Shown: piece after piece, positions 1-31,126 of the stretch | How positions within the stretch are numbered: position 1 is the first letter of the stretch | How the letters are laid out: each line of letters begins with the position of its first letter | Source: a virus | Strand: one strand, 5' to 3' | Virus record (IMG/VR): IMGVR_UViG_3300028410_000042 | Location: 1-31,126 of that record | DNA length: 31,126 bases | Made by a program: the position numbers and the translations under genes | The notes under the pieces: model-generated | Told to the model about the DNA's origin: nothing | Database searches by the model: none | The model's input: the letters and a program-made list of their open reading frames with translations, nothing else

Positions 1-14
1 TCGCGATGGTAAAG
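1..14. repeat. Terminal 14-bp identity with the window end (circular join)
   Basis: Bases 1-14 (TCGCGATGGTAAAG) are identical to 31113-31126. Joining the ends with one copy removed makes a single leftward reading frame with an ATG at 38-36 and a purine-rich ribosome site before it, continuing into the repeat protein at 31126. Keeping both copies changes the frame and loses that ATG. This supports a circular map of about 31112 bp. A very short true terminal redundancy is the alternative. Confidence 0.8.
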
Positions 15-38
15 TGCGTGTTTTGTTCGTTTTAGCAT
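1..38 (-). CDS. N-terminal codons of the cysteine-repeat protein (join-spanning)
   Basis: This is the 5' end of the gene that continues at 31126 on the other side of the circular join. The ATG is at 38-36 and the frame reads MLKRTKHA, then LYHREGTVKVPAPHSK from 31126 downward, then the repeats. An AGAGAAAG ribosome-binding sequence (about 49-56, minus strand) precedes the ATG and is separated from it by a run of eight C. The start is inferred from the frame, spacing and join; the inner ATG at 31078 is the alternative. Confidence 0.65.
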   Translation of the reverse strand, partial: MLKRTKHALYHR

Positions 39-47
39 TGGGGGGGG

Positions 48-125
48 TCTTTCTCTTTGTTAATGGGCCTAATCCTCTGCCCAGTCAGAAATATTCGGCT
101 TTTGCTTTCGTTTCTTCATAGGGAT
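48..125. repeat. 78-bp direct repeat, copy 1
   Basis: This block is identical over all 78 bases to 30578-30655. On the circular map the two copies lie 582 bp apart in the same orientation and bracket the repeat-protein gene. Read leftward, the block encodes a 17-residue tail (PMKKRKQKPNISDWAED), a stop, and the purine-rich ribosome site used by the next gene. Recombination between the copies would delete the gene cleanly. Confidence 0.95.
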
Positions 126-134
126 GTTTTCCAT
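69..134 (-). pseudogene. 21-codon remnant sharing the C-terminus of the repeat protein
   Basis: The frame starts at ATG 134-132 and reads MENIP followed by MKKRKQKPNISDWAED and a stop. From IPMKK onward it equals the C-terminus of the repeat protein because both lie in the 78-bp duplication. No good ribosome site stands close to the ATG. It may be the scar of a second repeat gene that lost its repeats, or a translated short peptide. An overlapping frame from ATG 139 (MNGKHPYEETKAKAEYF) is also open, so coding is uncertain. Confidence 0.4.
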
Positions 135-144
135 TCATGGTTAA

Positions 145-300
145 TCACAGCCTCTCGTTAATTTTACGGCCAGAAGCTACACCTAGAAGGATGCAAGACA
201 CCTCTTCTAGAATGTCGATTAAACGGTCTAGCTTATCCTCTACACGATCCCGGCTCTCTAGGGTTAGATCGTAATACTCTTTTTTATAATCTTGTCGCAT
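145..300 (-). CDS. Small hypothetical protein, 51 aa
   Basis: The frame begins MRQDYKKEYYDLTLESRD and ends GRKINERL. It is charged and probably helical; the pattern VEDKLDRLIDILEEVSCILL suggests one amphipathic helix. Its ATG lies inside the last codons of the upstream gene (17-base overlap, 284-300), which argues for translational coupling in the leftward operon. I do not recognise a family, so no function is proposed. Length is typical of the small accessory genes beside it. Confidence 0.65.
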   Translation of the reverse strand: MRQDYKKEYYDLTLESRDRVEDKLDRLIDILEEVSCILLGVASGRKINERL

Positions 301-559
301 TGTACAGACTCCTTACCTGACGCTTGTGCAGTGTTTCTTCTTTCAGGGCTTCTTCCAGCCCCTTATAAAGCTCTACAGTTTCTTTATAAAAAAGCTCAAG
401 TGTGCCTTCATAATTCCGCAGGAAGTGCTTTTCATCAGCCTTTGCCTCTAATTGTTTATCGCAAATGAAGCTCTGAACATCAAACAGCTCGTCAAGAGAA
501 TCTGCATCACATACGCGCTCTGCTAGCTCCTCAAAAAAATCCTTTACATCTTCGTTCAT
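284..559 (-). CDS. Hypothetical acidic helical protein, 91 aa
   Basis: The product (MNEDVKDFFEELAERV...) is rich in Glu, Asp, Lys and Leu with long stretches predicted by eye to be helix and coiled coil, and has no membrane segment. AGGCGAG stands 7-8 bases before the ATG. The ATG overlaps the stop of the preceding 47-aa gene, and its own stop lies inside the next gene, so it is a central member of the leftward operon. Not recognised; possibly a small host-interaction protein by position, which is only inference. Confidence 0.75.
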   Translation of the reverse strand: MNEDVKDFFEELAERVCDADSLDELFDVQSFICDKQLEAKADEKHFLRNYEGTLELFYKETVELYKGLEEALKEETLHKRQVRSLYNATRL

Positions 560-699
560 ATCAATCTCGCCTTTTTGTTGTCGTTAGTATCTATTAAGCA
601 GCCAAACGTACGCAGTATTAAAAATGAATGGAATTGGTTTACCAAATACGGAAAATCCCCATATTTTGGAACATCCCAAATTGCTGTGTTTTGTATCAT
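556..699 (-). CDS. Small hypothetical protein, 47 aa
   Basis: The frame reads MIQNTAIWDVPKYGDFPYLV and ends NKKARLI; the stop TGA overlaps the ATG of the next gene. It begins only 4 bases after the stop of the membrane-protein gene upstream, with GGGAAAG further upstream as a possible ribosome site. It is short and aromatic-rich, with no recognised domain. The tight packing on both sides, more than the sequence itself, argues that it is translated. Confidence 0.6.
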   Translation of the reverse strand: MIQNTAIWDVPKYGDFPYLVNQFHSFLILRTFGCLIDTNDNKKARLI

Positions 700-703
700 G
701 GCT

Positions 704-928
704 TCAATCTTTCCCGATATTTAACAAAGCGGTATCGCCCATAACTTCTTGTGTAGCGCTGTAGAAAAAAACGCGATCGCACATCTCGGCGCCTTGCGCC
801 TTGCCGGTAAGAAACGCAGCGGCGGCGGTTGTTGCGAATATGAGGACGAGTGTAGCAACAACCAGCGCTTTTCTTATGCGGCCATTGCCGCGTGTGCGGT
901 ATGTTTGGTATCTGTGAAATGTTGTCAT
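704..928 (-). CDS. Small single-pass membrane or exported protein, 74 aa
   Basis: The chosen start is the ATG at 928, which has AAGGAG nine bases upstream; the ATG at 937 would sit directly on that site. The protein has a basic N-terminus (TTFHRYQTYRTRGNGRIRK), then one hydrophobic helix (about residues 24-44, ALVVATLVLIFATTAAAAFL), then AQGAEMCDRVFFYSATQEVMGD. This is a signal anchor, or a signal peptide cleavable near GKAQGA. It is the first gene of the leftward operon, behind a palindromic operator, so it is probably made early. A membrane-acting accessory role such as exclusion is possible but not shown. Confidence 0.7.
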   Translation of the reverse strand: MTTFHRYQTYRTRGNGRIRKALVVATLVLIFATTAAAAFLTGKAQGAEMCDRVFFYSATQEVMGDTALLNIGKD

Positions 929-954
929 TGTGTGCATCTCCTTTATTATCTAAG

Positions 955-971
955 TATTGCATGATGCAATA
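955..971. promoter_or_regulatory. Palindromic operator site 1
   Basis: TATTGCAT-G-ATGCAATA is a perfect 8-bp inverted repeat around one central base. Related sites occur at 4556-4572 and 4623-4639 next to the early promoters. Here it sits between the divergent leftward accessory operon and the rightward rusA-like gene, where a bound repressor could block both. The exact -35/-10 of either transcript is not clear. Confidence 0.65.
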
Positions 972-1032
972 GATCAATCAAGGGCTATTTTAAATTAATT
1001 TCTTTTTTACACAGATTACGTTACTCTTTGTT

Positions 1033-1464
1033 ATGCTTAGATTTTCCGTGCCGTTGTTTGTAAATGTGTCCAAAAACAAGAAATTTATATTAAATCTGAA
1101 TAACTACCGCAACGCACATCACCGGACTTTGGGCAATGCGAAGAATAACTTTTCTGAAATTGTTGAAGGGCTTCGTTTATACAATAAGCATCGCGGAGCA
1201 ATGCAGACCCCGGCACGATTCCATTATGGCTATTTCCCTGCATCAAAGCGTAGTTATGACCGGGATAATATCCGCTCGATAATTGACAAGTTTTTAGGTG
1301 ATGCTCTAATAAACTGCGGTATGCTGGCAGACGACAATTACAAGCTGTTAGGCAATTCTTTATTATATGCTTGCCCAGTTGATAGGCAAAACCCTCGTTT
1401 TGAGGTGATTGTTGAGGAAAACTGTTCACTTAATGACTCCTGGCCTCCTGCGCTCAAAGTTTGA
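1033..1464 (+). CDS. rusA: RusA-like Holliday junction resolvase, 143 aa
   Basis: RusA proteins are small dimeric endonucleases that cut Holliday junctions using conserved Asp residues. The N-terminal part has the LNLNNYRNAHHR stretch common in phage RusA-like proteins. The core DRDNIRSIIDKFLGDALIN followed by GMLADDNYKLLGN matches the family D-x-x-N...D...DD arrangement (about residues 76-108). Length fits the usual 120-145 aa. It lies divergent to the leftward accessory operon across an operator, and converges on the recombination operon (ERF, SSB, exonuclease) with which it would act. The ribosome site before ATG 1033 is weak, so the start is less sure than the call. Confidence 0.75.
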   Translation: MLRFSVPLFVNVSKNKKFILNLNNYRNAHHRTLGNAKNNFSEIVEGLRLYNKHRGAMQTPARFHYGYFPASKRSYDRDNIRSIIDKFLGDALINCGMLADDNYKLLGNSLLYACPVDRQNPRFEVIVEENCSLNDSWPPALKV

Positions 1465-1475
1465 TCTTTTACCCA

Positions 1476-1628
1476 TTATAATAAACTTTCTTGCTCTGGT
1501 TTTTTAGGCGGCTCAATAAATAAATCAGGTTGCTGATAGGCCTCCTCAATGCGCTTACAGGCAATGTCAAAATATTTTTCATCAAGCTCAATCCCTATAA
1601 ATTTGCGGCCAAGCTTTGCGCTTATGAG
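1476..1628 (-). pseudogene. C-terminal remnant of a DNA methyltransferase
   Basis: The frame contains GRKFIGIELDEKYFDIACKR followed by IEEAY and a Pro/Glu tail, then a stop. GRKFIGIELDEKYFDIACKRI is the signature C-terminal strand and helix of phage and plasmid N4/N6-type DNA methyltransferases, which normally exceed 200 aa and carry DPPY and FxGxG motifs. None of those are present. There is no start codon in frame; the segment begins directly after the TGA of the 53-aa gene and is in the same frame with it. I read it as a deletion scar, silent unless that TGA is read through. Confidence 0.75.
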
Positions 1629-1790
1629 TCACTGCACAACCTCCTTAGCCCTCACACCCGCAGGGCTAATTGCATGGCGCTCGCAAAACAGCTCAACCGC
1701 CTTGATAAGCGCCTGTTCTTTGGTAAATCCCTCAAGGCGCTCAGAGCCGCATAAATGAGGGCCATCGACGTATATGTGGTAAAGGGTCAT
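1629..1790 (-). CDS. Hypothetical protein, 53 aa
   Basis: The product begins [20 protein letters not shown] and ends RAKEVVQ. Its ATG overlaps the stop of the HTH gene upstream (ATGA), so it is probably translationally coupled. It looks like a compact alpha/beta protein, with no recognised domain. The reading frame continues past the TGA into methyltransferase sequence, so this gene was probably brought next to the broken methyltransferase by a deletion. Confidence 0.6.
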   Translation of the reverse strand: MTLYHIYVDGPHLCGSERLEGFTKEQALIKAVELFCERHAISPAGVRAKEVVQ

Positions 1791-1966
1791 TTTTGCTTAC
1801 CAATCTTCTCAGCCCAAAGCCCGCGCACACCCTTAGGTGGTTGCGACCTTCCAGTCTCCCATCGCCACAGCGTTGTATAAGCAATGCCTAATTTACGCGC
1901 CATTTTCGCCATGGAAATACCAAGGGCTAAACGCTTTTCTTTAACTGTTGTTTTGAAATCGTTCAT
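1787..1966 (-). CDS. Small HTH (XRE-like) DNA-binding protein, 59 aa
   Basis: The core [20 protein letters not shown] followed by [12 protein letters not shown] reads as an XRE-type helix-turn-helix: a scaffold helix, [10 protein letters not shown] as helix 2, and YTTLWRWE as recognition helix 3. Little else is present, so it is a minimal DNA-binding unit. It overlaps a second HTH gene upstream by 4 bases and the next gene downstream by 4 bases. It is a candidate Cro-like or accessory regulator for the 17-bp operators; which HTH protein binds which site cannot be read from the sequence. Confidence 0.7.
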
Positions 1967-2118
1967 TTGTTTTCCTTAATGCGGTCAAGCCAGTCTGGTA
2001 TTGGCTGCCCCGCTTCGTAATACTGAACAGTCCTCAGGGTTCTATTTAAAAACCTTGCCATTTGCTCTTGCGTAAACCCCTTAGACAAACGCCAAGCTAT
2101 AAAGCTTTCTTTATCCAT
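1963..2118 (-). CDS. Small HTH (XRE-like) DNA-binding protein, 51 aa
   Basis: The product is [19 protein letters not shown], then [20 protein letters not shown] and [12 protein letters not shown]. This is a textbook minimal XRE fold: [11 protein letters not shown] is helix 2 and [11 protein letters not shown] is helix 3, with IPDW opening the next helix. It is shorter than typical repressors (over 60 aa) and has no oligomerisation domain. Its start overlaps the stop of the upstream gene by 8 bases and its stop overlaps the following HTH gene, forming a coupled pair. Confidence 0.75.
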
Positions 2119-2311
2119 ATTCTGCAAACTCTCCGTTTCTTCTTCTCATCACCCCATTAGCGTCAGCCCGGGGGGTTGTGAGTCTTCTGTTTCGGCTATC
2201 AAATAGCCTTTTATTTTCTTCTACAGCTTCCACTAAATAGCCGGATGTTTTTATCAGCTCGGCGGTAAGCTTTTCATAGTCTTTTTTCTTTATAATAATA
2301 TAACCAAACAT
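2111..2311 (-). CDS. Hypothetical coiled-coil protein, 66 aa
   Basis: The protein starts [20 protein letters not shown], continues with a probable helix or coiled coil (about residues 9-40) and ends in a basic tail with [26 protein letters not shown] stands 7 bases before the ATG. Small phage proteins of this build are common in early operons, but I do not recognise a named family. It sits between the NinB-like gene and the paired HTH genes and overlaps the latter. Confidence 0.7.
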
Positions 2312-2338
2312 AGTTTTCTCCTTTTTGTTATACGAAAA

Positions 2339-2722
2339 TTATTCGCGAATTGTCAAGCCACAATAGTCCGGCGCAGGTATTTTTATTCCTTGCGAATCTG
2401 CAAACGCCTGAATTTTGTTAATGTACTCAATAAATTCTAGTTTTTTCAGTTGCGCTGATGATTTTGCTTTTAAATATAGGTTTCCAAAAATGTCCTTCCC
2501 CTGGTCTGAGCCTATAAACTCTCTTTTAAACGATTCGTGCAGACCATCTATTGAATACCCTATTTCCTTAGAAATTATTCCGACAATTACCCAATAATAT
2601 CTGTTTTGTGGGCGGGTTCTTTTTCTATCGGAGATCGTGACATCAAACTTTTCCAAAGGCATGTCGCTTATATACTGGATGCAGTTTTGCCTAACTTTCT
2701 CATTCTGTATGTGGAAAATCAT
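2339..2722 (-). CDS. NinB-like recombination protein, 127 aa
   Basis: Lambda NinB (Orf) helps load annealase on SSB-coated DNA. The cue here is the RPQNRYYWVIVGIISKEIG stretch (about residues 36-55), which resembles the basic 'R-x-QN-x-YY/W' signature of NinB-like phage proteins, followed by a helical segment with HESFKREFIG. Length is near the lambda protein (146 aa). Its place beside SSB, an exonuclease and ERF fits a recombination mediator. The similarity is judged by eye, so a different small phage family with the same QN-YYW motif is possible. Confidence 0.5.
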   Translation of the reverse strand: MIFHIQNEKVRQNCIQYISDMPLEKFDVTISDRKRTRPQNRYYWVIVGIISKEIGYSIDGLHESFKREFIGSDQGKDIFGNLYLKAKSSAQLKKLEFIEYINKIQAFADSQGIKIPAPDYCGLTIRE

Positions 2723-2781
2723 TTCTGAATTTTGCTATCAACCGACAGCACTCCTCATGGTTGTTTGTGTTTTTGCATAAC

Positions 2782-3201
2782 TCAAAACGGGATCTCGTCT
2801 TCAAGATCATCATTAAGGGATTTTGTGCTATTATCCCCACTTTTCAAATCATCAGAAGATTTGCCATCACCAAGCATTGTGATCTTGCCATCAAAGTTGC
2901 CTAAAACAATCTCGGTTGTGTACTTATCAGATCCAGAGCTATCCTGCCACTTACGTGTTTGCATTTTTCCCTGCACAAAAATTAGATCGCCTTTTTTAAT
3001 GTAAGATTTAGTCAAATCAACAAGCCCTTTTGAAAAAACAATCACGCGCACCCATTCTGTTTTTTCTTGTTTTTGGCCTGATTTATCTTTCCATTTTTCA
3101 TTACATGCAATCGTAAAGTTAGCAACCTGCCCGCCGGACTGCATTGTTCTTATTTCAGGATCCGCACCCAAACGGCCTATAAACTCACATTGATTATGCA
3201 T
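2782..3201 (-). CDS. ssb: Single-stranded DNA-binding protein (SSB), 139 aa
   Basis: SSB coats single-stranded DNA in replication and recombination. The OB-fold region is clear: MHNQCEFIGRLGADPEIR at the start, then VANFTIACNEKWKDKSG, KTEWVRVIVFSKGL and YIKKGDLIFVQGKMQTRKWQ. A low-complexity linker follows, ending in the acidic tip DDLEDEIPF, the usual site that recruits partner proteins. AGGAGAGG lies 9 bases before the ATG, in the last codons of the small upstream gene. It would work with the ERF annealase and exonuclease of the same operon. Confidence 0.93.
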   Translation of the reverse strand: MHNQCEFIGRLGADPEIRTMQSGGQVANFTIACNEKWKDKSGQKQEKTEWVRVIVFSKGLVDLTKSYIKKGDLIFVQGKMQTRKWQDSSGSDKYTTEIVLGNFDGKITMLGDGKSSDDLKSGDNSTKSLNDDLEDEIPF

Positions 3202-3203
3202 AA

Positions 3204-3296
3204 TTACCTCTCCTTTTGTTGAATTATTAAATCTGCAAAATTAATCTCCACATCGTCTGTAAACAAATCAAATGCTTCTTTTGTTATTTTGTCCAT
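3204..3296 (-). CDS. Small acidic hypothetical protein, 30 aa
   Basis: The frame begins MDKITKEAFDLFTDDVEINF and ends IIQQKER. Its ATG directly follows the TAA of the exonuclease gene and its last codons (AAG GAG AGG) form the ribosome site of ssb, so it fills the gap exactly and could couple translation. No family is recognised; it may be a genuine micro-protein or just a translational spacer. Confidence 0.5.
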   Translation of the reverse strand: MDKITKEAFDLFTDDVEINFADLIIQQKER

Positions 3297-3947
3297 TTAC
3301 CTTACCCCTGTCATTTTTTGGTGAATTTGCCTGACCATATCAACATCGCTTTTGCAGTAATCAGCAAGCTTGTCATGCTCACCATCTTTCCAGAGATCAT
3401 AAACCATTGATCCGTCAATACCGTCTTTACCTTTTACGCCCATGGCTTTTGCAAGTTTATCCATGGATATGAAGTTTTTAGCGTCCCATTGCACCATCGT
3501 GTCGTATGGATTTAACTCCCAAGGTTTTGCAGCCCACGGCAGGCACGATGGGATTTTAACGCCCAAGATCATAGCTCTTTGTCTTAGTATCTTCATGTCA
3601 AAGCCATTGACGTTATGGCCTATAACTGTGGGGTATGACAGATCATCGCATAAATCAAAAAAGTTTCTTAAAATCACCTTTTCGTTTTTATGCCCCGGCG
3701 TGAGCACGCACTTAGCTTTGTCACCATCCACCGCCCAGCCAATCGCCACAATATGGCACATAGCACCGTCAAGCGATGTTTTTCTATAAGCGTCCTCTAC
3801 AGCTTGAGGTTTTTTCTCATATATCCAGTTTTCTATAGATTCCGGCTTTTTAATATTGCCGGGCGGTGTGATTTTTTCCTCGATATACTCACGCACCCAA
3901 GGCTCTTGGGACGGTATGGTTTCAATGTCTAAATATAAATTATGCAT
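3297..3947 (-). CDS. DnaQ-like 3'-5' exonuclease (predicted PolB-type exonuclease), 216 aa
   Basis: The protein shows the exonuclease motifs in order: Exo I DIETIP (about residues 7-12, Asp7 and Glu9), Exo II GHNVNGFDMKIL (Asp as metal ligand), and Exo III YCKSDVDMVR near the C-terminus. The layout and length fit the phage 'DNA_pol_B_exo2' family, exonucleases without a polymerase domain. It overlaps the ERF gene by 8 bases and would make the 3' or 5' tails, or process ends, for single-strand annealing. Polarity is inferred from the family. Confidence 0.85.
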   Translation of the reverse strand: MHNLYLDIETIPSQEPWVREYIEEKITPPGNIKKPESIENWIYEKKPQAVEDAYRKTSLDGAMCHIVAIGWAVDGDKAKCVLTPGHKNEKVILRNFFDLCDDLSYPTVIGHNVNGFDMKILRQRAMILGVKIPSCLPWAAKPWELNPYDTMVQWDAKNFISMDKLAKAMGVKGKDGIDGSMVYDLWKDGEHDKLADYCKSDVDMVRQIHQKMTGVR

Positions 3948-4539
3948 TATTCACTACCATCTCAGCGCCACGGCTGTTATAAATATTAAGTAAAGCTTTG
4001 TGAGCGGTTTTCGAAGTTGACTCGATTTCTTTAAGGTCTTTCTCAAAGCCGCTCCAAACATAGTCGAGAACCTCAATTGTTTCGGATTCCTTCAATTGCT
4101 TGGCAATACTGTTAGCTTTTTTCTTTATTTCATCATCTCGGCTCATTGGCTTTGCGGTGTTTGATGCACTCCCATCATCGTCCTCAGCTGCCAGGTTAAG
4201 TAAAGACTGCATGTTATATCGCCGCGCGTATGTAATTGAGCTGCCAAATTCTTGCGGCTTGCTGCCAAAAAGCGGAAAGCTGGATTCTACAATTTCATCT
4301 GATAATTTATGCGTTAAAATCGTTTTTAGCTCCCAGCCGTTTTCTGTAAACCCACTGGATGATGATATAATAATGCCAAGCTCTGCAAGCCCCCCCTCTA
4401 CAGCCTGTAGAATCTCCGGCAAGTCTGCATATTTGCTTTTAAAAAACGGATTTTCCTTACCCTTAACGATGGTGATTTTTTTCTTTTTAAATTCGCACAA
4501 AGCGTCTTTAAGCGGTGAAGTGGTTGTTTTTTCGGTCAT
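3940..4539 (-). CDS. erf: ERF-family single-strand annealing protein, 199 aa
   Basis: ERF proteins (P22 Erf type) anneal complementary single strands and serve phage recombination and genome circularisation. Diagnostic here are NPFFKSKYADLPEILQAVEG (about residues 27-46), the ILTHKLSDEIVESSFPL strand segment, and the GSSITYARRYNMQSLLNLAA core with EDDDG after it. A helical C-terminal part follows. AAAGGAG lies 7 bases before the ATG. It is the first gene of the leftward operon, directly behind an operator-controlled promoter. Confidence 0.9.
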   Translation of the reverse strand: MTEKTTTSPLKDALCEFKKKKITIVKGKENPFFKSKYADLPEILQAVEGGLAELGIIISSSSGFTENGWELKTILTHKLSDEIVESSFPLFGSKPQEFGSSITYARRYNMQSLLNLAAEDDDGSASNTAKPMSRDDEIKKKANSIAKQLKESETIEVLDYVWSGFEKDLKEIESTSKTAHKALLNIYNSRGAEMVVNNA

Positions 4540-4555
4540 GTTTATCTCCTTTTGT

Positions 4556-4572
4556 TAATGCATCATGCAATA
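4556..4572. promoter_or_regulatory. Palindromic operator site 2
   Basis: TAATGCAT-C-ATGCAATA matches the site at 955-971 with one changed base in one arm. It covers the -10 hexamer of the leftward promoter for the ERF operon and lies just before the ribosome site, so a bound protein would block RNA polymerase. Confidence 0.65.
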
Positions 4573-4590
4573 ATTTCGCGAAGCGGTCAA
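4562..4590 (-). promoter_or_regulatory. Leftward early promoter for the ERF operon
   Basis: On the minus strand a TTGACC -35 (4590-4585) is followed after 17 bases by CATGAT as -10 (4567-4562). Operator 2 overlaps the -10. The ERF ATG follows about 20 bases after. Confidence 0.6.
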
Positions 4591-4622
4591 GCATTAAAAT
4601 GAAAAATATTGCTTTTATTTTT

Positions 4623-4639
4623 TATTGCATTGTGTAATA
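4623..4639. promoter_or_regulatory. Palindromic operator site 3
   Basis: TATTGCAT-T-GTGTAATA keeps one perfect arm of the operator and has two changes in the other. It lies four bases upstream of the -35 of the rightward early promoter, a place where a bound protein could repress or activate. Confidence 0.5.
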
Positions 4640-4643
4640 TAAC

Positions 4644-4671
4644 TTGACATTGCTTGCAAAGCAAATACTAT
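4644..4671 (+). promoter_or_regulatory. Rightward early promoter
   Basis: A perfect TTGACA (4644-4649) and TACTAT (4666-4671) are separated by 16 bases. The spacer contains the inverted repeat TTGCTT-GCA-AAGCAA (4650-4664), a further likely regulator-binding site. The promoter drives the HTH and replication genes. Confidence 0.75.
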
Positions 4672-4768
4672 AGTCTGTGCTGGTGAAGGTTGATCCCCTC
4701 CGCAAGCGCAAAGGTTGCCACTACAACCCACTGTGGCCAGCTCTTTTTAATCTTAGTGGAGAATCAAA

Positions 4769-4798
4769 ATGAAGCCATTGACTTGCACAGGCAAATAG
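4769..4798 (+). CDS. Possible nine-codon leader peptide
   Basis: ATG at 4769 has GGAG seven bases upstream, the best ribosome site in this leader, and reads MKPLTCTGK then stop. The next regulator gene starts 14 bases later without a good site of its own, so reinitiation is possible. This may be chance. Confidence 0.3.
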   Translation: MKPLTCTGK

Positions 4799-4812
4799 AG
4801 TATCATTATGCA

Positions 4813-5058
4813 ATGAGCAAAATTTGTACCTTCACCGAAACAGAAAACAAACTCGCCACCGCCCGGACATGGGCGAAGCGCATTGACGCTCTCTTGCAAA
4901 AGAAACAAAAGAAAAATCCTGCTTATAGCGAGGGGCAATTTTGTCGTGATTACGGTTTCGGATACGCTGCTTTCAACCGAAATAAAAATCTCCGCGTTGT
5001 GCCTACCCGCAAAATGGTTGACCGCATCGAGACGGCTTTAAAAAAAGAGCGCGTTTAA
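4813..5058 (+). CDS. HTH regulator, Cro/CI-like, 81 aa
   Basis: The chosen start gives MSKICTFTETENKLATARTW... The middle and end, SEGQFCRDYGFGYAAFNRNK then PTRKMVDRIETALKKE, look like an XRE-type helix-turn-helix followed by a final helix. It is the first substantial gene after the operator-flanked rightward promoter, the position of cro or a replication-control repressor. In-frame TTG (4690) and GTG (4756) starts would add residues, but the extra N-terminus looks non-coding. The ribosome site for ATG 4813 is poor, and coupling to a short upstream peptide may supply it. Binding to the 17-bp operators is inference. Confidence 0.65.
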   Translation: MSKICTFTETENKLATARTWAKRIDALLQKKQKKNPAYSEGQFCRDYGFGYAAFNRNKNLRVVPTRKMVDRIETALKKERV

Positions 5059-5093
5059 AATTCTCCCATACTCAATACTTCTGATTTTTGAGC

Positions 5094-5129
5094 CTTGACA
5101 AGTTGCGTAAATTGCAATTAACATTGCAA
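5094..5129 (+). promoter_or_regulatory. Second rightward promoter with paired ATTGCAAT palindromes
   Basis: TTGACA at 5094-5099 is followed after 18 bases by TAACAT (5118-5123). Two identical 8-bp palindromes ATTGCAAT (5110-5117 and 5122-5129) flank and overlap the -10, with the TTGCA core shared by the other operators. This looks like separate control of the small HTH gene and the replication genes. Confidence 0.5.
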
Positions 5130-5155
5130 TACGTTACAACACGGCAATAGGTTCC

Positions 5156-5368
5156 ATGAAAAAACTTGAAAACAAAAAACTAAATTTCTCTGAAACAATC
5201 CAAACCTGGCGTCCAAGAATACGACAGGCTGGGAAAACAGAAGAAGCGGCGGCCAAGGAATCGGGATTACTGAAATCTCAACTTTCTCGTTATCTAAACC
5301 AAAGATATTCTCCCGGTCTAAAAAAATTTGAGCAATTCGAAAATTACCTGCGGGGGCTGGGCGTATGA
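5156..5368 (+). CDS. Small HTH protein, 70 aa
   Basis: After a lysine-rich start (MKKLENKKLNFSETIQTWRP) the segment KTEEAAAKESGLLKSQLSRY followed by LNQRYSPG reads as an XRE-type helix-turn-helix, with LLKSQLSRYLN as the recognition helix. A final helix FEQFENYLRGLGV closes the domain. The gene has its own promoter-like sequence with two palindromes and overlaps the replication gene by 4 bases (ATGA). It probably regulates this operon or acts as a Cro-type switch; the target is not determined. Confidence 0.65.
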   Translation: MKKLENKKLNFSETIQTWRPRIRQAGKTEEAAAKESGLLKSQLSRYLNQRYSPGLKKFEQFENYLRGLGV

Positions 5369-6153
5369 TTGACAAATTGTTCAGAATAGACTTTTACCCC
5401 AAGGATTGGCTTATTGACACGGCCAGGCTTACACCAGAAGAGCGCGGTATTTACATTCAAATTGTCTGTATGATTTACGCAAATCGCGGGCCGATAGAAA
5501 ATGATGCTAAATGGATTGCTGGACAGTCAGGATGCTCCACCCGAAAAGCAAAAAAAATAATTTCAGAACTTTTTCAGAAGAAAATTCTCATCGAAAACGG
5601 CTCGAAAATCTCTCAGAAACGCGCCGAAAACGAGTTGGAAACCAAGCGAGAACATCTTGAAAACTCGTCGAAAGGTGGACAAAATAGTGCTGAAAAAAAA
5701 CGCAAAAACAAAGAAAACAAAGACTTAGCCTCAAGTGGCACTACTTATCCACAACACACCCCAATAGCAACAGCAACAGTACCCCTATCCCCATCCCCAA
5801 TAGTTGATGTTGTTAGCGCGGGCGCGAGGAAGCACGTTGAGGTCGGAAAGCAAATTTCAGAGATCACAGGCTGGGAAAATGATCCGAGATGGTTCGGTGA
5901 TTATTCCCGCATCGAGGTTTGGTTGAAATCCGGATGGTGTCCTGAAAAAGATATAATCCCCACAGTCCAGCGGATAATGGCAGGAAGAACCGAACCGCCC
6001 GGATCAATGAAATATTTTGAAAAAGCAATCGCGGATTGCCACGTAGCCCGCACAACACCCGTCCCAAAAGGAGAAAATCATGGACAAAAGCTCACCAAAT
6101 CTCAGCGGATCGACGCAGAACTTCGCGAGTTCCTGGAAAGACCACGAGATTGA
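5365..6153 (+). CDS. DUF1376 (YdaU-like) phage replication protein, 262 aa
   Basis: The N-terminal 75 residues (FYPKDWLIDTARLTPEERGI, then YANRGPIENDAKWIAGQSGC and a STRKAKKIISELFQ helix) match the DUF1376 winged-helix family found at the lambda O position. A charged linker (EKKRKNKENK) and a Ser/Pro/Thr low-complexity stretch follow. The C-terminal domain (SEITGWENDPRWFGDYSRIE, W and G rich) is of the kind seen in such initiators. The linker DNA contains a perfect DnaA box, as lambda O contains its origin. It overlaps the next gene by 74 bases. Role as origin-binding initiator is inferred from family and position. Confidence 0.75.
   Translation: MIDKLFRIDFYPKDWLIDTARLTPEERGIYIQIVCMIYANRGPIENDAKWIAGQSGCSTRKAKKIISELFQKKILIENGSKISQKRAENELETKREHLENSSKGGQNSAEKKRKNKENKDLASSGTTYPQHTPIATATVPLSPSPIVDVVSAGARKHVEVGKQISEITGWENDPRWFGDYSRIEVWLKSGWCPEKDIIPTVQRIMAGRTEPPGSMKYFEKAIADCHVARTTPVPKGENHGQKLTKSQRIDAELREFLERPRD
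5745..5753 (+). other. Perfect DnaA box, possible replication origin
   Basis: TTATCCACA is the exact DnaA consensus and lies inside the low-complexity linker of the replication gene, followed by an AC/CT-rich strand-biased run (5756-5800). Only this copy was noticed in the window. Lambdoid phages place their origin inside the initiator gene in the same way. Confidence 0.5.
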
Positions 6154-6787
6154 CACGCTGGGGAAAGCCCTGACTTTCTGCTTCAAAAATTCTGACCAGT
6201 ACGGAACGGATTTGGATTTAAAAATGAGGCTGGAAGCCTTCAAGTTCACGCAGGAAGGCGACTTCAGCGTTGAGCAAATCCTTGGAGCCTTGAGAGTTCA
6301 CATGAAAAAAACAACGCAAATGTTCAAACCGGCGCACGCCACGGCTATCCTTGACCCGGAACCTGCAAAAATCTCACAGACCGAGTTTATCCACGCGAAA
6401 AAACAGTGGGAACTGCAAGGGTTTTCGCCATTCAGCAAATACCAGGATGTGGTTAAGGGATTCGAGGCGCAGGAAGACGAAGGCCGCGCACCACGGAACG
6501 ATCAGCCCCTTGCGCCACAGATTCAGGGCGTGGTGAACAAAGCGCTTGGTAAGCCCGACCAGCCGCTTTCACACGAAGAACTCCGAAAAAAAACCCGCGA
6601 AACCGGAAAAATGCCGTGGGACGGTATGGCTTGGGGGGAAATGGCCTCTGAGATACGCTCTGCCCTCTGGCATTTCTGCCGCTCTCTGCCGAGCGATGGG
6701 GTACGAAAAATTTATTGCAATACTTATGGAATAAACTTCGAGGTTTTGACCGCGTGGGCTGAAAACCCAGAAAGAAATGTCGCTTAA
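6080..6787 (+). CDS. Phage replication-associated protein, 235 aa
   Basis: A strong AAGGAG precedes ATG 6080 inside the end of the DUF1376 gene. The protein is soluble, with a helical N-terminal half (FSVEQILGALRVHMKKTTQM), then AHATAILDPEPAKISQTEFI and HAKKQWELQGFSPFSKYQD, a flexible linker, and a C-terminal helical part ending WAENPERN. No Walker motif is present, so it is not an AAA+ loader. Position after an O-like gene suggests a lambda P-like partner that recruits helicase or other replication factors, but the sequence itself does not prove it. Confidence 0.6.
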   Translation: MDKSSPNLSGSTQNFASSWKDHEIDTLGKALTFCFKNSDQYGTDLDLKMRLEAFKFTQEGDFSVEQILGALRVHMKKTTQMFKPAHATAILDPEPAKISQTEFIHAKKQWELQGFSPFSKYQDVVKGFEAQEDEGRAPRNDQPLAPQIQGVVNKALGKPDQPLSHEELRKKTRETGKMPWDGMAWGEMASEIRSALWHFCRSLPSDGVRKIYCNTYGINFEVLTAWAENPERNVA

Positions 6788-6911
6788 AATGCTCATAGCT
6801 GGCGCTGTGAATTTAATGGGTGCGTCAAATAGGTTTTTAGGCTTCGTAGTGTACCCCGGATTTTTCAGGCCACTCACGGAGCTTTAAAACGCAAATTATT
6901 AAACACTAATG
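6788..6911. other. Intergenic end between convergent genes
   Basis: The rightward replication operon ends at 6787 and the leftward accessory set ends at 6912. No stem with a T-run, open frame or repeat was found, so rightward transcripts may run on into antisense of the accessory genes. Confidence 0.4.
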
Positions 6912-7055
6912 TCATAGCCCGCACACTTCCGGCCCGCCGCCGAAGACGACGCAGGCAATAGCTATGCTCCAAAACAAAACGAAGAACAAAGAAACGCCAA
7001 GCGCTGCCCCCGCCCATAGCTTCCAGTCCATCCAGTAGTTTTTATCATTTCCCAT
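6912..7055 (-). CDS. Small single-pass membrane protein, 47 aa
   Basis: The product is MGNDKNYWMDWKLWAGAALG, then VSLFFVLFWSIAIACVVFGG and GPEVCGL: a short polar aromatic N-terminus and one strong transmembrane helix (about residues 14-38). GGAGAG lies 6-7 bases before the ATG. It is the last gene of the leftward accessory set. A small phage membrane protein of this kind could take part in exclusion or lysis control, but nothing identifies the role. Confidence 0.65.
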   Translation of the reverse strand: MGNDKNYWMDWKLWAGAALGVSLFFVLFWSIAIACVVFGGGPEVCGL

Positions 7056-7106
7056 TATGCTCTCCTCGCTTTCTCACAGTGCTTTTGTTGTGTTTGACGC
7101 GGTAAA

Positions 7107-7433
7107 TCACAGCGCACCTATGCCGGACAGATAATCAAAGCGGCCACCGTCGTACGTGCATTTCTCGGCGCACCACTTGAGATTGATTTCTTCCCTAGTT
7201 TCTTCCCCAGTGTCCCAGACATGGGCGACCAGCGTGAAGGGTTCTTGGGACGATCCGTATTCGCCTTCCTCGGCGGCACACTCTTCCAGATAATCCTGCG
7301 CCGCCTTGATCGCGGCCTCCCGGCTTTCCGCTTCCGCAATGCAAGTGCCAAGTGTCAAATCGTGCTTCCGCTCAATCCAGCTCAAAGGCCGATGGATTGA
7401 ATAAAAAGTTTTACCGTCATTTTTGTGTCCCAT
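7107..7433 (-). CDS. Hypothetical protein, 108 aa
   Basis: The product starts MGHKNDGKTFYSIHRPLSW, is acidic in the middle (ECAAEEGEYGSSQE) and ends in a Cys/Tyr-rich part (KWCAEKCTYDGGRFDYLSG). It looks like an alpha/beta protein and has no signal peptide. Its start overlaps the stop region of the 53-aa Cys gene by 17 bases, suggesting coupling. The stretch REAAIKAAQDYLEECA resembles helices in small 'host-takeover' proteins, but I recognise no family. Confidence 0.7.
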   Translation of the reverse strand: MGHKNDGKTFYSIHRPLSWIERKHDLTLGTCIAEAESREAAIKAAQDYLEECAAEEGEYGSSQEPFTLVAHVWDTGEETREEINLKWCAEKCTYDGGRFDYLSGIGAL

Positions 7434-7578
7434 AATCAGATCCTTTCTGCGCCAGCAAAAAGCGCGTCACAATTTCGTTAAGCCGCTCAACTTCGCCTTC
7501 CTCGGTGTCAACGCAATAGGCTCCCGCATCATCATCCGTATCCACAAAATTGCCGCAGCGGCATATGTCGATGCTCAT
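7417..7578 (-). CDS. Small cysteine-containing protein, 53 aa
   Basis: The chosen start (ATG 7578) gives MSIDICRCGNFVDTDDDAGA then YCVDTEEGEVERLNE. CRCG followed later by YC could bind zinc in a one-ended ribbon, as in small accessory proteins found in many alphaproteobacterial phages. The first ATG overlaps the TGA of the upstream gene (ATGATGAG), allowing either of two adjacent starts. Extending further upstream in frame would intrude into the neighbour with no better ribosome site. Confidence 0.65.
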   Translation of the reverse strand: MSIDICRCGNFVDTDDDAGAYCVDTEEGEVERLNEIVTRFLLAQKGSDYGTQK

Positions 7579-7859
7579 CATGGCTTCACCGTCATTGTAA
7601 AAGACTGCGCAGCGGCCAGCTTCGGAAGCCAGTGGTTTCGGTACTCCCATTGCACCGGCGCGCCGCCAGCGTCATAAATCCATTCGCCGAAACGGCGCAG
7701 GGCTTCGCGCATAGCTTCTTGCGTTTTCGGGGCCGCGCTTTCCGGCCAAACATGGCGCGATTCAAGCCCGGTATCGGATTTGATTTCGAAATGAATTTTT
7801 CCTTTAATCATCGTTTTATCCTCGTTATTATTATCGGTTAAATTAAAGTTTCTCGGCAT
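7578..7859 (-). CDS. Hypothetical protein, 93 aa
   Basis: Two starts are credible: ATG 7859 with GGAG 8 bases upstream, and the internal ATG giving MIKGKIHFEIKSDTG with GAGG 8 bases upstream. The C-terminal part (LRRFGEWIYDAGGAPVQWEY then RNHWLPKLAAAQSF) has Trp-rich alternating structure. It is the first gene behind a clear leftward promoter and overlaps the next gene by one to four bases. No family recognised. Confidence 0.65.
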   Translation of the reverse strand: MPRNFNLTDNNNEDKTMIKGKIHFEIKSDTGLESRHVWPESAAPKTQEAMREALRRFGEWIYDAGGAPVQWEYRNHWLPKLAAAQSFTMTVKP

Positions 7860-7903
7860 TTTTTCTTCTCCAATATGTTAAAGGTTAATGTTCTACTATC
7901 TTC

Positions 7904-7932
7904 AATATATCGCGTTGCTCTGCACAAGTCAA
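7904..7932 (-). promoter_or_regulatory. Leftward promoter of the accessory set
   Basis: On the minus strand TTGACT (7932-7927) and TATATT (7909-7904) are exactly 17 bases apart, about 45 bases before the first ATG. It is one of the best sigma-70 type promoters in the window. A perfect 10-bp palindrome ATGATATCAT lies upstream at 7971-7980. Confidence 0.8.
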
Positions 7933-8302
7933 CACTATATTTTTTATTAAACCACATTAAAATTTATGATATCATCAAAGCGTGGCTCGCCGGACGCCCT
8001 GCCCCGGCAACCGAACCAACCCGGAACAGCCACCCCCGCCCCATCTCTTCCCGCCTAGACACCCACCAAAAAAGTCGGCGGGAACAGCTTTTGTAGACAA
8101 TCGTATAATTTAATGGAGATGAGCGAACAGGTGAGGAATGGGAGTATATGAGGGACTATGAAAAATTTGTAATCACCGGGCAAAAAAAATGAGATACCTA
8201 AGGGGATTATAAGCTTGACCAAACCAAAGCAATCCCCTAATCTGAAACCAATCGAAAGCCTAAACGAGATTGGCGCTCGATTTTGTGTTTATCTGAGTAC
8301 TT

Positions 8303-8338
8303 AACCCCGTTAGCTGAACACGGCGGGGTTCTTTTTTT
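8303..8338 (+). terminator. Rho-independent terminator T1
   Basis: The stem AACCCCG (8303-8309) pairs with CGGGGTT (8324-8330) and is followed by a run of T (8332-8338). It would end rightward transcripts entering from the control region. Confidence 0.8.
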
Positions 8339-8409
8339 GTTAACTATTTTGTGTTAGTTTGAATATAGCGGCTCAGAACCCAATCCCCCAGGCCGCTTCC
8401 CAAACTCAT

Positions 8410-8443
8410 GCCCCTGCCTTTAATTAGGTGGGGGCGCTTTTTT
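8410..8443 (+). terminator. Rho-independent terminator T2
   Basis: GCCCCTGCC (8410-8418) pairs with GGTGGGGGC (8427-8435) around an eight-base loop, with two G-T pairs, and is followed by six T (8438-8443). It stands directly before the late promoter. Confidence 0.8.
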
Positions 8444-8446
8444 GTG

Positions 8447-8475
8447 TTGATTGCCGCTTGGTTTGTTGTTAAGAT
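8447..8475 (+). promoter_or_regulatory. Candidate late promoter
   Basis: TTGATT (8447-8452) and TAAGAT (8470-8475) are 17 bases apart, immediately after T2 and 31 bases before the first late gene. The match is moderate, so an activator may be needed. Confidence 0.5.
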
Positions 8476-8505
8476 ATTAATCTAGGATTTGAAAAGGATT
8501 TAAAT

Positions 8506-8817
8506 ATGGGTACGATTACAGTTTATGAATTTGGGCAGACGGGGGTCCCAAATGCAAGAGGGCTTGGTGTTGCCGATCTTTCATCTCAAACGGCAAGAAC
8601 GCAAGACGCAACCACATCAACTACAGCTGAAAGCATCGCTTTGAATGGCGGGACATCCGCCATAATCATCACAGCAGCAGAGGCGCATCGCGTTTCTATT
8701 GTGGATAGCACATGCGCGACAACATACATTCTTCTGCGTGACAACGGAGCCGGCGCATATGTTGGGGATTTTGGGACTAAGGGCGGAAAAACGCTCTATT
8801 ATAGGTTAGACGCTTAA
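8506..8817 (+). CDS. Small beta-rich protein at the head of the late operon, 103 aa
   Basis: AAAGGA stands 7 bases before the ATG. The product (MGTITVYEFGQTGVPNARGL...) is rich in Thr, Ala, Ser and Gly, with alternating strands such as TSAIIITAAEAHRVSIV and ATTYILLRDNGAGAYVGD, typical of small virion or decoration-like beta proteins. No cysteine pairs, membrane helix or catalytic motif appears. It is the first gene after the late promoter. A structural role is inferred from composition and operon only. Confidence 0.65.
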   Translation: MGTITVYEFGQTGVPNARGLGVADLSSQTARTQDATTSTTAESIALNGGTSAIIITAAEAHRVSIVDSTCATTYILLRDNGAGAYVGDFGTKGGKTLYYRLDA

Positions 8818-8820
8818 GTA

Positions 8821-8892
8821 ATGATTGAAGTAATGGGCGGTATAGTGCTTGCTGTTATTGTTCTTCGTTTTATTAATTACTTGTTTGGTTAG
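8821..8892 (+). CDS. Tiny membrane peptide, 23 aa
   Basis: The frame is MIEVMGGIVLAVIVLRFINY then LFG, nearly all one hydrophobic helix. It starts 3 bases after the previous stop and ends 6 bases before the next ATG, filling the gap between two genes. Micro-proteins like this are easily missed. The ribosome site is weak, so translation may depend on coupling. Confidence 0.5.
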   Translation: MIEVMGGIVLAVIVLRFINYLFG

Positions 8893-8898
8893 GTTTTT

Positions 8899-9144
8899 AT
8901 GGAATACTTCCTCTCAATAAAGAAGAAAACCAAAGATTTAATCCCATACGCCAACAATTCGCGCACTCATTCTGATAGCCAAATTAATCAAATAGCATCC
9001 AGCATTAAAGAATTTGGATTTACAAACCCCATTATCATTGATGAAGGTAACGGCATTATAGCTGGTCATGGTCGCGTTATGGAAACAAACAAGCTAAAGA
9101 TTGATGAGATCGCAGTTGCGCGCGGTGCAAAGGTGGCGGCATGA
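8899..9144 (+). CDS. ParB-like N-terminal domain protein, truncated, 81 aa
   Basis: The whole protein is one ParB/sulfiredoxin-type domain: YANNSRTHSDSQINQIASSI, then KEFGFTNPIIIDEGNGIIAG with HGRVMETNKL, which includes the GHGR-type motif. In phages this domain usually forms the front of a longer ParB-DNA methyltransferase encoded just before the terminase. Here it stops after the domain at GAKVAA and overlaps the small terminase gene by 4 bases. It is either a stand-alone ParB-like protein or the front half of a methyltransferase that lost its catalytic part; methyltransferase remains exist at 1476-1628. Confidence 0.75.
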   Translation: MEYFLSIKKKTKDLIPYANNSRTHSDSQINQIASSIKEFGFTNPIIIDEGNGIIAGHGRVMETNKLKIDEIAVARGAKVAA

Positions 9145-9521
9145 GTACGAAAAAAAGAGGCCGAGGGCAACCTCCGCACAAACCAACAAAAGAGTCCACC
9201 GGCAAAGTCAGCGCCATGGCTGCTGTTGGTATTCCACAAGAAGACATCGCGAGGGTGATTGGAATTGATAAGAAAACTCTTACTAAGCATTACCGTGAGG
9301 TATTGGACACGTCCGCGACAAAAGCGGACGCAGCCGTTGGAGGCGCTTTGTATAAAAACGCACTGGGCGGCGATACCTCAGCGCAAATATGGTGGTCAAA
9401 AGCCCGCATGCGCTGGAAGGAAAGCAAGGAAGAGCAGCGCAGGTATGTTGACAAGGACGGAAACGATCTCCATGCTAAAGACAGAGAAATATTGAAAAAT
9501 ATGGGAATTAACATTGACTAA
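9141..9521 (+). CDS. terS: Terminase small subunit, 126 aa
   Basis: The small subunit recognises the phage packaging site and regulates the large subunit. After a basic start (STKKRGRGQPPHKPTKES) there is a helix-turn-helix, SAMAAVGIPQEDIARVIG with IDKKTLTKHYREVLDTSATK, then a helical oligomerisation region (GGALYKNALGGDTSAQIWWS, KARMRWKE). This order, including the IFW/IWW-K-R helix, matches the common short terminase small subunits of phages. It overlaps the ParB-like gene and is followed by a SAP-domain gene and the large subunit. Confidence 0.8.
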   Translation: MSTKKRGRGQPPHKPTKESTGKVSAMAAVGIPQEDIARVIGIDKKTLTKHYREVLDTSATKADAAVGGALYKNALGGDTSAQIWWSKARMRWKESKEEQRRYVDKDGNDLHAKDREILKNMGINID

Positions 9522-9531
9522 GGAGAAGACT

Positions 9532-9960
9532 ATGACCGAAGAAGCTAAATTAGAAGAGCTGCCAATTCATGCATTGCGCAGCGCATTAAAAGACCAAAAG
9601 ATTAAGTTTACCCCGAAGGATAAAAAGGTTGACTTAATTAAAATGCTTAGAAGCGGCGAAACGATTCATAAACCAAAAGAAATAAAGCGCGCGCCGATTT
9701 TGGGCGAGAACAAGCCGAAGAAAGCTCTTGCGATTGTTCCAAAGGAAATTAGGGAAGACCTGCTGGCGCTGGGCGCTCGTGGCCTAAAGTGGACAATTAA
9801 CGAAGAGGCTGGCTGTATTAATTTTATGGCAAACATACCAACGTGTGCAAACCTTGATCAATCCGCAAAGAACATTCTTTTAACGGCAAAGTCTGCATTT
9901 GGCGGAAATCTTCCTGTTGAAACCGGCAGACCGGCTGGGGAGCCTGTTGAGTGGCGGTAA
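9532..9960 (+). CDS. SAP-like domain protein between terminase genes, 142 aa
   Basis: AAGGAG lies before ATG 9532, which is preferred to an upstream TTG. The N-terminal LEELPIHALRSALKDQKIKF with KKVDLIKMLRSGE reads as a SAP/HeH helix-extension-helix fold that binds DNA or proteins. A basic linker follows (KPKEIKRAPILGENKPKKAL), then an alpha/beta part with REDLLALGARGLKWTINEEA. It overlaps the large terminase gene by 10 bases. A DNA-handling role in packaging is likely, but the exact one is unknown. Confidence 0.65.
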   Translation: MTEEAKLEELPIHALRSALKDQKIKFTPKDKKVDLIKMLRSGETIHKPKEIKRAPILGENKPKKALAIVPKEIREDLLALGARGLKWTINEEAGCINFMANIPTCANLDQSAKNILLTAKSAFGGNLPVETGRPAGEPVEWR

Positions 9961-11450
9961 CGCAGAAAGCATTCAATGCTTTGTGTCGACAAAATTTCTC
10001 GGTTTTTTTTCAAAGGGCGTGGCGCGAACTTGAGCCTTCCGATTATAAGCATAATTGGCACATTGACTGCATCGCCGCTCACTTAGAGGCTGTTGAGCGC
10101 GGTGAGATTAAGCGATTAATCATCAATGTTCCGCCAAGAACCGGAAAAACGTTGCTTGCAAACATTGCTTATCCAGCGTGGTTGATAGGCAGAAGCCCCG
10201 GAACTAGAGTTTTAGGCGTTTCTTACGCGCACAGGCTTTCTGAAAAAATTGCTTACAAACAGCGGCTTCTTATGGAGAGCGAATGGTACAAAAACCTTTT
10301 TATAAACGTTGACTTAGATCACAATCAATCACAAAAATCGTCATTTATGACCAAGCAAGGCGGAGGAAGGTTCAGCACATCTGTAGGCGGCACATTGACT
10401 GGTGAGGGCGGGAACTACCTTATTCTTGATGATCCAATGAACCCCGACGAGGCTCTTTCAGATATTAAGAGAATTAACGGGAATGATTGGGTTGATCAGG
10501 CTATATACTCAAGATTAAATGACCCGGCGGAAGACAAAATCGTTGTAATTATGCAGCGCCTGCATGATGCAGATACTACCGGGCATCTATTAAAAAAAGA
10601 GGGCTGGGTTATACTAAAGCTCCCGGCGGAAACCAAGAAAGAGATTGTCGTAAGTCTTGGAGATAAGGAATGGCGCTACACGGGGTTGCTGCAAGAAAAC
10701 AGGTTAAGCCGCGATGTTTTAAATGAATTGCAGGAGAATATGGGAAATTACGCTTATGCAGGGCAATACCTGCAAGAGCCAGTACCGCTTGGTGGCGGTG
10801 AGTTTAAACAGGATTATGTAAATTATTATTTAAGCTCAGAATTAAACGTGCGCGGCATGAATATTTATATTACCGTTGATCCTGCCACATCAAAAAAGAA
10901 AACAAGTGACTATACAGCAATGTGTGTTTGGGCTTTAGGGGCTGATAATAATTATTATATTATTGATGGCCTTAAGGAGCGCCTTAATCCAACTGAGCGC
11001 ATTAATAAGCTGTTTGATTTGCATAAGAAATGGAATGAAAAATCAGGCAAGCCGCCTAAGGTTGGCTATGAGCGCTATGGCATGATGAGTGATACGCATT
11101 ATATTGAGCAAAAGCAAAAAGATGAAAGCTATCGTTTTCCGCTAAGGGAAATCCATTCGGGGATGCAAAAGGAGGAGCGCATACGCAGGCTTGTGCCACC
11201 TATGGAGCAGGGGAGAATATGGCTTCCTTCTGATTTATACTATAAAAATCACAAAGGCTTGCCTGTTAATTTCATGAGTGATATAGTCGAGCAGGAAATG
11301 CTTTTGTTTCCCTTCGCGGCTCATGATGACTTCTTGGACGCGATGTCTATGATTTTTGATGTGGGCGCTATTTTTCCTAAGTCTGGCAATATTGAGAGAA
11401 AAGTTAATTACGATTGGGGTCGCAGTGAGGTTAGCGTTTTAGACATATGA
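9951..11450 (+). CDS. terL: Terminase large subunit, 499 aa
   Basis: The packaging motor ATPase and nuclease. The ATPase half has Walker A VPPRTGKT (about residues 60-67), a GVSYAHRLS adenine-side segment, and Walker B YLILDD (156-161) with the IVVIMQRLHDADTTG coupling motif. The RNase H-like nuclease half has YITVDPATSKKKTSDYTAM (Asp310 and Asp320) and a C-terminal HDDFLDAMS acidic site. Start is GTG 9951, with GGGGAG eight bases upstream, overlapping the SAP gene. Length is usual. It acts with the portal encoded next, whose ATG overlaps its stop. Confidence 0.95.
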   Translation: MAVTQKAFNALCRQNFSVFFQRAWRELEPSDYKHNWHIDCIAAHLEAVERGEIKRLIINVPPRTGKTLLANIAYPAWLIGRSPGTRVLGVSYAHRLSEKIAYKQRLLMESEWYKNLFINVDLDHNQSQKSSFMTKQGGGRFSTSVGGTLTGEGGNYLILDDPMNPDEALSDIKRINGNDWVDQAIYSRLNDPAEDKIVVIMQRLHDADTTGHLLKKEGWVILKLPAETKKEIVVSLGDKEWRYTGLLQENRLSRDVLNELQENMGNYAYAGQYLQEPVPLGGGEFKQDYVNYYLSSELNVRGMNIYITVDPATSKKKTSDYTAMCVWALGADNNYYIIDGLKERLNPTERINKLFDLHKKWNEKSGKPPKVGYERYGMMSDTHYIEQKQKDESYRFPLREIHSGMQKEERIRRLVPPMEQGRIWLPSDLYYKNHKGLPVNFMSDIVEQEMLLFPFAAHDDFLDAMSMIFDVGAIFPKSGNIERKVNYDWGRSEVSVLDI

Positions 11451-13537
11451 TTTCCGATAAAGATTTAGTTAAACAATTTCAAAAACATTACGGCATTTCC
11501 AAAAGTGGCTGTAAAAACCAGTGGCGTCATATTCAAGAGTGTCAGGCGTTTTATGCTGGCGATTATATGAATTACAAAGAGGAGTACGCCTTTGGGCGCG
11601 GCTCCTCTCGGCGCGTAAAAGAGGTGCAGTTTAATCGCGTTAAGCCATACGTCAATAGCATGGTGGGTTTTGCAGCACAGATGCGTAGAAAGCCCGATTA
11701 TCAGGCTGCGATGGAAAATCTTGAAGAGCAGCAGGCGCTCACTGATTACCTCAATGGGTATAGTGATTATATTCGCGACAATTGCAACGCTGTCCACATG
11801 GAGACGCTCCAGGACAAAGATTTATTTATTGGCGGTATTGGAATAACGGACACCGCTATTACGTTAAAAATGGGTGAGGCCACAAGAACGCCAAGCGGCG
11901 AGATTCTTGAGGATCGAGTTGATCCGCTCCACGCTGGCTGGGATCCCTCTGCCTCTATGCCAAATAAGCTTGATTCTAAGTGGGTATACCGCGCGAAGGA
12001 TTACGACACAGAAGAGGCTATGGAGCTGCTTGATGCAGAAGAAGAGGATTTTGAATTTGTCAACCCTGACGATGATGTAAATAACTTTGAATTTAACCCA
12101 TATGGCGGCATCCAAGATAAAATCGGTTTCGAATACGCGGATAGCAATCGTCAGCAGGTTCGCGTGTATTTTTACCAATGGTATGGGATTGAGAAGTTTT
12201 ACAGAGCGCAAAACCCCCTATTAAAAACTAAATCCCCCGAGGTTTTTGAGGCTCTCGTACGGGCGCTTGAATCTGTTGGGCGTGAAACAGAAGACGAAAT
12301 GTTTATGTTTGACCCAACTGCCGAAATGCTTATTATAACAAAAAGCAAGCGCAGCCAGGTCAAAGGCATATTCGATGCGTTTAATATCCCGTTTAATCCT
12401 ATTACAGATAAGCGGCGTGTTTATTATACAGCAGCCCTGTCAGGCGACAAGGTTTTTCAAAAATATAAATCAGTAAGCCAGCAAGGTTTTAGCCTTAAGT
12501 TTAAGACCGGGGATTATGATTCAAAGAATAAAATACACACCGGCGTTGTCGCATCAATGCGAGACCCACAAAGATATTATAATAAATCACTGACAGAGCT
12601 TTTACTTATTATCGCGAGCAACGCACGAGGCGGCGTGATGTATGAAGAAAGCGCAGTCGATAACATCCAAGAATTTGAGGCGTCTTGGGCGATGTTTAAT
12701 TCTGCAACGCGCGTGGCGGATGGAGCTATTAGTGGCGGCAAGATACAACCTAAAGCCCTCCCTCATTTAAACACCGGTTACGAGGGGATAGTCCAGGAAT
12801 CTAGCCAAGCGCTGAGCAAGGTTACTGGCGTTGATGATAGCTTTTTTGGTGCGATTGCCGGTGGCAATGAGACCGCCATGCTTCAAAGGCAAAGAATTAA
12901 ACAGGCGACAACAACGTTGGCATGTTATTTTGACGCTATCGAGCTTTACACAAAAGAGCAGGCGCGCATGATGCTGTCATTTATGCGTTTGCTTGCTGAA
13001 AGCTCAGAAGGGCAAATGTTCAGAACGTTTGATCCTAACGGCAAGGCTGTATTTGAAAGAATCAGCTTGGATTATTTTGTTGATGAATATGTTATTACAA
13101 TTGGGGAAATGCCAGAAACACCCGCCCAAAAAGAGTATTACACCCAAACACTGATACAGATGGGGCAATCAATGCAAACCATTGGTGATCCGAGGTATAC
13201 ACAAATGTACGCGGCAGCTGTTGATCACATGCCACTTCCTGAGCGTGATAAGAATAAAATCAAACAGATTCTTGTTGGCGAGCAGCAAATAGACCCGCAG
13301 CTTGTTAAGCAAATGCAGGAAAAAATACAGCAGCTTGAAGGGGAGCAGTCGCAGCTCATTAGCTCTAAGATGATGGCCGATATACAAAAAACAAACGCCG
13401 ACACACAGGAAAAAATAGTTAGCGCGCAGAAAAAGGCCGCTGAAATCGAAGGAGTCGGAGAGGATACGGAGAAGAAGGCTATAGAAAACGATATAATGGC
13501 CGCAAAGAATTATAGAGACGTAAACGTAACAATATAA
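11447..13537 (+). CDS. Portal protein, P22-like, 696 aa
   Basis: The portal is the dodecameric ring through which DNA enters and leaves the head. The N-terminus (WRHIQECQAFYAGDYMNYKE, FNRVKPYVNSMVGFAAQMRR) and the long body match P22-type podovirus portals, whose length (about 700 aa) is also right. The C-terminal 100 residues are helical and Gln/Lys-rich (QMQEKIQQLEGEQSQLISSK, then AQKKAAEIEGVGEDTEKK), consistent with a barrel or coiled extension. It overlaps terL by 4 bases and precedes the scaffold gene. Confidence 0.88.
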   Translation: MISDKDLVKQFQKHYGISKSGCKNQWRHIQECQAFYAGDYMNYKEEYAFGRGSSRRVKEVQFNRVKPYVNSMVGFAAQMRRKPDYQAAMENLEEQQALTDYLNGYSDYIRDNCNAVHMETLQDKDLFIGGIGITDTAITLKMGEATRTPSGEILEDRVDPLHAGWDPSASMPNKLDSKWVYRAKDYDTEEAMELLDAEEEDFEFVNPDDDVNNFEFNPYGGIQDKIGFEYADSNRQQVRVYFYQWYGIEKFYRAQNPLLKTKSPEVFEALVRALESVGRETEDEMFMFDPTAEMLIITKSKRSQVKGIFDAFNIPFNPITDKRRVYYTAALSGDKVFQKYKSVSQQGFSLKFKTGDYDSKNKIHTGVVASMRDPQRYYNKSLTELLLIIASNARGGVMYEESAVDNIQEFEASWAMFNSATRVADGAISGGKIQPKALPHLNTGYEGIVQESSQALSKVTGVDDSFFGAIAGGNETAMLQRQRIKQATTTLACYFDAIELYTKEQARMMLSFMRLLAESSEGQMFRTFDPNGKAVFERISLDYFVDEYVITIGEMPETPAQKEYYTQTLIQMGQSMQTIGDPRYTQMYAAAVDHMPLPERDKNKIKQILVGEQQIDPQLVKQMQEKIQQLEGEQSQLISSKMMADIQKTNADTQEKIVSAQKKAAEIEGVGEDTEKKAIENDIMAAKNYRDVNVTI

Positions 13538-13550
13538 AGGAGAGAAGACC

Positions 13551-14348
13551 ATGGTAGACGCGATCAAAAAAGAACTAGAAGAAGCAGAGAACGAAGAGGC
13601 GGCAAAAAGCGAGCCTGAAGTCCAAGAGGACGAGGAAGCTCAAGAGGCATCATCTGAGGAGACCGATGAACCCAAAGAGCAGGAGGTTGATGAGGAAGAG
13701 AAAGAGCGGCTCGCTAAACAGGACGCATATCGTGAGCGCAAAAGAAAAGAAAAAGAGGGTGTCCAGCACAAAGCCCGTGACCATAAGGTTTCCGATGATA
13801 CCAAAAAGCAAGAACTGCCAGATGATGAAATGGACGTTTTAAAGCGTACTGTCGCGCAGTACGGGGAGGTTGTCAAGGAGTATCGATATGAAAGTAATAT
13901 TAAGCAAGCAGAAAAAGAGCTTATAGATCTTGAGAAGCCATTTAAAGAGGCTTTTCCCGACTATGACGACAAGGTTAATCAGGCTATTGAGCTAACAAAG
14001 TTGCGTCTTTTAGAGGATGGTGCGGACGAGTCTTACGCAAATGATTATTTAAAAAGAGAAAAGGTTTTGTTAGCAGACAGGGCGGCGGCACGGGGAGAAG
14101 ACCCTGTAGAGGCTGTTTACAAAGAGGCTGAAAAGATTTTAAACGTGTTCGAAGCATACGCTGAAAAAAACGGATACACCAAAGGGCGCCCAAAGACAAA
14201 AATGCAGGCCTTAAAAGAAATGTCAAAACCTAATGCTATGACAGCAGGCGCAGGCCGGGGGGCTTCGGCAGCAAAGCAGACGTTTGATGAGCTTGGTGAT
14301 GATGATTTAGAAGAAATACATAACACAACAATCTGGGATGTGAAATAA
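13551..14348 (+). CDS. Scaffolding protein, 265 aa
   Basis: AAAGGAGAG precedes ATG 13551. The first 60 residues are highly acidic (EEAENEEAAKSEPEVQEDEE), followed by a basic-acidic, largely helical middle with coiled-coil character and no hydrophobic core, then a C-terminal acidic tip (FDELGDDDLEEIHNTTIWD). This composition and the position between portal and coat genes are typical of phage scaffolds, which direct coat assembly and then leave the shell. No protease domain is present. Confidence 0.75.
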   Translation: MVDAIKKELEEAENEEAAKSEPEVQEDEEAQEASSEETDEPKEQEVDEEEKERLAKQDAYRERKRKEKEGVQHKARDHKVSDDTKKQELPDDEMDVLKRTVAQYGEVVKEYRYESNIKQAEKELIDLEKPFKEAFPDYDDKVNQAIELTKLRLLEDGADESYANDYLKREKVLLADRAAARGEDPVEAVYKEAEKILNVFEAYAEKNGYTKGRPKTKMQALKEMSKPNAMTAGAGRGASAAKQTFDELGDDDLEEIHNTTIWDVK

Positions 14349-14583
14349 TCCCGGGGCTGTTAAGCCCACTCAATAAAAAATAATTTGCGCTACTAAAAAA
14401 GTGTGATACATTGTATGTGCGCTAAATAGTTTGGCGCACGCCTATTTAGTGCCGCACACTTATAAAATGTAGAGCTTCGCAGCTTCCAATAGCAGAGGTT
14501 TCGCCAGTTACCCTTTAAAAAACTGAGGTTTTCCTGCTTTAAGGTTTGGCGTTAATTAATTTTAACACTAAAGGAAACATGTT
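14349..14583 (+). other. 235-base gap between scaffold and coat genes
   Basis: No gene fits here. It holds a long hairpin (14416-14458) and AT-rich sequence leading to AAAGGA before the coat ATG. A small GGGCT-GTTA-AGCCC stem (14357-14370) follows the scaffold stop. Together they look like leader RNA of the coat message. Confidence 0.55.
14416..14458 (+). promoter_or_regulatory. Strong hairpin upstream of the coat gene
   Basis: TGTGCG-CTAAATAG (14416-14429) pairs with CTATTTAG (14442-14449) and CGCACA (14453-14458), with a three-base bulge TGC. There is no T-run after it, so it is not a simple terminator; an RNA-processing or stability element is more likely. Confidence 0.6.
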
Positions 14584-15717
14584 ATGTCTCAAACAACCAT
14601 GTCTTCCGCCAACGATTCGGCCATTGCAAAATGGGAAAAGAAAACGTGGCTGGAAGCTTATCAGCAGTCTGCATTTGGAATGCTCGCCTCAACGGGCGCA
14701 ATCTATGATGCATCTGCATATTTTCGTGGCGACAATGGTCGCGGCGACAACTTAACTTTCGACTATGTTGGCAAGCTTACACTTGTGCCTCTTGGCGAGG
14801 GATCAACTGCTTTTGGTAATGAGGAAGCGCTTGATATTGGAAGCCATAATATGGCGATCAACCTTACTCGTATTGCCGTATCCAATCCAAACAGCGGGTC
14901 AATTGAGCAACAAAGAACCAATATCAGTTTTGACGAAGTAACGGCTAATACTCAAGCAGGTCGAGCAGTTGAATTGCTTGATAGCTCTGTATTCCAGCAA
15001 CTTGCTGGCGTTAATCCTACAGCTTTTACGTTAAACGGCACAAGCTACACCACAACAGCCGCGAAGCTTCAAGTGCAGGGTCACAACACTCCAACAGCAC
15101 CAACTGCGAATAGGATTATCCGTTCTGGAGCAGCCGCTAGTGATCAGGCTTTAACAAGCGCTGATACATTTACGATGGACTTGCTAGATTTTGCATGTGA
15201 ATCAATCACATCAAATGACCAGCCGCTTGCTCCATGCTCTGATGGCTATTTCAAGCTTTTCTTGCACCCATTTCAGGTAACTGACTTGAAGCAAGACAGT
15301 TCTGGTAAAATCCAGTGGTATCAAAACCAGCTTGCTGCTGAAAGTGGTGGGAAAGACAGTAAATTGGTTCTTCCTTATAGTGACAAGCCTATTGAGCTTG
15401 GAACTTACGGGCGGGTTAAGATTTACGAAGCCCCTAGAGTTGCACAAGGCGAAAACGGGTCTTCTGGCGCTGTTATCACCACCGTTCGCCGCGCAGTTAT
15501 GGTTGGCCGTGACGCTCTATCTTTTGCTTCCCCATTTGGCGGCATTGGCGCAAGCGACAAAAATGTACCATTTAAAATGTACGCGCAGCTTAGTGACTAT
15601 GATTATATCAAGGGTATGGATTTGCGTTCTATCTACGGTGTTAAGAAAATGTCACCGAGTAATGCTGAGGATATTGGCGCATTTGTTCTGTCAACTTACG
15701 CAGCAACTCACTCATAA
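14584..15717 (+). CDS. Major capsid protein, N4 gp56-like/DUF4043 type, 377 aa
   Basis: This forms the icosahedral shell. It has an N-terminal helix (WEKKTWLEAYQQSAFGML), GDNLTFDYVGKLTLVPLGEG, a conserved middle NISFDEVTANTQAGRAVELL, and C-terminal AVMVGRDALSFASPFGG with SIYGVKKM, all features I associate with the N4-gp56/DUF4043 major capsid family. AAAGGA lies 9 bases upstream of ATG 14584. A strong hairpin in its leader suggests control of the high expression needed. It is followed by a candidate decoration protein. Confidence 0.8.
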   Translation: MSQTTMSSANDSAIAKWEKKTWLEAYQQSAFGMLASTGAIYDASAYFRGDNGRGDNLTFDYVGKLTLVPLGEGSTAFGNEEALDIGSHNMAINLTRIAVSNPNSGSIEQQRTNISFDEVTANTQAGRAVELLDSSVFQQLAGVNPTAFTLNGTSYTTTAAKLQVQGHNTPTAPTANRIIRSGAAASDQALTSADTFTMDLLDFACESITSNDQPLAPCSDGYFKLFLHPFQVTDLKQDSSGKIQWYQNQLAAESGGKDSKLVLPYSDKPIELGTYGRVKIYEAPRVAQGENGSSGAVITTVRRAVMVGRDALSFASPFGGIGASDKNVPFKMYAQLSDYDYIKGMDLRSIYGVKKMSPSNAEDIGAFVLSTYAATHS

Positions 15718-15729
15718 GGAGAAAATGAT

Positions 15730-16191
15730 ATGACTACACCTACAATTTTACCAGCAGGATACGCAGGCGACAGCACTGACTTTAATAAAGTCAAGCGCGA
15801 CACGTTTGGCGCAGTTCGGCAAGTATCAGGCGCTGTAACGGTTCCTAACAGCACAGCAGTCGGAGCGTTTGTCGGCCTTGTACCATTTCAGAAAGGTGCG
15901 CGGTTTATTATTAACGATAAATCTGTTCACATTACTGATATTGATGCAGGCACTGACTCAACGGTAAATCTAGGCATCGTCTACGATGACAACACTACTT
16001 TTACAAATGACGTTGACGCATTTGTTTCTGCTTCCACAGCAGGCCAAGCAGGAGGCTTTCTCGCGATTGATGAAGTCGAGGGCTTGACCTTGGTGACAGA
16101 AGGTAATGGCTGGCTCGCTCTTGAGAACGAGGCTAATATTACAGAAGCCGAGGGGACGGTAACGTTCACAGTCGGCGTTGTCTACGACTAG
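15730..16191 (+). CDS. Head-associated structural protein, 153 aa
   Basis: AAGGAG lies 8 bases before the ATG. The protein is Gly/Ala/Thr/Val-rich and beta-like (FNKVKRDTFGAVRQVSGAVT, GARFIINDKSVHITDIDAG), with EGNGWLALENEANITEAEGT near the end, as in decoration or cementing proteins and head-fibre bases encoded after the coat gene. No signal peptide or enzyme motif is present. The position between coat and adaptor supports a virion role, though the assignment as decoration protein is inferred. Confidence 0.65.
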   Translation: MTTPTILPAGYAGDSTDFNKVKRDTFGAVRQVSGAVTVPNSTAVGAFVGLVPFQKGARFIINDKSVHITDIDAGTDSTVNLGIVYDDNTTFTNDVDAFVSASTAGQAGGFLAIDEVEGLTLVTEGNGWLALENEANITEAEGTVTFTVGVVYD

Positions 16192-16246
16192 AGGTAAGAC
16201 CATTGCATTCATGCGCGGTCTTCTCTAACAAACAGCAGGTAATGTG

Positions 16247-16894
16247 ATGGCTAATTTGCAGCAGATCAGGGATAGAGTGGATAGGAAGTCGCAAGACCCT
16301 AACTCAACATCTCGGTCTGCTGCTACCGTCACGGAAGAAATAAACCGCGCTGTAAGATATTACAGTAATTATAGATTTTGGTTTAATGAGGCTTTAGAGA
16401 CAATTACGCTGGTTGCTGATCAGCAGTTAATTCCTAATATACCAAGTGATATAAGCACAGAATTACAGGTTAATGGCCTTCTTTTGATAGATGACCAGGT
16501 TAAAGTTGATTTAATAAAACTCCATCCGGCTGATTTTTTTGAGAGAGATGATGATCAAACTGGCAGGCCATATTTTTACACATACAGGAATAATGAGTTT
16601 TTGCTTTTACCAACACCAGGCGAGGCTTACCCCGTAAAGCTTAGATATTTAAAAAGATATAATGACTTATCTGGCGATACGGACACAAATGATTTTACAG
16701 ACAATGCAGAAGATTTGTTGATGCTTCACGCACTTAAAAATATATATGCGGAGGATAAAGAAGACCCTGAAAGGGGATCCGCATACGCAGAATTGGAGCG
16801 CTTAGAATTTAAGGCTTTAATGAAAAGAACGGACAGCCGCAACGGTTCTGGTTATTTAAAATCGCGGTCAATATTAGAAACAAACTACATATAG
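16247..16894 (+). CDS. Head-tail adaptor (connector) protein, SU10/P22 gp4-like, 215 aa
   Basis: Helical N-terminus (NLQQIRDRVDRKSQD, then VTEEINRAVRYYSNYRFWFN) is followed by a beta insert (LLIDDQVKVDLIKLHPADFF) and YFYTYRNNEFLLLPTPGEAY, with a helical end (FTDNAEDLLMLHALKNIYAE). This order and length match phage adaptor proteins that bind below the portal. ATG 16247 is preferred to the GTG three bases before. It would connect the portal to the gp10-like stabiliser encoded downstream. Confidence 0.75.
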   Translation: MANLQQIRDRVDRKSQDPNSTSRSAATVTEEINRAVRYYSNYRFWFNEALETITLVADQQLIPNIPSDISTELQVNGLLLIDDQVKVDLIKLHPADFFERDDDQTGRPYFYTYRNNEFLLLPTPGEAYPVKLRYLKRYNDLSGDTDTNDFTDNAEDLLMLHALKNIYAEDKEDPERGSAYAELERLEFKALMKRTDSRNGSGYLKSRSILETNYI

Positions 16895-16903
16895 GAGTTA
16901 AAA

Positions 16904-17149
16904 ATGGCATTAGTATCTGGAGACATTAAGCGGTATATTGCTGGACAAATTACAGCAAACGGGACAACAGAGGTCACAATTAATGTGCCAAACCTTGAGG
17001 CCAACAGCGTTGTTATCCCTGTTTTGAACACAATAGGCGGCACGCCAAACAATATTTATATTTTCAGTAAAGACGTATCGGCAAAAACAGTCGGATTTAA
17101 GTCTGCTGCATCAAACACATCTGTTTATGACATTGTTGTTTTTTCTTAA
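16904..17149 (+). CDS. Small beta-rich virion-associated protein, 81 aa
   Basis: AGGAG stands 6 bases before the ATG. The product (MALVSGDIKRYIAGQITANG... TEVTINVPNLEANSVVIPVL) is almost entirely alternating beta strands and turns, without Cys or membrane segments. It resembles small tail or decoration proteins by composition. The neighbours are the adaptor and a tail-fibre-like gene, so a minor tail position is plausible; no family recognised. Confidence 0.6.
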   Translation: MALVSGDIKRYIAGQITANGTTEVTINVPNLEANSVVIPVLNTIGGTPNNIYIFSKDVSAKTVGFKSAASNTSVYDIVVFS

Positions 17150-17151
17150 GT

Positions 17152-17412
17152 ATGCTGGAAATAGCAAAAGATGGGGGCGGCAGGTGGTGCTATAATGGCA
17201 CAGATTGTTATGTATTTTTTAATAAATCCGGCAAAAAAAGCGGAATTTTAAAAATGCAGCACGTGCCAGACCCATACAAAATATGGGAATCGAAGGCTCG
17301 CCAAGGTGGGTTTTTATTGGAAAATGGTGATGTAGACTATAGCAATGATTTTGTTATGAGCTTAAGGCCTTCGCAAGCCGTTTTTAAATTATGGGAGCAT
17401 AAAAATGCCTAA
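17152..17412 (+). CDS. Hypothetical protein, 86 aa
   Basis: It begins two bases after the previous stop and overlaps the following gene by 8 bases. The sequence (MLEIAKDGGGRWCYNGTDCY, then FVMSLRPSQAVFKLWEHKNA) is compact, with several Trp, Tyr and Cys and a probable beta-hairpin start. I recognise no family. Its fixed place between two virion genes suggests a minor structural or assembly part. Confidence 0.6.
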   Translation: MLEIAKDGGGRWCYNGTDCYVFFNKSGKKSGILKMQHVPDPYKIWESKARQGGFLLENGDVDYSNDFVMSLRPSQAVFKLWEHKNA

Positions 17413-18346
17413 TTTGACGACTAATTTTGAATTTAATAAGCCTCTTGTTAATAATGCCACTGACGCGGATTTGTGGGGAGGCCAGTTAAATACAAATTGG
17501 GACAGCATAGATGTTGATCTTGCCCTTACAACATCGTCTAAAACAGCTGATTTTACAGTTTCCTCTGATGAGTTTAATTATGTTTATATAATTGATGCTT
17601 CGTCCAATACTGTCACGGCAACATTGCCGCCTGTGGCAAATGTGTTCAACGGGTTTGCTGTTCGATTTAAACCCATAGATGTAACGGAAGTTATAACAAT
17701 TGATGGTGACGGGTCTGAAACTATCGGTGGTGAGACATCCGTGATTTTAGGGGCTATTGGACAGCCCCTTGATGTTGTGTCTGATGGCAGTAACTGGCTT
17801 GTTATAAAAAACCCAGCGGCCAGCCCTTCAGATGCGGCGGCGGGTACGTCTGTTTTATTTTCAATGACCCCAAAAAGCACAAAACAAGCTATCGAGGCAT
17901 TTTCCCCGATAGTTCAGATAGTCTCAACAACAATTGCCGCAGCGTCTGGGACATCCACCATCCCAAAAGACAACACAGCGCCAGAAATTACAGAAGGAAC
18001 GGAAATTGCATCAATCGCAATTACGCCCAGCAGTGATTCCAGTGATATAAAAATAGAGGCCAGCTTTACTCTTTCAAATGTTGGGGGGTTCGAGCAAGTT
18101 GTCTCCGTTTTCCGTGACACCACATGCATTGGTGTGTTTGAGAGGGGGGATAGAATTGCCGATAGAGCGTCCGTAGTTTCTGTTGATTTGATTGACAGCC
18201 CAGCGACAGATGTTGAGGTCACTTACACAATGCGAACAGGAAACGAATCAGGCGTAGAAACATGGTATGTTAACACAACATCTAGCGCTACATACGGCGG
18301 CGTAATGGCTAATTCAAGGTTAATTTTGTCTGAAATAAGGGGTTAA
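17405..18346 (+). CDS. Tail fibre-like protein, 313 aa
   Basis: The N-terminal NLTTNFEFNKPLVNNATDAD with LWGGQLNTNWDSIDVDLAL is a stretch I associate with phage tail and fibre proteins (DxWGxxLNxNWxxID). A beta-rich middle (VSSDEFNYVYIIDASSNTVT) and a jelly-roll-like C-terminus (DIKIEASFTLSNVGGFEQVV, TCIGVFERGDRIAD) follow. The N-terminal WG-LN-NW motif probably attaches to the tail. No enzyme motif. It may be a minor fibre or spike base next to the gp10-like protein; it is distinct from the SGNH spike near 27 kb. Confidence 0.7.
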   Translation: MPNLTTNFEFNKPLVNNATDADLWGGQLNTNWDSIDVDLALTTSSKTADFTVSSDEFNYVYIIDASSNTVTATLPPVANVFNGFAVRFKPIDVTEVITIDGDGSETIGGETSVILGAIGQPLDVVSDGSNWLVIKNPAASPSDAAAGTSVLFSMTPKSTKQAIEAFSPIVQIVSTTIAAASGTSTIPKDNTAPEITEGTEIASIAITPSSDSSDIKIEASFTLSNVGGFEQVVSVFRDTTCIGVFERGDRIADRASVVSVDLIDSPATDVEVTYTMRTGNESGVETWYVNTTSSATYGGVMANSRLILSEIRG

Positions 18347-18351
18347 AAGCT

Positions 18352-20388
18352 ATGTCTACGGATTTAGTGCCTCTTGAAATACTTCCTGGGGTTGAGCCTA
18401 TATCTGATCGGCCAGGCACGACAACTAGGCACTATACGGAATCAAACCGAATACGTTTTGTTGATGGGTATCCTGAAAAAATAGGCGGATGGGAAACCTT
18501 AACGTTCGATAGCGACAATGCATTAATTGGAGCGTGCCGGTCTGTTTTTTCCTATATATTAAATAGCGCAGTGCGTCAGTTGCTGGGAACAAGCTCGCGG
18601 CTTTACGGTCTTTTTGGCACAGCGCTCACAAACATTACGCCGCTCGACACCACAACTATTGCGATAGCTGACTCACTTGACACATTTTATGGGACTTTGG
18701 CAAATGATCCCATTACAACAGTTGATGGGTCTACAACCCTCACAATAACAGACGCATCTCATAAATTTTTAGCTGGAGACACGGTGACACTAAGCGGCTC
18801 TTCCGCCGTTAATGGCGTCCCCGCAGTTGAGATTAATACACCGCTGTTTGTGCGCTCTATTGCGGATGATTCGTACACTGTTATTATTAACACTCCCGCG
18901 ACAAGCGCAGGCTCTGGCGGCGGGGCGAGCGTTGTGCGCGCAAGCGGCATCATTACAGCAACAGACACCGCGCATGGGCAATCTGACGGAGATAGGGTTA
19001 AAATCACAGGCGCAGCCACAACCGGGGGCATCACAGACGCTCAAATAAACCTAGAATTTATTATTCGTAATGTGCAGACTAACACATTTGATATATCGAC
19101 ATCTGGGACAGCGACCAGCGCTGTATCAGGTGGGGGGGGGGCTTCCACAGAATACCAGCAACAAATTGATCCGGGGCTGGCGAACACGATTTCTGGCCAA
19201 GGGTACGGTTTGGGCTTATACGGTATCGGGCTTTATGGGGTCTCGAAAGTTTCACAAAGCACTACGCCTGCAAGACTTTGGAGCCACGCGCGCTTTGGTA
19301 ATTTAACAATAAGCGCGCACAATGACCAAAGTGACGTTTATCAATGGGGCGGCGTGAGAGCCGCAGCGCCTGTAAAGGTGGCCAATTCACCGCCGGCCAA
19401 TTATGTTTTTGTATCGAATAATATTTGCGTTGTTTTAGGATATGACGTAGCAGCGGCGGAGGAGAATGACAGCGCAATATCTTGGTGCGATCAAGGCGGC
19501 TTGACGAATTGGACAACCGGGCAGTCAGGGAGCGATGTTATCGAAGGCGCTGGCAAGTTTATCACCCATGCCTCGGCGAGAGGCGAAAACTTATTATTCA
19601 CAGGAAGTCAAACATATATTTTTAGGTATATAGGAGGCCAATTTATTTGGCAAATAGCCCAGCTAGACGCAGGCGTTGGCATTATTTCGCAAAATGCACG
19701 TGCAAGCGCTTCCGGTGTTGTTTTTTGGATGGATAACGGCAATTTTTTTATGTGGCGCGGCGCAGGGGCTGAGGTTATACCAAGCAACTCCTCTACTGAA
19801 TCAACAATACTTAGATATGTTTTTGATGATATTAACTTTTCACAAAAAGAGAAAATCTGCGCGTGGTACAATAAAGACTTTCGAGAAATATGGTGGCACT
19901 ACCCCTCGGCTGATTCAAATGAGCCTGACCGTGTGGCAAGGGTGAACATAGATACGTTTACTTGGGCTTATGATGAGCTGGGCAGAACGGCAGCCGAATA
20001 TCCGTCCATACTTGGTCAAAACCCTATCCTTTGTGACACATCAAATTTTCTAAACCTGCATGAGAACGGCTTGAACGATGATGGCAACGGAATGTCATGG
20101 ATGCTTAGAACCAATCAAATATATGGTGGCACAGACACAACCCATTTGTCCGCTTTTGTGCCTGATCAAACTTTAACCGGAGAGATCAATGTAAATATAA
20201 AAACTAAAAATTATCCGTCATCTTCGCGCATTTTCAGTAATGATTATGTCGTTACCCCAACGACAGAGCGCGTTTCTACAGATTTAGCGGGTCGATATTG
20301 GCAATTCACGCTTTCAGGAAGTGATGTTGGGCAACAGTTAAAATTGGGGCAATGGCATCAAGAAGTTAAGAGGTCATCACCGAAATGA
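18352..20388 (+). CDS. Packaged-DNA stabilisation protein, P22 gp10-like, 678 aa
   Basis: P22 gp10 forms the lower tail hub that plugs the portal channel. The start (LEILPGVEPISDRPGTTTRH, FVDGYPEKIGGWETL), the TPARLWSHARFGNLTISAHN segment and SWCDQGGLTNWTTGQSGS are features I associate with this family. Residues about 122-270 hold an inserted pair of similar 70-residue beta domains, LTITDASHKFLAGDTVTLSG and GIITATDTAHGQSDGDRVKI, each ending in a Gly-rich turn. The second ends in a ten-G DNA tract (19132-19141). The gene is longer than P22 gp10 (472 aa) mainly because of this insert. Confidence 0.82.
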   Translation: MSTDLVPLEILPGVEPISDRPGTTTRHYTESNRIRFVDGYPEKIGGWETLTFDSDNALIGACRSVFSYILNSAVRQLLGTSSRLYGLFGTALTNITPLDTTTIAIADSLDTFYGTLANDPITTVDGSTTLTITDASHKFLAGDTVTLSGSSAVNGVPAVEINTPLFVRSIADDSYTVIINTPATSAGSGGGASVVRASGIITATDTAHGQSDGDRVKITGAATTGGITDAQINLEFIIRNVQTNTFDISTSGTATSAVSGGGGASTEYQQQIDPGLANTISGQGYGLGLYGIGLYGVSKVSQSTTPARLWSHARFGNLTISAHNDQSDVYQWGGVRAAAPVKVANSPPANYVFVSNNICVVLGYDVAAAEENDSAISWCDQGGLTNWTTGQSGSDVIEGAGKFITHASARGENLLFTGSQTYIFRYIGGQFIWQIAQLDAGVGIISQNARASASGVVFWMDNGNFFMWRGAGAEVIPSNSSTESTILRYVFDDINFSQKEKICAWYNKDFREIWWHYPSADSNEPDRVARVNIDTFTWAYDELGRTAAEYPSILGQNPILCDTSNFLNLHENGLNDDGNGMSWMLRTNQIYGGTDTTHLSAFVPDQTLTGEINVNIKTKNYPSSSRIFSNDYVVTPTTERVSTDLAGRYWQFTLSGSDVGQQLKLGQWHQEVKRSSPK

Positions 20389-20705
20389 GGGATAAATATA
20401 AAATATTGTCATTCCCAAAGGTTGACAACGAAAAAAGCGCTATTGTTGCCGTCAACAGCCTTGCTTTATGGGTTGTGGACGCGGCGAGAGCGCGCGAGAT
20501 TGACTTACAGGACTACCGCAATCAAGTCGCGGATAATCCAAAGATATACCCGCAGCCGTCATCATCGTCTGATTTATTCGGAACCGAAAAAATCGGCGAT
20601 GTTGCATACGGAACAGACACAGGCACAGGCACAGAATACGCATATTTTATTGTTGACAACGCAGGGACGCTTCAATGGCAGAGAGTAGCTCTAGGCACGT
20701 TTTAA
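20385..20705 (+). CDS. Hypothetical late protein, 106 aa
   Basis: Its ATG overlaps the stop of the gp10-like gene (ATGA). The protein has an N-terminal alpha/beta part (KYKILSFPKVDNEKSAIVAV) and a C-terminal part (EKIGDVAYGTDTGTGTEYAY, ending DNAGTLQWQRVALGTF) resembling fibre or spike segments. It overlaps the next gene by 31 bases. No firm family; probably a small tail-associated protein. Confidence 0.6.
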   Translation: MRDKYKILSFPKVDNEKSAIVAVNSLALWVVDAARAREIDLQDYRNQVADNPKIYPQPSSSSDLFGTEKIGDVAYGTDTGTGTEYAYFIVDNAGTLQWQRVALGTF

Positions 20706-21061
20706 GAGTGTTTAATAAAGATGATTATGAGGAGTATTGTAAGTGGTGGGGTGAGGATAAGCCGCCGCCAATCTCAAGCCTTCCCCCTTTAGGTCTGGTT
20801 TGTGGTGACATGCTGGCGGCGGGGTTTTTGGGCAATACAGACGCCGATTTTGCTATAATAGCGTTTTGGATGAATAACATTAATAACACAAAAAAGGATA
20901 ATTATATGTCATTAGAAAAAATCATGAAAGGGCTTTGTGATCTAGCCCGATTGATCGGAAAAAACAATGTCTTTTTCTACACCACAAAACGTAGTATGAT
21001 ACGGATGTTAGAGAAGCTTGGTTTTGTGAACCATGATGGTCACTTAATATTGGAGCTTTAG
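20675..21061 (+). CDS. GNAT-like fold protein of the ejection gene cluster, 128 aa
   Basis: The chosen ATG has CAGGGA nine bases upstream and lies inside the previous gene. The pattern PPLGLVCGDMLAAGFLGNTD (strand-turn-strand), a helix SLEKIMKGLCDLARLIG, then VFFYTTKRSMIRMLEKLGFV resembles the end of a small N-acetyltransferase fold, where 'M-x-E-K-x-GF' is common. The catalytic A motif is not clearly intact. Small GNAT-like proteins occur beside ejection genes in podoviruses, so a non-enzymatic or assembly role is possible. Confidence 0.5.
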   Translation: MAESSSRHVLRVFNKDDYEEYCKWWGEDKPPPISSLPPLGLVCGDMLAAGFLGNTDADFAIIAFWMNNINNTKKDNYMSLEKIMKGLCDLARLIGKNNVFFYTTKRSMIRMLEKLGFVNHDGHLILEL

Positions 21062-21062
21062 A

Positions 21063-21743
21063 ATGAAACAGTTTTTTGGTGGCAGTGAGTCACAGCAACA
21101 GAATCAGTCAAGTTCATCTTCTGGATTTGGCGCTCTTCCTGGCGATATACAGAACCAATACAAAGACTTGCTGGGCAGGGTTCAGGGCGTGTTTAGTAAC
21201 CCTGACCAGTACTTTGCGCCGATGGGGTTGACCGCAGAGGAAGGCTCTGCGCGTGATTTGATTAACCAGTTTCAAGATCCTGATGCTTACAGAAAAAGTA
21301 TTGAAACGTTTCTTAATCCGTTTCGAGGTATTATTACGGATGACATTAATCAGCAATTTGAAGCGCCGCAAAGCGCGTTAAAATCAAGGGCAAGTGAGGC
21401 GGGGGCTTTTGGCTCCAGTCGTCAAAGGCAAGGCGAGGCAGACCTTGAGGGAGAAAGATTTAACGCTATTGCGCGAGCTATGTCTCAACAATATGGCCAA
21501 GCAGTAAATCAAAGACAGCAAACAATCAGCGACCTGCTAGGCTTTGGCGGCCTTGAGCGCGGCGTTGATTTCGCGCAGCGGCAGGCACTGCCAAACGCCC
21601 TTAATTTTGGATCTAACATTTTCTCACGTCTGCTTAATGCCTCCAGCTCGGCTAGCAGCGGAAGCAGTAGTATGGATAATTACGGAGACGGTGTATTTGG
21701 TTCATTGTTTCCCAACGGCCTGACGCCCGGAGGCGGGGGGTAG
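21063..21743 (+). CDS. Putative DNA ejection protein, 226 aa
   Basis: The N-terminus is Ser/Gln-rich (SESQQQNQSSSSSGFG) and the middle contains a family pattern (SALKSRASEAGAFGSSRQRQ) seen in small virion ejection proteins of P22-like and related podoviruses. The C-terminal quarter (SRLLNASSSASSGSSS, GLTPGGGG) is disordered and Gly-rich. Such proteins are packed in the head and enter the cell envelope with the DNA. Two larger genes of the same cluster follow directly. Confidence 0.65.
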   Translation: MKQFFGGSESQQQNQSSSSSGFGALPGDIQNQYKDLLGRVQGVFSNPDQYFAPMGLTAEEGSARDLINQFQDPDAYRKSIETFLNPFRGIITDDINQQFEAPQSALKSRASEAGAFGSSRQRQGEADLEGERFNAIARAMSQQYGQAVNQRQQTISDLLGFGGLERGVDFAQRQALPNALNFGSNIFSRLLNASSSASSGSSSMDNYGDGVFGSLFPNGLTPGGGG

Positions 21744-21745
21744 TT

Positions 21746-22882
21746 ATGGGGTCATTAACAGGTTTTTTAGGGGCTATTGGCGGTGATGGGAGCTACTTTG
21801 ACAGGCTTAACGACAGGGTTGACCCCGGAAGAGTCGAGCGCCGTGAAGAGTTAAAATTACGCCAGCAGCAGCGCGCGCAGCAAATAGAAGCACAAAAGCG
21901 GTTTGAAAAGACTTTGGGGACAATAAGCCCACAGCTATCTGAGCGCCTTGGTCTTCCGCTAGAGGCTTTGCAAATCGCAAGAAACCCTCAGGAGCTACAA
22001 ATTCTTGGGCAGCTTTCACAATTAATGCAAGCACCGCAACCAAAAATCATGACAGTCGATGGCGCTCTAGTTCGAGTAAACCCAGATGGCACGGCTGTGC
22101 CGATTTATGAGGGGGCGAGTGATTTTGATGAAAACCTAAGCATACTTGGTAAGCTGAATGAATTACCGCCAGAACAGCAAGAGCTTTATGCCAAAAACTT
22201 TGGCAAGGGCGGGACAACCGTAAATGTTGGTGGTCAAGACATGTCTCCGTTTGAAGAGGAATCGCAAAAATCAGAGGCCAAAAGCTTTGTTTCTCAAAGG
22301 GAAAAATTGCAAACAGAGGCCGTTGATTTATTAACGCAGGCGCAGGGTTCGCAGCAAGCTTTGGAGATATTAAAACGAAGCCCTGATATTGACATTAGCC
22401 CCACAGCCCCGATCTCCACAGGAATAAAAGAGTTGGTTGCGCCATTTCTTACGCCAGAGGAGTTAGATGCTGTTGCTGATTATCGCCAACTTGAAAGCCA
22501 GTTAATTAGAAATAGGTTTGACGTAACTAAGGTTTTAAAGGGAGCGATTACAGAGCAAGAGCAGGCGGCGGCGCAACAGGTTGCAGGTAGCGCAACAGGG
22601 ACTCAGCAAGGGTTGACGCAGACATTGATAAATAATATAGCGTTCTCAACCTTGCAAGCAGACGAGAAGGAGCGGCGAGCCGAATATATTCGCGAAGTCG
22701 GAAGGAACTACAGCCCTAGAAAGTTTAGAGATTATTATAAAGACTTAGGAGAAAAGGGCGCAAGGCCAACTCTTGACAGCATTTTAGGCGAGCTTGGGAA
22801 ATCTTATAACACAGGTTCGCAGAAGCCAAAAATAACACCCGAGCAGGCTGCAGCAGAGCTGCGGCGCAGGAAGGGTCAATAA
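21746..22882 (+). CDS. Putative DNA ejection/internal virion protein, 378 aa
   Basis: A short Gly-rich start (MGSLTGFLGAIGGDGSYF) leads to a basic Gln/Arg coiled region (REELKLRQQQRAQQIEAQKR) and a long helical body with EEELDAVAD-like and LIRNRFDVTKVLKGAITEQE segments, ending EQAAAELRRRKGQ. This fits internal virion proteins that pass through the portal. It starts two bases after the previous stop and its own stop overlaps the next ATG. No lytic motif is visible. Which P22 ejection protein (gp7, gp20 or gp16) it replaces is not clear. Confidence 0.65.
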   Translation: MGSLTGFLGAIGGDGSYFDRLNDRVDPGRVERREELKLRQQQRAQQIEAQKRFEKTLGTISPQLSERLGLPLEALQIARNPQELQILGQLSQLMQAPQPKIMTVDGALVRVNPDGTAVPIYEGASDFDENLSILGKLNELPPEQQELYAKNFGKGGTTVNVGGQDMSPFEEESQKSEAKSFVSQREKLQTEAVDLLTQAQGSQQALEILKRSPDIDISPTAPISTGIKELVAPFLTPEELDAVADYRQLESQLIRNRFDVTKVLKGAITEQEQAAAQQVAGSATGTQQGLTQTLINNIAFSTLQADEKERRAEYIREVGRNYSPRKFRDYYKDLGEKGARPTLDSILGELGKSYNTGSQKPKITPEQAAAELRRRKGQ

Positions 22883-24441
22883 TGGCCGATTTAAGCCAGT
22901 ACAGTGACAGTCAGTTGGAGGCTATTGCGGCGCTTGCTGATTATTCTGAAAAAGATTTAGAAGAAATTGCCTCCCAAAATAACCCTCAGCAGCCCGGTTT
23001 TATAGAAAGAACAGGAAAGGCTTGGGTTGGTAGGGGCAGGGAGATGGGCGATTCCGTGGCGGCGAATATAGCAGGCAAGCAATCCTTTCCAGAAACAGCT
23101 TATCAATTAGGGGGGCAGTCACTTTTAGCGACTGGCGATCTTTTGGGTAACGCAGCTGTCTCTGCTTACAGGACTTTGCCAGATCAAGCGCGTGGTTTAC
23201 TTGAAAGCGCGGGCGGCGGTGTTGTGGAAGCGGCGGGGTCTCTACCATCATACGGCGGCGGCACTCTTGGAGAGAATATCCCGCGTGAGGTTTCATTTTT
23301 AATGAATAGTTATGAGCAAAATGTTCCAGAGCGGGCGAAAAGAAATTTAGAATCTTCTTTGGGATATTTAGGTGCTTTTCCGCCAGAAAAAGTTCTAGGG
23401 TTGTTGGCAGCCCCTGCGCGCGCAACAAGCAGCGGCTTTAAGCAGGTGGGAAAAGCTATAGCCAGCGCTATTCCTAAACCGGAGAAAATAACATCGGCAA
23501 TGCTTCGAAAAGAATCTGGTAAATTTTACAACCTTAGTCGAAAAGCTGGGGGTGTTTTTTCTGTAAATAAAGTCAGCACCATAATTGATGAAATAAAGGG
23601 TTCTGTGAGAAAAACAGGAGAAACTCTCCCCCGCCGTGCAAGGGCAAAATTAATAAAATTAAAAGACAAAGAGGGTGTTATTCGTGAAGCCCAAGGGCTT
23701 TTTGAGGCATTGCGCGGAGAAACGCTTGATTTGCAAGGGTTCGAGGAAATAGACAAGGCGCTTGGATCTTTAGCCAACAAGTCTGTTGATAAGTTTGGGA
23801 ACGTTGATGAGGCTGGGCAAAAAATACTGGAAATGCAATCTATTTTAAGAGATGGGGTTGATTCCGTTGCGGCAAAAGATTTGATTGGCGGCAGGGAAGG
23901 CCTTGACGCATACAAGAAAGCTAAAGACCTTTGGAGAAAAAGCTCTAAAATCAGAGATATACAAAACCTCGCCGCAAGAGCTATGGCAACCCAAATTCCA
24001 GTCAATAGCTTGCGAGGTGGTTTAAAAAGATTTCTTGCGGATCCCAAAAAAACAAGAGGATTCAGCGCAGAAGAGATTGCATCATTAGAAAAGATCGCTG
24101 AGACCGGCGCAATGGAAGAGTTAACCGGATTTTTAACCGGCAGGTTAACAAGCAGGATAGCGGCTGGGTCGGGGGATTTTCTAACTGGCGGGGCTTTAGC
24201 CATGGCTGGCGATCCTGTGCGAAGGGTGCTCTCAAATAGAATGCTAGGGAAATTAGACGACAGCATAGGGCTTATTGCTCGCGGCGCTCCTGCTCCAAAA
24301 TTAGGCGCAATTGAATCATTAGCGCAAGGGGCTAGAAAAAGCAGCTCTGTGTTTAATCGTACAGGCGATGTCATAAATAGTGTGTACGGGGGGCGCGGAA
24401 GCACTCTCGGAGCCTTGGGAATACTGCAGGGCAAAGAGTGA
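22882..24441 (+). CDS. Putative large DNA ejection protein, 519 aa
   Basis: The N-terminus holds two copies of a short phage motif (YSDSQLEAIAALAD and YSEKDLEEIAS), as in internal and scaffold-bound virion proteins. GFIERTGKAWVGRGREMG and LLATGDLLGNAAVSAYRTLP follow, with Ala/Gly-rich amphipathic helices to residue 190 that could insert in membranes. A long helical region ends in ALAMAGDPVRRVLSNRML. No catalytic motif is seen. It is the last gene of the ejection cluster and is likely injected. Confidence 0.7.
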   Translation: MADLSQYSDSQLEAIAALADYSEKDLEEIASQNNPQQPGFIERTGKAWVGRGREMGDSVAANIAGKQSFPETAYQLGGQSLLATGDLLGNAAVSAYRTLPDQARGLLESAGGGVVEAAGSLPSYGGGTLGENIPREVSFLMNSYEQNVPERAKRNLESSLGYLGAFPPEKVLGLLAAPARATSSGFKQVGKAIASAIPKPEKITSAMLRKESGKFYNLSRKAGGVFSVNKVSTIIDEIKGSVRKTGETLPRRARAKLIKLKDKEGVIREAQGLFEALRGETLDLQGFEEIDKALGSLANKSVDKFGNVDEAGQKILEMQSILRDGVDSVAAKDLIGGREGLDAYKKAKDLWRKSSKIRDIQNLAARAMATQIPVNSLRGGLKRFLADPKKTRGFSAEEIASLEKIAETGAMEELTGFLTGRLTSRIAAGSGDFLTGGALAMAGDPVRRVLSNRMLGKLDDSIGLIARGAPAPKLGAIESLAQGARKSSSVFNRTGDVINSVYGGRGSTLGALGILQGKE

Positions 24442-24478
24442 TTTTTTGCAAAGTCAACATAAATAAAAGGCATAAACA

Positions 24479-25042
24479 TTGTTAATTCATAGCGCACTCA
24501 TAACTGTAAGCTCTCTAATAGGCGGCGTGCTTTACCGTATGCGCGGCGGCTGGCCAGATTTGCCGCGTCCGATTGAGCAAGCTCTGTTCTGCTTACCAAT
24601 TTTATATGTAAGCCTCGGAACCGTGCCTGTATTCAGCGCTGCGCTTGTTTACGGCCTGTCTGTTATTGTTACGCTCAAAGGACACGGGCACACGATGAAT
24701 TACTCCACACCCGTGGATTTGAGCAAACTTGAATGGTACGAATATTTCACAGAAAAGCTGATCGGCAAGATCCCTGATTATTGGTACAAAGTTATCGCGC
24801 ATTCGTTCGGCGGCTTACTTATCACCGCACCTTTATTGTTCTCAGCGCCCCACCTGTTTTGGGTTGGCGGATTGCAAGGGCTGGCGTATATGATCGGCTG
24901 GCTCATGCATCCCAACTATGAGGACGGTAAAATCAAATTGCGCCTTGGAAAATTCACGCTGGACAGCGCCACCTCATGGGGCGAGTTTTTAACCGGCGCG
25001 CTTATTTGGGGCTTTTTGATGGGGGGCGTGAATGTTGGATAA
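24479..25042 (+). CDS. Multi-pass membrane protein, 187 aa
   Basis: No ATG fits the open start; TTG 24479, with AAAAGG about 8 bases upstream, is the likely codon. Four to five hydrophobic helices are visible: ALITVSSLIGGVLY, ALFCLPILYVSLGTVPVFSA followed by a second span, IAHSFGGLLITAPLLFSAP, GGLQGLAYMIGWLM and FLTGALIWGFLMGGV. The loop with GHGHTMNYSTPVD is polar. It stands directly before the lysis genes and overlaps one of them, so it might be a holin or lysis accessory, but it is longer than most holins and no family is recognised. Confidence 0.65.
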   Translation: MLIHSALITVSSLIGGVLYRMRGGWPDLPRPIEQALFCLPILYVSLGTVPVFSAALVYGLSVIVTLKGHGHTMNYSTPVDLSKLEWYEYFTEKLIGKIPDYWYKVIAHSFGGLLITAPLLFSAPHLFWVGGLQGLAYMIGWLMHPNYEDGKIKLRLGKFTLDSATSWGEFLTGALIWGFLMGGVNVG

Positions 25043-25316
25043 TGTGGCACAGATAGCAAATAGGCTTGACCGTTTCGAGCGGTATTTAGATGAGATCCGC
25101 ACTGCCCTTGTGCAAATGGCTAAGACGGAGGAGCGGGTGTCAATTATTCTTGAGCAAAATACGGAGCTGTTCAAGCGCACAAACCAGATCATGGCCCGGC
25201 TTGCTGAGGTTGAGAAAATCAATGCAACGCAGGGACAATCTTTAAGCTTCTTTGAGCGGTTTGGCTGGTTACTTGTTACAGCAGCAGCGGGCGTTGTAGG
25301 GTGGATGTTTAAATGA
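25032..25316 (+). CDS. XhlA-type holin-associated protein, 94 aa
   Basis: The N-terminal 65 residues are a coiled-coil-like helix (RLDRFERYLDEIRTALVQMA, TEERVSIILEQNTELF), then ERFGWLLVTAAAGVVGWMFK gives one transmembrane helix at the very end. This layout is that of the XhlA/hemolysin-like family encoded beside phage lysozymes, used in host lysis. It overlaps the membrane protein before and the lysozyme after, so the three are probably made together. It might act as pinholin, antiholin or anchor. Confidence 0.7.
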   Translation: MLDNVAQIANRLDRFERYLDEIRTALVQMAKTEERVSIILEQNTELFKRTNQIMARLAEVEKINATQGQSLSFFERFGWLLVTAAAGVVGWMFK

Positions 25317-25780
25317 AAAAACTGGGAACAGCAGCCGCCGCCGCAATCGCCATAGCCACCGGGATTATCGGCGTGCAGGAAGGCGTAAAGACAAAGCCAT
25401 ACCGCGATATCGGCGGGGTCATGACTGTGTGTTACGGCGAAACTAAAGTTGAAATGCGTGAGTACACCCTTGAGGAATGTGATGCAATGCTGGCCAAGCG
25501 TGTGCCGGATTACTATCACTCAGCCATAAAGCACGTAAAGGTTGATATCCCCATCACAATGAGGGCGGCGGTTACAAGCTTTAATTACAATGTAGGCGAG
25601 GGGAATTTTAAATCATCCACGATGCTTAAAAAGATTAATGCTGGCGATCTTTGGGGTGCGTGCTCCGAGCTGGATAGATGGGCGTACGTAGGGCGAATGT
25701 GGGTACAAGGTCTGGCAAACCGCAGGGCTGACGAAAAACGCCTGTGCGTGGCTGAATTGCCAAGGAGAGGAAATGTTTAA
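25313..25780 (+). CDS. GH24 lysozyme (SAR-type endolysin), 155 aa
   Basis: It cleaves the glycan backbone of peptidoglycan. Residues 4-20 (LGTAAAAAIAIATGIIG) form a weak, Gly/Ala-rich hydrophobic helix typical of signal-arrest-release endolysins. The catalytic triad is present with exact T4-lysozyme spacing: Glu23, Asp32, Thr38 (EG...YRD...T). The C-terminal NYNVGEGNFKSSTMLKKIN and WAYVGRMWVQGLANRRADEK are conserved GH24 blocks. Its stop lies inside the Rz-type gene downstream. Confidence 0.9.
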   Translation: MKKLGTAAAAAIAIATGIIGVQEGVKTKPYRDIGGVMTVCYGETKVEMREYTLEECDAMLAKRVPDYYHSAIKHVKVDIPITMRAAVTSFNYNVGEGNFKSSTMLKKINAGDLWGACSELDRWAYVGRMWVQGLANRRADEKRLCVAELPRRGNV

Positions 25781-26090
25781 TTTAATATCAAACTTCCTCG
25801 CAAGCCGAATGCTTTCAGTTGTTTTAATCGGCGCTGTTGGCGCTTTGGTTGTTTTTATTAGAAGCGGCGGGTATCAGGCGTGTCTGAAAGATCAGCTCGT
25901 ATCCGTGGCAACCTCTATACAAGGGAACATTCAACATGAAAAAGAGATTATACGCCTTGATAATAGCGATCTTAAGCGCCGGTATTGTAAGTGGATGCGA
26001 GACAGTGAAGACGAGTGTTTGCAAGCCGATATACCCCTCCGCGCAAGACCAAATGACGCGGGGAACAATGCAGCAAATAGTGGTAAATAA
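25773..26090 (+). CDS. Rz-like inner-membrane spanin, 105 aa
   Basis: One N-terminal transmembrane helix (MLSVVLIGAVGALVVFIRSG) precedes a periplasmic part with a short charged helical segment (HEKEIIRLDNSDLKRRYCKW), as in i-spanins that join inner and outer membranes in the last step of lysis. It overlaps the lysozyme by 8 bases and contains the o-spanin gene in another frame. It is short for the family (Rz is 153 aa). Confidence 0.75.
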   Translation: MFNLISNFLASRMLSVVLIGAVGALVVFIRSGGYQACLKDQLVSVATSIQGNIQHEKEIIRLDNSDLKRRYCKWMRDSEDECLQADIPLRARPNDAGNNAANSGK

Positions 26091-26106
26091 CGAGAATTTG
26101 GAATGA
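25936..26106 (+). CDS. Rz1-like outer-membrane spanin lipoprotein, nested, 56 aa
   Basis: The gene lies almost wholly inside the Rz-like gene in a different frame. The product is MKKRLYALIIAILSAGIVSG then C, giving a signal peptide with lipobox VSGC (Cys21 as lipid site), followed by a short periplasmic part with TSVCKPIYPSAQ. AAGGGA lies 10 bases upstream. It ends by overlapping the ATG of the next gene. This nested design and size match lambda Rz1 type o-spanins. Its presence points to a Gram-negative host. Confidence 0.85.
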   Translation: MKKRLYALIIAILSAGIVSGCETVKTSVCKPIYPSAQDQMTRGTMQQIVVNNENLE

Positions 26107-26939
26107 TATTAACAACGTCATTAATAAACGGCCTAACCACAAGCCTTACAGGGGGTGGATACGCAAACCCTATGCGCGGCTTCTCAAACACGATCAACTA
26201 CACAGAATTTGCGAGAGAGGAGAAATATAATTTTGTTGCGACTAATCTTCCCGATTATATAAATGCAACCGTGGGCGATATTAATATAGCGCAGCCCGAC
26301 ACCGTGGATTCCCCTTTGTACGACGCTACGGCTGGCTCGCAGGGCGGATGGGAAGCGCAGGACAACACCGATTGTGTGCGCTACGAAGCTGATTTTACGG
26401 CGGATTCTTCCATGACTTTCGGCCTGTCCATCTTTTTCCCGCTGGGCTCGACCCCGGGCATTCAGAACTTTTTCTGGGCTTTAGGAGATTCAACCACGCC
26501 AAACGTCAATGACGCGCTTATGATGACAGCCAGCGGGATAATCGAATACGTAAAAAACGAGGCGGGCGTGGCGGTAAACCTCACGGACCCCGGGTATCAA
26601 GGTAATTTTAACGTCGTCATACGCTATAATAGCACTAAAACGGTTGATATTTTCGTAAACAATATTTTGAATAAATTCAGCTTCGACCCTAACGATGGGT
26701 TCGCCTCGCGGGTGCGGCTGTGGCTGTTAGATGCGGCACAAGATAGAACATATCCCGGAACCGTTTTGAATGAGAATTATCATTCATCCGATGCAAAAAC
26801 CGATGCGGAGGTGAAGGCAATGCTGCGCCACTTCCAGAAGCATTACCCTATTTTGAATAATGTCGCAAACTTGGTCACGCTGGACGGATCAACATTAACC
26901 GATACCGGCGCTAACATCTTAACAACTACAGGAGCTTAA
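26103..26939 (+). CDS. Putative receptor-binding or tail protein with a LamG-like domain, 278 aa
   Basis: The ATG overlaps the spanin stop. The middle (ADFTADSSMTFGLSIFFPLG, FFWALGDSTTPNVNDALMMT, NFNVVIRYNSTKTVDIFVNN) has the strand pattern of concanavalin/LamG-like sugar-binding folds. The C-terminal segment (DAKTDAEVKAMLRHFQKHYP) reads like a domain-linking helix. It precedes the SGNH spike gene by 3 bases and probably forms part of the same adhesin apparatus. Confidence 0.65.
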   Translation: MILTTSLINGLTTSLTGGGYANPMRGFSNTINYTEFAREEKYNFVATNLPDYINATVGDINIAQPDTVDSPLYDATAGSQGGWEAQDNTDCVRYEADFTADSSMTFGLSIFFPLGSTPGIQNFFWALGDSTTPNVNDALMMTASGIIEYVKNEAGVAVNLTDPGYQGNFNVVIRYNSTKTVDIFVNNILNKFSFDPNDGFASRVRLWLLDAAQDRTYPGTVLNENYHSSDAKTDAEVKAMLRHFQKHYPILNNVANLVTLDGSTLTDTGANILTTTGA

Positions 26940-26942
26940 AAA

Positions 26943-28676
26943 ATGGACAAGGAATTTCCAACATACACGACAACCCGCGAAGGTCTTGCGGCGATACCAG
27001 CAACGCACGGCGTGCGCCGGACATGGAACTTGCTTCCGCCAACTGAGCGGACCGACCTTGTCGGTCAATTCACTACGCCGGGCGGCGGGACGGGCACAGC
27101 GGTGCAAACCGTCACGGCGGACGCAAACGGCGTTCGGACTTCTTCAGTTGTGGCTTCATGCGGGACATCCGGGCGTGCAATTTGGTCGAGGACTTTAACT
27201 CTAACCCCCAAAACTTGGTACGCGTTTTCATTTAATGTTACCGCGAAATCAGCAACACTCGGCGCTGGGAACGCGTTTTACTTGACAAGCACAGCGCTCA
27301 TCGATCGCGGCGATCCGGTGGTATCAAACGATGACATCGATGCGGGCGGCGTGGGGCGGTATTGTGTGACATTCTATACGGAAGCGGGCGGAGATATTTT
27401 ACCTCGTCTCGGTGTGGGCACGTTTTCAGCAAAGGCAAACGATTCCCTTACTATTCAAGATATTCAGCTAGAAGTCATTGACCCGGCGAACGGTTTTATT
27501 TGCAGCGAATATGTATTCCCCAGCATGTCCGGCGCGTTTGATTATTACGCAAATTTGATGATTGATGAGAATAAAAAAGTTACAGAAAGTGCGAACGATA
27601 AGAAATATTTTCGCATCCCAGACTATTCAAATATTCTTGCTCTTGGCGATAGCAGATCGGACGAAGTGAATGACGCGGCGAACTCATTGAACTACGCTCT
27701 CGGCGGCTTCGGAAATGTGCAGATACATGCACGCGGCGGTTGGAGCACAGGCAATCTTTTATCGTACGATGAGACAATCAACACGAATGATTACGAATAC
27801 AGGCTATCTAAGGCGCTGGATGGTGAGCTTTTGAAGCGGGTTTTTTCAACGGGTGGCGATGAGGGGATGAGTACGAATCAGGGCGTGCCCTTTAATACCC
27901 TTTTGCTTAATAATCTGGGCGTCAATGACGTGCAGGCCTCGGGGTATGATGAAGATACAACCATGGCCAACATCAACACAATCTGCCAAGCGGCGCTTGT
28001 TCGCGGTATGAAAATTATAATCACGGATAATAACCCATGGAACGCAAGCGGCACGTGGTCATCCGAAGATGGGGCAGCTCTTAAAGCGCTAGACAAGCGC
28101 TTGATGAACTACGCTCATGACAATGGTCATTTGTTTGTAAGCATTCGCGATGCCCTTGCTGACAGCTCAGACCCTGATAAGCTTTCGGATGGCGCGGACG
28201 AATCTCCAGACATGTCACAGGATGGTTTGCATCCAGACTCTCTGGGCGCGATGACCGCCGCAACCGTGATTGCAAATAAAATCCTCGATATCTTAAACAT
28301 TCAAAAGGTGAGAATCCCCCTTCAAACAACGCTTCAGGATGTTTCAACAATTAGCGAGGCGTACCTAATCGCACCCTGTGATGGACGAATTACATACATC
28401 GGCGGGATTTTAGGCGGGGCAATCGGTACAGCAAACGTCACCTTAACCGCCTCAATTGACGGAACGGCGATCACTGGCGGGGCGCTTACTTTCCCGTTTT
28501 CCAGTTCAGCGGCAGGGGACAAGGCCTTTGCGTATCCCTATGATGAATTTGACTGCGTTGTGCAGCTCGGAGATGTTATTAAGATAGCGACAAACGGGGC
28601 AAGCAGCAACACCGTCTCAGCGCCGATCATGGTTGTAATTGAGCCATTCTTTAAGCACCGTGGTATCGGGCTTTAA
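26943..28676 (+). CDS. Tailspike with SGNH/GDSL hydrolase domain, 577 aa
   Basis: The N-terminal 220 residues form a beta domain (LTLTPKTWYAFSFNVTAKSA, DSLTIQDIQLEVIDPANGF) like carbohydrate-binding modules. Then the SGNH blocks appear: block I ILALGDSRSDE (catalytic Ser, about residue 236), block II Gly in HARGGWSTG, block III NNLGVNDVQ (oxyanion Asn), and block V DGLHPDSLG (catalytic Asp and His). The C-terminal 120 residues (ITYIGGILGGAIGTANVTLT) look like a trimerising beta tip. Such spikes usually remove O-acetyl groups from surface polysaccharide, which would define host range; the real substrate is unknown. Confidence 0.85.
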   Translation: MDKEFPTYTTTREGLAAIPATHGVRRTWNLLPPTERTDLVGQFTTPGGGTGTAVQTVTADANGVRTSSVVASCGTSGRAIWSRTLTLTPKTWYAFSFNVTAKSATLGAGNAFYLTSTALIDRGDPVVSNDDIDAGGVGRYCVTFYTEAGGDILPRLGVGTFSAKANDSLTIQDIQLEVIDPANGFICSEYVFPSMSGAFDYYANLMIDENKKVTESANDKKYFRIPDYSNILALGDSRSDEVNDAANSLNYALGGFGNVQIHARGGWSTGNLLSYDETINTNDYEYRLSKALDGELLKRVFSTGGDEGMSTNQGVPFNTLLLNNLGVNDVQASGYDEDTTMANINTICQAALVRGMKIIITDNNPWNASGTWSSEDGAALKALDKRLMNYAHDNGHLFVSIRDALADSSDPDKLSDGADESPDMSQDGLHPDSLGAMTAATVIANKILDILNIQKVRIPLQTTLQDVSTISEAYLIAPCDGRITYIGGILGGAIGTANVTLTASIDGTAITGGALTFPFSSSAAGDKAFAYPYDEFDCVVQLGDVIKIATNGASSNTVSAPIMVVIEPFFKHRGIGL

Positions 28677-28678
28677 AG

Positions 28679-28858
28679 GTGGGCGTAAAGGCGATCAAAA
28701 CCCTGATTGATTATAAAGGCCAGCTGGTCGAGGCTTGGCTGGAAGTGGTTGATGATAGCGATCCGGACTATGTTTTATGCTATCAGGACGAGGTTGAGAC
28801 ATATTATAACATTGACCGGCGCGATGTTGTGCAGGAGTACATTGAAGGCCAGCCGTGA
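28679..28858 (+). CDS. Small hypothetical protein, 59 aa, end of late operon
   Basis: The start is GTG 28679; the product runs MGVKAIKTLIDYKGQLVEAW, LEVVDDSDPDYVLCYQDEVE and TYYNIDRRDVVQEYIEGQP. It has a strand-strand beginning and a helical end. It starts 2 bases after the spike stop. It is the last rightward gene, with the first leftward stop only 4 bases beyond. A chaperone or a spike-associated role is possible by position; no family recognised. Confidence 0.6.
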   Translation: MGVKAIKTLIDYKGQLVEAWLEVVDDSDPDYVLCYQDEVETYYNIDRRDVVQEYIEGQP

Positions 28859-28862
28859 TCGG

Positions 28863-28997
28863 CTACCTTATACCGGCAAGCAAGTCTTCCACAAAATTCT
28901 CTAAGGTATCTGTACGGCAGTTTTTCACTACATCGCAGAGGTTACGGCCTGAGCTTTCTGGTTGAATAAGGGTGGTGATTAAATAAGCTTCAAACAT
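28863..28997 (-). CDS. Small hypothetical protein, 44 aa
   Basis: The chosen ATG (28997) gives MFEAYLITTLIQPESSGRNL then CDVVKNCRTDTLENFVEDLL and AGIR, helical overall. The sequence TTAACAAAGAGAAAGA upstream is the same ribosome-binding block found before the repeat protein, though the spacing (about 12) is long; an out-of-frame ATG at 29002 is nearer. The start overlaps the upstream gene's stop by 8 bases. It is the last gene of the leftward operon. No function is recognised. Confidence 0.55.
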   Translation of the reverse strand: MFEAYLITTLIQPESSGRNLCDVVKNCRTDTLENFVEDLLAGIR

Positions 28998-29214
28998 AGC
29001 ATTGGTTTTCTTTCTCTTTGTTAAGGGCGGGGCTGCTCTGCATCCCGCAGAATATCGACCGTGAACAGTGCGTGAAAATGTGAACAAGTTGTAATAAAAT
29101 CAAGAGCATGGTTTCGGTTATCAGGTGCCGGGGCCGAACATGCAGAGCGCCGTCTATGGCCTGAATATCCAGCCCGTGTGCCTTGATTTCGGTTAAGAGT
29201 ATGCCTGCCTCCAT
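28990..29214 (-). CDS. TubC-N-like domain protein, possibly frameshifted, 74 aa
   Basis: The start MEAGILLTEIKAHGLDIQAI then DGALHVRPRHLITETM matches the small 'LLxEIxxxGLxLxxxDGxLxVRP' fold of TubC N-terminal docking domains, found in phage and plasmid accessory genes. The normal closing helix (hydrophobic and charged, after LIT) is replaced by LLILLQLVHIFTHCSR. Another frame continues DFITTCSHFHALFTVDILRD, so a single-base shift is possible. The ATG overlaps the transposase-like stop (TGATG). Confidence 0.55.
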   Translation of the reverse strand: MEAGILLTEIKAHGLDIQAIDGALHVRPRHLITETMLLILLQLVHIFTHCSRSIFCGMQSSPALNKEKENQCYV

Positions 29215-29738
29215 CAAAATACCTCCGTATCCGTAACACCGTTGTAATCAAGGTTTTCTGCGGGTTTCAGGCTATTTTTATCCGTAACAATCTGTTCTGT
29301 GTTACGGCTAGGAATCTTGCCGCTTATGTAAGTTTCGTCCATTTCCACAATCCCTGCCAGCAGCTTGCCATCGTCAATCATTGCGGCCCTGATACGGTGC
29401 ATCATGCTCCATACGGTAGGGCGGCGCATTTCAAGGTTACGAGCTGCTTGCATGGCAGACAGCCCCTTCTTGGCCGAAAACATGAGAGCTATAAGCAAGA
29501 ACCATCTTTGCAGATCAACATGGCTGTTGTGGAAGATCGTCCCCACGGTCCCGGAAAACGACTTGCGGCACAAGCTACATTGCCAACGCGAACGTTGCTC
29601 TTTTTCCGCTTTGCGGGACACCTTTTCGCTTTTGCAATACGGGCAACAAGGTGAATCAGCCCAGCGCATTTGTTCAAGGTGATTAAGGCAGGATTCCTTT
29701 GTCGGGAAACGGCGATAAATACTTACAATACTGGTCAT
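29214..29738 (-). CDS. Truncated IS1595-like transposase, 174 aa
   Basis: The N-terminal zinc ribbon CPYC (32-35) and CSLC (54-57), the GTIFHNSHVDLQRWFLLI helix, KKGLSAMQAARNLEMRRPTV, and the first acidic motif GIVEMDETYISGK (Asp134) match IS1595-family (ISXO2-like) transposases. These are usually near 300 aa and need further acidic residues for catalysis; here the protein ends with an unrelated 30-residue tail (IPSRNTEQIVTDKNSL...). No inverted repeats of an element were found. GAGGAG precedes the ATG, which overlaps the PAPS-reductase-like stop. It may be a broken gene or a domesticated DNA-binding protein. Confidence 0.8.
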   Translation of the reverse strand: MTSIVSIYRRFPTKESCLNHLEQMRWADSPCCPYCKSEKVSRKAEKEQRSRWQCSLCRKSFSGTVGTIFHNSHVDLQRWFLLIALMFSAKKGLSAMQAARNLEMRRPTVWSMMHRIRAAMIDDGKLLAGIVEMDETYISGKIPSRNTEQIVTDKNSLKPAENLDYNGVTDTEVF

Positions 29739-30493
29739 TATACACTCTCCTCACAAAAAATTCCGCACTCAAAACTCATGTTTTTCATGGGCCTTCCCTT
29801 TGTTTTCGGGTCTAATTCATCAAGAAAAAGCCGTTCACCCTTAACGCGGACAAGCCTTGCGCCTATATCCCGCGATTGTTTTGCGCGCTCATCAAAAACG
29901 GCGGGGTGCATTTTACGGACATGGTTCCAATATGTAGGAGAAGTAGCCTTAACACATCCAATGCAGTTTGCATTTGGATACCCTAATCTGTATATTTCGG
30001 GCAATTCAATGCCAGCGTCTTTAACTATTTGGAAACACTGCGCTTTTGTAATACCCTCGTCAATCAACACAGGGATTAAGTTGCTTCTTTCGCCGAGAAT
30101 GAAATTATCGCTTCGCTTTTTTTCTTCAAAAGTAAAGCCTAATACGTGCCAATCAGCATGGTTACTTAGCTCCCATTGCTTTCGCGCCATTTTCTTTAAT
30201 TCAATAGTGCATGGCGCACCTTGCGGCCCCGACATGAAGCGCCGCTTTTCCCAAACATCTACGCAAGAACCGGCTGGGTATTTATCGTTAATGGCAAATT
30301 CCACAGGAACGCCAAGCCACGCCTCCACATCACGCAAGAAACGCATATTGTCGGAGTGCTCTTCTTTGATGGGGTTATTTACTACCCGAATTTTTGCAAT
30401 TTTACCGTATTTTTCAATGGTTTTCTTCGCCGCTACTGCGCTGGCAGCGCCGCAAGAAAACCATACGGCTATTGTTTCGCCTTCTTTAACCAT
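29738..30493 (-). CDS. PAPS reductase-like PP-loop ATPase domain protein, 251 aa
   Basis: The N-terminal VWFSCGAASAVAA (about residues 10-22) is a PP-loop (SxGxxS type) with an unusual Cys, as in phage phosphoadenosine phosphosulfate reductase-like proteins. A core with PVEFAINDKYPAGSCVDVW, and HVLGFTFEEKKRSDNF, and the closing GYPNANCIGCVKAT (Cys177, Cys180) complete the family picture. Such proteins adenylate substrates; in phages they are proposed to take part in sulfur-based or nucleic-acid modification, but the substrate is unknown. The stop overlaps the transposase-like start (TAATG), implying coupled expression. Confidence 0.8.
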   Translation of the reverse strand: MVKEGETIAVWFSCGAASAVAAKKTIEKYGKIAKIRVVNNPIKEEHSDNMRFLRDVEAWLGVPVEFAINDKYPAGSCVDVWEKRRFMSGPQGAPCTIELKKMARKQWELSNHADWHVLGFTFEEKKRSDNFILGERSNLIPVLIDEGITKAQCFQIVKDAGIELPEIYRLGYPNANCIGCVKATSPTYWNHVRKMHPAVFDERAKQSRDIGARLVRVKGERLFLDELDPKTKGRPMKNMSFECGIFCEESV

Positions 30494-30525
30494 AACTTAA
30501 CTCATTTGTTGGTGTTTATATTACC

Positions 30526-30554
30526 AACTTACTAAAACTACACATATTTGTCAA
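30526..30554 (-). promoter_or_regulatory. Possible internal leftward promoter
   Basis: On the minus strand a perfect TTGACA (30554-30549) is followed after 17 bases by TAAGTT (30531-30526), about 33 bases before the PAPS-reductase-like ATG. The -10 is weak. It would allow the last four genes to be expressed apart from the repeat protein. Confidence 0.35.
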
Positions 30555-30577
30555 GCCTTAAACCGTACAACTCCGTT

Positions 30578-30655
30578 TCTTTCTCTTTGTTAATGGGCCT
30601 AATCCTCTGCCCAGTCAGAAATATTCGGCTTTTGCTTTCGTTTCTTCATAGGGAT
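30578..30655. repeat. 78-bp direct repeat, copy 2
   Basis: Identical to 48-125. It contains the C-terminal 17 codons and stop of the repeat protein, plus a purine-rich ribosome-type block that here is followed by no nearby ATG. It marks the far side of the repeat-gene cassette. Confidence 0.95.
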
Positions 30656-31126
30656 TTCTTTGTCCAGATTACCGCTCAGCCCGGAGCAATCACCGATCAG
30701 CCCGGTGCAATTACCGCTCAGCCCGGAGCAATCACCGCTCAGCTCGGAGCAATCACCTCTCAGCCCGGAGCAATTACCGATCAGCTCGGTGCAATTACCG
30801 ATCAGCCCGGAGCAATCACCGATCAGCTCGGTGCAATTACCGATCAGCCCGGAGCAATTACCGATCAGCTCGGTGCAATTACCTCTCAGCCCGGTGCAAT
30901 CACCGCTCAGCCCGGTGCAATTACCGATCAGCCCGGTGCAATTACCGCTCAGCCCGGAGCAATCACCGCTCAGCCCGGTGCAATCACCGCTCAGCCCGGT
31001 GCAATCACCTCTCAGCCCGGTGCAATTACCGCTCAGCCCGGAGCAGTCACCCCACAGCCCGGTGCAATCACCGGTCATCTTAGAGTGGGGCGCAGGGACT
31101 TTTACCGTGCCCTCGCGATGGTAAAG
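30599..31126 (-). CDS. Cysteine-rich heptapeptide-repeat protein (5' end continues at 38-1)
   Basis: Reading leftward the protein has about 20 copies of a seven-residue unit G-[DN]-C-[ST]-[GE]-L-[SIRW] (19 with Cys, the last degenerate), framed by an N-terminal MLKRTK...VPAPHSK part that begins at 38 across the join and a basic tail PMKKRKQKPNISDWAED. Strict spacing with a Cys every seventh residue suggests a regular solenoid with a ladder of cysteines. Total length is about 183 aa. Related seven-residue proteins with Val in place of Cys occur in phage and metagenome data as unknowns, as far as I recall. The opposite strand is also open (SPEQSPIS...) but lacks a ribosome site. Confidence 0.75.
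   Translation of the reverse strand, partial: LYHREGTVKVPAPHSKMTGDCTGLWGDCSGLSGNCTGLRGDCTGLSGDCTGLSGDCSGLSGNCTGLIGNCTGLSGDCTGLRGNCTELIGNCSGLIGNCTELIGDCSGLIGNCTELIGNCSGLRGDCSELSGDCSGLSGNCTGLIGDCSGLSGNLDKEIPMKKRKQKPNISDWAED
30664..31075. repeat. 21-bp minisatellite within the repeat gene
   Basis: About 19-20 tandem copies of a 21-bp unit of the type CAATCACCGCTCAGCCCGG (plus two bases). Copies differ at a few fixed sites: GGAG/GGTG, ATCACC/ATTACC, and GCTCAGC/GATCAGC, which change the amino acids G/E, D/N and S/I/R. Such arrays gain and lose units easily; because 21 is a multiple of three, the frame stays open. Confidence 0.9.

What the first reader, a model, noticed from the sequence alone, without database searches (positions are those of the whole stretch)
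30599..31126. Cysteine-ladder heptapeptide protein built on a 21-bp minisatellite
The gene encodes about 20 tandem units G-[DN]-C-[ST]-[GE]-L-x, with a cysteine at every seventh position in 19 of them. The variable positions are few and recur in patterns, and copy number can change without breaking the frame. A solenoid with a column of cysteines could bind metal, form disulfides or act as a repeat-tunable binding surface. I know seven-residue repeats of this general kind only as uncharacterised proteins.
Basis: partly seen in the sequence, partly recalled or inferred. Interest (0 to 1): 0.8.

Follow-up and report, generated by a model that had tools for sequence, protein, structure and literature searches.

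The report
Shuffled-repeat phage surface protein family
A phage gene made of about twenty near-identical seven-residue repeats belongs to a large undescribed family of environmental phages in which the repeat core is kept constant while the outer residues and the repeat number change quickly, as if to keep changing what the protein binds.

Summary
On the minus strand it encodes 183 aa across the contig join: a 26-aa N-cap, 19 units G-[DN]-C-[ST]-[GE]-L-x, and a 24-aa C-cap. About 120 distinct relatives were recovered from environmental viral contigs, but only one record among 50,697 catalogued phages matched. Relatives share the caps, have Shine-Dalgarno sites, and sit among early recombination and replication genes.

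The cysteine ladder is not the point. Sister arrays with up to 62% identical caps carry valine in the same column, so this is probably a buried core position. The notable feature is the evolution. Positions G1, C/V3 and L6 are held constant. Position 7 (more weakly 5) varies more than synonymous sites in the same array (57 arrays above, 8 below; p about 3e-10). Residues at positions 2, 4, 5 and 7 are reshuffled, and unit number differs between contigs with 98-100% identical flanks. This matches the concerted-evolution-plus-diversification pattern of fungal HNWD immune receptors.

Best reading: a cytoplasmic early phage binding scaffold, probably a beta-solenoid, diversified by recombination, target unknown. 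The fold is weakly supported (AlphaFold2 pLDDT 59-67); copy-number differences rest on metagenome assemblies.

The parts
30599..31126 (-). Main part of the 183-aa heptad-repeat gene (aa 13-183 and stop); the 5' end continues at 38-1 across the join (31113-31126 repeats 1-14)
   Evidence: Open frame; join and 183-aa ORF
1..38 (-). 5' end of the same gene (ATG at 36-38), first part of the N-cap MLKRTKHALYHR...
   Evidence: N-cap homology
31073..31112 (-). Rest of the 26-aa N-cap (...GTVKVPAPHSKMT)
30674..31072 (-). 19 heptad units G-[DN]-C-[ST]-[GE]-L-[SIRW] on a 21-bp minisatellite; variable codons 2, 4, 5, 7; one synonymous variant (GAC for GAT) among 19 units
   Evidence: TRF; codon analysis
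30602..30673 (-). C-cap GNLDKEIPMKKRKQKPNISDWAED, subtype IP..R.P.N[IL].DW.E shared with L005, L008, L113
30578..30655 (.). 78-bp exact direct repeat, copy covering the gene's 3' end
48..125 (.). 78-bp exact direct repeat, copy upstream of the gene; holds the SD-like AAAGAGAAAG of the heptad gene
69..134 (-). 21-codon ORF MENIPMKKRKQKPNISDWAED, C-cap remnant, best read as the leftover of a tandem paralogue
   Evidence: intact tandem paralogues in L008, L046, L098

Best explanation
The gene belongs to a widespread, undescribed family of phage early proteins: short N-cap, 4-34 heptad units, short C-cap. Each unit contributes a turn (G1-D/N2) and a short strand with buried C/V3 and L6, giving an elongated repeat scaffold, most likely a beta-solenoid, whose exposed positions 2, 4, 5 and 7 form the surface. 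Unequal recombination between 21-bp units, probably helped by the phage's own annealing recombinase (Erf, Sak or RecE-type genes are among the neighbours), homogenises synonymous and core sites, changes unit number in frame, and makes new unit combinations. Selection keeps the core fixed and favours different residues at the surface. The likely role is binding a variable partner in the host cytoplasm early in infection (a host or defence protein). Shown: family, caps, signs of translation, core conservation, C/V exchange, excess diversity at position 7 (and 5), reshuffling, unit-number differences in assemblies. Inferred: beta-solenoid fold, surface placement of positions 2, 4, 5 and 7, recombinase involvement, binding role and target.
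For: Family and caps: (C- and V-type caps up to 62% identical, nominal E 4e-19; the C/V exchange is seen with both C-cap subtypes). Translation: SD-like motifs before 54 of 97 starts against 19 expected; third-position entropy highest. Core versus surface: position 7 pN>pS in 57 of 67 arrays, position 5 in 45 of 68, position 3 in 3 of 61, position 6 in 7 of 62; position 7 nt 1-2 against four-fold sites 57 to 8, p 3e-10, same in C and V types and with one array per contig. Reshuffling: L020 has all 8 combinations of D/N, G/D, R/S in 33 units with no synonymous difference; 65 of 71 arrays show all four combinations for at least one site pair, 8 of 10 site pairs in the window. Length change: L055 9 units against L075 5, L098 16 against L099 24, L037 29 against L043 35, L009 18 against L012 13, with near-identical flanks. 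Context: SSB, ERF and NinB in the window; Erf, RecE-like, Gam, Sak, HNH and helicase near relatives. Fold: AF2 models with strand at positions 3-7 and turn at 1-2; extra residues of 8-residue units fall between S/T4 and L6.
Against: AlphaFold2 confidence is low (pLDDT 67 and 59), AF2 is known to over-predict beta-solenoids for repeats (PMC11795689), and no usable fold match was found. No periodicity or parity of unit number points to a coil size. pN>pS could partly reflect constraint on synonymous sites or drift of a few seed variants. Short-read assemblies may misjudge copy number. No partner, expression or phenotype data exist. Enrichment of recombination genes near the family over ordinary phage early regions was not tested.
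Confidence: 0.5

Rival explanations
1. Neutral minisatellite gene: the array changes by slippage and unequal recombination, the core is conserved only so that the chain folds, and surface positions drift without a diversified target; the protein is a passive spacer or scaffold.
For: Slippage of a 21-bp repeat explains homogenised synonymous sites and length change; unit number varies freely from 4 to 34; shuffling of a few seed variants explains many combinations.
Against: Drift predicts pN at free positions equal to, not above, synonymous diversity; position 7 exceeds four-fold sites in 57 arrays and falls below in 8, and stays higher on average in arrays with much synonymous diversity. The same small alphabets (D/N, S/T, R/S/W/I) recur with different codons in different phages.
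Confidence: 0.25
2. DNA-mimic or topoisomerase-binding solenoid in the manner of pentapeptide-repeat MfpA/Qnr: an acidic rod that occupies a host DNA-binding enzyme.
For: Array net charge -11 in the window and mostly negative in relatives; early cytoplasmic context; pentapeptide-repeat genes near relatives in L021, L022, L070, L080; pentapeptide solenoids are described as DNA-like rods (PMC10886550).
Against: Most arrays are only mildly acidic, several are neutral or positive (L008_4417 +2, L057_3 +4), and Arg is the commonest residue at position 7. A DNA mimic does not explain surface diversification. No significant fold match to pentapeptide proteins.
Confidence: 0.12
3. Cysteine-ladder metal, thiol or disulfide protein.
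For: Cys at position 3 in 90% of units of C-type arrays; a PAPS-reductase-like gene is the next gene on the same strand in the window.
Against: Homologues with the same caps have Val at that position throughout; mixed arrays exist. No secretion signal was recognised; cytoplasmic early-gene context.
Confidence: 0.06
4. Coiled-coil or fibrous virion protein: heptads with hydrophobic residues 3 and 4 apart, like tail needles.
For: Profile hits to tail needle, Lpp, reovirus sigma-1 and fibritin heptads.
Against: Gly is near-invariant at position 1 and commonest at position 5; one-residue insertions, some with Pro, break the heptad register; the gene lies in the early region, in the window on the strand opposite the structural genes.
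Confidence: 0.07

Closest known systems
HNWD NOD-like receptors (het-d/het-e WD40 repeats) of Podospora anserina, PMC12222747
   Same: Very similar repeats kept alike by concerted evolution, length polymorphism by unequal crossing-over, and a few codon positions per repeat under diversifying selection on the binding surface
   Different: WD40 beta-propeller repeats in a fungal receptor; here 7-residue units in small phage early proteins with no known partner
Pentapeptide-repeat proteins (Qnr, MfpA)
   Same: Short repeats, thought to have two core positions per unit; beta-solenoid; cytoplasmic; pentapeptide genes lie in the same neighbourhoods in four loci
   Different: Five- against seven-residue period, no Pfam match to pentapeptide families, invariant Gly here, different caps
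Grass ice-recrystallisation-inhibition beta-roll (PF21300 LbR_Ice_bind, PDB 3ult)
   Same: Seven-residue sub-repeats (own knowledge); profile hits in 4 of 44 members and a weak hit to 3ult
   Different: Below the curated cut-off for the window protein; different inward pattern, plant extracellular protein
Pneumocystis major surface glycoprotein domain (PF02349)
   Same: Passes the Pfam score cut-off because of the C-x-x-L heptad spacing
   Different: Read here as a low-complexity spacing match; V-type relatives lack the cysteines

Membership tests
Pentapeptide-repeat proteins | Five-residue A(D/N)LXX period | tested here: not met
   Period is 7; 1607 of 1640 units are 7 residues; no Pfam pentapeptide hit
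Pentapeptide-repeat proteins | Right-handed quadrilateral beta-helix | tested here: inconclusive
   AF2 pLDDT 67 and 59; no significant Foldseek match
MSG (PF02349) | Score above Pfam cut-off | tested here: met
   45.2 bits against 22
MSG (PF02349) | Conserved cysteines | tested here: not met
   Sister arrays with homologous caps have Val in the Cys column
LbR_Ice_bind beta-roll | Score above Pfam cut-off | tested here: not met
   14 bits against 30 for the window protein
Repeat genes under concerted evolution plus diversifying selection (HNWD type, mode of evolution) | Synonymous and core sites homogenised within a gene | tested here: met
   Window pS 0.033 against pN 0.146; four arrays with pS 0
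Repeat genes under concerted evolution plus diversifying selection (HNWD type, mode of evolution) | A few codon positions per repeat vary more than synonymous sites | tested here: met
   Positions 7 and 5
Repeat genes under concerted evolution plus diversifying selection (HNWD type, mode of evolution) | Variable positions lie on a binding surface | not testable with these tools
   No reliable structure and no known partner
Coiled-coil tail needle | Uninterrupted helical heptads | tested here: not met
   Invariant Gly, register-breaking 8-residue units; AF2 predicts strands

The most novel reading that the evidence does not exclude
A phage-borne combinatorial recognition protein: a solenoid whose binding face is written in a small per-unit alphabet and rewritten by phage-encoded recombination between 21-bp units, used against variable host or defence factors; in effect a viral counterpart of diversifying immune-receptor repeats that needs no reverse transcriptase.
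Probability: 0.3. Interest if true: 0.85.

Novelty: new variant of a known kind. Interest (0 to 1): 0.62.

Why it matters
If right, environmental phages carry a common, unannotated class of self-diversifying binding proteins, overlooked because only one catalogued phage record shows one, profile libraries misread them as coiled coils or Cys-rich surface proteins, and the repeats break short-read assemblies. It would add a recombination-driven route of phage protein diversification beside diversity-generating retroelements and phase variation, and it points to an unknown host target under an arms race.

Tried and rejected
Metal or disulfide ladder: rejected because Val replaces Cys in homologues with the same caps. 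Membership of MSG, RiPP TigB, Lpp, tail needle and minor head protein families: spacing or low-complexity matches, mutually inconsistent. Coil size from lag correlations and unit parity: no signal. Fold searches of both AF2 models: no usable match. Bacterial homologues: three hits in one Polyangiaceae MAG have no heptad-repeat ORF and the family profile does not match that genome; plasmid hits lie in a stretch without a listed gene, antisense to an annotated gene, or in an unannotated record, and two Salmonella plasmid hits in autotransporter-type genes were not followed. Domain search with the caps: nothing above cut-off. Literature searches with repeat strings and descriptions found no description of the family.

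Full report
What is there. The array is the only tandem repeat Tandem Repeats Finder reports in the window: 19.4 copies of 21 bp at 30671-31077. The minus-strand frame 30599-31126 is open, and the contig ends share 14 bp. Joined, they give a 183-aa protein starting at coordinate 38: MLKRTKHALYHREGTVKVPAPHSKMT, then 19 units G-[DN]-C-[ST]-[GE]-L-x, then GNLDKEIPMKKRKQKPNISDWAED. The join is supported by homology, since relatives have the same kind of N-cap. The phage is a P22-like podovirus by portal and capsid. Its early genes (SSB, exonuclease, ERF, NinB) lie on the same strand as the heptad gene, opposite the structural genes.

Relatives. Scans of IMG/VR with one sequence, an alignment and a Val-type pattern gave 13, 73 and 34 loci, partly overlapping, and 123 distinct heptad proteins or fragments including the window. 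Only one record among 50,697 catalogued phages matched, MW202691.1, a genome from a spring sample with no host named. The low-complexity filter of that search may hide others. Complete members share an N-cap (roughly MKK.LT....LYH[YF].DG..I.G.N..M) and mostly one of two C-caps (roughly G[DN]LD.CEIT.EER..GVDI..LI, or GNLD.IP...RP.N[IL].DW.E, the window's type). Outside the repeats the caps match no Pfam family above cut-off. Tandem paralogues are common (three in L008, L046 and L098), so the 78-bp exact direct repeat that flanks the window's gene, with a 21-codon C-cap remnant upstream, is best read as the trace of a lost tandem copy.

Translation. Shine-Dalgarno-like motifs precede 54 of 97 chosen starts against 19 expected from shuffles. 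Between arrays the third codon position varies most.

Cysteine is most likely a core residue, not a special chemistry. In the set found with Cys-bearing patterns, position 3 is Cys in 90% of 1180 units. A separate pattern found arrays with Val there throughout. Caps of C-type L006 and V-type L109 are 62% identical; in the other C-cap subtype, C-type L008 and V-type L113 are 45% identical. By composition 70 arrays are C-type, 37 hydrophobic (mainly V) and 9 mixed, among them L057, L065 and L014. The exchange therefore seems to have happened at least twice and to spread through whole arrays.

Concerted evolution with a diversified surface. In 68 non-redundant arrays, position 3 and 6 replacements are rarer than synonymous changes in nearly all (pN>pS in only 3 of 61 and 7 of 62 with a difference), while position 7 replacements exceed them in 57 of 67 and position 5 in 45 of 68. 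Position 2 is neutral on this measure and position 4 slightly constrained. A stricter comparison, position 7 nucleotides 1-2 against four-fold sites, gives 57 above and 8 below (p about 3e-10), and holds for C and V types separately and with one array per contig. In the window pS is 0.033 and pN 0.146. L020 has 33 units without a synonymous difference yet all eight combinations of D/N, G/D and R/S. All four combinations of at least one pair of variable sites occur in 65 of 71 arrays. Recombination inside units explains this best. The same small alphabets recur with different codons in different phages.

Copy number. Contigs with 98-100% identical flanks differ in units: L055 9 and L075 5, L098 16 and L099 24 (an eight-unit duplication with a hybrid unit GYVSAIS at the junction), L037 29 and L043 35, L009 18 and L012 13. 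Unit totals run from 4 to 34 without preferred parity. By my count 27 of the 73 loci lie within about 300 bp of a contig end, as expected if the repeats break assemblies. Copy-number differences therefore need long reads.

Fold. AF2 gives strand-and-turn repeats with the turn at G1-D2 and the strand at positions 3-7, with modest confidence (pLDDT 67 for the window, 59 for diverged V-type L098), and AF2 over-predicts beta-solenoids for repeats (PMC11795689). No usable fold match was found. Sequence evidence against a coiled coil is better: Gly is invariant at position 1 in parsed units, and 8-residue units carry the extra residue between S/T4 and L6, sometimes with Pro.

How it most likely works. 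An early cytoplasmic scaffold whose outer positions are rewritten by recombination between units and kept diverse by selection. The closest described mode of evolution that I found is the WD40 repeats of Podospora HNWD receptors: concerted evolution, length change and a few codon positions under diversifying selection at the binding surface (PMC12222747). That is a likeness of mechanism, not membership. The partner is unknown; a variable host or defence protein is the natural guess. Neighbouring annealing recombinases and exonucleases could drive the shuffling, but enrichment over ordinary early regions was not tested.

Noticed in passing
window 48-125 and 30578-30655: 78-bp exact direct repeat flanking the heptad gene; the upstream copy leaves a 21-codon C-cap remnant (69-134, minus strand).
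   Followed up: partly
window 40-47: Run of eight G (eight C on the coding strand) between the SD-like AAAGAGAAAG and the start codon; a length change would alter SD-ATG spacing. Only one of the relatives checked had a homopolymer there (L115, a run of A).
   Followed up: partly
window 29738-30493: PAPS-reductase-like gene directly downstream of the heptad gene on the same strand (PHROG 424).
   Followed up: partly
window 29214-29738: ORF with an IS1595 transposase zinc-ribbon domain, apparently short for a full transposase.
   Followed up: no
L039 4854-5711 and L048 4968-5534: Heptad proteins in which the usual C-cap is replaced by a shared domain of about 65 aa (LW[VI]W[RK]YPI[VI]KI..VGC.RF.KKP.YEEV) without a Pfam match above cut-off.
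   Followed up: partly
L021, L022, L070, L080: Pentapeptide-repeat proteins encoded on the same contig pieces as heptad genes, adjacent in L021 and L070.
   Followed up: partly
L014/L059: A 239-kb phage contig encodes a diverged heptad protein with mixed V, I, C and L core and interruptions of the array.
   Followed up: no
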